Positions 1-64,000 of a stretch of DNA of 64,000 bases are shown here, piece after piece; position 1 is the stretch's first letter, and each line of letters begins with the position of its first letter. The notes under the pieces were generated by a model, which searched no databases, was not told the origin of the DNA, and was given only the letters and a program-made list of their open reading frames with translations. The stretch spans positions 1,382,501 to 1,446,500 of the forward strand of contig NZ_CP015247.1 in NCBI RefSeq assembly GCF_001891125.1, in the 5' to 3' direction. Made by a program: the position numbers and the translations under genes. Source of the stretch: Leuconostoc suionicum (lineage in GTDB: Bacteria > Bacillota > Bacilli > Lactobacillales > Lactobacillaceae).

Positions 1-444
1 ATTGATGTCAATATCGAGCAAGTCTTCGACAGCCTTTGTTGCTGAAGCAGCCGAACCATAAGCATAAGCAGCATTGATTTTCATTTGTTGTCCGCTAACT
101 GTTACCAATGTATCACGCGGAATTGATGTCATCGTAGTTGTTTTGGTTTTAGGATTGATTGTCATAACAATCATGGTATCCGTACGCCCTTTATACGAGC
201 GGCCAAGCTCGCCTGTATCGGTTCCTAAAAGAAGGTATGAAACTGGCTTTTTACTATTCGTAATTTTATCAGCAGACTTTGTCGTTGTTGACGTCTTTTG
301 CATCTTAGTAATTGTGTTATTAACCTTAGTATAAGCGTATGCACCTAAACCAATTCCAACAACAAACAATAGTCCGATAATTGTCAGAATAGTATTGCGT
401 ACTCTATGATGCTTTTTAGGACGAATCTGAGACCGTCGTTTCAT
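1..444 (-). CDS. LytR-CpsA-Psr (LCP) family protein, N-terminal part
   Basis: Partial gene: the reading frame is open from an ATG at 444 to the window edge (148 codons). The protein begins with a basic stretch (MKRRSQIRPKKHHR), then one membrane segment at about residues 16-36, then the start of the extracellular LCP domain with the typical YLLLGTDTGE, GRTDTMIVMTINP and SIPRDT motifs. LCP proteins attach anionic glycopolymers such as teichoic acids to peptidoglycan outside the membrane. An AAAGGAG ribosome site lies 8 bases upstream of the ATG. The C-terminal two thirds of the gene are outside the window. Family call is firm; which of several LCP paralogues it is cannot be told. Confidence 0.9.
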   Translation of the reverse strand, partial: MKRRSQIRPKKHHRVRNTILTIIGLLFVVGIGLGAYAYTKVNNTITKMQKTSTTTKSADKITNSKKPVSYLLLGTDTGELGRSYKGRTDTMIVMTINPKTKTTTMTSIPRDTLVTVSGQQMKINAAYAYGSAASATKAVEDLLDIDIN

Positions 445-535
445 AATTAAATTACTCCTTTTAGCTTTGTTACATAATCGCTGTTTATTGTATCATAATA
501 GCTTGCCATTTGCTTAGGTTCCGTCACGAAACCAA

Positions 536-564
536 TAAAAAAAGCCCGTCTTTACAGACGATGC
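536..564 (-). terminator. Intrinsic terminator after upp
   Basis: On the minus strand a CGTCT/AGACG hairpin with outer AGC/GCT pairs is followed by seven T. It lies directly downstream of the upp stop codon and separates upp from the LCP gene. Confidence 0.85.
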
Positions 565-571
565 TGTTAAT

Positions 572-1201
572 TTACATTGTACCAAACAAACGATCACCGG
601 CATCGCCAAGTCCTGGAACGATGTAACCATGTTCGTTCAAGCCTTCATCAAGAGAACCCGTATAAAGGTCAACATCTGGATGGGCTTCTTGCACTGCTTT
701 AACACCTTCCGGTGCCGAAACAAGTGTGATCAACTTAATGTGCTTTGCACCACGCTTCTTTAATGCTGAAATGGCATCTTTTGCTGATCCACCAGTGGCC
801 AACATTGGATCAACTAACAAGACGTCACGTTGGTCAATATCTTCTGGTAACTTGATGAAATACTCAACTGGTTCAAGCGTTTCTTCATCACGATACATAC
901 CAATATGCCCAATTTTAGCCGCTGGAATTAGTTGCACGATACCATCAACCATACCTAATCCGGCACGTAAGATTGGTACAACAGCAAGCTTTTTACCAGC
1001 AAGTTGTTTTTTGATCGTCTTAGTAACTGGTGTCTCCACTTCAACGTCTTCCAATTGAAGATCACGACTTGCTTCATACGTCATTAGCATCGCAATTTCA
1101 TCAACTAATGCACGAAAATCTTTGGTCCCAACATTCTTATTACGAATCATTGTAAGTTTATGTTGGATCAAAGGATGATCCATTACAACAAATTTTCCCA
1201 T
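572..1201 (-). CDS. upp: Uracil phosphoribosyltransferase
   Basis: Converts uracil and PRPP to UMP in pyrimidine salvage; cytosolic. The 209-residue protein starts [17 protein letters not shown], as expected for the family, and carries the PRPP-binding motif DPMLATGGS at residues 131-139. The frame extends 9 codons further to a GTG at 1228, but family alignment favours the ATG at 1201. The start region is odd: the best Shine-Dalgarno (AAGGAAAGG, about 1250-1258) lies about 50 bases upstream of this ATG, separated from it by a hairpin. Stands alone, with its own promoter and terminator. Confidence 0.95.
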
Positions 1202-1220
1202 GATATTTTCGAATGCACAC

Positions 1221-1247
1221 CACTTCACTAGTTTTTAGTGAAGCCGT
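1221..1247 (-). promoter_or_regulatory. Hairpin between upp Shine-Dalgarno and start codon
   Basis: On the minus strand the sequence TTCACTA-AAAAC-TAGTGAA forms a 7-bp perfect hairpin, extendable by a few outer pairs. It sits between the strong ribosome site AAGGAAAGG and the upp start. It could present or hide the start region. No known riboswitch class was recognised. Confidence 0.4.
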
Positions 1248-1283
1248 GAACACCTTTCCTTCCAATTCATTTTGCTATATAAA

Positions 1284-1308
1284 AGTATACCAAAAAAATT
1301 GACGTCAA
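1284..1308 (-). promoter_or_regulatory. Candidate upp promoter (extended -10)
   Basis: Minus strand reads TGGTATACT at 1284-1292, an extended -10 element. A TTGACG at 1303-1308 is only 13 bases upstream, so it is not a well-spaced -35; the extended -10 may suffice. Confidence 0.45.
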
Positions 1309-1354
1309 GGCTAATTTTCTCATAATTTAAACTGATACTAATAACAAATCAATT

Positions 1355-2707
1355 TTAATCCAGAACTGTAACCCGCTTGCTATTGGTTAACAAATAGCCA
1401 CCCACACCAAGAACCGCACCAACAACTGCCGGCACAACCCAACCAAATCCAAGAGCCGCAAACGGTACAAAGTGGTGATAACCATTAACTAAACTTTGGA
1501 CGTGGCTTGTTGTAGCCAATGGTGAGCTAGCCAAGGCATCAAGGAATGCTGGTATAGTAACAGAAGCAACCACAAAGCGATAAACTACTGAAGATTTTTT
1601 GAAATACTTACTAAAAAGCGATAATAGGATTAAGACCAAGGCAAATGGGTACAGCAACATCAATACAGGCACTGACCAAGCAACAATGTTCGTCAACCCA
1701 GCATTAGCTGTGACGAATGATCCAAATGCAATAACACGTAGCCACCATAGGTAACTCACTTTTGGAAATACACGGTGCAAGTCTTGCGCAAATGATACAA
1801 ACAGCCCCATTGCTGTCGTAAATACAGCTAGTGTCACGATTACCCCTGTCAGCGCCGTCCCAAAGTTGCCCATATAGTGGCTAACAATTTGAGCGAAAGC
1901 AGCACCACCATTATCAGAAGCTTTAAACAAACCTAAGCTAGTAGTACCAACCAAAACCAATACCGCATATAATACCGCTTCAGCTAGGATACTTAACAAA
2001 CCAGCCTTTGCCAATACCTTAGATACTTGTTGCTTTTGAAAGCCTAATCCTCTAACTGCGTACACAACTGATACCGCTAAAGCTAACAGCGCAATACCGT
2101 CCATAGTATTGTAACCGTCCAAAATACCTTGGAATGCTGCATTGCTTTGATAAGCAGCAGACACCGCTTGATGTGTATCACCCATTGGCAAAACTAATGA
2201 CAAAACAAGTACCACAAGTAACAAACCTAAGAAAAGTGGATTAAGATATTTCCCGACCCATTTCAATAATCCCGACTCCTTGACAGTTAGGAAGTAAGCT
2301 AAGCCAAAGAACACAGCGGAAAATACAAACATCACCACACCTTGATATTTAAGTGGTACAAAGGGTGCAATACCCATTGAAAAAGCTGTCGCTGCTGTAC
2401 GTGGTGTCCCAAAAAATGGACCAATCGTCAAATGAATAGCTACCAAGAAAACCGTACCAAACCAAGGTGCTACTGGTTTAGCAATATCATAAACGCTTTG
2501 ACTGTTTGTTAAGCTCACCGCCATCATTGCCAAAAACGGCACGACCGTTCCGGTAATCAAGAAACCGATTGTCGCTGGTAACCAATTACCGCCTGATAAT
2601 TGTCCCAATTGGATTGGAAAAATCAAATTTCCTGCCCCAAAAAACATCCCAAATATGAGTGATGCCACTAAAACTAATTGTTTCCATGTCAATTTCTTCT
2701 CAACCAT
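1355..2707 (-). CDS. brnQ: Branched-chain amino acid transport system II carrier protein
   Basis: Sodium- or proton-coupled importer of Leu, Ile and Val in the cytoplasmic membrane (LIVCS family). The 450-residue protein has about 12 hydrophobic segments and the family signature GAGNLIFPIQLG near residues 25-36, plus FGTPRTAATAF around residue 100. A good ribosome site (AGGAG) precedes the ATG. The gene is transcribed alone from a promoter 300 bases upstream, across an Ile-rich leader peptide and an attenuator terminator, so expression is probably tied to charged tRNA-Ile. No clear terminator was found after the stop. Confidence 0.95.
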   Translation of the reverse strand: MVEKKLTWKQLVLVASLIFGMFFGAGNLIFPIQLGQLSGGNWLPATIGFLITGTVVPFLAMMAVSLTNSQSVYDIAKPVAPWFGTVFLVAIHLTIGPFFGTPRTAATAFSMGIAPFVPLKYQGVVMFVFSAVFFGLAYFLTVKESGLLKWVGKYLNPLFLGLLLVVLVLSLVLPMGDTHQAVSAAYQSNAAFQGILDGYNTMDGIALLALAVSVVYAVRGLGFQKQQVSKVLAKAGLLSILAEAVLYAVLVLVGTTSLGLFKASDNGGAAFAQIVSHYMGNFGTALTGVIVTLAVFTTAMGLFVSFAQDLHRVFPKVSYLWWLRVIAFGSFVTANAGLTNIVAWSVPVLMLLYPFALVLILLSLFSKYFKKSSVVYRFVVASVTIPAFLDALASSPLATTSHVQSLVNGYHHFVPFAALGFGWVVPAVVGAVLGVGGYLLTNSKRVTVLD

Positions 2708-2753
2708 TATTATTCTCCTATATCTTACATTTTATTTTCTATAGCTAAACAAG

Positions 2754-2780
2754 CTATACTTTTAATGGCAACACTGTCAT
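2754..2780 (-). CDS. 8-codon upstream ORF before brnQ
   Basis: Between the attenuator terminator and brnQ, an AAAGGAG site is followed 3 bases later by ATG and the short frame MTVLPLKV. Spacing is tight and there is no family to compare with. It may be a second leader ORF that paces ribosomes ahead of brnQ, or chance. A TATAGC/GCTATA hairpin starts at its stop codon. Confidence 0.3.
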   Translation of the reverse strand: MTVLPLKV

Positions 2781-2800
2781 TTTCTCCTTTATTTTATTAA

Positions 2801-2843
2801 GAAAATAAAAAAGACGAGTTACTATGATTCTAGTAGCTCGTCT
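2801..2843 (-). terminator. Attenuator terminator in the brnQ leader
   Basis: Minus strand shows a 13-bp stem (AGACGAGCTACTA paired with TAGTAACTCGTCT, one mismatch) followed by six T. It lies between the Ile leader peptide and brnQ, so it must be bypassed for brnQ expression. Its 5' arm contains AGCTACT, which can instead pair with GGTAGCT just upstream, giving an antiterminator. Confidence 0.85.
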
Positions 2844-2914
2844 CTTGAACAATATCAATCAGCTACCTATCACGTTATGCTGTGATAGGCACTAAAAAAT
2901 TTCAGCACTTATCA

Positions 2915-2974
2915 CTATCTAATGATAATAATGCTGATAATAATTTGTTCAGTTGTTGTTGATTGATATGTCAT
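2915..2974 (-). CDS. Isoleucine-rich leader peptide of brnQ
   Basis: A 19-codon frame, MTYQSTTTEQIIISIIIIR, with seven Ile codons (five ATT, two ATC) just before the stop. It starts about 30 bases after a consensus promoter and ends just before a set of mutually exclusive hairpins leading to the terminator at 2801-2843. This is the layout of ribosome-stalling attenuation: lack of Ile-tRNA stalls the ribosome on the Ile run. The ribosome site is weak (GAGAA). Function is inferred from sequence alone. Confidence 0.8.
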   Translation of the reverse strand: MTYQSTTTEQIIISIIIIR

Positions 2975-3002
2975 GTTATTTTCTCATTTATTTGATAATA
3001 TC

Positions 3003-3031
3003 ATTAAAACAATTTTTATCTAATTTGTCAA
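3003..3031 (-). promoter_or_regulatory. Promoter of the brnQ leader
   Basis: Minus strand TTGACA (3026-3031), 17-base spacer, TTTAAT (3003-3008). Positioned so that the transcript begins shortly before the Ile leader peptide. Confidence 0.75.
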
Positions 3032-3043
3032 CTTTTAATCAAA

Positions 3044-3068
3044 ATAAAAAAACGCTATAAGCGTTTTT
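3044..3068 (-). terminator. Terminator after rplT
   Basis: Minus strand AAAAACGCT/AGCGTTTTT hairpin with a T run, immediately after the rplT stop and just upstream of the brnQ promoter. Confidence 0.8.
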
Positions 3069-3078
3069 AGTTTGATGA

Positions 3079-3498
3079 TTAACGTTCAACTGAAACAGTT
3101 GTTTCAACAGTTGCTGCGTTACGTGCTGGAACCAAAACATTGTCAGATGACAATGCTTCTTTAGCTTGGTCAGCCAACTTTGAGAATGTGTCAAAGTCAG
3201 AAACAGCGATTTCAGCCAACATCTTACGGTTCAATTCAACACCTGCCAATGTCAAACCGTGCATCAACTTTGAGTATGACAAACCGTTCATGCGTGCTGC
3301 TGCGTTGATACGAGCAATCCACAACTTACGGAAGTTACGCTTTGTGTTCTTACGATCACGGTAAGCGTACAAGTAAGACTTGTAAACTTGTTGCTTAGCA
3401 ACCTTATAATTAATACGACGTTGTCCACGGTAACCCTTGGCCAACTTAACAAACTTTTTACGACGTGCGCGTGACACTGTACCACCCTTAACTCGCAT
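3079..3498 (-). CDS. rplT: 50S ribosomal protein L20
   Basis: 139 residues, very basic N-terminal half with [20 protein letters not shown] and the [18 protein letters not shown] signature. Binds 23S rRNA early in 50S assembly; in Firmicutes the free protein also represses its own infC-rpmI-rplT operon by binding the leader RNA. The C-terminus is about 20 residues longer than the shortest homologues (acidic, then VETTVSVER). Third gene of the operon, followed by a terminator. Confidence 0.97.
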
Positions 3499-3542
3499 GG
3501 GTATTTCCTCCTAGAAATTAAATAATTAGACGTACCTTGAAA

Positions 3543-3740
3543 TTAGAGCGTGCTCAACATCTTAGCGTATGTCTTTACAGTCGTTGAATCCATCATGCGT
3601 GTACCACGCAATTGACGACGTTGCTTCTTTGTCTTACCGTGGAAACGGTGTGAAGTATAAGCTGAAGCTGACTTCAAGCCACCATTGGCTGTCTTCTTAA
3701 AGCGCTTTGCTGATGCGCGGTGTGTCTTCATCTTTGGCAT
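3543..3740 (-). CDS. rpmI: 50S ribosomal protein L35
   Basis: 65 residues, [17 protein letters not shown] start and a highly basic [13 protein letters not shown] core, normal length for the family. Lies between infC and rplT, 44 bases upstream of rplT, in the standard infC-rpmI-rplT order. Confidence 0.97.
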
Positions 3741-3805
3741 GTGACCAATTCTCCTACTTTACGATTTTTGTTTATGCTTACTATAGCAAGCTACTAAACA
3801 CTAAC

Positions 3806-4327
3806 TTACTTGGCATCGCGTGGTGCCAAGACCAAAAACATTTGGCGGCCGTCCATTTTGGCACGTTGTTCAACCTTGGCAATGTCATTAAGTTCTTCAG
3901 CCATGCGGTCTAAGACCTCACGACCAATGTCTTGGTGAGTAATCATACGACCACGGAAACGCAAGTTAAGCTTAACCTTGTTACCTTGTGACAGGAACTT
4001 AATTGCTGCTTTCTTACGTGTTTCGAAATCGCCAGAATCAATCACTGGTGACATGCGAACTTCTTTAACTTGAACAATTTTTTGGTTTTTACGTTGTTCT
4101 TTTTGCTTCTTTTGAGCTTCGAACTTCGCTTTACCCCAATCCATGATCTTGGCAACTGGAACTTCTGCATTAGCTTGCACCAATACCAAGTCCATGTCTG
4201 CATCATTCGCTAACTGTTGTGCGTCACGTGTTGACATTTCTTCTTGCTTACCATCGTGGATAAGCAAAACACGTGGGGCGCGGATATTTTCGTTGACTAA
4301 ATCAACTTGTCGTGGTTGACGTGCTAT
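3806..4327 (-). CDS. infC: Translation initiation factor IF-3, apparent AUA start
   Basis: IF-3 binds the 30S subunit, prevents premature 50S joining and checks the start codon. The frame aligned with the family begins [25 protein letters not shown], which requires initiation upstream of any ATG, GTG or TTG. The only codon well placed behind the strong ribosome site GGAGGTG (9-base spacing) is ATA at 4327-4325, giving 173 residues. Rare start codons are known for infC (AUU in E. coli and B. subtilis) and allow IF-3 to repress itself, so AUA is plausible. A TTG at 4267 would remove the first 20 conserved residues and has no ribosome site. First gene of infC-rpmI-rplT. Confidence 0.9.
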
Positions 4328-4339
4328 TGTCAGGCACCT

Positions 4340-4485
4340 CCAAATTTATTTTGTGAATCAAGAAGAAAAGTGGGCCAAGAACTTAATCTTTACCCACTTC
4401 CACACTTGCAGTACTTTCGTACAACTGTATCTGCCAAGCAACATAGTCACTTGGCGAGAAGCGGGTGCTTCTACTTGTTCAACAT
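4340..4485 (-). ncRNA. L20-type leader RNA of infC-rpmI-rplT
   Basis: About 150 bases of leader between the infC promoter and the AUA start can fold into several stems, including CGCCAAG/CTTGGC, TTGTAC/GTAC and a terminator-like AAGTGGG/CCCACTT hairpin (4368-4399) followed by TTTTCTTCTT. Position and shape match the Firmicutes L20 leader, in which L20 binding promotes premature termination. The class assignment is from layout and memory; a covariance-model scan was not possible. Confidence 0.65.
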
Positions 4486-4490
4486 CTATT

Positions 4491-4519
4491 AGTTTACTCT
4501 GTTTCCTCATTTTTGTCAA
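4491..4519 (-). promoter_or_regulatory. Promoter of infC operon
   Basis: Minus strand TTGACA (4514-4519), 17-base spacer, TAAACT (4491-4496). It lies inside the last codons of the upstream DUF1361 gene, whose stop overlaps the -10. Confidence 0.8.
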
Positions 4520-5144
4520 CTACATTGTGGATAAGGCTAATACCAAAGTGACTGATGACTAGGATGGCAAACTGCACACCGGCAAACAGTATCACAAATG
4601 CTAACATGTGCATGCTCGTTGATGACACAACCAATCTTGCCACACGATGTGTTTGTGTAAAAACATCCCAAGAATTCAAACGCAAGAAACGACCAAGATA
4701 AATACCGACACTGGCAATTAATGACAAACCAAATATCAGAACCAATTGTAATATTTCATACCTTCTATTGAAATAATGCTTTAGCATCAGTTCAATGCTT
4801 AACATCCCCAAAACAACACCCATAAAGACCCCTGCTGCTAACACCGCGTAATTGAAGTATTGCATACGAACAGTGAGTCCGATACCAACATATTGCAAAT
4901 GAATAAAATCGGTAATCATATACATCGTATTTGGATAAAATAATAGCCACAACAAGCTAAAAATAATTTGGATGGATCGACGTTTACTAATATTTACAAT
5001 AATGGCAAAATCTAATGGCAACAACGCCAAAAAAATGTTCCAATTCAAGAAAGTAAAATGTGTTGGTGTTAGTAAAACAAACCCAAAAAATAATAATACA
5101 ATGACATGTATCGCTAAAACACTTGTTATGTCTTGTTTCTTCAT
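4494..5144 (-). CDS. DUF1361 family membrane protein
   Basis: 216 residues with about six to seven hydrophobic segments and the family-typical LWLLFYPNTMYMITDF stretch near residues 63-78. Integral membrane protein of unknown function. Starts at an ATG with an AGAGG ribosome site. A TTAACA and TATAAA pair 18 bases apart upstream may be its promoter. Its 3' end carries the infC promoter; no terminator separates it from infC, so read-through into the infC leader is possible. Confidence 0.8.
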   Translation of the reverse strand: MKKQDITSVLAIHVIVLLFFGFVLLTPTHFTFLNWNIFLALLPLDFAIIVNISKRRSIQIIFSLLWLLFYPNTMYMITDFIHLQYVGIGLTVRMQYFNYAVLAAGVFMGVVLGMLSIELMLKHYFNRRYEILQLVLIFGLSLIASVGIYLGRFLRLNSWDVFTQTHRVARLVVSSTSMHMLAFVILFAGVQFAILVISHFGISLIHNVVDKNEETE

Positions 5145-5256
5145 ATATACCCAACCTCTACAAACAATTTATAAACTATTTTATACGAAATTGTTAACTA
5201 ACAATCACTTACTATCATTGTAACATGGACGACAATTGTCTTTTAGTTTGAAATTT

Positions 5257-5280
5257 CAACACAAGTCAAATTTTGTGTTG
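5257..5280. repeat. Inverted repeat upstream of a small ORF
   Basis: CAACACAA, 8-base spacer, TTGTGTTG: a perfect palindrome in the divergent intergenic region between DUF1361 and pnuC. Could be an operator or a hairpin; no regulator recognised. Confidence 0.4.
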
Positions 5281-5311
5281 TACACTCAAATTAAATAGAA
5301 AAGGAGAAGAA

Positions 5312-5374
5312 ATGATTCAAAATAATAAAAGAGTTATTGAAAGCAATATTGTATTTATTCATTCTGATTGGTAG
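5312..5374 (+). CDS. Small ORF of 20 codons upstream of pnuC
   Basis: Encodes MIQNNKRVIESNIVFIHSDW behind a strong ribosome site (AAAGGAG, 6 bases from the ATG). No recognised family, no signal peptide, no run of one amino acid as in the leader peptides elsewhere in the window. The palindrome at 5257-5280 lies just upstream and the pnuC promoter just downstream. May be a real small protein, a peptide signal or chance. Confidence 0.35.
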   Translation: MIQNNKRVIESNIVFIHSDW

Positions 5375-5397
5375 TGGTTTTATCAAACGAATTCTAA

Positions 5398-5403
5398 TAT
5401 AAT
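5398..5403 (+). promoter_or_regulatory. Candidate pnuC -10 element
   Basis: TATAAT with no good -35 at 16-18 bases upstream (TGGTTT). Positioned just before the structured pnuC leader. Confidence 0.4.
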
Positions 5404-5419
5404 GTATTTTTAATCTCAA

Positions 5420-5475
5420 TCAGAAAGGTGCAGTGCTGTCCAACGGATACCTATCACTGCAAGTGTTACGCTATG
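5420..5475 (+). promoter_or_regulatory. Structured pnuC leader, candidate NAD+-II-like element
   Basis: TGCAGTG (5427-5433) can pair with CACTGCA (5456-5462) around a loop containing TGTCCAACGGATACC. The best ribosome site (AGAAAGG) lies upstream of this hairpin, and the ATG of pnuC lies 10 bases after it. Translational riboswitches of the pnuC-motif (NAD+-II) class occur in this location in Lactobacillales; the match here is by position and shape only. Confidence 0.35.
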
Positions 5476-6267
5476 TCTTCACAAAAAATTGCATTTAAAG
5501 ATTTATTTTCGTTCAAATGGTACGTTCATCAGATGTCTGGCTGGACAAGAACTTCTTACATCTTATTAATTTTCGGCTACTTAGTCATTACTTATAGCTC
5601 ATTCTTTGCTGGCTCTCCCATTAATCATATGACCTGGTGGACATTTGTCGCCGCAATTTTAGGATTTACAACAACATTGGCTATCACCAATGCTCGACCC
5701 TTAAATGGCGTTTTCGGTTTACTTTCTGCTTTAATTTATATCGCAATGGCACTCCAAGCCAATAACCCCGCCGATGCAGTATTACAAGCCGTATATATTG
5801 TATTACTTGATATTCCCGTTTTAATCATGCCTGGCTGGGCAATAGATGTTGAAAAGCGAATTCGTTTCATACACGAAACCGATGCTCGTGGTGAAAAGCA
5901 CGGCAAATCTTTTTGGTATCCTGTTCTGATCGGATCAGCAATCATCGCTTTCATTGCATCTTATCTATTTGAAACACAAGTTTTGCACACACCAAGACCT
6001 ATTGCCGATTCGGCTGTCTTGGCAACTGGACTCGTTGGCGCCCTGTTAACAACTTTTCGTTTTTCAGAAGCTTTTGCCATGTGGCTTATTCAGGGAGTTG
6101 CTCAAGTACTATTATGGGGGCTAACTGCTGTCCATGGCGATGCAAACTGGGTCTTATTCTTAACCTATATGCTATATATCGGTAACGATTTGATTGGCGT
6201 CTTTCAATCTTCATGGTTCCACCATAAGGTGTATACTCAAGAAATTATCCAATCTCATGTCAAGTAA
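5473..6267 (+). CDS. pnuC: PnuC-family nicotinamide riboside transporter
   Basis: 264 residues, seven or so membrane segments, facilitator for nicotinamide riboside feeding NAD synthesis. Family features include the aromatic N-terminal MSGWTRTSYILLIFGYL and the C-terminal YMLYIGNDLIGVFQSSWF region. The start is the ATG at 5473 by family alignment; the frame stays open upstream to a GTG at 5428, but that would place coding sequence across the structured leader. No typical ribosome site sits directly before the ATG, which fits control by the leader hairpin. A near-terminal palindrome (6257-6280) spans its stop codon. Confidence 0.88.
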   Translation: MSSQKIAFKDLFSFKWYVHQMSGWTRTSYILLIFGYLVITYSSFFAGSPINHMTWWTFVAAILGFTTTLAITNARPLNGVFGLLSALIYIAMALQANNPADAVLQAVYIVLLDIPVLIMPGWAIDVEKRIRFIHETDARGEKHGKSFWYPVLIGSAIIAFIASYLFETQVLHTPRPIADSAVLATGLVGALLTTFRFSEAFAMWLIQGVAQVLLWGLTAVHGDANWVLFLTYMLYIGNDLIGVFQSSWFHHKVYTQEIIQSHVK

Positions 6268-6280
6268 ATTTCCTTGACAT
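6257..6280. repeat. Palindrome ATGTCAAG-N8-CTTGACAT upstream of rpmF
   Basis: Perfect 8-bp arms with an 8-base spacer, overlapping the pnuC stop and 16 bases upstream of the rpmF -35. The same arms and spacer length recur upstream of rpsP at 43851-43874. Could be an operator or a hairpin closing the pnuC transcript; there is no T run. Confidence 0.5.
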
Positions 6281-6296
6281 TAATAAACCGTAACCC

Positions 6297-6325
6297 TTGA
6301 CAAATATTTAAAACTTCGGTAAACT
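6297..6325 (+). promoter_or_regulatory. Promoter of rpmF
   Basis: TTGACA (6297-6302), 17-base spacer, TAAACT (6320-6325), followed by an AAAGGAGGTG ribosome site before rpmF. Confidence 0.8.
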
Positions 6326-6363
6326 TGACTAGTTGATAAATTGAAACGAAAGGAGGTGCTCTT

Positions 6364-6537
6364 ATGGCTACCCCATCAAACAAGAATTCAAAGTCTCACA
6401 AGCGTAATCGTCGCGGTCACATCGGCTTGAACGTTCCTAGCATTGTCTTGGATCAAACAACGGGTGAATATCGCGTTTCACACCGCGTTTCACCTTCTGG
6501 TGTTTACAACGGCAAGCAAGTTATTGATAAAAAGTAA
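6364..6537 (+). CDS. rpmF: 50S ribosomal protein L32, cysteine-free form
   Basis: 57 residues, [19 protein letters not shown] start and the family tail [20 protein letters not shown]32 near the 50S exit region normally binds zinc with four cysteines (CxxC pairs); here all are replaced, for example SPSG where CPSCG is usual. This is the zinc-independent form. Strong ribosome site AAAGGAGGTG, own promoter and own terminator. Confidence 0.95.
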
Positions 6538-6545
6538 CAATGACA

Positions 6546-6571
6546 CTCGTTCATAATGAACGGGTTTTTTT
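6546..6571 (+). terminator. Terminator after rpmF
   Basis: CGTTCA/TGAACG hairpin followed by GGG and seven T. Confidence 0.8.
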
Positions 6572-6599
6572 GTTTAAAGGCAAAAACTACTAATTACCT

Positions 6600-7232
6600 A
6601 TGATTAAAATAAAAGAAGCCGCGGTTGATTCCGTGCAAGGTGCTCGTGAAATGATATCACGTGGGGCCAATCGTATTGAATTAAATTCACGACTTGATTT
6701 GGGTGGCATTACACCTGATACTAAAAAAATTATTGATACATTAGCGATTGCTAATGAGTTACCTGTTGTTATCATGGTTCGCCCACGTGGTGGTGATTTT
6801 GAATATATCAGCAGTGAAATCGAACAAATGTTGGATACCATGCAGATAATTGCTGATGTTGGCGGTGAGATAGTCACTTTCGGTGCTGTCTCCGCCGATG
6901 ACCTAGACTTTAATAGCATGTCTATTTTAATTGGTTGCGCTCATAAATTGCATTTACAAGTTGTCATGCATATGGCATTTGATCAAATCGCAAACCATAA
7001 ACAACAAAATGCAATGAACTGGCTATCTGACCATGGTGTCAAGCGGATACTAACTCATGGTGGTCCACTTTCAGTACCAATTATACAGTCACTGCCTCAT
7101 TTGCAAACATTAGTCAACAGCTCCCCAGCGAATTTGACTATTTTACCTGGTGGCGGTGTCACAAAGATGAATGCTGAATCCATAGCTAATATTCTAGGCG
7201 TTAATGAGGTCCATGGCACACAAATTGTTTAA
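6600..7232 (+). CDS. cutC: CutC family protein
   Basis: 210 residues, TIM-barrel CutC family, historically linked to copper homeostasis although the biochemical role is unclear. Family motifs visible: GANRIELNSRLDLGGITP (residues 23-40), VMVRPRGGDFEY, HMAFD (catalytic-barrel strand) and RILTHGG. No good ribosome site is seen before the ATG at 6600 (an AAAGG lies 20 bases upstream), and the gene begins only 29 bases after the rpmF terminator, so it may depend on read-through or a weak promoter. Confidence 0.88.
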   Translation: MIKIKEAAVDSVQGAREMISRGANRIELNSRLDLGGITPDTKKIIDTLAIANELPVVIMVRPRGGDFEYISSEIEQMLDTMQIIADVGGEIVTFGAVSADDLDFNSMSILIGCAHKLHLQVVMHMAFDQIANHKQQNAMNWLSDHGVKRILTHGGPLSVPIIQSLPHLQTLVNSSPANLTILPGGGVTKMNAESIANILGVNEVHGTQIV

Positions 7233-7269
7233 TTTTTAGCACGATACGATTTTAAAATCAAGGAGAGCT

Positions 7270-7914
7270 ATGATGGATAACAAAAAAATAATTGTTGTTG
7301 GTGGGACAGGTTTTGTTGGTCAAGGCATCTTATCGGCTTTGAACAACAAAGGCTTTGAATTGCATAGTTTATCACGGCATCAATTCCGTCCTACTAACGT
7401 AACTGACCAAGTTACTTACCACGTCGCTGATTTAAATAAGGCTGGGGAATGGCAAGACTTACTCAAAGAAGCGGATTGGGTTGTTGATGCTGTAGGAATA
7501 TTGCTACCCAATCCTTTCAAACATATTAATTACCAAAACAGTAGCGTTCAGCCCGCGCAAAGACTCTTGGATGTTCTTGCGACAACGAATCAGACTAAGT
7601 TTTTGTTTGTTTCCGCCAATGCGACACCTTTCTTTTTAAATGCCTATTTGCGGGCCAAACTATCCGTAGAGCACTCGGCTAAAGCCCTATTAAACGACAG
7701 AGCCTATAATGTTTATCCTGGTATTGTCTATGATAAATCAAGAATTTATTCTTATATTCCCGCTATTATTCTTGTAACTCTACAACACATTCCGGGATTA
7801 AAATTTTTACAGCGTTATCGTCCTATAAGTCGCAAAACCTTTGCTATAGAAGTTGAAAATATTTTAAATGGCAAGGAAAGCGCCCTACTGAAACGAAATA
7901 TAAAAATGAAATAA
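7270..7914 (+). CDS. NAD(P)-binding Rossmann-fold protein (extended SDR-like)
   Basis: 214 residues. The N-terminus IIVVGGTGFVGQGIL is a dinucleotide-binding GxxGxxG motif as in atypical extended short-chain dehydrogenases and NAD-dependent epimerase-like proteins (NDUFA9/YbjT type). No catalytic YxxxK is evident (YLRAK around residue 129 is the nearest). Substrate unknown. Two adjacent ATGs (7270, 7273) follow the GGAGAG ribosome site. Lies 37 bases after cutC and may share its transcript; a strong terminator follows. Confidence 0.75.
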   Translation: MMDNKKIIVVGGTGFVGQGILSALNNKGFELHSLSRHQFRPTNVTDQVTYHVADLNKAGEWQDLLKEADWVVDAVGILLPNPFKHINYQNSSVQPAQRLLDVLATTNQTKFLFVSANATPFFLNAYLRAKLSVEHSAKALLNDRAYNVYPGIVYDKSRIYSYIPAIILVTLQHIPGLKFLQRYRPISRKTFAIEVENILNGKESALLKRNIKMK

Positions 7915-7918
7915 GTGC

Positions 7919-7960
7919 TAAAAAAACGTTTGACTAAATGATTTAGTCAAACGCTTTTTA
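7919..7960. terminator. Bidirectional terminator
   Basis: CGTTTGACTAAA/TTTAGTCAAACG, 12-bp perfect stem with TGA loop, A run before and T run after. Serves the convergent SDR gene (+) and SemiSWEET gene (-). Confidence 0.9.
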
Positions 7961-7979
7961 TTATCTATAACTTGATTTT

Positions 7980-8294
7980 TTAATGAATATAGACCGTTAC
8001 TACCGTTACTACACCGAAAATCACACCTGGTATATTAGCTAGAATCACAGGCCAATCCTTATAGGTTTTTAACCAGCCATAAGTTACCCACAAAGTTGCA
8101 TTAACTGTGGCACACAGAGGTTGAAGTACCGATACAGGTTTTCCGGACAAATTGGCTGTAATCTGTGGAATATAAGAAATATACATCAAACAGCAAAATA
8201 CTACCGCTACCTTACTTAACAGTTTCAGAAATCTAATTCTCTCTTGACTAACTTCTTTTCTTGACTCTTTCGGGACGTAATTGTCGTAATTCAT
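7980..8294 (-). CDS. SemiSWEET-type transporter
   Basis: 104 residues with three membrane segments (about residues 28-46, 57-75, 83-103) and the PQ-loop motif YIPQITANLSGK. SemiSWEETs act as homodimers that move sugars across the membrane; the actual substrate here is unknown. Good ribosome site AAAGGAACCC upstream of the ATG. Stands alone, with a shared terminator at its 3' end. Confidence 0.8.
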   Translation of the reverse strand: MNYDNYVPKESRKEVSQERIRFLKLLSKVAVVFCCLMYISYIPQITANLSGKPVSVLQPLCATVNATLWVTYGWLKTYKDWPVILANIPGVIFGVVTVVTVYIH

Positions 8295-8451
8295 TGGGTT
8301 CCTTTCATATGTAAATACAATGATTTCATTATAACATTATGTGATTTTTATGTAAAATACGCCACAAATATCGTTTTATATTTTAGGATGAATGCTATGT
8401 TCTTCACATTTAAAAAATTTAAACTGATTCCTAATTTTTGAATTCAAAACG

Positions 8452-8727
8452 TTGTATAACAAAAACAGTTTGAATATCGGTGTATCATTAACTTGTCATT
8501 TTTGCCCAGATATTGTGGCTGCTTGCCAACACATTGCCGCAATTAATGATAATGTAACTGCCGAAATGATTGACTTGCAATTATTCCCTGAACTACGCGA
8601 ATCACATCATATCATGAGTGTGCCCGCAATGATTATTAATAATAGCGATAATGTTATTTTTGGTAGCCAATCACTGGAAGAAATCGTTTCCGCCATTGAG
8701 ACAAGCAACCCGTTACCTGTCCTTTGA
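8452..8727 (+). CDS. AhpF N-terminal-like thioredoxin-fold domain, possibly a remnant
   Basis: 91 codons from a TTG. The stretch VSLTCHFCPDIVAACQHIAAIN, MIDLQLFPEL and IMSVPAMIINN closely resemble the second thioredoxin-fold domain at the N-terminus of AhpF, which passes electrons to AhpC through the CxxC pair (CHFC here). The FAD/NADH half of AhpF is absent. No ribosome site precedes the TTG, and an in-frame TGA lies 10 codons upstream. It may be a stand-alone redox protein or the relic of an ahpF gene. A terminator follows. Confidence 0.6.
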   Translation: MYNKNSLNIGVSLTCHFCPDIVAACQHIAAINDNVTAEMIDLQLFPELRESHHIMSVPAMIINNSDNVIFGSQSLEEIVSAIETSNPLPVL

Positions 8728-8734
8728 TTTAAAT

Positions 8735-8766
8735 AAAAAAAACTACTCTAGGTTAAGTAGTTTTTT
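8735..8766 (+). terminator. Terminator after the AhpF-like ORF
   Basis: AAACTACT/AGTAGTTT stem with six T at its end. Its presence suggests the short upstream ORF is or was transcribed as a unit. Confidence 0.8.
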
Positions 8767-8910
8767 ATGCATACAAATATTAGAAGTGAACCAACTCCTC
8801 TATTATTACGTGATACAATTAAAGAATGATAAATTAAACCAATAAAACGTTTGTAACTATGATATAAATATTTTCTCAGCTGCAACAAATGATAAAAGGA
8901 AGTACACAGA

Positions 8911-10605
8911 ATGCCCTTAGATGGACTATTTACGCACGCGATTGTGCATGAACTAAATGATTTAATTACAGGTGGCCGCATCACCAAGGTTCACCAACCT
9001 TATCCAAATGAAATTGTACTCGTGGTCCGCAATAATGGGCAGAACTATCCGCTCCTACTGAGTGCTCATCCCAGCTACGCACGTGCCCAAATCACACGTA
9101 TTCCCTACGAAAACCCGCAAACTGCACCAAACTTCGTAATGTTTTTACGACGCTATTTAGAAGGCGCTAAATTACAAAAAATTGAGCAGGTTGAAAATGA
9201 TCGTATCATTAATTTTTACGTTAATGCACGTAATGAATTAGGGGACATACAAGAAATCCGCTTAACCTTGGAGATGATGGGACGTCACTCAAACCTGTTT
9301 TTAGTTCGCGAAAGTGATGCCCGTATCTTGGAACTAATTAAACACGTTCCTGCCGACCAAAATCGTGTCCGTTCTTTGATTCCTGGTGCAACTTATGTTT
9401 TGCCTCCTGCCCAGAATTTGAAGAATCCGTTTACTGCAGGGCTAGATGGTTTAGCTCAAATGATCCTAGATACGCCTTTCGAAGAATGGCCCAAATACAT
9501 TCAAAAAACATATCAAGGATTCGGAAAAGAATCCGCGGAAGCATTGGCTCGAGCAATTGATCAGACAGGTGATCAATTAGCACATGCGCGTGATTGGTTG
9601 GCTCATTTTGACCATCTCACCCCCACACTTTTCACTTCAAAAGATGGTTCTCTTAGCTACTCTGCCTTTGAGTGGTTGCAAGACAGCGTGTCACAGGAAG
9701 AATTTTCAACGTTAGGCACCATGCTTGACGCCTATTACATCGGAAAAGCTGAAAGAGAACGTGTCAACCAACAAGCCGGTACCCTCGTTCGGGTTGTTAA
9801 AAACGAATTGAAAAAAAATACGGCTAAACGAAAGAAATTATTAAAAACGCTTGAAGACGCTGAAAACGCTGATGAGTTAAAAGTCAAAGGCGATTTACTA
9901 ATTACCTATCCCCATCTCGTTCAAAAAGGGATGAAAAGCGTATCTATTGAAAATTATTATGACAATAATAATTTACTAGAAATCCCCTTAGATCCTAAAC
10001 TAAACGGTCTGAAAAATGCTGAAAAATATTTCAACAGATACCGTAAATTACGTACGGCCGTAGATTTTGTTAATGAGCAAATTGCGTTGACCGACGCAGA
10101 AATTGACTATTTTAATAATATTGTCGCACAATTAGATGTTGCATCTCCAAAGGACGTAGAAGATATCCGCCTCGAATTAACCGCTGAGGGATACATTCGC
10201 GCCAATAAGAAAAATAAACAAAAACCAAAGGTATCAAAGCCTGATAAATTTGAAAGTTCCGATGGCACGTTGATTGAAGTTGGTAAAAACAACTTACAAA
10301 ACGAAAGACTTTCATTAAAACAAGCTGATCGTCGAGATATTTGGCTACACGTCCAAAAAATACCAGGATCACACGTTATTATTCATGATTCTAAACCTTC
10401 AGATACAACACTTATTGAGGCCGCAAAGCTCGCTGCTTACTTCAGCAAGGCTCGTGAATCTGCCAATGTTCCCGTCGATTATTTACCCGCCGGAAAACTG
10501 CGCAAACCAAATGGTTCAAAGCCAGGTTTTGTTATTTTTGAAGGACAGCAAACACTATATGTTACGCCCGATGCTAGTTTAGTATCAAAGCTGAGAATAA
10601 AATAA
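8911..10605 (+). CDS. rqcH: Rqc2 homologue RqcH (NFACT protein)
   Basis: 564 residues. Bacterial ribosome quality-control factor that binds obstructed 50S subunits with tRNA-Ala and adds C-terminal alanine tails to stalled chains. Formerly annotated as fibronectin-binding protein FbpA. NFACT-N domain at the N-terminus with the D97-R98 pair (VENDRII) needed for tRNA recruitment, coiled coil around residues 290-420, then NFACT-R with DIWLHVQKIPGSHVII. Ribosome site AAGGAA upstream. Monocistronic with its own terminator. Confidence 0.93.
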   Translation: MPLDGLFTHAIVHELNDLITGGRITKVHQPYPNEIVLVVRNNGQNYPLLLSAHPSYARAQITRIPYENPQTAPNFVMFLRRYLEGAKLQKIEQVENDRIINFYVNARNELGDIQEIRLTLEMMGRHSNLFLVRESDARILELIKHVPADQNRVRSLIPGATYVLPPAQNLKNPFTAGLDGLAQMILDTPFEEWPKYIQKTYQGFGKESAEALARAIDQTGDQLAHARDWLAHFDHLTPTLFTSKDGSLSYSAFEWLQDSVSQEEFSTLGTMLDAYYIGKAERERVNQQAGTLVRVVKNELKKNTAKRKKLLKTLEDAENADELKVKGDLLITYPHLVQKGMKSVSIENYYDNNNLLEIPLDPKLNGLKNAEKYFNRYRKLRTAVDFVNEQIALTDAEIDYFNNIVAQLDVASPKDVEDIRLELTAEGYIRANKKNKQKPKVSKPDKFESSDGTLIEVGKNNLQNERLSLKQADRRDIWLHVQKIPGSHVIIHDSKPSDTTLIEAAKLAAYFSKARESANVPVDYLPAGKLRKPNGSKPGFVIFEGQQTLYVTPDASLVSKLRIK

Positions 10606-10639
10606 TAAAAAGACCAAAACAAATGCTTTGGTCTTTTTA
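10606..10639 (+). terminator. Terminator after rqcH
   Basis: AAAAAGACCAAA/TTTGGTCTTTTT stem right after the rqcH stop. Confidence 0.9.
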
Positions 10640-10960
10640 TTTGCTCGACTGGATTTCAAATCCACATAACAAAATCATATCCCAAAACCTATTCTCGCAC
10701 GTCATTATAGTCGTTAAACTGATTAGCTACAATTTTATCCTTAAATAAGTTTTCTGTCATTGGATGCCATCATCCCCTACCCATTTTTAAAGTTACTATT
10801 AATCTAATCTCATGCAAGAAATGACCGATAAGCTTGACCAACAGGTTGCGTATACTACTAGGTCAAAGGGAATTGGAATTACCCGAAGTAGAAGATTAGC
10901 ACTGGCAATCACTTAAGTGACCTATTTCTGTTATTTCATTAGAGAATCAAACCGACATAC
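10640..10960. other. Intergenic region with two doubtful short frames
   Basis: 320 bases between rqcH and argF without a convincing gene. On the minus strand 10689-10760 reads MTENLFKDKIVANQFNDYNDVRE behind AGGGGATG. On the plus strand a 34-codon frame starting at 10813 reads MQEMTDKLDQQVAYTT and onward. Neither has a recognised family; they could be gene relics. A GCTTGACC/GGTCAAAG partial repeat is also seen. Nothing else identified. Confidence 0.3.
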
Positions 10961-10992
10961 AAAAAGGATCCTAATTATTTAGAATCCTTTTC
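10961..10992 (-). terminator. Terminator of the argGHF operon
   Basis: Minus strand AAAAGGAT-CTAA/TTAG-ATCCTTTTT hairpin with one internal mismatch and a T run, just after argF. Confidence 0.75.
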
Positions 10993-11005
10993 CCTTTTGC
11001 TATTT

Positions 11006-12022
11006 TTAATTCAGTTCAGGAATAAACATATTTCCTAAAGTTGCTGCCATGACAGCTTTAATTGTATGTAGCCGGTTTTCTGCTTGCTCAAATTGATGCG
11101 CATATGAAGCATGAAAGACCTCATCAGTGATTTCCATCTCTTTAATACCAAACTTATCATAAATGTCTTGCGCCATTTTAGTATTCAAGTCATGAAATGC
11201 TGGTAAATCATGTAACACAATCACCTGTTCATTGTTTGTTTTTTTGACTAATGTTGCGTTAATTTGATAAGGTGATAATAACTTTATTCTTTCTGCAAAC
11301 GTATCTTCTTCACCCATCGAAGCCCACACATCCGTGTACAAGACGTCAACACCATCTACGCCAGCATCAATGTCATCTGTAACAATCAATTTTGCGCCCG
11401 ATTCAGCAGCTTTCTGATTGGCTATATTTAGAATTTCTTCACTTGGTTGCAAACTTTTTGGTGACACAATGTGCACATTAACGCCTAATATTGCCCCTGT
11501 TACCAACAGAGAATTAGCAACGTTATTCCGACCATCACCCATATAGGCTAAGGTAACACCAGCTATATGGCCTAGCTGCTCCTTAATAGTAAGAAAATCA
11601 GCTAACATTTGCGTTGGATGCCAATCATCTGTCAGCCCATTCCAAACTGGCACGCCACTGTAAGTGGCTAATCCTTCCACTGTAGCTTGTGAAAATCCGC
11701 GATATTCAATTGCATCGTACATGCTCCCAAAGACCTTTGCCGTATCTTCTAGGGATTCTTTTTTGCCAAATTGAATATCGTTTTTACCTAGAAACTCTGG
11801 ATGAGCGCCTAAGTCATTTGCAGCAACGGTAAAAGAAGAACGCGTACGCGTTGAAGTTTTTTCAAACAACAAGGCAATGTTTTTGCCCTCTAAATACTTA
11901 TGGGGAATATTATTTTGTTTCAAATATTTAAAATGTGCTGCTAAATCAATGAGCGTTTCTAACTCTTTTTTTGTAAAATCAATTTCTTTAAGAAAAGATT
12001 TTCCTTGAAAATGTGAATGCAT
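11006..12022 (-). CDS. argF: Ornithine carbamoyltransferase with HDLP motif
   Basis: 338 residues, joins carbamoyl phosphate and ornithine to citrulline. Carbamoyl-phosphate motif STRTRS at 57-62, HPTQ at 135-138 and the ornithine-specific SMG loop at 235-237. The usual HCLP motif reads HDLPAFHD at 271-278, so the conserved cysteine is Asp. Last gene of argG-argH-argF; its ATG overlaps the argH stop by one base (TAATG), suggesting translational coupling. Could act in biosynthesis or, reversed, in arginine catabolism; pairing with argGH favours biosynthesis. Confidence 0.93.
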
Positions 12023-13404
12023 TACCTTGCCTCCAAAATCTTTTTATTTCTTACAATTTCTTTTTTAACATTCTCAACAGCTGTACCGCCTAACGAAGTG
12101 CGTCGGTTAACTGCTGTTTCAGACTGTAGTTTGTCGTAAATGTCTTCTTCTATTTGCGGGGCTACGGCTTGCAAATCAGATAGAGCCATTTTTTGTAATG
12201 GCGTTTTTGATTGAATACCAGTCAAAACCAATTGTCCCACAATTGCGTGGGCTTCACGGAATGGTACACCTTTAGTGGCCAAGTAATCCGCTAGTTCAGT
12301 CGCATTTGAAAAATCATCTTGTGTTGTAGCCAGCATACGTTCTTTATGAACCGTCAAGCCACTTAGCATACCCGTAAACACCTTAACAGAGGCTAGAACC
12401 GTATCCATCATATCAAAGACCTGTTCTTTATCCTCTTGCATATCTTTGTTGTAGGCTAGTGGTAATGACTTCATCGTTGTCAACAGACCCATTAATGCGC
12501 CATAACTTCTTCCTGTTTTTCCACGAACTAATTCAGCAAAATCAGCATTCTTTTTTTGTGGCATAATTGACGATCCGGTTGAAAAATCATCTGATAGTTC
12601 AATGTAGTTAAATTCGTAAGTTGACCACAAAATTAATTCTTCTGCCATTCTAGATAGATGCATCATTAATATAGCAGCGTTTGACAAGAATTCTAAAGCA
12701 AAATCACGATCTGACACAGCATCTAATGAGTTGTGATAAATACTGTCAAAACCCAGTTCTGAAGCAACAAATTCACGGTCAATCGGGAAAGTTGTCCCGG
12801 CTAATGCTGCTGCTCCTAACGGCAAAATGTCTGTATGCTTTTGATTGAATTCGAAACGTTCATAATCACGTTGAAACATCTCAAAGTATGCAAGAAGATA
12901 GTGACCATAAGTTATTGGCTGTGCATGTTGCAAATGCGTATACCCAGACATGATAGTTCCTGCATGAGTTGTCGCCAAAGTTAGCAACTCCTCTTGCAAT
13001 TCAGTTAAAGATTCTAGAACGTGAGGCAAACGATGCTTGACCCATAAATGAAAATCAGTGGCCACTTGGTCATTACGAGAACGAGCAGTATGCAATTTCC
13101 CTGCAACCGGACCAATTTTTTCGGTCAATAATGATTCGATATTCATATGAATATCTTCGTTTTTAACGTCAAACTCAATTTTTCCAGCAATTAGTTCTTC
13201 ATTGATGATTTTCAAACCAGCAGCGATTTTTTCTGATTCCTCCGTACTGATAATGCCTTGTTTGCCAAGCATTTTCGCATGTGCTATCGAACCTTCAATA
13301 TCTTCAGCTGCCATTTTTTGATCGAAGTGAATTGAAGCACCAAATTCATCTACCCATTCTGCAGCTTTAGCAGTAAAACGACCACCCCATAATTTATCAC
13401 TCAT
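12022..13404 (-). CDS. argH: Argininosuccinate lyase
   Basis: 460 residues, splits argininosuccinate to arginine and fumarate. Fumarase/aspartase superfamily signature [10 protein letters not shown] near residue 280 and N-terminal [10 protein letters not shown]. The frame is open to 13431, but the conserved start MSDK at 13404 lies 11 bases after GGGAG. Middle gene of argG-argH-argF. Confidence 0.96.
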
Positions 13405-13459
13405 ATTATTCATTACTCCCTTTATTGCCATCTACGTACACGAGCTAAGCTCGTATTTT

Positions 13460-14686
13460 TTATTTCACTGTGTTCTTTTTTGCTTGTGAATGGACATGAT
13501 TGACTTGTTCATAAACCGTATTACTTAGTGTCCACAATTTGATAAATCCTACCGCAGATGCTTGATCAAATGATGATGCTGATGTATACGTTGCCAAATC
13601 TTCATCGTATAGTGAGTTGTGTTCAGATTGACGGGCAACCGCAGTGGCATTACCCTTAAACAATTTCATCTTAACCACACCATTGACATTTTGTTGTGTG
13701 CTATCAATAAAGGCCATTAAACTATCAAACAATGGCGATACCCACTTCGCTTCATAAACCAAATTAGCTAGCTGTTGTTCCACAATTGGCTTGAAATGAG
13801 CAACATCACGTTCGAGTGTCAAATCTTCCAAATCCTTATGTGCTGTCATCAATACAGCTGCAGCTGGTGCTTCATAAATTTCACGTGACTTAATACCAAC
13901 CAAACGATTTTCAATATGATCGATACGGCCAATACCATGCTTTCCAGCAAGCTCATTAACCGCCACAATGAGCTTTTCTAATGACAATACTTCACCATTA
14001 AGCGCGACTGGCACACCAGCTTCGAAAGTAACATCAATAAATTCTGGTGTATCCGGCGCATCTTCAATGGCAGTAGTTAATGCAAAAGCATCTTCCGGTG
14101 CTTGATTCCATGGATTTTCTAAGATACCAGCTTCATTGGCACGTCCCCATAAATTCTCATCAATTGAGTATGGTGAATCTAAATCAATAGGTACCGGAAC
14201 ATCGTGTTCTTGTGCATATTGAATTTCTTCTTCACGTGACCACTGAAAATCACGAATGGGCGCTTCAATCTTCATGTCAGGGTCCAATGCATGAATTGCG
14301 GCTTCGAAACGTACTTGATCGTTACCATGACCCGTTGAGCCATGCGCAATCGCAACGGCATCATTTTCATGTGCGATGTCAACTAACTTTTTGATGATTA
14401 ATGGACGAGACAAAGCTGATACCATTGGATATTCGCCTTCATACATCATGTTAGCTTTAATAACTGGTGCAACATATTTATCCGCAAATTCAGCTTTTGC
14501 ATCAATAACAATTGATTGTTTGGCACCAACTTTTAGGGCTTTTGCTTGAATTTCATTTAAATTCTTGCCATGTTGTCCAACATCCAAAACAACTGCGATA
14601 ACATCGTACCCTTTATCCTTTAACCAAGGAATGGCTACTGAAGTATCTAAACCGCCGGAGTATGCTAATACTAATGTGTCTGTCAT
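13460..14686 (-). CDS. argG: Argininosuccinate synthase
   Basis: 408 residues. Joins citrulline and aspartate using ATP. PP-loop AYSGGLDTS at residues 8-16 and [14 protein letters not shown] around residue 115. First gene of the operon; a small ACGAGC/GCTCGT hairpin without a T run separates it from argH, possibly an RNA-processing or stability element. Only the last three arginine steps are encoded here, so ornithine must come from elsewhere in the genome or from the medium. Confidence 0.96.
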
Positions 14687-14723
14687 AATTTTGCCCTCAT
14701 CATTTTTCTTTAGCTATTCGATG

Positions 14724-14810
14724 ATTATATATTAACTCCGTTTGGTTAAATATGCAATTATATTTCGTTTATATACAGTATAAAAGTGAATATATGCTAA
14801 TTTATTGTAT
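14724..14810 (-). promoter_or_regulatory. argG promoter region with ARG-box-like sequences
   Basis: A TATAAT (minus strand, 14724-14729) lies 38 bases from the argG start, and another occurs further upstream. The A/T-rich stretch up to 14810 has several TGNATA-type half sites such as TGCATATTTAA, TGTATATAAA and TGAATATATGC (either strand), as expected for ArgR binding. The assignment is by resemblance only. Confidence 0.35.
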
Positions 14811-14818
14811 ATTTAATA

Positions 14819-14865
14819 AAAAAAAGCAGATAAGATGTATTTATTCATCTTATTTGCTTTTTTAA
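14819..14865 (-). terminator. Terminator after purA
   Basis: Minus strand AAAAGCA-ATAAGATG/CATCTTAT-TGCTTTT hairpin followed by a T run. Confidence 0.85.
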
Positions 14866-14874
14866 TTATAATGT

Positions 14875-16158
14875 TTATTCCCAAACTGGGCGCAATAAAT
14901 GTGTCTGCTCTGGCTTAGGACCAACAGCGAAACTTAATAGATCAACTTCCAATAATTCAGAAATTCTATTCAAATAGTTCTGTGCATTAACTGGTAAGTC
15001 TTCAAACTTTGTGACACCAGTAATATCTTCTTCCCAACCAGGCAGAGTTTCAAAGTTAACATCTAATCCTTGGAACCAAGTATCTGATGCTGGGAAATGA
15101 TGAATTTCTTCACCTTTATAAGTATATGATGTTGCAATCTTCACTTCTTTTAACCCAGATAAAACATCTAATGAATTAATAGCTAGTTTTGTTAGGCCAG
15201 ATACTTGCACTGCATGACGCAATGCAACAACATCTAACCAGCCAATTCGGCGTGGGCGCTTTGTTACAACACCGTATTCATGGCCAATTTCACGAATATG
15301 GTCTGCTGTATCATTAAACAATTCTGTTGGAAATGGTCCCGAACCAACGCGTGATGTATAAGCTTTAATAACACCCACAACATCTTGAATTTGCTTTGGT
15401 CCCACACCCGCGCCATTCATAACGCCACCCGCAGTTGGATTTGAACTGGTAACAAATGGGTAGGTACCGTGGTCCACGTCTAACATGACCCCTTGGGCTC
15501 CTTCGAAAACCACACGCTTGTTTTCTTTCATTTGTTGGCCAAGTAAGTATGAGGTATCCGTAACGTATGGTGCTAATTGACGACCATACTCAACGTATTT
15601 ATCATATATTTCATTATAGTCAAGCGCTTCTTCACCATATAACTTGGTTAATTGGGCATTCTTGAATGGTAAGTACTCTTTTAACAACTTGCCAAAAATT
15701 TCTGGATCAATTAAGTCAGCAACACGAATACCAACACGTGAAATTTTATCTGTATAAGCTGGGCCGATACCCTTTTTTGTTGTACCAATACGATTATTTG
15801 ATGCTGTTTCAGATGCTTTGTCTAATGCGATATGATAAGGCATAATCACATGCGCTCGATTTGAAATAATCAAATTTTCAACTGTAACACCTTGAGACTC
15901 AACTTCTTTAATTTCAGCTAATAGTGCTTCTGGATTAATAACCACACCATTACCGATAATTGCAAGTTGACCCTTCGTAACGATTCCTGATGGCAATGCC
16001 GATAACTCAAATTTTGTATCACCATGCCAAATTGTGTGTCCTGCGTTATTACCACCTTGATAACGCACTACTGCGTCCGCATGTTCTGCGAAAAAGTCAA
16101 CGATTTTTCCTTTTCCTTCATCACCCCATTGCGAACCAACGACAATTACACCAGACAT
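14875..16158 (-). CDS. purA: Adenylosuccinate synthetase
   Basis: 427 residues, GTP-dependent joining of IMP and aspartate, first step to AMP. GDEGKGK phosphate loop at 12-18, GNNAGHTI near 35-42, and [14 protein letters not shown]. Monocistronic. It has a long 5' leader with a PurBox and an RNA structure in which its ribosome site GGAGAAAA can be paired away, so control may act at transcription and translation. Confidence 0.96.
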
Positions 16159-16162
16159 ATAT

Positions 16163-16261
16163 TTTTCTCCTATAACATCAATAGCTGCTTTCAGACGGGA
16201 TAGGCTTGTCGGAGAAAACTAGTTATTGTTAAGAATAATAACTAATCTGTTTGCACCTATC
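16163..16261 (-). promoter_or_regulatory. Structured purA 5' leader, candidate translational switch
   Basis: On the minus-strand RNA: stem GATAGG (16256-16261) with CCTATC (16199-16204), enclosing a perfect 8-bp hairpin TAGTTATT/AATAACTA (16220-16244). Between the hairpin and the closing stem lies TTTTCTCC (16211-16218), exactly complementary to the purA ribosome site GGAGAAAA (16163-16170). The fold could expose or hide the ribosome site. No known riboswitch class was recognised. Confidence 0.5.
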
Positions 16262-16297
16262 TGTGAGTGTCCCTCTATTCATGTTGCTTTTTTAGTA

Positions 16298-16344
16298 AAA
16301 AACGAACATTAAATGCGTTAAACGTTTTTTACTTATCCATTTTA
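16298..16344 (-). promoter_or_regulatory. purA promoter with PurBox
   Basis: Extended -10 TGGTAAAAT on the minus strand (16339-16346). Just downstream, AAAAACGAACATT (plus strand 16298-16310) matches 12 of 13 positions of the PurBox consensus AWWWCCGAACWWT, and a weaker inverted half follows near 16317-16330. This suggests control by PurR. The box also forms arms of an A/T-rich hairpin. Confidence 0.55.
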
Positions 16345-16432
16345 CCATATTTATAGATTTTATTTTGAGAATATTCCTATATTTTTCTAACATTTATTGA
16401 TTATAGATTAGTTTATTGCTTTTTCATTTAAA

Positions 16433-16460
16433 TAAAAAGGACATTATTTGCCCTTTTTAG
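16433..16460 (-). terminator. Second hairpin downstream of yebC
   Basis: Minus strand AAAAAGG-C/G-CCTTTTT hairpin with T run; backs up the stronger terminator at 16473-16500. Confidence 0.6.
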
Positions 16461-16472
16461 ATAGTTTTTTAC

Positions 16473-16500
16473 ATAAAAAAATACATCAACTGATGTATTT
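16473..16500 (-). terminator. Terminator after yebC
   Basis: Minus strand AATACATCA/TGATGTATT perfect stem followed by seven T. Confidence 0.85.
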
Positions 16501-16507
16501 AATGATG

Positions 16508-17230
16508 TTAATCTGCTGTCGTATAAACTGCCAAAACGTCTTCGTTTTCTTCCAGTTCATCTACTAACTTATCAAGCTTTTCACGGTCTTCTTCAGAAAT
16601 GTCCATGGGATTTTGAGCAATCATTGTCACTTCTGCTTCTTCAAACACATAACCAGCTTCAGTCAAAGCCGATTCAACTGATTGAAAATCAGCTGGTTCC
16701 GTATAGATTTCAAATACATCATCAGACGTTTGAACATCTTCCGCACCCGCTTCTAATGCAGCTTCCAAAATTGTATCTTCATCCAAATCTGGGAATGCGC
16801 TACGGTCAATAGCCAAGTATCCCCTACGATCAAATTGGAATGCAACTGAACCAGAGGTTCCTAATGCACCACCAGCATGCTTAAATGAATTACGAACACT
16901 CGATACTGTACGATTGATATTGTCTGTAGACGCCTCAACTAGAACAGCCACGCCAGCAGTACCATAACCCTCATAGGTTACTTCTTCGAATTTGGCACCA
17001 TTGGCACCTGAAGCTTTATCTAAAGCACGTTGAATATTTTCCTTTGGCATGTTAGCAGCCTTGGCTTTTTCAACAACTAGACGTAACGATGCGTTCATAT
17101 CTGGATCAGCACCGCCAGCCTTTGCAGCAACATATAAGTCGTGCGCTATCTTTTGAAAAATTTTTCCACGCTTAGCATCTTGGGCGTTTTTACGACCTTG
17201 AATGTTATGCCATTTACTGTGTCCTGACAT
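16508..17230 (-). CDS. yebC: YebC/PmpR family protein
   Basis: 240 residues starting MSGHSKWHNIQGRKNAQDAKRGK, the family hallmark. Cytosolic; described as a transcription regulator and, for YebC2-type proteins, as a helper of translation through proline stretches. Ribosome site AAGGAG upstream. Monocistronic with its own terminators. Confidence 0.95.
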   Translation of the reverse strand: MSGHSKWHNIQGRKNAQDAKRGKIFQKIAHDLYVAAKAGGADPDMNASLRLVVEKAKAANMPKENIQRALDKASGANGAKFEEVTYEGYGTAGVAVLVEASTDNINRTVSSVRNSFKHAGGALGTSGSVAFQFDRRGYLAIDRSAFPDLDEDTILEAALEAGAEDVQTSDDVFEIYTEPADFQSVESALTEAGYVFEEAEVTMIAQNPMDISEEDREKLDKLVDELEENEDVLAVYTTAD

Positions 17231-17317
17231 TGTGTCATCTCCTTGAAATTAATGAATAACGATTCTATTTTAACAAAAAATAGCCATTCTTACCAGTATG
17301 TCACAATTCAGGAAATT

Positions 17318-17806
17318 CTAGTATTGATTTCCACCTAATAATTCTAAATACGACATTGCTGAACTAGCAATCAAAGCTGCCAAGATATCGTCCAAATAAA
17401 CATTAATACTGTCTGTTTTGTCATTAATTTCGCCAATTAACCCTGGTTTTAAGTCATCTAGCAAACCATAATGTACAGTTGCGGCAGCAGAAAATTGCTG
17501 TGTTATCGCAATCGCCAAAATTTCATCAACATTATGACCATTGGCATCGCGTTGCAAACGCGCTTTTAAGGGTTGGTCATCGGGCATAACTTCTGCTTGT
17601 TCATCAAGGTATATCGCGGTCAAAATAATATCAGCTACTTCATCTTTGTAAAGAACATGTGTAATAGATTTGGCCAATACTTCTTCATTAATAGTATCTT
17701 TGTATTTATCACTCAAAAATGTACGTGTGCCTTCGGCGATATCGTTGGTGGTCACACCTCGACGTGCAAGCGTTGCAATTGCTGATTCTTGTAATTCTTT
17801 AGTCAT
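17318..17806 (-). CDS. pgpA: Phosphatidylglycerophosphatase A family protein (YutG-like)
   Basis: 162 residues; removes the phosphate from phosphatidylglycerol phosphate in the canonical family, although short YutG-like members may have other substrates. Family signatures: GHNVDEILAIAITQQF and VYLDDILAALIASSAM, with acidic residues expected to bind metal. Start chosen at 17806 (AAAGGA 9 bases upstream); the frame extends to 17842 into serA. It follows serA by 16 bases, so it is likely the last gene of serC-serA-pgpA, although the function is unrelated to serine. Confidence 0.8.
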   Translation of the reverse strand: MTKELQESAIATLARRGVTTNDIAEGTRTFLSDKYKDTINEEVLAKSITHVLYKDEVADIILTAIYLDEQAEVMPDDQPLKARLQRDANGHNVDEILAIAITQQFSAAATVHYGLLDDLKPGLIGEINDKTDSINVYLDDILAALIASSAMSYLELLGGNQY

Positions 17807-17822
17807 TTCGGTTTGTCCTTTT

Positions 17823-19001
17823 TTATATTCTTGGGTTAACATAACGACGAGTTAAGATAACGTGTGGGATTTCATCCAAAGCTGTTTTCACCAACTCTTG
17901 CTGTTCTTCAGTAAAGTCGTTAATCGCCACCATTGTATAGGCATAATTCCCAACAGCACGGTTACTTAGCTGTTCAATGTTGATGTTATGATCACCAAAG
18001 AACTTTGAAATTTGTCCCAACATATTTGGCACGTTTTCGTGAATAATACCAACACGATACTTGGTCGTGAATGGTTCATTAATATCTGGATAATTAACTG
18101 AATTTACAATATTTCCTGTTGTTAAATACTCATCCAGTTGACGTGCAGCCATCAAAGCGCTGGTGTCCTCTGCTTCAATAGTTGATCCACCAATATGTGG
18201 CGTAATAATAACCTTAGGATTGTCAAACAAAACACTGTCAGCAAAATCAGTGATATAGACACGTAACTGATCATTATCCAAGGCTTCTTTTGCAGCTTCA
18301 TCATCAACAATACCGCCTCTTGACAGGTTGAGCAATGCAGCTGTTGGCTTCATCAGATGCAATTTATCCGCATCAATGAAATAACGATTTTTCTCTTCTA
18401 ATGGAATATGAACAGTCACATAGTCGGCTTGTTCTAATACTTCCTCAACACTTCTTGCATGAACAATATGACGATCGACACGCCAAGCTGTATTGGCATT
18501 CAACCCAGGATCATAGCCAATAACATCCATATCCAGAGCTAAAGCTGTATTAGCAACCTTTGATCCAACGTTTCCTAAACCAATAACACCCAGTTTCTTT
18601 CCTGCTAGTTCTGTACCACGGTAACCACCTTTATTTGACTCTGTGCGCAAAGACACATCCCCGCCCCGTGTATCATTAGCAAATTGTATAGCACCAACTA
18701 CTGGTCGTGCTGCTAAAACTAGTGATGCGATTGTTAGTTCTTTCACGGCATTTGCATTCCCACCAGGGGTATTAAAAATAGCAATACCACGTTTTGATAA
18801 TTCCTCAACAGGAATATTATTAAAGCCAGCACCAGCACGAACAATGGCACGAACATTATCATCGATTGGTTCATCGTGTAAATTTTGTGAACGTAACAAG
18901 ATACCCTTCGGCGCATCATTACCGTTAATGTCGTAGTGATGGGCTTTCAAATAGTCCAGTCCTTTAGAACTAATAGCGTTATAAGTTTTAATATTTGTCA
19001 T
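17823..19001 (-). CDS. serA: D-3-phosphoglycerate dehydrogenase
   Basis: 392 residues, first step of serine synthesis. D-2-hydroxyacid dehydrogenase fold with NAD motif GVIGLGNVGSKVAN near residue 140, active-site HIGGSTIEAE and a C-terminal ACT domain (about 320-392, VGIIHENVPNMLGQISKFF) that probably senses serine. ATG overlaps the serC stop by four bases (ATGA), so it is translationally coupled. Expression is probably set by the Ser-rich leader upstream of serC. Confidence 0.95.
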   Translation of the reverse strand: MTNIKTYNAISSKGLDYLKAHHYDINGNDAPKGILLRSQNLHDEPIDDNVRAIVRAGAGFNNIPVEELSKRGIAIFNTPGGNANAVKELTIASLVLAARPVVGAIQFANDTRGGDVSLRTESNKGGYRGTELAGKKLGVIGLGNVGSKVANTALALDMDVIGYDPGLNANTAWRVDRHIVHARSVEEVLEQADYVTVHIPLEEKNRYFIDADKLHLMKPTAALLNLSRGGIVDDEAAKEALDNDQLRVYITDFADSVLFDNPKVIITPHIGGSTIEAEDTSALMAARQLDEYLTTGNIVNSVNYPDINEPFTTKYRVGIIHENVPNMLGQISKFFGDHNINIEQLSNRAVGNYAYTMVAINDFTEEQQELVKTALDEIPHVILTRRYVNPRI

Positions 19002-20086
19002 TTGTAATTATTTTCTGCTTTCTTCAAAAATGTAATTAAGGCATCAACAGCTTCAATAGGTTGTGCATTGTATAATGAAGCACGGAAACCGCCAACCGAC
19101 CGATGGCCACTTAAATTAAATAAACCTTCTTTAGTTGCGTCTTTGGCTATTGCTTGATCTCGTTCTAAGTCTGCTGTAGTAAAGACAACATTTGTCAGTG
19201 AACGTGCCGATTCATCAACCAATGCGTGATAAAACGTAGAGTTATCTAGGTAATCATACAATTTTGAAGACTTCTCAATATTTTGCGCATACATACTGTC
19301 AACGCCTCCCTGCTCTTGTACCCACTCAAGCACTAAGTTCAGAGCGTAAAGCGAAAATACTGGCGGTGTATTATACATTGAATGCTTGTCCAAGTAGTTT
19401 TGATAACGCAACATTGAGCCTACATTTTCAATACTTTGTTCTTTTAGCCAATCTTTTTTGACGATAGCAACGGTAACACCAGCTGGCCCAAGGTTCTTTT
19501 GCGCCCCCGCAAAAATAGCATCAAAATCATTGACATCATATGGCTCTGCCAAAATATTTGAACTCATATCCGCTGTTAATCGACCAGTAGTTTTAGGCAA
19601 AATCGATTGATGGTAGGTAGCGCCCTCAATTGTATTGTTGGTTGTTAGATGTAGGTAATCATACTCATCAGCGTTGAAATCTGTAGATAACATAGGTAAA
19701 TGATGATAATGATCCATTTTGGAGCTGTCCAAAATTGTCGCCTGTTTGCCAATATTAACTGCTGCCTGCGCTGCCTTTGAAGCAAAGTTACCTGAATCTA
19801 AAACAGCAATTCTATTCTTATTATTGGCAAAGTTCAGTGGCAACATTTCAAATTGCGTCGATCCCCCACCTTGAATAAATGCCACACCATAATCATCTGA
19901 TATATTCATCAAATCACGTAAACGTTCTTCAGCACTGTTAATAATTTCTTCAAATTGCGTGGATCGATGCGAGATTTCTATGATGGACATATGCGTAAAT
20001 TCATTTTTGATGAATTCATTTTTAATCTTAGTGAGAACTGGCGTTGGTAGAACACCTGGACCAGCAGAAAAATTGTAGTTTGTCAT
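18998..20086 (-). CDS. serC: Phosphoserine aminotransferase
   Basis: 362 residues, PLP enzyme converting 3-phosphohydroxypyruvate to phosphoserine. N-terminal NFSAGPGVLP and the PLP lysine in GAQKNLGPAG are typical; the C-terminus contains SVGGFRASLYNA. Ribosome site AAAGGGA upstream. First structural gene behind the Ser-rich leader peptide and terminator. A phosphoserine phosphatase (serB) is not in the window. Confidence 0.95.
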   Translation of the reverse strand: MTNYNFSAGPGVLPTPVLTKIKNEFIKNEFTHMSIIEISHRSTQFEEIINSAEERLRDLMNISDDYGVAFIQGGGSTQFEMLPLNFANNKNRIAVLDSGNFASKAAQAAVNIGKQATILDSSKMDHYHHLPMLSTDFNADEYDYLHLTTNNTIEGATYHQSILPKTTGRLTADMSSNILAEPYDVNDFDAIFAGAQKNLGPAGVTVAIVKKDWLKEQSIENVGSMLRYQNYLDKHSMYNTPPVFSLYALNLVLEWVQEQGGVDSMYAQNIEKSSKLYDYLDNSTFYHALVDESARSLTNVVFTTADLERDQAIAKDATKEGLFNLSGHRSVGGFRASLYNAQPIEAVDALITFLKKAENNYK

Positions 20087-20106
20087 TAAAAATCCCTTTC
20101 AATATA

Positions 20107-20142
20107 CAAAAAGACAACACAAGTATACACACCCATGTTGTC
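20107..20142 (-). terminator. Attenuator terminator in the serC leader
   Basis: Minus strand GACAACA/TGTTGTC stem, extendable through G-U pairs, followed by five T. It lies between the Ser-rich leader peptide and serC. Confidence 0.7.
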
Positions 20143-20179
20143 CGTCATTTCTACGTTATCTGTACGCAAAGAATCCCGA

Positions 20180-20233
20180 TCACATGAGTGGTCGAGTGGA
20201 GGATGATGTTTGATTAAAGATTGACTTGTTCAT
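20180..20233 (-). CDS. Serine-rich leader peptide of serC-serA
   Basis: 17-residue frame MNKSIFNQTSSSTRPLM with four Ser codons, three in a row (TCA TCC TCC), behind an AGGG ribosome site. It starts about 30 bases after the promoter and precedes a hairpin (CGACCAC/GTGATCG) and a terminator. The layout implies attenuation by serine-tRNA supply, but the antiterminator pairing could not be drawn as clearly as for the Ile and Leu leaders. Confidence 0.7.
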   Translation of the reverse strand: MNKSIFNQTSSSTRPLM

Positions 20234-20261
20234 GATACATCCCTATTTCTTTGAATAATTT

Positions 20262-20290
20262 AATATTACTATACCAGAAAAATTTGTCAA
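20262..20290 (-). promoter_or_regulatory. Promoter of serC leader
   Basis: Minus strand TTGACA (20285-20290), 17-base spacer, AATATT (20262-20267); an extended TGGTATAGT is also present. The -35 overlaps that of the divergent tRNA-Leu promoter. Confidence 0.6.
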
Positions 20291-20312
20291 CCCTCACTTT
20301 TTCAGGTATAAT
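20284..20312 (+). promoter_or_regulatory. Promoter of tRNA-Leu
   Basis: TTGTCA (20284-20289), 17-base spacer, TATAAT (20307-20312), 14 bases before the tRNA. Shares its -35 bases with the serC promoter on the other strand. Confidence 0.75.
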
Positions 20313-20326
20313 AAAAAAGTTGAACT

Positions 20327-20410
20327 GCGGATATGGCGGAACTGGCAGACGCGTACCGTTCAGGTCGGTATGGTGGCAACACCGTGCAGGTTCGATTCCT
20401 GTTATCCGCA
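20327..20410 (+). tRNA. tRNA-Leu (CAG)
   Basis: 84 bases. Acceptor stem GCGGATA/TATCCGC with A discriminator, D arm GGCGGAACTGGCAGACGC, anticodon stem TACCG/CGGTA around loop TTCAGGT (anticodon CAG, reads CUG), long class II variable arm TGGTGGCAACACCGT, T arm with GGTTCGATTCC. The 3' CCA is not encoded. Single gene with own promoter and terminator. Confidence 0.97.
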
Positions 20411-20411
20411 T

Positions 20412-20447
20412 AAAAAAAGACTTAACGTTTCAGTTAGGTCTTTTTTT
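20412..20447. terminator. Terminator between tRNA-Leu and pta
   Basis: AAAAAAAGACTTAAC/GTTAGGTCTTTTTTT stem; works for the tRNA on the plus strand and pta on the minus strand. Confidence 0.85.
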
Positions 20448-20453
20448 GTATAC

Positions 20454-21434
20454 TTATAATGCTTGTGCAGCGGTAATAATAGCTACTTTATAAACATCTT
20501 CTTCATTGGCTCCTCGCGATAAATCAGAAACAGGCTTTGCTAAGCCTTGTAAAATAGGTCCAATCGCTTCAAAACCACCCAAGCGTTGTGCAATCTTATA
20601 GCCAATATTACCTGCTTCTAAACTTGGGAAAATAAATGTATTCGCTTTACCTGCAACTTTTGAATCAGGCGCTTTTGCAGCAGCAACAGATTCAACAAAC
20701 GCAGCATCAAACTGTAACTCTCCATCAATTGAGTCCGCCAGTTCAGGTGCTAACTTCTTAGCCAATGCAGTAGCCGTTGCTACCTTATCAACCAAGGGTG
20801 ATTTCGCGGAGCCCTTAGTTGAAAATGAAAGCATCGCAACTTTTGGTTCAATATCAAACACTTGAGCGGTGCGGGCTGATTGTATTGCAATTTCAGCCAT
20901 CGTGTTCGAATCAATGTCAATGTTAATGGCAGCGTCTGCAAATACATAACGCTCTTCGCCTTTTTGCATAATGAATGCACCAGAGATACGTGATGAACCA
21001 GGCGCCGTTTTAATAATCTGCAACGCAGGACGAACTGTATCACCAGTTGGATGTACTGCGCCTGACACCATACCGTCAGCTTTACCAGTATAAACCAGCA
21101 TTGTCCCAAAATAGTTAACATTTTGTAGCCACTTTGCAGCTGTCTCAGCGTCTGTCTTTCCCTTGCGTCTTTCGACAAGTGTCGCATTTAATTTTGCCAA
21201 TTCATTCTTATCATATGAAGCAGGATCAATAGTCTCTATGTTCGATAAATCAAAGTTATGGGCTTGGGCAGTTTTTGAAATTTCCTGTGCGTCCCCCAAT
21301 AATATTGGCTCAATCAAATTATCAGCTGCTAATCTGATAGCTGCCCCTTGGATACGGGGATCTTCACCTTCCGGAAATACAATTGTCTTATTTTGACCGT
21401 TAATTTTATTTTTTAATTGCTCAAAAAGTTCCAT
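20454..21434 (-). CDS. pta: Phosphate acetyltransferase
   Basis: 326 residues; interconverts acetyl-CoA and acetyl phosphate, central to acetate and ATP formation or to the ethanol branch in heterofermentative lactic acid bacteria. Family motifs: VFPEGEDPR near the N-terminus, MVSGAVHPTGDTVRPALQ (about 145-160) and PSLEAGNIGYKIAQRLGG. The ATG at 21434 has GGAGG 5 bases upstream; the frame opens four codons further. Monocistronic. Confidence 0.95.
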   Translation of the reverse strand: MELFEQLKNKINGQNKTIVFPEGEDPRIQGAAIRLAADNLIEPILLGDAQEISKTAQAHNFDLSNIETIDPASYDKNELAKLNATLVERRKGKTDAETAAKWLQNVNYFGTMLVYTGKADGMVSGAVHPTGDTVRPALQIIKTAPGSSRISGAFIMQKGEERYVFADAAINIDIDSNTMAEIAIQSARTAQVFDIEPKVAMLSFSTKGSAKSPLVDKVATATALAKKLAPELADSIDGELQFDAAFVESVAAAKAPDSKVAGKANTFIFPSLEAGNIGYKIAQRLGGFEAIGPILQGLAKPVSDLSRGANEEDVYKVAIITAAQAL

Positions 21435-21539
21435 AAATTCCTCCAAATTCGCTGCTACGAATTAATTATTTACAATTTAATTGTAACAGACAACTACACA
21501 AAAGTCTGTGTATTTAGTAATATTTGTGAATTTATTCAC

Positions 21540-22202
21540 TCATTTCAACCAATCAATAGGTTGTCGCCCCTTAGCAACTAAAAAGTGATTTGCTTTTGAG
21601 AATGGTTGACTTCCAAAAAAGCCACGGTAAGCTGATAGTGGGCTTGGATGCGCACTCATTAAAACGAGATGCTTAGACTCATCAATAAATTGACGTTTCG
21701 ATTGAGCAAATTTTCCCCACAAAATAAAAACTTTCGGTGCATCATCTTCAGAAGCAATTTGAATCAAACTATCCGTCAACGGCTCCCAAATTTTCCCTTG
21801 ATGCGCATTAGCCTGCCCTTCTGGAACTGTTAACACAGCATTTAGTAGCAATACACCCTGTGTGGACCAGCTGGTTAAATCATGAGATTGACGAGGCCCA
21901 ACATCTGTCGAAAGCTCTTTTAAAATATTCTGTAAGGAAGGTGGTGCTGGAACGTTTTCAGGAACTGAGAAGCTCAATCCTTGGGCCTGACCTATATTGT
22001 GGTATGGATCTTGCCCCATGATGACCACTTTCGTCTCAGGCAAAGGTGTTTTCTCAAGAGCAGCAAATATGTTTTTTTGCTGTGGAAAAATATGAGCATC
22101 TTCCCGGTAGGTTGATTGAATAAACTGCGCGACTTGTTTTAAATACTCAGGATTTAACTTGGCCTTAACAGCTGGTGCCCAAGTTGTATGTGATAATGGC
22201 AT
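21540..22202 (-). CDS. ung: Uracil-DNA glycosylase
   Basis: 220 residues from the ATG at 22202. Removes uracil from DNA. Active-site GQDPYHNIGQAQGL, uracil-binding VLLLNAVLTV and HPSPLSAYRGFFG motifs are all intact. A weak purine-rich ribosome site precedes the ATG; the open frame reaches 22250 but the extra residues are not family-like. Divergent to the LURP-one gene with 48 bases between starts. Confidence 0.95.
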   Translation of the reverse strand: MPLSHTTWAPAVKAKLNPEYLKQVAQFIQSTYREDAHIFPQQKNIFAALEKTPLPETKVVIMGQDPYHNIGQAQGLSFSVPENVPAPPSLQNILKELSTDVGPRQSHDLTSWSTQGVLLLNAVLTVPEGQANAHQGKIWEPLTDSLIQIASEDDAPKVFILWGKFAQSKRQFIDESKHLVLMSAHPSPLSAYRGFFGSQPFSKANHFLVAKGRQPIDWLK

Positions 22203-22250
22203 TTTTTTCTTCTTTCGTGATAAACTTGTAATTGAATACGAGGTTTGCAA

Positions 22251-22790
22251 ATGACAAAATATTACTTACGTCAACGACATAGTATTAATGATGGCGTCAA
22301 CATTGTTTTCGACCAAGATTTTAAAGCGTCTTATTTAGTGTCTGGCCGTTCTGGTAAAAAATCTGACGAAATTCAAGTTCAAGACATGTCCGGCCGCGTT
22401 TTGGTGCGTATCCGCCAAACATCTTATGGTATTATACCAAGATTTACCCTCAACTACCGTGGGCATATCGTCGGATCAATTAGTTTTACATTAGGCCATA
22501 TTAGTGACTTTGTTTATGTTCGACATTTAGGCTGGTTGATATCTGGTAATTTCATTGCAAATCGATACTTCATATACCACAATACCAAAAAATTGCTTAG
22601 TGTGAAACCGGAAAATCGACCAGATGGCCTATATAATCAATTGAATGTCACATTTGATGCTCAGGCTCCTGTTCATATCGCAATTGCCGCGTTACTCGAT
22701 ATTTGGGGCGTAAAATCAAATCCACTAAAACACTTTAACTGGCTCAAAGGGCCAAATAACTTATCCTATCGCTCAACATACACAAAATAA
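22251..22790 (+). CDS. LURP-one-related family protein
   Basis: 179 residues. Tubby-like beta-barrel family (LURP-one/YxjI); N-terminal YYLRQRHSINDGVNIVFDQD and repeated V-x-D/GRVLVRIRQ type strands support the call. Function unknown; no membrane segment or signal. ATG at 22251 follows GAGG by 7 bases. Shares a terminator with the convergent PTS_EIIC_2 gene. Confidence 0.7.
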   Translation: MTKYYLRQRHSINDGVNIVFDQDFKASYLVSGRSGKKSDEIQVQDMSGRVLVRIRQTSYGIIPRFTLNYRGHIVGSISFTLGHISDFVYVRHLGWLISGNFIANRYFIYHNTKKLLSVKPENRPDGLYNQLNVTFDAQAPVHIAIAALLDIWGVKSNPLKHFNWLKGPNNLSYRSTYTK

Positions 22791-22830
22791 AAAAGCATGA
22801 TGCCTCAATTAGCGACTCATGCTTTTTATT
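22786..22830. terminator. Bidirectional terminator
   Basis: AAAAAGCATGA/TCATGCTTTTT stem between the convergent LURP-one and PTS_EIIC_2 genes. Confidence 0.85.
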
Positions 22831-23973
22831 TTAAATCATTTCCAAGTGTAATTGTTGTGGCTTTGCCCAACCCATCTTACGCATGAAACGATAACCAACA
22901 AATGAAACGATCACGGGTACACCTACGCCGATAATCATGTAAGCGGCAAACGCAGCAGGATTTGAACCAGCCAATGCCAACGGAACGATAAACGAATTAA
23001 ATCCAATACCAGCCATTGAGAAAGGTGCAGTAACATTAAACGCGATTGTTGCGATTGGTGCAGCAATTGCGGCACCGATCATTGGTGGAATAATCAAGGC
23101 AGGATTCTCTGTCAAATTAGGAAATTGAATCTTTGGTGTAACAATACCTTGAGCAATTGTTGCGCCAATTTTGTTTTCGTGAAATGACATTGCGGGGAAG
23201 CCAACGAATACAGCTGTTGTACCAATTAAGATTGCTCCTGCAGCCTCTGGTGAAGTTACACCCGTTGCGCCAATTGCAACAGCTAATGCTGCTGCTGAAG
23301 CTGGTGTCATCGTCATTGCACCAAAGACCATTGCCACAATAGCGGTACCAATAATTGGATTGACAGCGACACTAGAAGCAATGAATTTTCCAACTGCAAC
23401 CAAAGCTGGCGTTGTTACTGCTGCCAAATAATAACCTGAAACAGTACCAACAATTGTTGTGGCGGCAGGAACAATGACCATGTCCAGAGGTGTTTTACCA
23501 CTCAACCACTTGCCAAACAATACTGCAATCAAACCAGCAATAACAGCTGATATTGGTTGTCCAGTAGTCATCACAGCTGAACCAGCAGCTTGTGCACCAG
23601 CATATCCTGTTGCTGTGACGCCTTGCACAGCCTTGTCAGTGAAGAAAACAGCATTCGCACCAACCGCCGAAGCAGCCATAGCACTAAACATCACCATAGT
23701 ATTGGTTTTCATTTGTGAAGCAATCGCCGCTCCAAATGCTGCCGGTAACATAATCTTTGTAATTGCGCCCATTTGCACCATTGGCGCCCAATGGATGAAT
23801 CCAGCAATTGTTTGTAACAACAAGCCCATGCCCAAAGTAACCAAAATGGCATTTGATACTGCAGCACTAACTTTATAAACTGTATCACGGATTGATTCTT
23901 TCTCTTGCACAGCCTTTTCTTTAATTGCATCTGTATTGATCTGACGTTGTGGTGTAATTGCGTTTTGTGCCAT
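22831..23973 (-). CDS. PTS_EIIC_2 family membrane protein, probable amino-acid-linked transporter
   Basis: 380 residues, strongly hydrophobic with about ten segments rich in Gly and Ala, ending FMRKMGWAKPQQL. It resembles the membrane family annotated as PTS sugar transporter subunit IIC (PTS_EIIC_2), but there are no EIIA or EIIB domains or genes nearby and no phosphorylation site, so a true PTS role is doubtful. ATG at 23973 has AGGAG 7 bases upstream. The gene sits behind a Leu-rich leader peptide and an attenuator terminator, which suggests a link to leucine or other branched-chain amino acids, for instance uptake or export. Substrate is inferred only. Confidence 0.8.
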   Translation of the reverse strand: MAQNAITPQRQINTDAIKEKAVQEKESIRDTVYKVSAAVSNAILVTLGMGLLLQTIAGFIHWAPMVQMGAITKIMLPAAFGAAIASQMKTNTMVMFSAMAASAVGANAVFFTDKAVQGVTATGYAGAQAAGSAVMTTGQPISAVIAGLIAVLFGKWLSGKTPLDMVIVPAATTIVGTVSGYYLAAVTTPALVAVGKFIASSVAVNPIIGTAIVAMVFGAMTMTPASAAALAVAIGATGVTSPEAAGAILIGTTAVFVGFPAMSFHENKIGATIAQGIVTPKIQFPNLTENPALIIPPMIGAAIAAPIATIAFNVTAPFSMAGIGFNSFIVPLALAGSNPAAFAAYMIIGVGVPVIVSFVGYRFMRKMGWAKPQQLHLEMI

Positions 23974-24028
23974 GATATTTCTCCTGTTTAATAACTTAAT
24001 TCCAATATGAGCTACTAACAATCGCTGA

Positions 24029-24068
24029 GAAAAATAAAACGTCCCAACGATTGCTCGCTAGGACGTTT
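24029..24068 (-). terminator. Attenuator terminator before the PTS_EIIC_2 gene
   Basis: Minus strand shows a 14-bp stem (AAACGTCCTAGCGA with TCGTTGGGACGTTT, some G-U) capped by GCAA and followed by TATTTTT, 56 bases upstream of the gene start. Confidence 0.9.
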
Positions 24069-24072
24069 CCTA

Positions 24073-24146
24073 CCTAACCAGCTACTCTGACTCTCTTAGT
24101 AAAGTCTAGTAGCTGATTAATTGCTCAAATAACAACCTACTAGACT
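24073..24146 (-). promoter_or_regulatory. Competing hairpins of the Leu attenuator
   Basis: Minus-strand RNA segments: 1 AGTCTAGTAG (24137-24146) pairs with 2 CTACTAGACT (24103-24112), 10 bp perfect. Segment 2 can instead pair with 3: AATCAGCTACT (24108-24118) with AGTAGCTGGTT (24076-24086). Segment 3, GCTGGTTAGG (24073-24082), can pair with CCTAGCGAGC (24053-24062) in the terminator 5' arm and block it. Segment 1 overlaps the leader stop codon. Confidence 0.75.
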
Positions 24147-24208
24147 CAAATGAGAAGGAGGTTGAGGAGGAGTGCGTTATTTTGATGTGCTTGAACATTT
24201 TTAGTCAT
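24146..24208 (-). CDS. Leucine-rich leader peptide
   Basis: 20-residue frame ending NNALLLNLLLI, with six Leu codons, five of them the uncommon CTC. GGAG lies 7 bases before the ATG. The frame begins about 45 bases downstream of a consensus promoter and its stop overlaps the first hairpin segment, the classical arrangement of a leu-type attenuator. It controls the PTS_EIIC_2 gene. Confidence 0.85.
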   Translation of the reverse strand: MTKNVQAHQNNALLLNLLLI

Positions 24209-24258
24209 GTTACGTCTCCATTTTTTGAGCGAATTACTCGCTTGTTTCTATGAGTAAT

Positions 24259-24287
24259 AATATACCCTAATAATATTTATATGTCAA
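24259..24287 (-). promoter_or_regulatory. Promoter of the Leu leader / PTS_EIIC_2 gene
   Basis: Minus strand TTGACA (24282-24287), 17-base spacer, TATATT (24259-24264). Confidence 0.85.
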
Positions 24288-24353
24288 TACTTTTTTATAA
24301 ATCTAATAAAACTCTCTAAAACTATAGTATAATAAACAGGGAGGAAAAATATT

Positions 24354-24674
24354 ATGAAACAAATATTTCAATTTATTGGGGCCGTGGTTACAGCGATTAT
24401 CGGGCTGTTAATTTTGATTCCTGTCATATTAACAATTATTGGCGTAGCAGTTCCAATCGTACTTAGCATTATTGGCATTGCGCTCTTCGTTGCCTTAATT
24501 ATAGCTGCTATTGCTGGCATTATTGGTTTAGTTACATTTTGGCGCTTCAGAAAAAATATCAAAGATAACGAGTTTGAGTTTGTTAGAAATGGTAAACATT
24601 TCAATATACATATTAGTAAGGACGGTACAAAGGTAAATAATCGACGTGATGTTACAAATGACGATGAAGATTAA
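24354..24674 (+). CDS. Small membrane protein of unknown function
   Basis: 106 residues. Two or three closely packed hydrophobic segments (about 5-62) rich in Ile, Val, Gly and Ala, then a charged cytoplasmic-like tail with NRRDVTNDDED. No family recognised. GGGAGG lies 9 bases before the ATG and TATAAT about 20 bases before that. Its end overlaps the start of the methyltransferase-like gene, suggesting coupled expression. Confidence 0.65.
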   Translation: MKQIFQFIGAVVTAIIGLLILIPVILTIIGVAVPIVLSIIGIALFVALIIAAIAGIIGLVTFWRFRKNIKDNEFEFVRNGKHFNIHISKDGTKVNNRRDVTNDDED

Positions 24675-25362
24675 ACTAGAGCAATATGCTCAGCAGTTTT
24701 CTGACAGCCCAGATACATTGGTTAAAATAAATGCAGCTCGTAAGACATTACAGTCCCTTGCTCAGCATACTTTACCCGACCACCCCTTACCTCAGCTTAG
24801 TTTTTCTAGTCAAGACATTCTATCCGATTTACGACTGATGCCTCTTGATGATTTACTTTCTGAATTTCGACAAACAATTATTAAGTCTTTTGGCGTCTGG
24901 CATTTACCAAATAAGCTTTGGTTATCGGATTTAAATCAATTTATTGATGGCCGACGAGTTTTAGAAATTATGGCAGGAAATGGCGTTATTTCTAGCCAAT
25001 TGCGACTTTCTGGCAATAACGTAATCGCAACAGATAATTTCGATTGGCACGGTCAAGATATACAGCATCCTGATTTATGGACAGAAGTTAGCTGTTTAGA
25101 TGCATTGAAGGCTATAAAAACAATGGCTTATGATGTGGTTATTCTAAGCTGGGCACCTGATACCGATGAAACAGACTGGCAAGTTCTACAAACCTTACGT
25201 GCGCTACACTTTAATGGTGACTTTATTGTCATTGGTGAAAAAAATGGCGCAACCAATTCACAATTATTTTGGCAGAATGCAAAACTATTACACCCAAAAA
25301 AGTTAAATCAATATCATCAACCATTTGATTTTATTAGTGATCAAGTTTGGTTAGTACAATAA
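24649..25362 (+). CDS. SAM-dependent methyltransferase-like protein
   Basis: About 237 residues. Central VLEIMAGNGVISSQLRLSGNNVIATDN is a class I methyltransferase motif I with following acidic residue, then VVILSWAPD in place of motif IV. Substrate unknown. The start is uncertain: GTG 24646, ATG 24649, 24658 and 24664 are all possible and none has a good ribosome site, consistent with coupling to the overlapping upstream gene. Confidence 0.65.
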   Translation: MLQMTMKIKLEQYAQQFSDSPDTLVKINAARKTLQSLAQHTLPDHPLPQLSFSSQDILSDLRLMPLDDLLSEFRQTIIKSFGVWHLPNKLWLSDLNQFIDGRRVLEIMAGNGVISSQLRLSGNNVIATDNFDWHGQDIQHPDLWTEVSCLDALKAIKTMAYDVVILSWAPDTDETDWQVLQTLRALHFNGDFIVIGEKNGATNSQLFWQNAKLLHPKKLNQYHQPFDFISDQVWLVQ

Positions 25363-25405
25363 AAAAAACGATCTGGTGATAGAAATTATCACTTGATCGT
25401 TTTTT
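25362..25405. terminator. Bidirectional terminator
   Basis: ACGATC and GTGATA arms pair with TATCAC and GATCGT, flanked by A and T runs; serves the convergent methyltransferase-like and DUF368 genes. Confidence 0.85.
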
Positions 25406-26239
25406 ATTTGTACTTTTCTTCTAAACTGCTCATCCAGTGACCTACCCATATGCCGAGGATGAATAGGATAAGACTTATAAATCCACTCATTATGTTAAAG
25501 CCACTATAATCAGCGACTGGTGGAATAACAATTAAAAGCGTTGATACCACAACAATTCCTAAAATAAAATGGTACACTTTAGCATAATAGTGATGTAAAA
25601 GATAGTTCATTAATTTTGAAAAAAGGATTAATGTTAACATGCCACCAAGTGCTATTGGCAAAAATACACTTATATCAGCACGTTTAAATCCGGCTAACAT
25701 TGGGTCAAACAATCCTAGGTATAACAATAAGTTTGATGGACTTAACCCTGGGACAATAACGCCTAACGCGATTAGTGCCCCGCCAACATCCAAGAAAAGA
25801 AATTAATCGGCATGTTCCCAAAGATGGCCGTCATATTATATAGAAATAATCCACCAACAACTATTGTGACGACGAACAATATCCAGTCGCTCAGGTTCCG
25901 ACCATACTTGCCACTTTCCTTTGTCAGAGCTGGTAAAGTGCCAATAATGGCCCCAGCAAACCCCCACAAAATGATTACTTTATATTCTACAAGCAAAAAT
26001 TCTAATGGTCGGCTTAATAAAATAATACCAGCAATACCACCCAATCCCACTGGTAGAAAAAACCAAAAATCTTTCTTAAAATTCTGCCTCAAATGCGCCA
26101 TGAAGTTCAGCATTCGTTCATACAAACCAAGTATTGCCGCTAATACGCCACCAGATACACCAGGAAGAATAAACCCTAGAGCAATGAATATCCCTTTGAA
26201 AAAGCGTATAAACCACTCTTTAATGTTACTATTGTTCAT
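25404..26239 (-). pseudogene. DUF368 membrane protein, interrupted by a frameshift
   Basis: Two adjacent frames together make one DUF368 protein: the first (ATG 26239) contains the family motif LPGVSGGVLAAILGLYERM and ends INFFSWMLAGH, the second continues ALIALGVIVPGLSPSNLLLYLG. The break is at the G run on the minus strand at 25778-25781, where adding one G would restore SWMLAGALIALG. DUF368 proteins are polyprenyl-phosphate related membrane proteins; members have been described as undecaprenyl phosphate translocases. Whether the shift is a real mutation, a slippery site or a sequencing error cannot be decided here. Confidence 0.85.
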
Positions 26240-26320
26240 AAGTAGCACCTCAATATGATGTATATTATTGTTCTAAGTGTTTTACTGCATACTGCCAATT
26301 ACACTAAGCTTAAAAATTGC

Positions 26321-26851
26321 TTAATATTCCATTAAAGCTAGGAATGGCACTTCGCCAGCTTCCATAATTTTTTCACGGCCTTGCAAGTTTTCTAGTTCTA
26401 TAATAAAAGCTACGCCAGCAACGATGCCACCAAGTTTTTCAATAATTTCACGTGTAGCATTAATAGTGCCACCTGTCGCTAGTAAGTCATCAACAATCAG
26501 CACACGTTGTCCTGGCTTAATAGCATCTTTATGAATTTCTAGCTCATTAACACCACCATACTCTAGTGTGTATGATGCTGATACAGCTTCACGAGGTAAT
26601 TTACCACCTTTACGAGCTGGAACAAAGCCGATATTCATCGCATACGCCAGCGGAGAACCTACAATAAATCCACGTGATTCAGGACCAGCAATTAAATCAA
26701 CGTTTAAATTTTTAGCAAAATCAGCAATAGCATCTACTGCTTGCTTATAGGCCACACCATCACCCATTAATGGTGAAATATCACGAAAACTGACACCTGG
26801 TTCAGGGTAATCTTCAACTGTTGCAACAAAATCATGTAAGTCTACTGTCAT
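26321..26851 (-). CDS. apt: Adenine phosphoribosyltransferase
   Basis: 176 residues, adenine plus PRPP to AMP. PRPP motif [13 protein letters not shown] near residues 115-127 and N-terminal [16 protein letters not shown]. Follows recJ by 34 bases in the rnz-recJ-apt order, so likely co-transcribed. Confidence 0.96.
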
Positions 26852-26885
26852 TCTAAATCTCAGAGCTATCGCTCATACTTTCTTT

Positions 26886-28853
26886 TTAACGATTTGCCAA
26901 ATACTTTTGGTATGTTATTGACGTGGTTAAGGGTTTTTGTGCTGCTCCCGAAATAATTGTAACAAATCCATTAGTAACATGCACGAAACCTAATTCAATA
27001 AATACTTGAATCATAATGTTCAAATCGTTCTTATTGATATTTAACTGCTCCGCTATTTTATCCAAGTTCTGCGCAAAATTTAAATCCTGATGTGCGTAAA
27101 TGAATTTATATACTTGAGCAAAAAACTTTTTATGAGCAGCATTTTCAGCAGTTGCCTCTGGTGTATTAATAGCAGTTAGTAGAAGCTGTATTGTTTTGCG
27201 CCCACGGAAATAATTAATGCCAAGAGTCGCAGCAAATGATAGCCCTACAGGATTAGCAACCATAGGCACCCAATCTGGATGGTTAAAGCCAACCGCTTCA
27301 ACATTATTTTCTAAAGCTAACTTAATATGTTGCTTTAAGTTTCCCATGGTTGTTACTTTATTAATCTTTGGTTGCTGCAATCCAAACACTGGCTGCTGAT
27401 TTCCAGTACCGAAAGGTTCAAGCAGGCGTAGTTCTTCATACGTTTCAGTGCTGATCTCATTAACCGACAGTGTCGTATTAATATTAATTGGCTTGGCATG
27501 AATTTGTAATTTAGCTGAGTTCAAACGAACTTGCTCTTTCAATACATCTAGTTGCTCTGGGAAAATAGCTAATCCTAATGCACTGGCATGCCCACCAAAC
27601 GTATCATATAAATCGTGAAAGGTATTCATAAATTGATAGAGATCAAAATCACCAAAAGTGCGACCAGATCCTTTATAAACACCATCCGTTAAACTTAAAA
27701 CAATTGTCGGCTTTTGTAATAGTTCCACCAATCGACTAGCCACAATACCCAAAATACCTTGATGCCAATCTTGACCAGCGATAACCAAGACTTGATCATT
27801 TTTGTATTCTTCTGACAAAGCCATTTGTTTTGCAGAACCAAATACCTCTTCAACAATTTCCTGACGTTGCGCATTAATAGCCTCAACTTCAGAAGCAATA
27901 GCAGTTGATTCGTCTGGATCTTGACTTAACAAAAGTTTTAGAGATAAGCTAGCATCCCCTAAACGACCAACAGCATTTAAACGAGGAGCAATCTTAAATG
28001 AAACGGTTTCTGAAATAACTGGTTCATTATCTTTCTTGCCCGCATTTTTCAACACTGCAGTTAGACCTGGACGTGGCGAAACATTAATTTGTTTCAATCC
28101 CCATGAGACTAAAACCCTGTTTTCGTCGGTCAAAGACACCATATCAGAAATTTCACCTAGCGCAACGAGATCCAACAGCTCAGTTGGTAGCTCTGTTTGA
28201 TCCTCAACTGGTTGGCCCTCATTTAATAATGCTTGAGCAACTTTGAAAGCAACACCGGCGCCAGATAAATCACCAAATGGATACTGGCCTTCTGGATGTC
28301 TTGGGTGAATAACGGCATAAGCGTTTGGCAATGTGGCGGGCATTTCGTGGTGATCAGTAATAATGACATCAATACCTTGGCTCATCGCATATTCAACAGC
28401 TTCTTGACCACTAACACCATTATCTACTGTCACAATCAATTGTGCACCATCAGCAATAAGTTTTTTATACGTATCAATATTTGGCCCATAGCCATCTGAA
28501 AAGCGATTAGGTATGTAGGGTGTTACATCTGCCCCCAATACTTCTAAGGCTTCAACCATAATTGCTGTACTAGTGACACCATCCATATCATAGTCACCGT
28601 ACACAACAATCTTTTCACCACCAAAAGCTGCGTCCTGCAGACGCTCAATGGTTCTATCCATATCATGAAGTAACATGGGATCGTGCAATTGTTCTACACT
28701 TGGTTGTAAATATTTAAAAGCTGATTCTGGATCTGTATAACCCCTTTGAGCCACAATTGTTGACATAAATTGACTAATATTTAGTTGTGTGCTTAACTGC
28801 CGAACAACCTTTTCACTTGGTTGTGGCAGAATGTTCCAATTATTTTGATTCAT
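26886..28853 (-). CDS. recJ: Single-stranded-DNA-specific exonuclease RecJ
   Basis: 655 residues from the ATG at 28853 (frame opens to 28931 inside rnz). 5'-3' exonuclease in recombination and repair. DHH motifs [10 protein letters not shown] and ITDHHEMP are present, followed by DHHA1 and the OB-fold region, then a roughly 110-residue C-terminal extension typical of Firmicutes. Start overlaps the rnz stop by 14 bases, implying translational coupling. Confidence 0.95.
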
Positions 28854-29796
28854 TACTATCTTTCTTAAAAGGAATATCAACAATGTCAAAGTCGCGTGCC
28901 ACATACGTGTTAGCAAAGTTGCGACGGACATCGTGTATTAATTCTTTAACCATCGGCCCAATATAGCGAGCTGAAAGATGTGTCAATACTAACTTATCTA
29001 CATGTGCTTGACGAGCCACACTTGCAGCATTTGCACTTGTTGAATGGGCATGGGCTTTGGCCATTTTCGCCTCTTCTTCGCTTGAGCCATAGGTACTCTC
29101 ATGCACCAAAACATCAGCGTTTTTTGCTAACCACTCTACATTATCATTAGGACGAGTGTCTAAAATGAAAGTTACTATGCGACCTTTTTGGGCTTTACCA
29201 ATAAAATCATGACCATTAACGATACGCCCATCTGGTAGTGTAACTGTTTTTCCTGCCTTTAGTTGACCATATACTGGTCCAGAAGGAATATTTTCCTGCT
29301 TTAGTTTATCAACTAATAGTTCGCCTGGATGATCTTTCTCTATCACACGAAATCCCCAGGTCTCAATACGATGACGCATTGGTGCGGCAATAACTTGAAA
29401 AGTATGATCTTCAAAGATGACACCTTCAGTTAAGTCAACATACTCGATTGGATACGATAGGCGTGTTTCGGAAATTCGCAGTGCCGTTTGAACAAATTCT
29501 TTAACACCCTTAGGCCCATATATAGTTAAAGGTTCATTTTTATCAGCACCTTGAAAGGAACGTGAGCTTAAGAATCCTGGCAATCCAAATATATGATCAC
29601 CATGCAAATGTGTAATAAATATTTTTTCAACTTTACGTGGTCGCAAAGTGGTTTTTAAAATTTGATGTTGCGTTGCTTCACCAACATCAAAGAGCCACAC
29701 AGCATTGCGTTCGTCTAAAAGGCGAAGCGCAATACTAGTAACATTTCTAAATTTAGATGGTTGGCCAGAGCCAGTCCCGAGAAATTCAAGTTGCAT
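28840..29796 (-). CDS. rnz: Ribonuclease Z
   Basis: 318 residues, metallo-beta-lactamase fold endonuclease that matures tRNA 3' ends, needed where CCA is not encoded, as in the tRNA-Leu of this window. HLHGDH metal site near residues 63-68, [11 protein letters not shown] start, LDTRPN and HEST motifs. First gene of rnz-recJ-apt. Confidence 0.96.
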
Positions 29797-29921
29797 TCAT
29801 TTTACCTACTGAGCGCTTTCTTAATAACGTTCATAACTAGTCAATTATAACAAAAAATGAGCGTTTCCGCTCACTTTCATATCATTTAGATTGAATTTAT
29901 CTTAAAATATATTAGTTAAAT

Positions 29922-30437
29922 TCAATTCCACTTATCAGCTTTAAATTGCAAGCGTTGTGCCATTTCTAGTGCTTCTCGTTCCGGATCTTTCTTATAAAAA
30001 TCCTGGTGATACTCTTCTGCTTCATAAAATGGTTTGGCGTCTTCAATTTTCGTCACGATGGGTTCATCAAAACGATTTGAAGCTGCTAATGCGGCCCTAG
30101 ATTCTTCAGCAATTTCACGTTGTTCAGGACTATTTACAAAAATCACTGGACGGTAGTTATCACCGCGGTCTTGGAATTGACCCATTGCATCAGTTGGATC
30201 AGTCTGTTCCCAATATATTTCGACTAGTTCACGATAACTTATTTTTTCGGAATCAAACCAAATTTTAACGGCCTCTGTATGGCCAGTAGTATGTGAGGAT
30301 ACTTGCTCATAAGTTGGATTTTCGACATGACCACCCGTGTAGCCTGAACGAACTTTTTCAATTCCATCTAATGAATCAAATGGTTGCACCATGCACCAAA
30401 AACAGCCGCCAGCAAATATTGCAGTTTCTATCGCCAT
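29922..30437 (-). CDS. msrA: Peptide methionine sulfoxide reductase A
   Basis: 171 residues. Catalytic GCFWC at residues 11-15 and [14 protein letters not shown], with GHTEAV. Repairs S-methionine sulfoxide. Good ribosome site AAGGAG. No msrB is fused or adjacent. Confidence 0.95.
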
Positions 30438-30497
30438 GTTATTTCTCCTTACAAATTAAAAGTAAAAGCAGTTATACTCATTTTACTTTAATTGAGA

Positions 30498-31451
30498 TTA
30501 AATTTCAAAAGTTTCCTGTTTTTTAGCTAGCTTTGTTCGCTCAATATCTTCTTTAGCGTGAATTAATCTTGTTATCAGAGCATTAAATGGCATAGGTACA
30601 CCATGTTCAGATCCCAATTTAGCGAAGTAACCATTTAAAAAATCGATTTCTGTATGTTTACCAGCTTTAATATCTTGATACATTGATGGGTAATGATTGC
30701 CAGCATGTTCAGGTCGTATGAGTAAGGCTAAATCCTTCATAATCGCGTTTACATCAACGTTAATTCCTTCTAACTCACCAATTTGTTTTATTTCATCCAG
30801 AATATTTAGTGATAAATCCATACCATTTCCAGCCATACCAAACTCTGCAATATTTGCATCTAACAAAACTGTTAACGGATTAAGGACAGAGTTAATTCCC
30901 GCTTTATGCCAAATTGCTTCAATGACATTTTGAGATAATGTCACATTGAGACTAGCCTTATTCAGAGCCGATACAATTGGTTTAGCGTTAGCCTCACCGA
31001 TTGCCTGTAATTTGATGGACCCAGTTCCTGTCACGCGAATTTCCCCAGGATTAATTAATTCTGATGTCCACAAAGTCACACCAGCCAAAATCTGATCGCG
31101 ATTAACATGCTTTTCCATGACCTCAATATTACCAAGACCATTAGAAAGAACCAACAGCTTGGTGTTCTTAGTAATAATGTGCTTGATATCTGTTAACATC
31201 GTATCTAATTGAGGGGTTTTCGTTAACAAAATAATAAGGTCAAACTTACCATCAATTTCTTTAGCTGTCATGACAGGAATATAATATTTTTTTGTTACCC
31301 CATCATCTTGATGCACTGTTAACCCATCTGTGCTTATGGCAGCAATATGTGCAGCCCAGCCATCAATTCCTGTCACTTCATGGCCAGCTTGTTGTAACAT
31401 CACACCAACTCGAGCGCCCAAAGCACCAAATCCTGCTATTGCTATTTTCAT
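30498..31451 (-). CDS. panE: Ketopantoate reductase family protein (PanE/ApbA)
   Basis: 317 residues from the ATG at 31451. N-terminal NADP motif IAGFGALGARVG and C-terminal domain with IWHKAGINSVLNPLT and EIDFLNGYFAKLG are typical. Ketopantoate reductase makes pantoate, but in lactic acid bacteria PanE-like enzymes are also known to reduce branched-chain 2-oxo acids to D-hydroxy acids. No other pantothenate genes are nearby. The chosen start lacks a clear ribosome site; the frame is open to 31520 where GGAGG is too close to a second ATG. Confidence 0.8.
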   Translation of the reverse strand: MKIAIAGFGALGARVGVMLQQAGHEVTGIDGWAAHIAAISTDGLTVHQDDGVTKKYYIPVMTAKEIDGKFDLIILLTKTPQLDTMLTDIKHIITKNTKLLVLSNGLGNIEVMEKHVNRDQILAGVTLWTSELINPGEIRVTGTGSIKLQAIGEANAKPIVSALNKASLNVTLSQNVIEAIWHKAGINSVLNPLTVLLDANIAEFGMAGNGMDLSLNILDEIKQIGELEGINVDVNAIMKDLALLIRPEHAGNHYPSMYQDIKAGKHTEIDFLNGYFAKLGSEHGVPMPFNALITRLIHAKEDIERTKLAKKQETFEI

Positions 31452-31560
31452 AATTTTAGAAGCGTGAGCAATCAGATATTTGTTCACAATACCTGAAATA
31501 GCTAAACGCATTTCCTCCATATCTGTTTGCTAGTTCTGTTACTTTTTCACACAAAACTTT

Positions 31561-32292
31561 TTACTGTTCTTCACTCTTTATATCATCCAGCAAGTCACGC
31601 TCTTGTTGCGTTAACAGCCGCTTTTCTAATAAATCAGGTCGGCGCAAATAAGTACGACGCAATGACTCCTTTAATCGCCACTCTGCAATTTTGGCGTGAT
31701 TACCACTGGTCAAGACTTCAGGAACCATTCGTCCCCGAAAATCAGCTGGTCGTGTGTACTGCGGAAATTCTAACAAACCATCTTCAAAAGAATCTCCCTC
31801 AGCACTCGCCGCATTTCCTAAAATTTCGGGTAGAAAACGTACTGTGGCATCAATAATAACCATCGCGCCGAGTTCTCCACCTGTCAAAACATAATCACCT
31901 AGTGAAATTTCATCATCGACTAATTCTCGAATACGCTCATCATACCCTTCGTAGTGACCAGCAACAAAAGTCAAATGGTCATAAGTAGCTAATTCTTGAG
32001 CAACTTCATGGTTGAACTGTCTACCGGCTGGATCCAGCAGGATCACACGTCCTTTGCCACCAGCTTGCTTTTCCACAGAGGCCATCGCATCAAATATTGG
32101 TTGCGGTGTTAATAACATGCCAGCACCGCCACCAAATGGATAATCATCAACGTTATTATGCTTATTTTCGGTGAAATCTCGAAAATCAGTCACTTGAAAG
32201 TCTAACGCCCCTTTATCAATCGCTTTGCCAATAATTGATTGGCGCATTGGTGCAAACATGTCGGGAAATAAGCTTAAAACATCTATTCTCAT
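31561..32292 (-). CDS. trmD: tRNA (guanine-37-N1)-methyltransferase
   Basis: 243 residues, SPOUT knot enzyme that makes m1G37 in tRNA and prevents +1 frameshifting. [13 protein letters not shown] start, GGGAGMLL and the knot LTGGELGAM. Start overlaps the rimM stop by one base (TAATG). In many Gram-positives it follows rpsP-rimM; here rpsP is 11 kb away. Confidence 0.97.
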
Positions 32293-32813
32293 TAATCTAA
32301 TAACCCTTCTAAAGCGTCAATTGTAATTAATTTGGCGTCAACATCAACTGATTTAACAACATCATCAATCATAGGAATCAAAGCATCTGATTGACCGTCA
32401 CGTTGAACTATCCAAACATCATTCGCTCCTGTTTCCATAATTTCCTTGACAACACCGATTTTGTTACCGTCCAAATCAACCACAGTGCTATCGATAATTT
32501 CATCGTAATAGTATTGATCGTCTTCTAATTCTGGACGAGCTACACCTTCAATATAAACATCATCACCTTTATATTTTTCAATTTCATTAATGTTGGTTAC
32601 CCCAACAAATAAGACCAACCACATGTTTTTATGTAGTCGTGATGATTGCACTTTGACAGGGATACGTCCCTGTTTTGTATCAATAAATAGATCTACTCCC
32701 TTTTTGAAGCGATCTTGAGCAAAATCAGTAATCGCCATGATTTTCACTTCACCACGAATACCATGTGTGTTTACGATTGTGCCTACTTTAAAATAATTTT
32801 CTGTATTAGTCAT
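32292..32813 (-). CDS. rimM: 16S rRNA processing protein RimM
   Basis: 173 residues; binds S19 and assists 30S head maturation. [16 protein letters not shown] start, PRC-barrel half with [10 protein letters not shown] and [10 protein letters not shown]. Upstream of and coupled to trmD. Confidence 0.96.
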
Positions 32814-32848
32814 AAGTCTATTGTATCAGGTTTTACAAACGGAAATAC

Positions 32849-32882
32849 AAAAAAAGTACGTCATAAAATCTCACTGACGCAC
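32849..32882 (-). terminator. Terminator after ogt
   Basis: Minus strand GTGCGTCA/TGACGTAC hairpin followed by seven T. Confidence 0.8.
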
Positions 32883-32888
32883 TGTTTC

Positions 32889-33371
32889 TCACTTCTCTAA
32901 TAGGTTTTCTAATACTAATAATTTTTTTTTAATGTCGGTACCGTATCTATACTTACCCACACCACCACTCTTAGGTAAGATATGATGACAAGCATTAATA
33001 ATTGGAATAGGGTTTTTACCAATCGCTGTTGCTACAGCGCGAACAGCAGTGGGATGATTAATCTTTTTTGCGAACTGCTCGTACGTTAATAATTCATGAC
33101 AAGTATTTAGAGCCTGCCATACCTCTCTTTGAAAGGCGGTAGATTTAAGGTAACCAATCTTGATCCGCGAAAAATCAATCTTTTCACCAGCAGCATACGC
33201 TCGAAAAAGACTTGTTTCTGGCAATACTTGCTGTTCTAATTCATATTCTGGAAAGTCATTTAAGAATTCGCTAACACCATCATCAGCTAGACTAACGCAC
33301 ACAATTTGATCATTCTGTTTAAATAATGTTAGTTTACCGTTTAAAAAAGAGATTGTTTCATATTTTATCAT
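32889..33371 (-). CDS. ogt: Methylated-DNA-protein cysteine methyltransferase-like protein
   Basis: 160 residues. C-terminal domain TAFQREVWQAL...YEQFAKKI and GKNPIPIINACHHILPKSG carry the acceptor Cys128. The usual PCHR active site reads ACHH, so both flanking residues differ; activity towards O6-alkylguanine is likely but not certain, and alkyltransferase-like regulation is an alternative. Starts 50 bases after addA and may be transcribed with it; a terminator follows. Confidence 0.82.
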   Translation of the reverse strand: MIKYETISFLNGKLTLFKQNDQIVCVSLADDGVSEFLNDFPEYELEQQVLPETSLFRAYAAGEKIDFSRIKIGYLKSTAFQREVWQALNTCHELLTYEQFAKKINHPTAVRAVATAIGKNPIPIINACHHILPKSGGVGKYRYGTDIKKKLLVLENLLEK

Positions 33372-33421
33372 TACTTCACCATGACATTTTCGTGTAAAAC
33401 CCAATAAGTAATATTTATTGT

Positions 33422-36400
33422 CTATTTTACACTAATTACTCGACCGACATTCAAAGCAATTAATTGTGGATCACCAACCTGATAACCAACATATTCCCGT
33501 TGAAGTGCTTGTTGATACAAATGAAGCTGTCCCTTATATCGTGCCTGCAATTTAGCCAAGACTTCATCTATTTGAGTATTCCGAACAAAATCAGTTTTAT
33601 AATCAAACAATGTGACTGTTCGTGATGCTTCATCAACAAAATACCCATCAATAATACCATGAATTAACACTGGTGCTGAATCCTCTAGTGTGTCATAAAT
33701 ATCACTGGCTGGCATAATCATAGCAAAAGTAGCTTCTCTGTGCAACGTCTTCTGGTGAGCAATGATTTGTTTGGCAAAATCGGATTGCAAAAATGCAAGA
33801 ATCTCATCAATTTCAATTAGTGGTGCCACGCCAGGCAAAATTCTTTTATTTTCAACCAATTCGTCACGTAATTTTTCTATGCTCTGTACTGTATTAATTT
33901 TGGTAAAATCAATCAACTGTAAGATCAAATGTGTTGCCGTTCCTACAGCAGAGCTTGATGGTTTTTGCGAACCATCATTCATGAAATCTGGTAAAGGTAA
34001 CTCGTCAACCTTCAAAACATTAGCAGGTTGTAATTGTCCATTTTCAGTAATAACGGCCGTCTGCATTTGAGCAAGATCTGGGTCCTCAAATATTTGTTTG
34101 ATTTCACTCACAGATTGATACGCCGCTGTTTGTGTTGCTTGTAAGTTAGCATACTGATAATTCAAAATTGTTTTAGCTCGATCAAAATCCATCGGCGAAT
34201 AGGTTCCATCCTCAACTAATTCACTCCCCTCAGCACTCGCTATTGGTGCGTGAATTTCGTTTTGATTCGTGAGTGTAACAGCCACCTTTCCTGTTAATGG
34301 TGTTTCAGATCCCACTAACCTTGGTAATTGACCATCACCAAGCCAATCTTCTAGTACTTTGTTTTTTGTACGAGCTAAACTCATAATAGTCCATTTTAGA
34401 TATGAATCAGCTTGTAAGCGCAAAAATTCAGGTAAAAATTGCCCATTAGCGTTCTTGGATTGCTGCCACAAAGATTTTAAGGATTGGTTTCCTGCTTCTC
34501 CCTTGACTTTCACCGAACCAATGATAAACAATTGTTGTTCAGCTCTCGTCAGGGCAACGTATAAGAGACGCATTTCTTCAGACCAACTCTGTCGCTTTAA
34601 CGCCTGCTGTACTACAAGCTTTTGTAATGTAGGTATCATAACCAAAGCATCTGGTTGAATATACTCTAACCCTATACCTTCATTTTTTTGAATCAATAAG
34701 CCGCCCTTTAAATCCTGGGTATTAAATGATTTATCAAATTCTGGTAAAAATACAATTGGAAATTCCAATCCTTTTGATGCATGGATGGTCATAATTCTTA
34801 CAGCTTGAGCATCCGTTTCTTGTGCTGCTTCGCCTAAATCACTGTCACCAGACTGCAACTGTTCAATATATCTAATAAAACGGAACAAACCGCTATGCGT
34901 ATTATTTTGATAGGTACGCGCATATTCGTATAACGCATGCAAATTTGCTTGTCTTTGTGCACCTCCCGGCATACCAGCAACGTAATCAAGCCACGCCGTA
35001 TCATCATAAATAGCCCAGATTAATGCTACTAAATCGTTTTGTGTCGCAATTACATGCCACTTTTCAATTAAATTGAGGAAATTTTGCGCTTTTTGATTTT
35101 GTTGCGCGTAAGCTTGCAACGCTGTCCAGTAATCATGCATTTTATCCGCAATACGAATTGCCGCCAACTCATTTTCATCAAAGTTAAAAACTGGAGAACG
35201 TAACACCGCGGCTAATGGAATATCCTGATGTGGATTATCTATGACACGCAATATATCGAGCATCAGATACACTTCCATCGTCTGAAAATAATTACCGACA
35301 CCTTCAACTTGAACGGGAATTCCCGCCGCACGTAAGGTTGACACAAGGTCAATATAGCCCGACTTAGCTCGTGTCAAAATGGCAATGTCATTATACTGCA
35401 CTGGACGGAGACCGGCTGGGTCAGCTTTACGATCGAATATTGAAGTTTCACGTAGCTTCAGTATTCTTTCGGCTAGCAAGGCATATTGGGCCTGCCTTTT
35501 CTCAAATACTTCCGTATCAGTTTCCAAATCTTCTTCAGCATCTTCGACAATAATATCCATATGAAATACAGCAGGTACATCATCTGGATAAGCGGCTTTC
35601 GGAACTAGTTTTGCCTCACCCGCGTAGGCAATATCTCCAAGTGTTTCATCCATTATTTGCGTAAAAATCAAATTCGTAATATTAGTGACGTTATTTTGCG
35701 ATCTAAAATTATCCGCTAAATCAATACGAATATCATCGTTTTCTTTTTTTGCAAATTGTTTATACTTCTTTGTGAACAGAGATGGTTCTGCTTGGCGAAA
35801 GCCATAAATACTTTGCTTCACATCCCCAACCATATACATATTATGCCCGTTCGAAACACTAGTTAACAGAGTTTCCTGTAATTGGTTGATGTCTTGATAT
35901 TCATCAACTAAAATTTCATCAAATTGCCCTTGGATTGTTTGTTTGGTAACATCATCTGATAGTATTGCTAACGCCAAAGTTCCTAAATCTGGGAAATCAA
36001 GTAATTTTTCTTCGCGCTTGGTCTTTCTAAATGATTCTCGGAATGCTTGCGTTACGAGAATTAGCGTATCAATTAATTTATAAGATTCTTTTTGCACTAG
36101 TTGCCATGACTTTTCATCGAGTGCAAAATAAGATGTTATCAATGAATTCATTTGCGATTTGACGCCAACAACCTGCCCTTTAATCTGTCGAGCCACTTCA
36201 AGCGTGGCTGACAAATCCAGATCTTCTTTGATTGCCTTTGTTTGAGAATTAATCTTACCACTTGGCGTGTCTAAAATAGCTTCCCGAAGTTCATCCCAAG
36301 ACCCAACCATCGCTTTGTCTTGGATTAATAATAAATAATCTTGGATCTCAAGAAAAGCATCTTGTGTTTTTTTGAGTTCATCAATTCCTGTAATAGTAAG

Positions 36401-37114
36401 TTGTACTTCTTCAACTTTTTTTATCAGATCCTTGATAATTTCTAGGATAATTGGCCGGATGCTGTGTGTATATAACGCTGTTGCTGTCAGCGGTTTTCCT
36501 GTCACTTCATAAGGTTCACGTAGCTTCTCTAACCATTCATTTCCGTCAGCGCGGGCTTCTGCAAAATCTGATAACCTTAAAATGATTTTCTGTAACTGGT
36601 CATCTTGATTTGGATTACCAAAATTATTTACTAGTGTTAAAAACTGTTCATGATGAATATTACTTTCATCATAAAAATCAGCCAAAACATCAGTTAACAC
36701 ATCTTGTTGTAATAATTTACGTTCAGCCGTATCCGACAATAATCGAAATTGTGGGTCTAACCCAATGACATGGTAATACATCTCAATAATTCGTAAAGCA
36801 TACGCATCTATGGTTGAAATGTTCGCTGCTGGTAATATCAAAAGTTGCTCTTGTAAAAAGCGTTTTTGATTTTCATCAGCTAACTTTAAACGTTTTTCAA
36901 TAGCGACTTCTAAGCGTTCCCGCATTTCTTTTGCTGCAGCGTTTGTAAAAGTTACAATTAAAAATCTTTCGACACTCACACCACTTAAAATTTTTTGAAT
37001 CAGACGTTCAATTAAAACAGTCGTCTTTCCTGACCCGGCTGACGCAGCAACTAGAATATTATGATCCTTTTCTTCAATTGCACGTTGCTGATTTTTTGTG
37101 AATTTGGTTGCCAT
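33422..37114 (-). CDS. addA: ATP-dependent helicase/nuclease subunit A (AddA/RexA)
   Basis: 1230 residues. UvrD-like helicase with C-terminal nuclease, partner of AddB in processing double-strand breaks to the Chi site. Walker [11 protein letters not shown] near residue 23, Walker [11 protein letters not shown]1 motif [13 protein letters not shown] and [11 protein letters not shown], nuclease motif [10 protein letters not shown] near the C-terminus. Start overlaps the addB stop by one base (TAATG). Confidence 0.96.
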
Positions 37115-40100
37115 TAATCTTGACCACCTTTCAATAATTTAATGATTGAATTTTTATCAGCTGGCGATTGCACTTTATAAGTATCACCCAATGCACGATC
37201 AAAACGGATAATATCAAGATAAGGAGAATAAGTTAATCCACCTTCAACTGGCATAATTGGAAAATACCCAGACAAAATGAGATCTCCCGCAGTAATAATA
37301 TTTTCACGATTACGCTGTAGTAATAAAGCAAACTCATCTGGATCAACTGCGTCTACACCAATCTTTCCTAACGCACCGTTTTTCAGTAATACTACTGGAT
37401 AGTGAGCTGATTTTTCTTGTGGTTCTAAAGTTGTCAGCGCAGAAACATACGCTGGCTCAGAAATAAAAAGGCCACGATATTTAAAAGTTTCTGGTATTAA
37501 TTTGCCAGTAAATAGCGCATTAAGATTTGTTTGATTCGTTAGTTTGGTTTTTTCTGGAGATATTTTGGCAAAAAAAGCACCTCCAATAGCCGCAACACCA
37601 AGTTTTCCTGCGCTTTGTTGGGCAGCGTTCCAATAAGTTAACAATTGCATTTGCAAACCATCGTAAGCTTGACCCCAATTAAAGGTTTTGCCATTTGATT
37701 TATAATCAATGATTGTACCGAATTCGCCATTTACATCTTGCTTATCAAAACGATCAAGTTTACCACGCACTTGCATACGTGCAAAAGAAAGTGGTGGTAA
37801 TGATTCCTTTGAAAAACCAAATAATTGCTCAACAGCTTCTGGCTTGCTCGTATTTTCTCGTGCTGCAGCTTGTAAATTCAGTACTAGCGTTTCACAGACA
37901 CGTGTCAAATAGTTTGTAGTTGCCCGCATTTTTCCAGAGTCATTTAATATTTCAAACGCTGGTAACGCTAATTGACTCTGCATATGTTGTCGCACTAAGG
38001 CACGTAATTCATCCCCAGTGATATCGCGTAAACTTTTATTTTTTACAATTAATTCATGGAGCACATTTTCAAAAACCGCATGATAAAGCGTACCAGTTTG
38101 AGCCACATTCAGTTCGTTCGTTGCGCGCTCTTGCAACTTCAAACCGTACTGGAGAAAGTAAGCAAATGGATTACTATAATAACTTTCCAACTGTGATATA
38201 GAGACGTTTAGTCGTTCACCAAACAAAGCCGAGATGAATTCTGGCTTTAATTTTGTAGTATTATTTTGATAATTTGGTGCTGATAAAACACGTTCAAGTC
38301 TATCTTGCATTGTATTGGAAATAACATTTTGAACGGCTTTAAAAGCTGCTGTTTGGCCATAAACAGGTAAAATTTTAACCAAATCAGACAAAGTTGCTCT
38401 TGCTGTTCCAACATAGTGCTTTAATAGCGATGCCGCGCTACTTGGTATGCTACCGATTACCTCTACTTCACTATTAAATGTATCTACTAATCGTTTGAAA
38501 AACGGTGACATTTCTGCTAGTTGTCCACTGGGTTCCAAAATTGGGTAAGAAAGTGTTATTGACCCGATGGAACTCATCAAACTGCCATAAAAAAGAAGGT
38601 TTTCTTCTGCCATCTGCTGTTGTGCAGTGTTTTGCAAATAACGCGGATTAGTTCCTGACTGCAAAGCAGGTTGCACAATTGAGCGCTCAGCATCATTGAT
38701 CAGCGCTGCGTTTTTTGCTTGTGCTGGCAAATTCTGACGTGTGCCACCAATAAAATAAAGTTGTTTATACTGTGTATTTTGAACAATTCCTGCTTCTGAA
38801 ATCATTAATTGGTCCAAATTATTCGGTATACCAGAGAATTTTGCGCCAGACAAACCAGCTTGCAATGTGGTCACTATATCAGTGAGTGACACACTGCGCT
38901 CACCATCAATTTCAACCATCTCATCTAAAGTTTTTGTTAGCATTTGCCAAACTTCTTCACTCTGCTGTGAACGAGATAAATTCCCTTGTGCAATAAAATC
39001 ATCACGCTGTTCTAAAAGAGCATCGGTTACATGATATTTTTGTAACCATAACACAAGATGCGTCACCGACTGACGCAAATTCTTAGCCATTGCAAATCCA
39101 TCATCCAACTCATCAAAAGCTTCGACAATAAAGTGTCGTAGATATTCCAAACGGTTGTTAACTTTTTCGTCTTCTGAAATTTCTGTATCATCGTCATCTC
39201 GCGTCACTTGAAAAAGTTTAAATGGTCGTGAAAAATCACGCCACCTTGATTCATATGGTCGATAAGCATATAGATAGTTATCCATATGCGAAACAATATC
39301 AAAAAATTCGTCGTGTGAAACAATTTTATTTTCAAAAGTTGGTCGTAACAATCCTGTCTTTAAAATTGCTAACATCGTCTGATACTGAAATTTATTAGGT
39401 GCTAACAAGTTCAATATTAGCTCTACGAGGGGATGATTCATCATATTCACATCTATATCTAAAAAATATGGTAACTCAAATTGCGACATAACTGCTTCTA
39501 TATGTGCTTGATATGGTGTTAAATCTCGTGACAAAATAATAATATCGCGTAAATGTAATGTTGGATCATCAACTAGTGAACGCCTAATACGTCGTGCTAC
39601 TTCTTTAATTTCAGTAATCGGATTTTCGGCTGCAAAAACATTCAAGTGTACCTCATCTCGCGAGCCAGTAAAATTGCGGTACTCACCCAAACACGCCCAA
39701 GCACCTAAAACCTGTTGTGCGGTCCTTGATAATGGTCTCATTTTTGTAGCGGCAGTAATCGTCACTTCTTGCTGGGCAGTACGTGCTGTTACGGATAATT
39801 GTTCAACCGTTGTCATTGGTTTAAAGAACACATCACCTTCTTGTTGTTGGCCAATTTTTTCAGGATCACCGAGGACACCCATTGTCACTGGATAAGTGGT
39901 AATTAATTGATTGACTACCATCATTTCTGCACTTGTAAACCCATTAAAGCCATCAAAATAAAATGCAACGTTGGATAGTTTAAGATCAGCCAACTGTTTT
40001 GAAAAGGCTATCAATGTTTCCTGTCCTGTAATTTGATGCTCACCCATGCGAGCATTAAAATCATCAGCCACGATTGCCAAATCATGTAACTTGGCATTAA

Positions 40101-40593
40101 GTGTTTGCCTCAGAAATATATTATCTGCAGAGTTCTCAAGAATTTCTAATAAATTTTCTGGCGTGACATTACTAGCGCGTAACTCGACTAGCTGAGCCAC
40201 CAATGCAGACACAAAGCCACTTTTTGTTTGCATCCGTGAGAACACTGGTAAGTTATCCGATTGTTCACGTAAAATATTTGAAACAATCATAAATAATCCC
40301 GTTGGTTCGACAATATCTGGTTGCCGATCTGGGGTGTTTTTCATTAATGCCCAAGCTAAACGGGTTAATGAGTAGACTTGTAGACGACTTTGCGCATACA
40401 ACTCACTGGCGTCGTTACCATTCATTGTTGAAAAACGCTGCAGTACATTGACTTCACTATCGAATTTCACATGATTAGGGACAATATAAAAAACTGTCAG
40501 CAACTCATTTTGACGAAATTGCTGTTGAATCTTTGTCAACATTTCGGATCTTAAGTCATGTTGCCCATTACCCATTACAACATTGAGTGACAT
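37114..40593 (-). CDS. addB: ATP-dependent nuclease subunit B (AddB/RexB)
   Basis: 1159 residues. The Walker A seen in Bacillus AddB is replaced (VVMGNGQHD), as in the RexB form of Lactobacillales. C-terminal RecB-like nuclease with [13 protein letters not shown]. Only two cysteines were noted (WACLGE and TRVCET), so the four-cysteine iron-sulfur site of Bacillus AddB is absent. Overlaps the esterase gene upstream by one base; the operon order is est-addB-addA. Confidence 0.95.
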
Positions 40594-41384
40594 TAACTCA
40601 ATCTCTCTTCCTGAACATAGTTAATCGGTAGCCACTCTAACACGCGTTCAATTTGTTTGTTCCAATAATACCATTCGTGTGTGCCAGGTGCTGTTTCATA
40701 TGTGATATCATAATTTAATTGCTGCAAGGTTGATATGGCAACATCATTAATGGGCTTCAAAAAATCTTGTTCTCCTATCCATGCATATAGTTTTGGTCGC
40801 TTGTGACACGTTTTAGCGAGAGCTAAAATATCATTTTTAGATCCAGCGAAACTATCAAAATCGCCAAAAATTCCTTGCCAATATGAAAGCTTTTCCATCT
40901 TTAAAAAGTCTTCTTGTCTCGGATTACCTACTAATGCGCCGGAAAGAGAGGCGGCATAGCTGAATTGATTTGTTCCCAAGGCCAACTTAAACGCACCGTA
41001 ACCACCCATTGACAGTCCGGCTACGAAATTTTTTTCTCTTTTAGTTGATATTTGTGGAAATAAGCTAGCAACTTTTTCAGGTAGCTCACGTGCTAATGCA
41101 TCAAAGTAGTTCAATCCATAGGTTGTATTAGTATACCAGGCTAAGTCAGTAGACGGCATTACAATTGCTACAGGTGTTTGCCTTACTAAACGTTCAATTG
41201 ATGTCCGCCGTTGCCAAATTGCATGATCACCTGACATACCATGGAGAAGGTACAATACAGGAATATCCTTCAAGGTTTCTGTTGTCCAAGTTGGGTTATG
41301 ATCTGATAATTCGGGTAAAATGACATTCATCACACGATCCATACCTAGTACTTTTGAATAATAATTAACTTCTAAAAAAGCCAT
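40593..41384 (-). CDS. Esterase family alpha/beta hydrolase (tributyrin-esterase type)
   Basis: 263 residues, no signal peptide. Nucleophile elbow GLSMGGYGAFK near residue 120, oxyanion LLHGMSGDHAIW, acid region IGEQDFL and His in PGTHEWYYW. Belongs to the esterase D/EstA family, which includes lactococcal tributyrin esterase. Its stop overlaps the addB start by one base, so it is the first gene of an operon with addBA although no functional link is evident. Confidence 0.85.
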   Translation of the reverse strand: MAFLEVNYYSKVLGMDRVMNVILPELSDHNPTWTTETLKDIPVLYLLHGMSGDHAIWQRRTSIERLVRQTPVAIVMPSTDLAWYTNTTYGLNYFDALARELPEKVASLFPQISTKREKNFVAGLSMGGYGAFKLALGTNQFSYAASLSGALVGNPRQEDFLKMEKLSYWQGIFGDFDSFAGSKNDILALAKTCHKRPKLYAWIGEQDFLKPINDVAISTLQQLNYDITYETAPGTHEWYYWNKQIERVLEWLPINYVQEERLS

Positions 41385-41423
41385 GTCACACCTCTTTCCA
41401 TTTACTATTAATGTTATTTTAAC

Positions 41424-41456
41424 AGAAAAAGCGCACGATTGTTCGTACGCTTTTAT
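41424..41456 (-). terminator. Terminator after the large membrane protein gene
   Basis: Minus strand AAAAGCG-ACGA/TCGT-CGCTTTT hairpin with T run. Confidence 0.8.
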
Positions 41457-41471
41457 AATTCCTATGACTAG

Positions 41472-43253
41472 TTACTTTAACCCATCAATCGTTATTTTCT
41501 CGATTGTCGCAATCTTCGCATCATCTAACATATTTGCTTTGAAACTGACTTTATCACCCTCTTTTAAAAATACAGCCTTAGGCGCATTATCTGCGTCAAT
41601 CTTAAAGACAGCGGACTGTCCTTCGACCATAAAATTAACAATCGTATTTTTGCCATCATTAATTAATGCAACACGTGTTACACTACCGCTAATGCTTTTA
41701 TCATACTTTTTGTTCGTTGAATGATTGTTTGTGCTATTTGAAGCTAAATCGTTACGATAATCATCAAGTGCCTCTTGGGCATTATCACCATCGACGACAA
41801 TGTCGTTATCAATAGCATTGATATATACGTACTTTTTAAAGATTCCTTTACTATCTAATAATGAAACAACCCATGTTGGTGTGCCATCAATATTATATAG
41901 AATTGGCATTTGTGCTACCCATTTTTTCTCGGGATATATTTTATCTGCAATGCTGATCGCACCATCTGAGTCCATTAATCCTGAATGTGTGTCACGATAA
42001 TAAGTTAATTCACCCGTTCGAGCATTAATTAATGAATAACCGAGAGCAGAATCCTGATTATTATTGCCAGACGTGAAATCAGTGAAATACAATAAGTTTC
42101 CCTTTGAATCAATTAATGGTGTGATTTGACCCGAAGCATAAACACCATTATCAGTTGGAATTTTCACATCACGTTTTGCGCCCAAAGATGTTTGGTTCCA
42201 CCAACCCTTTTGATATCGACCATAAAATTCATTCATTTTATTTGCTGCGGAACTTGTAATAGGTGCATCAATAAATTTTGGCGCCTTATTGGCCGCGTAA
42301 ATTTTAACTTCACCAGTTTGCGCATTCAACACAGCTGTTTTAAATTCGTTGAACTTCATTCGTCCAGAAACACCATATTCACGGTATAGTGTTTGAATAT
42401 AGTATGGCGTACCACTCTCATCAATTTCTAAATTCATATTGCCCATGCTGGCATAAGTTGGTGCTGCCGCATATATTTTACGCGCCGCATCATTATTTAA
42501 ATACGCCGATGGACTGTACTTTAATCGTTCTTTAACAAATTTCGGTTGTGCGTTAACATCAGTTGCACTAATAATGAAATATCCTGGGACTGATTTATTC
42601 TTTAACCATTTGAAAAAACCATTAAACTCTACTGTGGCCACATAAACATATTTACCATTAACAACTTGAGCAGTAATCCCGTCCAATTCATACATGTTTG
42701 AATTAGGGATGACACTAAATTTTTGTTGCATTTTCCTTTTGGCAGTATCAGGTGCCAGCGCAATTGGCATATCATTCGCGGATGTCAACAGCTCCGCAGA
42801 CCCTTTAGTTTTAGCCGGTATTGAACTATAAACATTGTTAATACTGGTTAGCTTTGTGACAAAAGAAACGGCCCCTACTGCTATCCACAATACGAGTGGT
42901 GCTACTGCAACAAAAATATAGCGACGAAAGAAATAAGTTTTTGTACGATCACTCACATCCTTGGCGTAATTTTGGCTTCCCCAATCACGAATTTTATTAA
43001 AAGAAGCTAGTCCTGCATAGCCAATTAAGTTAATAATTGCTGCAACAAATGCAAATAAAATATTGACATTAATCAGTGTTGTCATATTCTTTGGCGGCAA
43101 CTGAATATAAAGCACAACATAAGCCAAAATAAATTCAATCAAGGTGCTCAAGATGAACCATTTTACTCTGCGATTCAACGCCACCGCAATGATATTAACA
43201 AGCAATGTTCCAATCAAAAATACCAGTGTAACATTTGCAAAACTTAGTAACAT
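41472..43253 (-). CDS. Large membrane protein with extracytoplasmic domain, unknown function
   Basis: 593 residues. Three membrane segments in the first 90 residues and a fourth at about 110-130, then about 450 residues predicted outside, rich in beta-strand patterns. Two motifs, VLNAQTGEVKIY and SLINARTGELTYY, resemble the ends of PepSY-like units. A Ser/Asn/Thr-rich linker (SNSTNNHSTNKK) precedes a final small domain of about 65 residues with an OB-like feel. No family named with confidence. GGGAG ribosome site; own terminator, monocistronic. Confidence 0.75.
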   Translation of the reverse strand: MLLSFANVTLVFLIGTLLVNIIAVALNRRVKWFILSTLIEFILAYVVLYIQLPPKNMTTLINVNILFAFVAAIINLIGYAGLASFNKIRDWGSQNYAKDVSDRTKTYFFRRYIFVAVAPLVLWIAVGAVSFVTKLTSINNVYSSIPAKTKGSAELLTSANDMPIALAPDTAKRKMQQKFSVIPNSNMYELDGITAQVVNGKYVYVATVEFNGFFKWLKNKSVPGYFIISATDVNAQPKFVKERLKYSPSAYLNNDAARKIYAAAPTYASMGNMNLEIDESGTPYYIQTLYREYGVSGRMKFNEFKTAVLNAQTGEVKIYAANKAPKFIDAPITSSAANKMNEFYGRYQKGWWNQTSLGAKRDVKIPTDNGVYASGQITPLIDSKGNLLYFTDFTSGNNNQDSALGYSLINARTGELTYYRDTHSGLMDSDGAISIADKIYPEKKWVAQMPILYNIDGTPTWVVSLLDSKGIFKKYVYINAIDNDIVVDGDNAQEALDDYRNDLASNSTNNHSTNKKYDKSISGSVTRVALINDGKNTIVNFMVEGQSAVFKIDADNAPKAVFLKEGDKVSFKANMLDDAKIATIEKITIDGLK

Positions 43254-43304
43254 ATTAATTCTCCCTTATTAATGATGTTATTATCGACACACGATATTCG
43301 ATAA

Positions 43305-43342
43305 ATAAAAACAGTCGCTTCTAATTATAGAAGCGACTGTTT
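43305..43342 (-). terminator. Terminator after rpsP
   Basis: 13-bp perfect stem ACAGTCGCTTCTA/TAGAAGCGACTGT followed by T run on the minus strand. Confidence 0.9.
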
Positions 43343-43353
43343 CGTCAGTTATA

Positions 43354-43773
43354 TTAAACAAGTGCTAATAAATCAGCCTTCTTAGCAGATGAAGTATATG
43401 CAGTGCCTTGGGCATCCAAATATGCTTTGATTTCTGCAACAGTATTCTTATCTGTAGGCTTCTTAGCTGAAGCTTCCTTAGTTGTTGCCTTCTTAGCTGG
43501 CTTCTTGCCTGACTTTGAATCGTTGTACTTTGCCAAAATACCAGCATTGCTCAACAAGTTACGAACTGTGTCAGATGGTTGTGCACCATTACCCAACCAT
43601 GACAAAATCTTTTCTTCATCCAACTTGATTTCTGCTGGTTGTGAGATTGGGTTATATGTACCAACTGTTTCGATAAAACGGCCATCACGTGGTGAACGTG
43701 AATCAGCAATAACGACACGGTAGAATGGACGCTTCTTTGCACCCATACGCTTCAAACGAATTTTAACTGCCAT
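43354..43773 (-). CDS. rpsP: 30S ribosomal protein S16 with C-terminal extension
   Basis: 139 residues, about 50 longer than most S16. Residues 1-90 are canonical ([34 protein letters not shown]). Then a Lys/Ala linker ([17 protein letters not shown]) and a terminal [13 protein letters not shown]...[11 protein letters not shown] segment that looks like an HeH/LEM or SAP-type helix-extension-helix fold. The frame is continuous with the same start and no break. Promoter overlaps a 15-bp-arm palindrome. Confidence 0.96.
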
Positions 43774-43828
43774 TGTGGTAGTCCTCCAAATTTCTTTTGT
43801 GCTTTTTACACTTTTAATTTACTATATA

Positions 43829-43857
43829 AGTATGCCATATACCAATATATATGTCAA
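43829..43857 (-). promoter_or_regulatory. Promoter of rpsP
   Basis: Minus strand TTGACA (43852-43857), 17-base spacer, CATACT (43829-43834). The -35 is part of the palindrome at 43844-43881. Confidence 0.8.
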
Positions 43858-43881
43858 GTAGAATACCTTGACATATATATT
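43844..43881. repeat. 15-bp-arm palindrome overlapping the rpsP -35
   Basis: Core ATGTCAAG, 8-base spacer, CTTGACAT, with A/T arms extending to 15 bp each side, all matched. The same core and spacer length occur upstream of rpmF (6257-6280). Confidence 0.7.
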
Positions 43882-43911
43882 AAAAATCAGAAGAGCATTG
43901 TTTCAAAGTTA

Positions 43912-44112
43912 CTATTCATCATTGCTATGACGCGCCGTATTAATTTCTTCACTCAAAATAATTAAATTATCTAGTGCTCGACGCGCCAACATTGAATCAT
44001 GCTTACGATTTGCTGGGTTCGTAATGCCACCAAGCGTATGTGGTGTGTTTAAATCGTTAATAATTTTTATCAATTCATCTTGCCAAATTCTAAGTTGCTC
44101 ATTTTCGCCCAT
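43912..44112 (-). CDS. Small hypothetical protein
   Basis: 66 residues from the ATG at 44112 (AGGAG 8 bases upstream), frame open to 44172. Contains IWQDELIKIINDLNTPHT and a charged C-terminus; no cysteine, no membrane segment. No family recognised. Lies between ileS and rpsP, without a visible own terminator. Confidence 0.55.
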   Translation of the reverse strand: MGENEQLRIWQDELIKIINDLNTPHTLGGITNPANRKHDSMLARRALDNLIILSEEINTARHSNDE

Positions 44113-44217
44113 AAGCCCTACTCCTATAAACACTTTACCCATTATTTTATCAAAATTACAACTAAATAACAAACCAATTGCTAAAGACTCACCTTCACTA
44201 AATAACTAATTGCCAAA

Positions 44218-44254
44218 CAAAAAACATTACACATAATAAAAGTGTAATGTTTTT
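44218..44254 (-). terminator. Terminator after ileS
   Basis: Minus strand AAAACATTACAC/GTGTAATGTTTT stem with T run. Confidence 0.9.
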
Positions 44255-44257
44255 AAT

Positions 44258-47059
44258 TTACTCTAAGCCTTCTGTTACAGCTTCTGGATAAAACTCACGT
44301 ATGATTTCAGCTTCATGTTTCGATAATTCTGGGAAAGCTGGGTCAGCACCTAGGTCCTCATGGAACATACGATCTCGTGGAGAAACACCGCCTGTTGCAT
44401 GAGCAACCGACAACTGCCAACCATCATAATCTTTAGCATTCTCAGCATCTTGAACATCTTGAACATCTTGAACATGCAATTGAGATACCATTAGAAGCAA
44501 ACGAACATCGGCATGCAATTCTGCTAACCAGTTTTTTTGCTCAGCCGTCAAATACATTGTCAAAGCTGCTTCAGCATTTTTACCAATCAAATCCGCTTCA
44601 CGCGCTTCTTCTAATACTTTGTTAACTGCATCGCGTAATTTCATAAATACTGCCCAATGATCAAACAATGCTGTCGTGTCACCCAAATCCTCTACCTCAG
44701 GCATATCTGTCAAGTAAGCAAATTCAGCTGTTTCATGTGGCAAATACTCCCATACTTCTTCAGCAGTATGTGGTAATACTGGCAATAGCAATCGTACAAG
44801 ATCAGTTAACGTTTTATAAAAGACGGTTTGCATGGAGCGTCGGGCATGACTTGTAGGGGCCTCAACATAGACGACGTCTTTAGCAATATCCAAATAAAAG
44901 GCTGATAAGTCAACATTGACAAAATTAATAACACGCTTAAAAATATCATTTAATCGATAATTATCATAGTCTTTACGAATATCTGCAACAAACTCATTTT
45001 CTAAAGCGTAGAAATACTGATCATGTGCAGATAAATCACTGTAAGCAATTGCATCTTTTGTTGGATCAAAATCAGCTGTATTGGCCATCAAGAAACGCAA
45101 TGTGTTACGCAACTTACGATAATTTTCTGAAACTTGTTTCAAAATTTCATTTGATACAGGCATGTCTTGCGATGTATCAACAGAAATTGTCCACAAACGT
45201 AAAATTTCAACACCAAGCTTGTTGGCCACTTCAATAGGAGAAATCGTATTACCCAGTGACTTTGACATCTTGTTACCTTTACCATCAAGGGTAAATCCTT
45301 GTGACAAGATTGCTTTGTAGGGTGCAATTCCATTGACGGCAACTGAGGTGATTAATGAAGAATTAAACCAACCACGATATTGATCAGATCCTTCCAGATA
45401 CATATCAGCTGGATAGTCTAGTTGTGGCCGTGTATTCAATACGCCATTCCATGAAGAACCAGAATCAAACCACACATCCATGATGTCTTCTTCCTTAGTA
45501 AATTCGCCATTTGGAGAATGTTCATTAGTATAGCCTTCGGGTAACAAATCCTTAGCTTCATGTTCAAACCAATAATTTGAACCATGTTCTGCAAATAGAT
45601 CAGCAACATGTCCAATTACTTCTTCATCAAGAATAGCAGTTCCATCCTCCGCATAGAATATTGGTAATGGCACACCCCAAACACGTTGACGTGAGATAAC
45701 CCAATCGCCACGATCACGAATCATATTATGCAAACGCACCTTACCCCACTCTGGGAAGTAAGCAACTTTATCTAATTCTGATAAAATTTCACTACGGAAT
45801 TTTTCAACAGATGCAAACCATTGTGGCACAGCTCGCCAAATGATAGGCTTTTTTGTACGCCAATCAAATGGATATGAATGCGTGATTTTTTCTTTTGCCA
45901 AGAACAAGCGCGCATCGGTTAACTTATTAATCACTGTACCAACAACATCATCGTAAAACTTGCCTTCAAAATCAGGACCAGCGTTAGCAGTCATGAATCC
46001 CTTAGCATCAACAGTGACATCAGCAGGCAAACCATATTTTTTACCCACATTATAATCATCTTCACCGAAACCAGGAGCTGTATGGACCAATCCAGTTCCA
46101 GAATCTAGGGTAACGTGATCAGCATTCATAACCAGCTCTTCTTGCTCACTGTCCCATGGATGATATGCAGTAATCTTATCAAGTTCTTGTCCCTTGTAAG
46201 TAGCCACAGTTTCCCATGATTCCCAGCCAAACTTAGGCGCCACTGTTTCAAGTAAGTCAGTGGCTACAACGAATTTACGGTCTTCCCCAGATGGTTTCAC
46301 CACCGAATATTCAAAATCAGGGCCTAAGGTAATTCCACGAGAAGCTGTCACTGTAAAGGGTGTCGTTGTCCAAACTACAAAGTACGTATCCTCATCCAAG
46401 AGACCATGGCCCTCTTTAACTTTGTTTGCATAAAACAAAGACGTTGAATCAATATCGTGATATTCAATTTCAGCTTCAGCTAACGCAGATTCAGATGACC
46501 ATGACCAGTAAACGGGCTTAGCACCCTTAAAAATATAACCTTTAGAAACCATGGTACCGAAAACTCGAATTTGTGCTGCTTCAAACTCAGGCTGTAAGGT
46601 TATGTATGGATTATCCCAATCACCTAACACGCCGAGTCGTTTAAAGTCAGCACGTTGTGTATCAACCTGCTTCAGAGCAAAGTCTTTAGCCAAATTACGC
46701 CACTCATGCTTTGGCATACTTTTGCGATCGTGCCCCAGCTTTGTCAATTGTTGCTCAATTGGTAAACCATGTGTATCCCAGCCTGGAACATACGGCGCAT
46801 AGAAACCTGCCATATTCTTATAGCGAACAATAATATCCTTAGTAATCTTATTCAGAGCATGACCAATGTGAATATTTCCGTTCGCATATGGTGGTCCATC
46901 GTGCAAATTGAAATGTGGTTTCAATTGATTTTGGGATAATCTTTTTTGGTATAAATCCTGTGCATACCATTTTGCTTGACGCTCAGGTTCAGTTTTAGGT
47001 AGCGAACCACGCATTGGAAATCCTGTTTTTCCAAGATTTAATGTATCTTTATACTTCAT
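44258..47059 (-). CDS. ileS: Isoleucyl-tRNA synthetase lacking the C-terminal zinc cysteines
   Basis: 933 residues. Class I motifs [16 protein letters not shown] and [12 protein letters not shown], and an editing domain. The C-terminal zinc-binding four-cysteine region of bacterial IleRS is present in shape but reads [17 protein letters not shown] and LSKHEAEII, without cysteine. A short 9-bp tandem repeat encodes VQD x3 just before it. Expression is under an Ile T-box. It follows divIVA at the end of the dcw cluster. Confidence 0.95.
44446..44472. repeat. 9-bp tandem repeat (3 copies) in ileS
   Basis: Unit CATCTTGAA on the plus strand repeated three times without change, encoding VQD repeats in the C-terminal domain of IleRS. 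In-frame, so copy changes would be tolerated. Confidence 0.8.
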
Positions 47060-47121
47060 TAATAAATTCTCCTTTTTATCATTTATAAGCCATCTTAAGC
47101 AAATTTATTTAAACCATAATA

Positions 47122-47350
47122 AATATAAAAAGTCCCTATGCTCGAAAGCATAGGGACGCAATAGCGTGGTACCACCCAACGTTTAGCAGCATAAAAGCTG
47201 CCCTCAACTGGGTTTTAACGATCCTCACCGGCTTAGCTTACTAAATCTTGATATTCAGCTAAACAAAATAGTAACTGATCTGGTCAACATCAGGGACGAT
47301 CATCTCTAACCACCATGACTCGCTGCACGTATGAATGCCAACCTTGCTGT
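47122..47350 (-). promoter_or_regulatory. T-box leader of ileS
   Basis: Contains the T-box sequence GGGTGGTACCACG (47165-47177 on the other strand), a terminator with an 11-bp stem GTCCCTATGCT/AGCATAGGGAC and T run (47122-47158), and upstream Stem I with a specifier loop GAATATCAAG whose codon ATC (47250-47252) is Ile. Uncharged tRNA-Ile would stabilise the antiterminator. Confidence 0.93.
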
Positions 47351-47366
47351 GTTACGCTTTTTATAA

Positions 47367-48029
47367 TTATTTATCGTCTTCGTTTTGTTCCGATTCTGGA
47401 AACACTACCACGGGGCCTTGCTCCTCGCTTGACTCTGTATCGTCCTGTTCTTCATCAGGTTCAGGAACAGTTACTGGCTCAGCCTTAGCAATTTCGCCAA
47501 TACGATGAGCAGTTACTTGCCCCATTGGTAAACGATGAACTGATTCTGCTAACTCATCGCTTTCTAATAGTTTACGCTGAGATTCCAATAATTGCAAGAA
47601 TGAATTTTTAAAATCTTCAACTTCAGTACGTAATTGATTTTGCTCGTTCGTTAAATCAGCATTTTCTTGGGCCAAACGAATCGCATCAGCATCTGCTTTC
47701 GCGCGAGCATCATTAATAATCTTTGTCGCTGATTCCTGTGCATGAGTCAACTGCTTTTTGACTTCAACATCAGCATCTTGTTTCAAACGATCTGCAGCTT
47801 CTTGGGCAACAAAAATTGATTGATTAACTTGCTCACGCTTAGATTCAAGTTCATTAACTTTTGCTTGAGCTTCTTCATTTTGACGTTTTAGTTCATCACG
47901 CTCAGCAATAAGTGCCTCATAGTCTCCATTGATTTGGTCTAAAAACGCATCAACGTCCGTAGCAACATAAGCTTTGCTTCCTTTTTTAGTAAATTCATGA
48001 TTCAAAATTTCATCAGGTGTTAGTGCCAT
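47367..48029 (-). CDS. divIVA: Cell-division initiation protein DivIVA
   Basis: 220 residues. N-terminal MALTPDEILNHEFTKKGSKAY membrane-binding region, long coiled coil (about 35-165), acidic C-terminus. Marks curved membranes at septa and poles and recruits division or wall proteins. Follows ylmH by 60 bases in the usual cluster order. Confidence 0.94.
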   Translation of the reverse strand: MALTPDEILNHEFTKKGSKAYVATDVDAFLDQINGDYEALIAERDELKRQNEEAQAKVNELESKREQVNQSIFVAQEAADRLKQDADVEVKKQLTHAQESATKIINDARAKADADAIRLAQENADLTNEQNQLRTEVEDFKNSFLQLLESQRKLLESDELAESVHRLPMGQVTAHRIGEIAKAEPVTVPEPDEEQDDTESSEEQGPVVVFPESEQNEDDK

Positions 48030-48089
48030 AATTTTTCTCCTTTAATATTTTTTGTGCGTTCACAACTACAGTTATTTCATACTTGCTCA

Positions 48090-48887
48090 CTATCTCCGGA
48101 TAATATTGACAATGGATTTAATCTTGCCTTTTTTACTTAGTCCGTCAAGCAATTTAATTTGAATTCGACCATGCTTTCTGACTGAAATAACATCGTCAAT
48201 CGCTAATTCTACATCCGGTTTAGCTATTTCGCTCCAATTCACGCGCACTTGATTTTCTTCAATTAGCTTTTTAGCACCAGAACGCGACAGGTCAAATCCA
48301 GCTGAAATTACTGTATCAAGTCGTAAAGAAGATAACAACAAGAAGTTTTCTTCCCAATCATTTATATGGGGTAGTACGTTATTAAGATCACATTCTATTA
48401 GAGACACTCGTACATGACCAATTTTAGTAACCATCTGTTGAATATATCGTTGCATTTTTGAATCAATGATGATTTGCCATCGACTATGTGTCTGATCATA
48501 TAAAATATCACCAATAACATTTCTACTAATTCCACTATACATCATTGATCCTAAAATAGTTGAGTGATGCAGATTATTAAATTTAGTAGGATACTTTATT
48601 TCTAGCAGTGATATCTCAAATTCTAAATCAGCTTGAGGATATTCCTTGGGTATAAGAATGGCACGTTGGCTTTCCGCACCTTGAACACCACCATTAAAGT
48701 AAACAGCTAAATCAGCAGTATGATTTACTAAAACATTTAAAATGTACTGTTCCCGTGGATTGAGAAATTGTGTTAAAATACTACGATATTCATTTCTAGA
48801 TTGTTGAATCCAATCATCAACTTGCCTTACAAATGGTTGTTCATTTAAACGAAAATGTTGACTAATTGTTGATAGCTTGTTTGTCAT
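48090..48887 (-). CDS. ylmH: YlmH family S4-domain RNA-binding protein
   Basis: 265 residues with a C-terminal S4 domain ([24 protein letters not shown]). YlmH homologues act with RqcH in ribosome quality control, which is notable as rqcH is also in this window. Four-base overlap with ylmG. Confidence 0.9.
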
Positions 48888-49147
48888 AGAAACAAATTAA
48901 CCAAGTGTAATAAACCACTACGAGCAAAATTCAAAGCAATTATGGCGACAATTGGTGAAAAATCAATCATTGCTATAGGCGGAATGAAGCGAAACATACC
49001 TAAGTAAGGTTCAACAATTTTTCCAAGAAACCGCCCCAAGCCAGATTCACGTGCACCAGGAAGCCAAGACATCAAAATATAAACGACAATGGCATATTCA
49101 TAATATTGAATCAGGTTAAAAATCCATCTAATAATTTCTATTATCAT
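48884..49147 (-). CDS. ylmG: YggT family membrane protein
   Basis: 87 residues, two membrane segments (about 13-30 and 62-82) with the family motif [23 protein letters not shown] between. Role in division-linked membrane organisation suspected. Between sepF and ylmH, overlapping the latter by four bases. Confidence 0.9.
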
Positions 49148-49152
49148 GTGTA

Positions 49153-49602
49153 TTAATACCGACTGTTTGGTTCAAGGTTATCCGTCAATGTACCAGAAAT
49201 CTCAAATGTATTCGGCGTCACCAAAAAAATTGATTGTCCGATTCGCTCAATTTCTCCATTAACAGCGTATATCGTACCGCCTAAGAAATCTAAAATACGC
49301 TTGGCCTGAGCTTCATCAATTTGAGTAAAATTAACAATTGCAGCCTCACCGCCAAGTATCTGCGACGCAATTGAACGAGAATCTGAATATACTTTAGGCT
49401 CAAATAAAGCAATTTTACTGTTAGCACTGTTCAATCCTGCAGGAGTTTGTGACTGGGTAGTTTGTCTAACAAATCGTGGTTGTGAAGAAGTTTTTTGTGT
49501 TGCCTGCTGCTCTTGCTGCTGACTTTGTTCATACCCATCTTCTTCGTAATAGTCGTCTTCTTCATTGCTGAAAAGACGCTTAATTGTATCACCTAATGCC
49601 AT
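49153..49602 (-). CDS. sepF: Cell-division protein SepF
   Basis: 149 residues: N-terminal amphipathic helix [11 protein letters not shown], Gln/Glu-rich linker, C-terminal DUF552 core ([39 protein letters not shown]). Anchors and bundles FtsZ at the membrane. Starts 9 bases after ftsZ stop. Confidence 0.95.
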
Positions 49603-49611
49603 AAGTTCTCC

Positions 49612-50919
49612 TTAACGCTTCTTGAAAAATGGTGGTTGATCATTATCATCATCATTTGACAAATCAACAGATGCACTTGAAGTTGGCGTATTAAACACAT
49701 CAAAAGATTGCTTTTGAACATCGTCAAAACGCTTTTCCTCAGAGAATACATCTTTTGTATCATTCGTAATGTTCCAGTCTGCAAATGGATCATTTTGTGC
49801 CATTGTAGGCTTAGGCGCAGCATTTGAAGGTGCTGGCTTTTCAAATACAGAATTGTTTATTGGTGCTTCATTTGTATTTGTTGTGCTACTTGTATTAACG
49901 TTAGAACCAAAAACATTTGCAGCTGAGGCAGCAGTATTTTCAGTCATTTTGGGTTTTTCAGTCACATTTTGTAGACCGGTAGCAATCACTGTAACTCGAA
50001 TTGAATCTTCCAAGTTTTCATCAATTGAAGTACCGAAAATAACATTGACATCGTGACCAGCTTCTTGGCTAATCACTTCTGAGGCTGTTTGCGCCTCAAA
50101 CAATGACATGTCTAAACCACCTGTGATATTTAACAAAACATCTTCAGCTCCTGCCATGTCAACTTCCAACAATGGAGAAGAAATAGCTTGCTTAGTTGCA
50201 TCAGCTGCACGTGTTTCACCACTGGCTTGTCCAACACCCATCAAAGCAGGTCCGGCATCTTGCATAACTGTTTTAACGTCAGCAAAATCCAAGTTAATAA
50301 AGCCTGGATTTGTAATCAACTCTGAAATACCACGAACACCTTGTGCCACGACTTCATCAACTACCTTAAAAGCTTCTGACAATGGCGTGCGCAAATCAAT
50401 ACGATCTTTCAAACGTTCGTTTGTAATAACGATCAAAGAATCAACAGATTCTGAGAGCGCTTGAAGACCCTCGGCGGCATAACGACCACGCTTTGGACCT
50501 TCCCACTTAAATGGACGAGTAACCACAGCAACGGTTAGAGCACCTTGTTCCTTGGCAATACGTGCTACAACTGGAGCAGCGCCATTACCAGTTCCGCCAC
50601 CCATTCCAGCTGTAATAACTACCATATCAGCCCCTGTCATGGCAGAAGCAATCGCCTCTGATGATTCTTCAGCGGCCTTAGTTCCTCTTTCAGGATTAGA
50701 ACCGGCACCTAATCCGCCGGTCAATTTAGGACCAATTTGAATTTTTGTGTCTGCTTTTGATTTGTCTAGTGCTTGTACATCAGTGTTGGCAACGATAAAT
50801 TCGACACCGCTAACACCTTCTTCTATCATATGATTAACAGCATTGGAACCACCGCCTCCAACACCGATAACCTTAATGATTGCGCCTGCTTGTTGCGCGT
50901 CATCAATTGAAAAATCCAT
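49612..50919 (-). CDS. ftsZ: Cell-division protein FtsZ
   Basis: 435 residues, tubulin homologue forming the Z ring. GGGGSNAVN and the tubulin signature [11 protein letters not shown] near residue 105, long variable linker (320-420) and the C-terminal peptide QPPFFKKR that binds FtsA/SepF. Follows ftsA by 23 bases. Confidence 0.97.
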
Positions 50920-50942
50920 GAGTCGTCTCCTTAAATGTTCGA

Positions 50943-52274
50943 TTATTCTTCATTAAATAAATTGCTGAGTTTTTGGCGCATTTTACCAAACCAGCCTTGT
51001 TGCGGATCATTTACAATTTCACCATCATACTGAAAACTTTCTACAGGTTGTTGTACAACTTCATCCCCATACTCTTCTGGTAACATAGAAATTTGTTGTT
51101 CAACTGCATGACGTTGCATAATGGTTTGCTTAATCACCTGTTGTGTCATACTTTCACGAGAAGCAAACATCGCATAGGATAGCGAACGCGAATAGGCTGG
51201 ATGTCGCAAACCAATTTGATCTGGTACAAACAAGCGGACATTATCACCCAAAACTCGCTTTGCAAAGTCTACCATTTTCGGTAAGGCAGCGTTGCCACCA
51301 GTTAGAACGAAACCACCTGGCAGATTCAACGCACCAATTTGCTTTAATTGCTCAAATAATCTCGTATACATCTGTTCCAAACGTGCAGCGATAATCTCTG
51401 AAAGATACTGTTCGTCAAATTGCTTAGTAAATTCTTCGCCGATAACCTCTACTGGAAATTCGTTAGATGACACAGTCTGCGAAGGATCTGCATATCCATA
51501 GTCTCGCTTGATTTTCTCAGCGTTAATATATGATGTTCCTAAAACAGTAGATATATCTTTAGTTACATTATCTCCACCTTCTATATCGACGAAGGTAAAT
51601 TTAAGCTTTCGATCATGGATAACTGAAGTACTAGTTTGCCCGCCACCAAGATCTATAAGAACAGTTCCAAAATCTTGCTGCCCATCATTTAAAATGATGG
51701 ATCCCATGGCTAATGGTGCCAATACAAATTCTCGTAAAGTTAATCCGGCTTTTTGAATGGCCATCCGTGTGTTATCTAAAACTTTTTCCGGCCCAACATA
51801 AGCAATTCCATGCATCTCTAACCGAACACCGATCATTTCATGCGGATCTTTGATACCATCAAAACCATCGACTACAAATTCCTCAGCAACCAATTCTATT
51901 ACATCATGGTCAGCTGGCAATCCACGAGACAATGCCTGTGTTGCAACATTTTGTACATCTTGATATGTAATTCTTTTGTTTTGATTAGCAATCGACACTA
52001 AACCGTCAACATTAATAATTTTAATTTGATTAGCTGGAACACCAGCTACGACTTCACTGATTTGAATATTTGCTTTTTCTTGTGCTTGGTCAATCGCTTC
52101 ACGAATTGCACTTGCAGTCGCGTCAATGTCAACAATAACACCACGTCTTAAGCCCCGAGATGGGGCATTTCCTGCACCAATTACATTGAACTGATTACCA
52201 GTCATTTGTGTAATGACAACCTTGATTGAAGTAGTTCCGATGTCTAATCCAACCGTCACGCCTGAATTATTCAT
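50943..52274 (-). CDS. ftsA: Cell-division protein FtsA
   Basis: 443 residues, actin-fold ATPase that ties FtsZ to the membrane. [10 protein letters not shown] phosphate loop, [11 protein letters not shown], and C-terminal amphipathic helix [11 protein letters not shown]. Preceded by a possible own promoter. Confidence 0.95.
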
Positions 52275-52306
52275 GCGTAGTGCCCCTTTATAAATTATTT
52301 TTTTAA

Positions 52307-52360
52307 AATATACCTAGTACTAATGGTACCATACAAATGAGGTGTTTTACCACTCATTTG
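52307..52360 (-). promoter_or_regulatory. Candidate ftsA promoter and hairpin
   Basis: Minus strand TTGTAT (52331-52336), 18-base spacer, TATATT (52307-52312). A CAAATGAG/CTCATTTG hairpin (52334-52360) overlaps the -35 and lies just after divIB; it has no T run. May give extra ftsAZ transcription. Confidence 0.45.
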
Positions 52361-52365
52361 CCGTT

Positions 52366-53070
52366 CTATTTAGAACCATATCCGTAGGAATATGCACCAT
52401 ATTGCAAATCAATTATTCCCTTGGTTTGCATTTGAGCTGCAATGCCAGGATAATAAACCATTTTTTCCCCAAATGTCTTTAGCGTAGCCAAAACTGTATT
52501 CCCATCTGTCATAATAATCTTCAAACGATTATTGTTATCCTTGGTTGGTGAATATATGATTTGACTTATGTTCTGCCTTAATGATAATTCAAACTGTGAG
52601 AAAATTTTAGCCGTCTTAGTCAGTTGCGCATTATTTTTGAAGTTACTATAAATTGGTGCATTTCCGTTAGGATCATCGACTTTTTTTAGTTCCCCTTGAC
52701 GATTAAGTGCATACCATTGACCATTCTTTTTCACAAAGCCTGCACTAATATTTTCAACAACTTTGATTGAAACGACATTACTATCCAAATTAATATCAGC
52801 AGAATAAACTTTTGCGTCTTTTTTTATTAATTGGTGTGCTATAAAAGCCGTTTGTCCCAAAACACGCCAGCGTGGTGTTTTATCGTTAATGCCAACATAT
52901 TTTTGAACTTGTTGTTTGGTTAACGTATTCGAATCAATGTTAACTGAACTAATCGTACGCCATGGTTGTAAACTCAAAATTAAACCGACAATTAAAACAA
53001 CAAAAGCCGCCAAACTAATCCAAAGTTGTAACGGTCGTCGCTTCATAAATTGTGATTTAATTTTCTCCAT
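52366..53070 (-). CDS. divIB: Cell-division protein DivIB/FtsQ
   Basis: 234 residues. One membrane segment at about 15-33 and a following POTRA domain (ISSVNIDSNTLTKQQVQKYVG). Part of the FtsQLB-type divisome complex. Overlaps murG by one base (TAATG). Confidence 0.92.
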   Translation of the reverse strand: MEKIKSQFMKRRPLQLWISLAAFVVLIVGLILSLQPWRTISSVNIDSNTLTKQQVQKYVGINDKTPRWRVLGQTAFIAHQLIKKDAKVYSADINLDSNVVSIKVVENISAGFVKKNGQWYALNRQGELKKVDDPNGNAPIYSNFKNNAQLTKTAKIFSQFELSLRQNISQIIYSPTKDNNNRLKIIMTDGNTVLATLKTFGEKMVYYPGIAAQMQTKGIIDLQYGAYSYGYGSK

Positions 53071-54161
53071 TATTCACCAATTGCATCCAATATTAACGCG
53101 TATAAACGATCTCCAGCATCTCTGATGCCAACATTTTTAGCTTGTTCTGTCATTGTTTTACTAACAGAATCATTTAATAACAGCGAATCTGCTGCTAGCA
53201 ATAATGCTTTCCCTGACAAAGCAGGTTCAGTAATCATCAATGCTGCGCCTGCATCAACTAGGCTTTGTGCATTTTTTGTTTGATGATCACCAGTAACATA
53301 GGGGCTTGGCACTAGAATTGATGGAATTCCCAGTGCCGTGATTTCGGCAATAGATGTTGCACCAGCTCGAGATACAATAGCCGATGTTTTTGCCAATACC
53401 TCTGGCATGTTTTCAATGTAAGGCAAAATTCGAACATTATCTGCTGGCTGTGTTGTCAGCCTATCCAAAACATTCTCATATCGCTTTGGACCAGTCACAA
53501 TAACAACTTGATAATTTCTTTTATTAAACTCTTGCATAGCATCAATTACAGCTAAATTGATTGGCGGTGCCCCTTGAGAGCCTCCAAATATCAACAATGA
53601 TGGCTTTTCATCGCTCAATCCAATTTGTTGCCATGAAAAATTAGACTTAATAGATGCCACCTGTTGGGCACGAGGGTTTCCTACCACGAATACTTTATCT
53701 TTAGGAAACTGTGACAGCGCAACATCAAAAGCGACACCTATCTTAGTTGCACCACGTGACAAAAACTTATTTGTAACGCCTGCCACTGAATTTTGCTCAT
53801 GTATAACAGTTGGAATGTGCAGCCTTTGGGCAGCATAGACAACAGCGCCACTGACATAGCCACCTGTTCCAACTACAACATCAGGATTAAAATCCTTAAT
53901 AATCTTTTTAGCCTCTTTAACCGCTTTTAAGAATAATGATACTGTCTTGATATTTTCTAATGAAAAAGATCTTTTAAAGCCTTGAACAGTTAATTTTTCA
54001 AAAGGCATGCCCGTGGACGGCACAATGTTTGATTCCACACCACGTTCTGAACCAACATACAAAAATTCTGTATCCGGCTCATGTTTACGAATAACTTCAG
54101 CTAGTGCCAATGCTGGGTAAATGTGACCACCAGTACCACCACCCGATAGAATTATTTTCAT
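53070..54161 (-). CDS. murG: UDP-GlcNAc transferase MurG
   Basis: 363 residues; adds GlcNAc to lipid I to make lipid [21 protein letters not shown] start, [10 protein letters not shown] and [21 protein letters not shown] donor-binding regions. Directly after murD (one base gap). Confidence 0.96.
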
Positions 54162-54162
54162 T

Positions 54163-55521
54163 TTAGTCCTCTCTTGAATTCAATGTTTCTTTCAGTGATG
54201 CAACAAAATTATCACCGCGCTCTTCAAAGCTACTATATTGATCCCAACTTGCCTGTGCCGGAGAAAGCAACACTACATCTCCTGGTGAAGCTAATTGAAC
54301 AGCTACTGGCGCAGCATGTTCGACATCAGTCACAGCAATCACTGGTTTTCCAGCCTCACGAGCAAGTGTTACAATTTTTTGTTGCGTTTCTCCAACAGCA
54401 ATAACTGCCTTCACATTTTTTAGATTTGGCAACAAACGTTCCAAATTATCGCCACGCTCTAAACCGCCGCCAATCCATATCGTTGGACAATCAAAACTAT
54501 CCAAAGCGGTTTGAGTGGCTTCAATATCTGTTGCTTTAGAATCATTATAATATTTAACATCACCAGCTGTGAACAAATATTGCAAACGATGTGCTACACC
54601 ACTAAACGTTTTTAAAACTTCTCGAATAGCTGGTTTAGACACACCAGCTAAATTAGCTACTGTTACAGCAGCTAAAATATTTTCCTGGTTATGTGGTCCT
54701 ACTAACTTAATATCTTTAGTAGGCATCACAATTTCATCTGTCATTACTAAATTATCATCCGAAAACGCAACTGGAAAATGCTGTTTTGTTCTAGAAAATT
54801 CCAAAACCTGAGCTTCAGTTTCATTTTTAAATTTTTCTGTGTCTTGCCCTTCAGCATTTAAAATCAAGTATTGATTAGCATTTTGATTACGCGTAATGCG
54901 GAATTTAGCAGCAACATAGTTTGCGCGCGTTTTATGGTAATCTAAATGATTTGAAAAAATATTAGTAATCAACGCGATGTCCGGTTGGATATCTGGTAGT
55001 CCTAATAATTGGAAGCTAGATAATTCCAATAATAAAGTGTCTTCTTGAGTCAAATCAAAAACCACTTCACTAACTGGAACACCGATATTTCCCGCAGTTA
55101 TTACATTTTGGCCGTCAGCCTTCAACATATCACGAATTAATGATGTAGTTGTTGTTTTTCCGTTCGAGCCAGTTACTGCTATCAAGCGACCCTTGAAGAT
55201 GCTCAAGGCAACCTCAACTTCTGTCAATATAGGAATATTAAGTTTTTCAGCTTTTTGCACTAAAGGATGGTCATAATTAATACCAGGATTTTTAATCAAA
55301 TAATCATATGTGCTATCGAGCGTTTCAGAATTGTCCGTGCCAATCAATGCTACATCAGCAGCCAACAAGTCTCGATAAGTGGCATCTTGCGCATCAAATT
55401 CATCGCCATTGACCACTGTAACCCTACTACCTAATTTTGTTAATAGTTGTGCTGCCGCTTTTCCTGAGCGTGCCCAACCAAATACCATTACTTTTTTGTT
55501 TTTAAAATCTGTTGCTTGCAT
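54163..55521 (-). CDS. murD: UDP-N-acetylmuramoylalanine-D-glutamate ligase
   Basis: 452 residues. Mur ligase with Walker [11 protein letters not shown] near residue 120, SNHLDYH and KATDIEAT motifs. Adds D-Glu to the wall precursor. Between mraY and murG. Confidence 0.96.
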
Positions 55522-55564
55522 AACTAACCTGATTTCTATTATATGTACGCGGCCAATGTCCGCT

Positions 55565-56527
55565 TTAACTCATATACAAAATGCCAATAATTCCTATGAT
55601 TGCAGTTACAATCCAGAACAAAGCATCAATTTGCCATTCATTCCAGCCAAACTTTTCAAATGAGTGATGTATTGGCGCCATGGGGAAAATTCGTTTTTTC
55701 CAGAAATGATAGCTAATTGTTTGAATAACTACTGATAGGGTCTCGATAACAAAAATCAACCCAAACCATAAAAGTGAAAAAGGAATACCGAGTACAATTG
55801 ATTCAATTGCCAGCCCAGCGCCTAAAGCTAAAGAGCCAGTATCGCCCATAAAAATTTTTGCTTTTGGTTTGTTAAATAGTAAAAAGGCGACTAACGCCCC
55901 TATAATTGAGGCATTAAAAATCACAATTATATGGTTATGAGCTCCTAAAGCAATCCACGTATAAACAAAATAAACAATCAGACTTGTACCTGCAAGTAGT
56001 CCGTCTAATCCATCTGTTAAGTTAGTCGCATTTGACCAACCCACAAGCCAAAACCACAAGAAAATGAAGTAAAAGATTCCTAAATTAAAAACACCAATAA
56101 ACGGTATGTTTAATATGAATGGTATGTGCATGATCCACATAATAATTATGATGACAACCGCACATAAGGTTTGCGCCAAAAGTTTTGGTATGAAGCGAAA
56201 ACCATCATCCGCATGATGAATCATTTTCAACGCATCATCAATGCCGCCAATGATTGCATAAGCAACTACAGCCAAGATGGGTATAAGTACCATTATAAAT
56301 CCAATTTTACCCGCATAGTCGACACTGCCAATCAGCGCACTTAGCGATGCAGCTGCGATAAACAATGCCCCACCCATACTTGGTGTACCTGCTTTAGATT
56401 GATGGTCAGGCCCTAATTTCCGAATTACGGCTTGTTCTTTAGATTGTTTTAAAAATTTGATCACCGCAGGCATGAATATTACAGTAACAATAAACGCACG
56501 GGTGAATGCCCAAAAATACTCTGTCAT
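55565..56527 (-). CDS. mraY: Phospho-N-acetylmuramoyl-pentapeptide transferase MraY
   Basis: 320 residues, about ten membrane segments. KAGTPSMGGALFI, NLTDGLDGLLAG (catalytic Asp) and PIHHSFEKFGW motifs. Makes lipid I on undecaprenyl phosphate. Confidence 0.97.
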   Translation of the reverse strand: MTEYFWAFTRAFIVTVIFMPAVIKFLKQSKEQAVIRKLGPDHQSKAGTPSMGGALFIAAASLSALIGSVDYAGKIGFIMVLIPILAVVAYAIIGGIDDALKMIHHADDGFRFIPKLLAQTLCAVVIIIIMWIMHIPFILNIPFIGVFNLGIFYFIFLWFWLVGWSNATNLTDGLDGLLAGTSLIVYFVYTWIALGAHNHIIVIFNASIIGALVAFLLFNKPKAKIFMGDTGSLALGAGLAIESIVLGIPFSLLWFGLIFVIETLSVVIQTISYHFWKKRIFPMAPIHHSFEKFGWNEWQIDALFWIVTAIIGIIGILYMS

Positions 56528-56536
56528 TTTCTCCCA

Positions 56537-58675
56537 TTACTCCTTCTCTTTTAAAGCAATTGACACAACACTACTTTTTACAATAAGTTGGTTTTCAGCT
56601 ATACTTTGGCTCGAAATAAATCCAGAACCTTTCCACGTTAGTTTGAAGCCTATTTTATTAGCAAATGTTTGCGCATCAACTAAACTCCAACCAATCATAT
56701 TTGGCATATATGTGCTTCCTTTTGCAGTCAAAATTACTAATTGGTTTGTCAATGACTTTTGATTAGCTAGCAATGACTGGTTAGTAATTTTACCTTTTGA
56801 TCCCAGAACTGCAACTCTAAATCCAGCCTTTGTCATTGTAGATTTTGCACTTGAAATAGATTGACCAACTACACTAGGTACTGTTTGTTTAGTTGTCTTT
56901 GATTTTACCGCACTATCACTATCATTTAAAGCTTGTAGCATTAAAGGCTTAAATAGTTTACTCATTGTTGGTTGAATATCACCATCAGGTAGCTTTGAGG
57001 GTTGCTTGACAGCCATGTAGAATATATATTTGGGATTCTTTTCTGGCGCCAGAACCATCACTGAATGGATAGCATCTTTATAAGTCTGCGAATATTGCCC
57101 GTTCTCACTGATTTGAGCTGTACCTGTTTTAGCAGCAATCTGATAGCCATAATCACTAAGATCAAATTCCTTAGCAGTTCCATCTGACTTATTAACAACA
57201 TCTATCATATATTTTCTGACTTGCTTTGCCGTACTAGCTTTGATAGGATGTCCAACTGTCTTTGTTTTACCTTGCTTAACTATTTCTCCAGTAGATGGAT
57301 TGACAATTTTATCAATAAAGTACGGTCTAATTTCTTTACCATTATTGGCAATTGCTGAGTAAGCTTGTATCATTTGTAAGGGCGTAACACGAATTGCTTG
57401 ACCAAAAGCTGTGTTTGCTTGATCAATCGCATATGAAAACGATATTGACCCCGCTTCTTCACCATTTAACCCTGATTGGGTGGACTGTAAAAACTTGAAT
57501 TTTTCTAAATAATTTTTCCATGTTTTTGAACCAATTTTTTGTTCCGTTTTTGCGAATGCAACGTTTGATGAACGCCAAAAGCCCTCTCTATATGTCATTT
57601 GGCCTTGATCATTACCAAAAGAATCTGTTACTTCCTTCCCGTCAATTAAATAAGTTCCTGACTGGAAGGTTGCGTTAGGCTGCCACTTACCAGTATCAAT
57701 AGCAGCAGCTAATGTTATGCCTTTCATGGTAGATCCTGGCTCAAAGGCACCTTGGTCTAACAAATTGGACCAAAGTGTTGGAGTAGCTGATTTATCATTA
57801 GGATTAAAATTAGGTCGTTGCGTTGCCGCGACAATACGACCTGTTTTAGCTTCCATTAATACAGCAACCGCTGATGCTGGTTTGGTGGCTTTCACAAATG
57901 TATCCATTCGTGTTTCCAATGTTGTTTGTAGCGAAGAATCCAACGTTAGATAAACGTCATCTCCATTTTTAACACTTTTACTGCTATCAGTTTTTTGTCC
58001 TTGGTAACTCTTGATACCGTTTTTGCCTGATAGCAATTTGTTTTCTGATGCTTCAATGCCCATTATGCCTGATATAGTTGACTGACCACTACTACTTTCA
58101 ACCATGTTCACATTTCCAATTAAATGAGAAGCCATCTGATCATTAGGATATGTTCGGGCCTGATGTGAAGTAAATGAAATACCTGAAAGCTTCATTTTCT
58201 CAATTTTATTATGTTGCGCAATCGTCAAGTTTTTACCCGCAGTACCAAATTCAACTTGAAATTGTTTACTGGACAAGCGTTTATAGATTTCTTTTTCTTT
58301 TAGATTGATTACCTTGCTTAGCTCGCGAGCGACTTTAGCTTTGTCTGTTACATACAACGGCTTACCATCAGTGCCTTTTTGATTTTTATCCAATATTGCG
58401 TACATATTATAAACTGTGGTATTTTCTGCCAACACCTGTCCGTCCGAATCAAATATTTTGCCACGCGAAGCAATGATATTTTGTTTTCCCATAAAAGCTT
58501 CACGTGTGGCTTTTGTAAGATTATGACCATCTACCGATTTATTACCCGCGATAATAAAAAGACGTACACCAAGTCCTAAAATCACGATGGTCGTTGCGAC
58601 AAGCAGCAGAACGCCAAAGGTCTTGGCATTTTTCGTGATTTTTTTTTGTGGTATCCGTCTCACTTTATTTTTCAT
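56537..58675 (-). CDS. pbpB: Division penicillin-binding protein 2B (FtsI type) with PASTA domains
   Basis: 712 residues. N-terminal membrane segment (about 20-40), dimerisation domain, transpeptidase with STMK at 315-318, SSN at 369-371 and KTGT near 515, and two C-terminal PASTA domains. Cross-links septal peptidoglycan. Starts 2 bases after ftsL. Confidence 0.95.
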   Translation of the reverse strand: MKNKVRRIPQKKITKNAKTFGVLLLVATTIVILGLGVRLFIIAGNKSVDGHNLTKATREAFMGKQNIIASRGKIFDSDGQVLAENTTVYNMYAILDKNQKGTDGKPLYVTDKAKVARELSKVINLKEKEIYKRLSSKQFQVEFGTAGKNLTIAQHNKIEKMKLSGISFTSHQARTYPNDQMASHLIGNVNMVESSSGQSTISGIMGIEASENKLLSGKNGIKSYQGQKTDSSKSVKNGDDVYLTLDSSLQTTLETRMDTFVKATKPASAVAVLMEAKTGRIVAATQRPNFNPNDKSATPTLWSNLLDQGAFEPGSTMKGITLAAAIDTGKWQPNATFQSGTYLIDGKEVTDSFGNDQGQMTYREGFWRSSNVAFAKTEQKIGSKTWKNYLEKFKFLQSTQSGLNGEEAGSISFSYAIDQANTAFGQAIRVTPLQMIQAYSAIANNGKEIRPYFIDKIVNPSTGEIVKQGKTKTVGHPIKASTAKQVRKYMIDVVNKSDGTAKEFDLSDYGYQIAAKTGTAQISENGQYSQTYKDAIHSVMVLAPEKNPKYIFYMAVKQPSKLPDGDIQPTMSKLFKPLMLQALNDSDSAVKSKTTKQTVPSVVGQSISSAKSTMTKAGFRVAVLGSKGKITNQSLLANQKSLTNQLVILTAKGSTYMPNMIGWSLVDAQTFANKIGFKLTWKGSGFISSQSIAENQLIVKSSVVSIALKEKE

Positions 58676-58677
58676 AA

Positions 58678-59046
58678 TTATTGATTAATATTGCGCACAC
58701 TGTTATCAGACAGTGTCATGCCATATTTTTTTGCAACCTTATCTAAATTTTTTTTACTCATGGCTGTTTGCACCTGTGTACGTAAATCGTCATTATTTTG
58801 CTTAGTTTCATCAATTTTAGTTTGAACTGCGTTTACACTAGCTGTTGTTTTGGTCGTTTGCATGCTTGTATAAACAACACCAACCATCAATGCCAAAACA
58901 ACAGTGGCAACAATGGCCACCATTATTCGCTCTTTTTTTGTCCAAGCGGCTGCTTTATATTTAGTACGACTATGACTACGCGGCTGAGATACTGTTAAAG
59001 GTGCTTGCTGTGCTAAAGGTGTATATTGATATGCATTTTGTGCCAT
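58678..59046 (-). CDS. ftsL: Cell-division protein FtsL
   Basis: 122 residues, low similarity family recognised by position between rsmH and pbpB, one membrane segment (about 42-62) followed by a coiled coil (VNAVQTKIDETKQNNDDLRTQ). Confidence 0.88.
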   Translation of the reverse strand: MAQNAYQYTPLAQQAPLTVSQPRSHSRTKYKAAAWTKKERIMVAIVATVVLALMVGVVYTSMQTTKTTASVNAVQTKIDETKQNNDDLRTQVQTAMSKKNLDKVAKKYGMTLSDNSVRNINQ

Positions 59047-59104
59047 GTAATATTCTCCAATTTATTTATCATTGCTGATCCTATCTAAGACCACAGCATC
59101 TAGT

Positions 59105-60043
59105 CTACTTTCTTCTTATGCCACGTAGTTTCGCCGACTCTGCACGATGATTAAAAGTCATCTCTTCTGTGCTAGGTACAATTGGTTTACGCGTTAACAA
59201 CTCATAATCAGCTTCAAACTGCCCCGGTAGCACCGGCAAACCAGCAGGTAATTCTGGTGCAGAAGATTTTTCACGAAACATTTGTTTTACTAAGCGATCT
59301 TCTAATGACTGAAAAGTAATCACACTAATTTTGCCGTCAGTTGCTAACAAATCAAGTGCTTGAGTTAATGAATCTTCTAAGGCACCTAATTCGTCATTGA
59401 CAGCAATACGAAATGCTTGAAATGAGCGTTTTGCAGGATGTCCACCTTTTCGACGGGCAGGTGCTGGAATTGCTTCTTTAATGATGTCTACCAATTCAAA
59501 AGTCGTATTAATTGGTGCGTTTTCACGGTGCTGCTCAATCTTTCGAGCAATTTGCTTAGGAAAGCGATCTTCTCCATATCGGCTCAAAACACGCATCAAT
59601 TCATTAAACGGCCATTCATTAACAATTGTTTTAGCTGTTAATGCTTGGCGTTGATCCATGCGCATATCAAGTTCAGCATCATATTTATAACTAAACCCTC
59701 TCTGACCATCATCAAATTGCACAGAACTAACACCCAAATCGTAAACGATACCATCAACTGCTGTCACACCATAATCCGCTAGCGCGGAGGTTAATGTCCG
59801 GAAATTTTTATGGATTATAACTAATTTACCAGCAGCGATTTCATCTGCGTATTGTTCAGCGTTATATTGGATTGCTGTATCATCTTGATCGAAACTATAA
59901 AGTGTACCGGTTGTGAGTTGCTTTAAAATTTCTCCAGTGTGTCCACCACCACCCAAGGTAGCATCGACATAAATTCCTTCTGGTTTAATATCTAATAGAG
60001 CAATAGCCTCATGTAAGAGTACTGTTACATGTTCAAATGGCAT
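59105..60043 (-). CDS. rsmH: 16S rRNA (cytosine-1402-N4)-methyltransferase
   Basis: 312 residues. [14 protein letters not shown] start, SAM motif [16 protein letters not shown] and [13 protein letters not shown]. Second gene of the dcw cluster. Confidence 0.96.
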
Positions 60044-60080
60044 AGCAGCCCTCTTTCTTAAAACTGTATTATTAATTCGT

Positions 60081-60512
60081 TCAAAGGTCGAAGTCTACCA
60101 AACCTTCAGCAATATTATCAAAATCATCCGCAGTTTCAGCCGTATATGCTGACCAATTCTCTGCACTCCATATTTCAAATGAATCACCAACACCGGTAAC
60201 TACAACACTTTTTTCTAGTGACGCGTATTCTCTTAAATTATTAGGAACAACAATTCGTCCCTGCTTATCAAACTCAGCTTCTAATGCACCAGCCATAACA
60301 AAACGTCTAAAAGCACGTGCATCTTTCTTGCCTAATGGTAATTGATTTAACTGCTCCTGCAATTTTTCCCAAACTGCCATCGGCATAGCGCGAAGTGATT
60401 TCTCCATCCATTTTGTAATAATGAATTGATCACCGAGTTGATTACGAAATTTTGCCGGAATAATTAAGCGACTCTTTGTATCAAGCGTATGTGAATATTC
60501 ACCCATGAACAT
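60081..60512 (-). CDS. mraZ: Transcriptional regulator MraZ
   Basis: 143 residues, two AbrB-like halves each with the DxxxR motif ([15 protein letters not shown] and [15 protein letters not shown]). Ring-forming DNA-binding protein that regulates the dcw cluster. First gene of the cluster, with MraZ boxes upstream and an AATGGAGGTGGC ribosome site. Confidence 0.96.
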
Positions 60513-60550
60513 AGAGCCACCTCCATTAAAATTTCTATACTATTAATTTA

Positions 60551-60574
60551 CCACATTTCCCCACTTCACTCCAC
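60551..60574 (-). promoter_or_regulatory. MraZ operator (three GTGG repeats)
   Basis: On the minus strand GTGG occurs at exact 10-base steps (CCAC on the plus strand at 60551, 60561 and 60571), the layout of MraZ boxes upstream of mraZ. A TATAGA downstream is a possible -10. Confidence 0.75.
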
Positions 60575-60615
60575 CCAAATTATCGTTTTGTCACAAACTA
60601 GTAAATTTTCAGCAC

Positions 60616-60655
60616 ACAAAAAGCGTAGTTATCAAGGATAACTACGCTTCAAAAA
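60616..60655 (-). terminator. Terminator after the DUF3397 gene
   Basis: AAGCGTAGTTATC/GATAACTACGCTT perfect stem with T run on the minus strand. Confidence 0.9.
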
Positions 60656-60663
60656 TGTGGGGT

Positions 60664-61005
60664 TTAGTGGAGGAATAACCCAATAATTGTTATCAAAATG
60701 ACCATTATTGCGGCCAATAACCCACTCCATTGCCAGTATCTCCGCCAAAATGTTTGCCATCGCCAGTTATTTTGCAGTAAAAACCAAGCTAAAAACATAC
60801 CTACAACCAACCATACGAGTAAAAACCAAGCAACAAAGCTAATACCAAATAGATACCCCATTGTTTGATGCAATACAATCCAATTAGGAATTGTAATAAT
60901 GTCTAACGTTTTGATGGATGCTTGTTTTAAAGCTGTCCATTCCTTAAATATAATGACAACTGTCCAAAAAATAAAACCACCGAGTGGCCAAATCCACCAT
61001 TGCAT
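60664..61005 (-). CDS. DUF3397 family membrane protein
   Basis: 113 residues from the ATG at 61005 (GAGG 8 bases upstream), three to four membrane segments, Trp-rich. Typical neighbour of mraZ in lactic acid bacteria. Function unknown. Confidence 0.8.
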   Translation of the reverse strand: MQWWIWPLGGFIFWTVVIIFKEWTALKQASIKTLDIITIPNWIVLHQTMGYLFGISFVAWFLLVWLVVGMFLAWFLLQNNWRWQTFWRRYWQWSGLLAAIMVILITIIGLFLH

Positions 61006-61105
61006 TTTAATTACCTCGTATCTAACTTTAACGAATTCGCGTAGAAATTTCAATTATTTTAGAAGATATGTTAGACTAGAAAGTAATATATTAGAGGTGA
61101 TATCA

Positions 61106-61312
61106 ATGACTGACGAACAAAACCATCGACCGGTTAACACAAAATTACAAGCCGAAATAGAATCAAAGTTAAACCAGCACAAGGTGCCAAAAATTGATAA
61201 AAAGCCACGGACACGTCTCGAAAAAATGACGTTAGTTATGTCATGGTTTATGGTTATCTTAATGGCTGGATCTGTAATATACGCGGCCATTAGCGCATTA
61301 GGTTGGCTATAA
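61106..61312 (+). CDS. DUF4044 family small membrane protein
   Basis: 68 residues: charged N-terminus (KKPRTRLEKMT), one C-terminal membrane segment (about 45-66). AGAGGTG ribosome site 8 bases before the ATG. Divergent from DUF3397. Function unknown. Confidence 0.8.
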   Translation: MTDEQNHRPVNTKLQAEIESKLNQHKVPKIDKKPRTRLEKMTLVMSWFMVILMAGSVIYAAISALGWL

Positions 61313-61314
61313 GC

Positions 61315-61358
61315 AAAAAGACGTAAATTCAGTGTAGAACTGAATTTACGTCTTTTTT
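61315..61358. terminator. Bidirectional terminator
   Basis: AAAAAGACGTAAATTCAG/CTGAATTTACGTCTTTTT stem between convergent DUF4044 and FakA-like genes. Confidence 0.92.
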
Positions 61359-61359
61359 A

Positions 61360-63066
61360 TTATTCAACTGATATGAAGAATGGATACAATGGTTGTCCAC
61401 CATCGTGAACTTCGACTTCTAAACCGTCATCTAATCCTTCCACAAATGCTTTTAACTTTTGTGCAACTTTAGCTTTTGTTCCCTCACCAAAAATGATTGT
61501 CACAATTTCAGAATCATCATCAATCATTTTTTGAATAGCTTCTTGCGCAGCTGATTCAACATTATGAGCTACAACTTCAATGTCACCATCGATAATGCCC
61601 ATCCAATCACCATGATGAATTTCATGGCCATTAAATTTGGTTTCGCGAACTGCCTGTGTTATTTGCGCCGACTTTACATCAGCCATCATTTCAGACATTT
61701 CTGCAGTATTTTGTTCTAAATCAGCATCAGGATTATAGCCCATCATAGCTGTTAACCCTTGTTGAATTGTACGCGTTTTAACAACTTCTACTGGAATTTT
61801 TGCTAATGTAACTGCCTGTTCTGCTGCCATGAAAATATTGCTGTTGTTCGGTAAAATAATAGCCCTTTTGGCGCCACTATTTTCAATAACTTTAACAATA
61901 TCAGCAGTTGATGGATTCATTGTCTGTCCACCAGAAATCACGGTTTGAACACCCAAACTTTTGAAAAGTTCCGCAATGCCGTCACCAGCAGCAATGGCAA
62001 TTACTGCTGTGTCAGATACTGGGACTTGCATTGCAGCTATTTTTTCAACACGTGCTTCTTCTGCACGTTGTGCATCAATAACTGTTTGCTGTTGATCACG
62101 CATATTGTCGACTTTAACTTTAACTAGTGAACCAAAATGTGTTCCCCAACTGATCACTTTACCAGGATTTTCAGTATGCACGTGTACTTTAACAATTTCA
62201 TCATCGTTGATAACCAATAAAGAGTCGCCTAATTTCGCTAAATAATCGTAAAACTTTTGGTAATCAAAATCATGATCATATGTTGTGCCTTTACCAATCT
62301 GAACCATAATTTCAGTACAGTAACCATACTTGATATCTGCTGGATCTAAACTGCTACTAGCTTGCGCCCCCGCATGAAGTTCCTTGACCATTTGATCAAG
62401 CTCAGCATTATCAGGTGCCTTAATATCTTCTTCATTAAAGTCACCACTGATCACTTGATAGAAAGCTTGCAATACGAAAACAAGTCCTTGTCCGCCTGAA
62501 TCAACAACCCCCACTTCTTTTAAGACTGGTAACAATTCGGGAGTTGAATCCAGAGCTACTTGTGCTGCTTCCTGAACAGCAGCCATTAGTTCAACAATGT
62601 CGTCAGTTTGGTCAGCCACCTTGTTTGCTTTAGCTGCCGCCTCACGAATAACCGTCAGAATTGTTCCTTCAGTAGGTTTCATCACTGACTTATATGCCAC
62701 TTGTGCACCACTCATTAATGCATCAGCTAGATCACGTGCCGATAGTGTTTCTTTCCCAGCCATACTATTGGAAAAGCCACGAAAAATTTGTGATAATATC
62801 ACGCCTGAGTTACCACGTGCTCCCATCAGCAAGCCCTTGGAAGTAGCTTTAGCCAAGGCACCAATTTCTGTTTCTAGTGAATCACGTTCATACTGGGCAC
62901 CACTCGCCATTGAAAGGCTCATGTTCGTTCCTGTATCGCCATCAGGAACCGGAAATACGTTTAATTTATTAATTTTATCTGCATTAGCAGCAAGTACAGC
63001 CGCTGCAGCATTAATCATCTTACCAAATTCAACATTGGTAATCTTTGTTAGTGAATTAACTGACAT
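61360..63066 (-). CDS. fakA: DAK2/FakA-like fatty-acid kinase protein (YloV)
   Basis: 568 residues. N-terminal DhaL-type ATP domain with FPVPDGDTGTNM (about 40-51) and GARGNSGVILSQ, then middle and C-terminal domains. FakA phosphorylates FakB-bound fatty acids for phospholipid synthesis. The gene follows the Asp23-family gene by 8 bases, the usual pair. Confidence 0.9.
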   Translation of the reverse strand: MSVNSLTKITNVEFGKMINAAAAVLAANADKINKLNVFPVPDGDTGTNMSLSMASGAQYERDSLETEIGALAKATSKGLLMGARGNSGVILSQIFRGFSNSMAGKETLSARDLADALMSGAQVAYKSVMKPTEGTILTVIREAAAKANKVADQTDDIVELMAAVQEAAQVALDSTPELLPVLKEVGVVDSGGQGLVFVLQAFYQVISGDFNEEDIKAPDNAELDQMVKELHAGAQASSSLDPADIKYGYCTEIMVQIGKGTTYDHDFDYQKFYDYLAKLGDSLLVINDDEIVKVHVHTENPGKVISWGTHFGSLVKVKVDNMRDQQQTVIDAQRAEEARVEKIAAMQVPVSDTAVIAIAAGDGIAELFKSLGVQTVISGGQTMNPSTADIVKVIENSGAKRAIILPNNSNIFMAAEQAVTLAKIPVEVVKTRTIQQGLTAMMGYNPDADLEQNTAEMSEMMADVKSAQITQAVRETKFNGHEIHHGDWMGIIDGDIEVVAHNVESAAQEAIQKMIDDDSEIVTIIFGEGTKAKVAQKLKAFVEGLDDGLEVEVHDGGQPLYPFFISVE

Positions 63067-63074
63067 AATCTCTC

Positions 63075-63434
63075 CTAGTCACTGACGCGAACACCCTGAA
63101 CAATCACATTAACCTCAGAAACATGAATACCCAAAAATGCGTCAAGATTATACTTTACTTTACCTTGAACTGACTTTGAAATCTCAGATAATTTAGTACC
63201 GTACTGTGCAACTAAGTAGACATCAACTGCAACACCACTATCTTTTTGATGAACTACAACGCCTTTAGCATAGTTTTCTCGATTCAGAATCTGATTAACA
63301 CCATCGCGAAAAGTTGCTTTAGATGCCATCCCAACAACACCAGGATTTTCAATTGCAGATCCACCAACAATTGTAGCAATAACATCATTTTCAAGGCTAA
63401 TATCGCCATTATTTGTTTTAATTATAATTGCCAT
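63075..63434 (-). CDS. Asp23/Gls24 family protein (YloU)
   Basis: 119 residues, MAIIIKTNNGDISLENDVIATIVGGSA start and YGTKLSEISKSVQGKVKYNL...VNVIVQGVRV end. Cytosolic envelope-stress family. The chosen ATG (63434) has no ribosome site; a 16-codon frame with AGGAGG just before it lies upstream. Pairs with the FakA-like gene. Confidence 0.9.
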   Translation of the reverse strand: MAIIIKTNNGDISLENDVIATIVGGSAIENPGVVGMASKATFRDGVNQILNRENYAKGVVVHQKDSGVAVDVYLVAQYGTKLSEISKSVQGKVKYNLDAFLGIHVSEVNVIVQGVRVSD

Positions 63435-63585
63435 AAAATTTAAGAACATTTATCGTTATATTGAGATGTCTTTTATCAACATCCTAAAGTTTAACAATAA
63501 ATGCATTTCCTCCTCACAAAGAGTTTACTAAGTATATTTTACCATACATAAATTGAGTTGCATTGAGAGGCGTTCTATCTATTAA

Positions 63586-63612
63586 TAAAAAAGACCACCC
63601 CATGGTGGTCTT
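63586..63612 (-). terminator. Terminator after rpmB
   Basis: AAGACCACC/GGTGGTCTT perfect stem with T run on the minus strand. Confidence 0.9.
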
Positions 63613-63642
63613 ACGACGTCAGCAAGCTAACGAAATACTAGC

Positions 63643-63843
63643 TTAAACGCGTTCGATAGAACCGTTCTTCAATCCAGCCTTCAAAGTACGTGCTGTCAAG
63701 TAAACTTTCTTTGGTGCAGCACCATTAATTTTAACCGTAACTTTTTGCAAGTTTGGCTTCCAGCTACGACGACTTGAGTTCAACGCGTGTGAACGTTGGT
63801 TACCAAAGCGTGTACGCGCACCAGTAATAGCATCTTTTGCCAT
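63643..63843 (-). CDS. rpmB: 50S ribosomal protein L28, cysteine-free form
   Basis: 66 residues, [35 protein letters not shown] is typical. No cysteine, so no zinc site. AAGGAGG ribosome site. Own promoter and terminator. Confidence 0.96.
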
Positions 63844-63903
63844 GTTTAACCCTCCTTCTTCGAGCTGTTTATTTTTTAAAAGCTCTTTCTACAACAATAT
63901 TAA

Positions 63904-63932
63904 ATTTTACCAGAAATTCAACCCTTTGACAA
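63904..63932 (-). promoter_or_regulatory. Promoter of rpmB
   Basis: Minus strand TTGTCA (63927-63932), 17-base spacer, TAAAAT (63904-63909). The -35 lies just after the upstream gene's stop. Confidence 0.75.
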
Positions 63933-63933
63933 G

Positions 63934-64000
63934 TTAATTTGTATATTTAGCTAAAATCTTTGCTAATTGTTCTTTATTATGGAATCCCGTTAAGCGTTCC
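63934..64000 (-). CDS. C-terminal end of a possible thioredoxin-like protein
   Basis: Partial: only the last 22 codons (ERLTGFHNKEQLAKILAKYTN) are inside the window. The GFHNKEQLAKIL pattern is like a thioredoxin C-terminal helix, but the call is weak. Confidence 0.35.
   Translation of the reverse strand, partial: ERLTGFHNKEQLAKILAKYTN

Follow-up and report, generated by a model that had tools for sequence, protein, structure and literature searches.

The PTS_EIIC_2 gene of Leuconostoc suionicum is, with good confidence, controlled by a his-type ribosome-mediated transcription attenuator that senses charged tRNA-Leu, and its product would be an IIC-fold membrane protein that imports leucine, a function we infer from the regulation. 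Judged from its sequence, the attenuator is genuine and belongs to a known class; what is new is the gene under its control, which encodes an IIC-fold protein and has no PTS gene among its seven neighbours. The evidence comprises rare Leu codons clustered in a leader ORF, stems that can form in alternation, a terminator, and conservation with compensation in part of the pairs. Coordinates refer to the window, i.e., the whole 64,000-nt stretch of DNA analysed, except where a locus (L-number) is named, and all leader elements lie on the minus strand.

The controlled gene (22831..23973, minus strand) encodes 380 aa and is preceded by a sigma-70-type promoter, TTGACA-17 nt-TATATT (24259..24287), which matches the consensus at 11 of 12 positions and retains TTGACA in 19 orthologous leaders. 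Promoter-like matches in the leader region are fewer than expected by chance (4 vs a shuffle mean of 8.0), so that the promoter call rests on match quality and conservation. A Shine-Dalgarno GGAG (24216..24219) precedes the 20-aa leader ORF MTKNVQAHQNNALLLNLLLI* (24146..24208), with codon order CTC CTC CTC (AAC) CTC CTT CTC followed by ATT TGA; the Leu codons occupy 24172-24164 and 24160-24152. In the long ORFs of the window, no Leu codon is rarer than CTC (38 of 1089 Leu codons), yet it accounts for five of the six in the leader. The leader can form the stem chain A:B, B:C, C:D, D:E and E:F of the his-type layout. Segment A (CAACCU, 24159..24164) lies within the Leu codons and spans the invariant Asn codon, a position that would account for the Asn amid the Leu run; its partner is AGGUUG of segment B. 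The latter (GUCUAGUAGGUUG, 24133..24145) begins immediately 3' of the stop codon and pairs with A or C; C (CAGCUACUAGAC, 24104..24115) pairs with B or D; and D (GUAGCUGGUUAGG, 24073..24085) pairs with C or, as an antiterminator, with E plus the terminator loop (CCUAGCGAGCAAU, 24050..24062; D:E duplex -14.1 kcal/mol). The intrinsic terminator, E:F (24036..24069), is followed by a U-rich tail. Overall, the leader folds at -69.5 kcal/mol vs -44.6 for shuffles (z -6.0; 0/200 shuffles as good). GCUCAAA (24230..24224), 5' of the leader Shine-Dalgarno, can additionally pair with UUUGAGC (24129..24123) between B and C, enclosing the leader ORF; this pairing is present in most of 20 aligned leaders and absent in L035 and L036.

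A previous sequence-only reading of this DNA had described the promoter, the 20-codon frame behind GGAG with its six Leu codons, five of them CTC, and a stop codon overlapping a 10-bp hairpin. All three are found here, the hairpin being the 10-bp pairing AGTCTAGTAG:CTACTAGACT of B, together with the last base of the stop codon, to C. The terminator it counted at 14 bp is present with a stem of 15 pairs, and its antiterminator pairing exists but is refined to D with the left arm of the terminator plus the loop. Its set of rival stems likewise stands, except that it missed the pairing of the Leu codons themselves with B.

In the proposed mechanism, shortage of leucyl-tRNA would stall the ribosome on the CTC run, where it covers A; B:C would then form, D would pair with the left arm and loop of the terminator, and the gene would be read. 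When leucine is plentiful, the ribosome would reach the stop codon and cover A and B, upon which C:D would form and the terminator would fold. Without translation of the leader, A:B, C:D and E:F would form and transcription would stop as well. An untranslated leader should thus terminate rather than read through, because the Leu codons themselves pair with B.

Orthologues of the gene (86-100% identity) occur in 19/19 Leuconostoc genomes searched, and the leader lies upstream in every one of them. The N-terminal half of the leader peptide is variable in this genus, whereas the Leu-Asn-Leu core and the stems are kept; the C-terminal end reads LLLNLLLI* in 16 genomes, LLLNLQLI* in two and LLRNLLLI* in one. 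A Leu-rich leader precedes the gene in 27/27 named loci from Leuconostoc, Periweissella beninensis, Fructobacillus, Convivina and two further relatives, a set that overlaps heavily with the 19 Leuconostoc genomes (many identical genomes). A uniform scan was run for a Shine-Dalgarno sequence, an ATG ORF of 12-45 aa with at least six of eight residues L/I/V, and a terminator, with 89 ORFs as controls (45 from the window and 44 from other stretches). At the stricter threshold, it found a leader before 18/18 Leuconostoc orthologues (the near-identical L010 omitted) vs 0/89 controls. At the looser threshold, which admitted 1/89 controls, leaders were scored before 18/18 Leuconostoc leuP, 11/11 Leuconostoc ileP, 13/16 other leuP, 4/6 tandem copies, 11/13 other ileP-like genes and 4/31 other family homologues; the rows omitted were one duplicating the window locus, another nearly so, a truncated locus and a masked copy. 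The scan missed leaders visible by eye, e.g., in L044, L050, L087 and L090. The interpretation as a Leu leader-peptide attenuator made in the sequence-only reading is supported by conservation, by the Leu leaders of the named loci and by compensated stems.

Pairing was assessed in an alignment of 20 leaders (18 from Leuconostoc plus L035 and L036; L010 again omitted). In the terminated state, 96.2% of cells are paired and five pairs have changed on both sides, a result reached by 0/500 shuffles. The antiterminated state (B:C plus D:E) has 97.0% of cells paired and one doubly changed pair, a level reached by 23/500 shuffles, and rests mainly on conservation because only this one pair has changed on both sides. 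A:B is invariant in the alignment except for one pair, which is broken in 10/20 leaders. The central codon of A and its partner change jointly in other genera, e.g., to CAGC:GCUG in L050 and CGC:GCG in L088 (by eye). When A and B were swapped among 30 leaders, cognate combinations averaged -15.69 vs -12.46 kcal/mol for non-cognate ones (0/20,000 permutations); these leaders were hand-picked representatives out of 61. Of 66 found, five had been taken in a wrong frame or ORF and were omitted: L043, L046 and L048, and in L044 and L045 the second copy. The duplex of D with the left arm and conserved loop of the terminator amounts to -14.0 or -14.1 kcal/mol in 17/20 leaders and to -10.9 to -12.2 in three.

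Folding with ribosomes at the usual textbook footprint makes the switching order proposed in the earlier reading plausible, with reservations. When a ribosome is placed on the first Leu codon and the transcript ends at C, the minimum-energy fold includes B:C in 20/20 leaders. Once E is included, the fold constrained to B:C has the D:E core in 20/20 leaders and lies below the fold constrained to C:D in 13, the window's own among them; the C:D fold is lower in seven, including L035, for which the ribosome was set on an isolated Leu codon farther upstream. The C:D fold of the window leader lacks the D:E core, and terminator and antiterminator are mutually exclusive there, with weak compensation for the antiterminator. 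The six core D:E pairs coexist with C:D in 11/20 leaders, though not in the window's own, and exclusion of the two stems is therefore not clean everywhere. If the terminator loop is left out, C:D prevails at equilibrium even when a ribosome is stalled, so that the switching model needs co-transcriptional order; with the loop, both states are close.

Leader-peptide attenuators of Enterobacteria, such as those of his, ilv and leu, combine control codons in a short ORF with alternating stems and a terminator. The A-F layout is common to the his leader and the Leuconostoc leader, and the likeness is one of layout, as the enterobacterial attenuators control biosynthetic operons whereas the Leuconostoc leader controls a PTS_EIIC_2-type membrane protein. 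The attenuator of the branched-chain amino acid (BCAA) operon ilv-leu of Staphylococcus aureus was described as a Leu/Ile-rich 26-aa leader peptide with a terminator (Kaiser 2018, PMC5794164), i.e., a Firmicute BCAA leader peptide and terminator as in Leuconostoc. In that description, the freed motif pairs with the poly-U tail of the terminator, whereas D of the Leuconostoc leader pairs with the left arm and loop, and the target is a biosynthetic operon rather than an IIC-fold protein. Regular leader-peptide attenuation in Firmicutes has also been reported for His leader peptides of bacilli, at hisS paralogues (Naville and Gautheret 2010, PMC2965389); these concern histidine and hisS paralogues instead of leucine and a PTS_EIIC_2 gene, and the main text of that article names neither Leuconostoc nor leucine. 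The Leu/phe leader RNA RF01743 of Lactococcus lactis (Weinberg 2010, PMC2864571) comes likewise from a lactic acid bacterium and, going by its name, is a leader for Leu/Phe, but it gave no match to the window leader in an Rfam search at E up to 10. No T-box (RF00230) match was obtained for the window leader either, at the Rfam gathering cut-off or at E up to 10. Sub-threshold Rfam matches of the leader to Spot 42, a miRNA, a snoRNA and a scaRNA were rejected, none being above its family cut-off.

The same genome links this leader to leucine synthesis. The leader motif CTYCTCCTCAACYTNCT, with at most one mismatch, occurs at two places in the genome, here and before leuA (reversed-pattern control, 0). 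There it belongs to the Leu leader MRNQATVQINITNAALLLNLLRQTLAS* of leuA-leuB (L128 2608..2525, minus strand), which shares with the window leader the ALLLNLL core, CTTCTCCTCAACTTGCT, the A:B pairing and a terminator (by eye); the N- and C-terminal parts of its peptide are unlike those of the window leader. The gene was assigned to leuA (2-isopropylmalate synthase) by best matches, though under the NCBIfam curated cut-offs. A usual LeuA carries a C-terminal leucine-feedback domain, which may be absent here because the protein has only 389 aa with Pfam matches to HMGL-like and HCS_D2. Across 11 Leuconostoc genomes, the motif occurs at the leader of the window gene in all 11 and at a further place in nine; the four of these that were checked, the window's genome and L188-L190, have it before leuA. 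Among the one-mismatch matches inspected outside Leuconostoc (L161-L185), none revealed a convincing leader.

Isoleucine and valine are represented as well. An Ile/Val leader ending in INVVIII* or a close variant precedes a paralogue of the window gene (44% identity) in 18/18 readable Leuconostoc loci, the contig of a 19th being too short upstream. Within the window, the Ile leader MTYQSTTTEQIIISIIIIR* (2915..2974, minus strand) precedes brnQ (gene from 2707), which exceeds the TIGR00796 cut-off and so counts as a BCAA carrier; a stem resembling a terminator, with a T-run (2843..2807, minus strand), lies between leader and gene. An ilvD gene is present in the genome as well. At L128 9118..9062 (minus strand), the leader MNKKIKKLNNILIILLLN* and, by eye, a terminator-like stem were seen before a 300-aa ORF divergent from ilvD; this ORF has no Pfam or NCBIfam match and looks by eye like an Rgg-type regulator.

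Beyond the genus, a homologue at E 1e-60 was found in 103/251 genomes of the family and none in 148/251. At the level of the order and the stricter threshold, a BCAA leader precedes 11/24 homologues and 13/24 fail the scan (controls, 0/89). In a quick tree of 78 PF13303 proteins (79 supplied, one omitted by the program; leader labels assigned by hand, some long branches flagged), a branch with SH-aLRT 98 has the Leu-leader genes on one side. The Ile leaders require two changes on this tree, since they occur in one group and also in tandem second copies that lie next to the Leu group. Such tandem copies occur in L037, L038, L039, L040, L044 and L045, the first with a Leu leader and the second of Ile type (weak in L044 and L045). 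A homologue in L065 (53% identity) has a same-strand T-box directly upstream (1809..2061, minus strand; E 3.8e-16) that scores 73.6 bits, below the Rfam gathering score of 93. Its specifier position, located by the GAA...XXXA rule (PMC5794164), reads CUC, a Leu codon. This PTS_EIIC_2 family member would thus be under T-box control by tRNA-Leu, and because the T-box stands in place of a leader peptide, at least two unrelated leucine-tRNA sensors precede family members. The T-boxes in L083, L084 and L088 and a plus-strand T-box in L065 were assigned to other genes by position; the last (2236-2477) precedes an ORF resembling 2-keto-4-pentenoate hydratase (by eye). The search for Leu-rich leaders and covarying stems in homologues that the earlier reading called for was positive in the named loci and in the terminated state, but among 31 more distant family homologues, 26 show neither a BCAA leader nor a T-box. 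Distant homologues in L066, L068, L069 and L070 are preceded by a terminator and by leader ORFs that are long and very rich in I/L/V (e.g., MAPSAIVLTIIILVLVIIIVRAVRSRIPAF), which by their sequence are BCAA leaders of another design. Another PF13303 paralogue (L121 7660-10929, minus strand) lies behind an aminotransferase and a D-2-hydroxyacid dehydrogenase gene, a neighbourhood that suggests conversion of amino acids to hydroxy acids together with transport.

Induction by leucine shortage is what one would expect of a gene whose product supplies leucine, and we infer from this regulation that the protein imports either leucine or a 2-oxo/2-hydroxy precursor with a branched chain; for isoleucine/valine, the paralogue with the Ile/Val leader would have the same role. 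The guess of the earlier reading that the substrate may be leucine or another branched-chain compound thereby gains strong, though indirect, support from the leader of that paralogue, the Ile leader of brnQ, the motif before leuA and the T-box in L065. That the attenuator is real but serves a carrier of a branched-chain 2-oxo/2-hydroxy acid (e.g., 2-hydroxyisocaproate), to be transaminated to leucine, is the main alternative for the substrate, since two distant PF13303 paralogues of the genome lie directly downstream of D-2-hydroxyacid dehydrogenase genes, one also of a class I/II aminotransferase gene. We regard it as unlikely, given that these paralogues share no more than 24% and 22% identity with the window protein, no BCAA leader was seen before either of them, and no such enzyme gene occurs among the seven ORFs near the window gene.

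A carrier of sugars seems less likely still. The family assignment itself is firm, with PF13303 as the sole domain found in the protein (224.2 bits vs a curated cut-off of 28.9; E 3e-66). The AlphaFold model (pLDDT 83.7) has the IIC fold of sugar permeases and aligns with MalT (6bvg; Z 17.3, 322 residues aligned, rmsd 4.3) and PtsG (8qsr; Z 16.9, 306 aligned, rmsd 4.0), so that the family name is right about the fold. This resemblance would suit a true sugar PTS IIC whose leader is a general starvation sensor, with leucine as a proxy for nutrient state. Such a role is hard to reconcile with a leader codon type that changes with the paralogue, from Leu to Ile/Val, and clusters on the protein tree, or with the presence of the same leader motif before leuA, and we consider it improbable. 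In agreement with the earlier description of a PTS sugar IIC family gene without PTS partners here, no PTS domain was found in the seven neighbouring ORFs (two of them without any Pfam match), and EIIA and EIIB are neither fused nor adjacent; unlinked partners may lie elsewhere in the genome. One gene near the leader, VCA0040-like (undecaprenyl phosphate translocase-like; 25404..26248, minus strand), consists of two overlapping ORFs matching two halves of the profile, likely through a frameshift. In PTS IIC proteins, a conserved Glu (GITEP) and a His have a role at the sugar site. No Glu or His column reaches 90% in 51 homologues of the window protein, while H328 and E395 are invariant in three sugar IICs of the same genome, two sets whose positions are not equatable as the hhalign comparison between them (probability 1.1%) is uninformative. 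Searches of solved structures by sequence and of NCBIfam returned no relative of, or match for, the 380-aa protein. Among the papers listed by searches of the open-access literature, none treats PF13303/PTS_EIIC_2 as a BCAA carrier or describes the window leader, an absence that is weak evidence; the single PF13303 paper found (PMC6952197) concerns fructooligosaccharides and oligosaccharide transporters, and PMC1262725 treats Actinobacteria. Finally, it is very improbable that the stems work at the level of translation or function as a small RNA, as a weak similarity to Spot 42 (27.5 bits, far under the family cut-off of 80) and a short U-rich tail in relatives such as L018 and L021 might suggest, since a terminator hairpin lies between leader ORF and gene in all 20 aligned leaders, with 97.1% of its cells paired.

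Transcription attenuation of a leucine importer is thus the preferred reading at the window gene. More broadly, the protein family probably imports BCAAs rather than sugar, because the window gene has a leucine-sensing leader like that of the leucine-synthesis genes and its relatives have Ile/Val versions. We lean towards a wider scenario, in which a Lactobacillales branch of the IIC fold of the PTS glucose superfamily has left the PTS and imports BCAAs or their 2-oxo/2-hydroxy acids, with Leu and Ile/Val paralogues whose specificity can be read from the leader codons, including tandem copies with Leu first and Ile-type second. BCAAs matter for growth and flavour in food-fermentation bacteria. 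If this scenario is true, a family annotated as 'PTS sugar IIC' would be misnamed, a sugar-carrier fold would have been turned to amino acids, and a set of transporters would be added to the leader-peptide attenuators described in Firmicutes. The leader codons would then give a ready prediction of the substrate of each paralogue.
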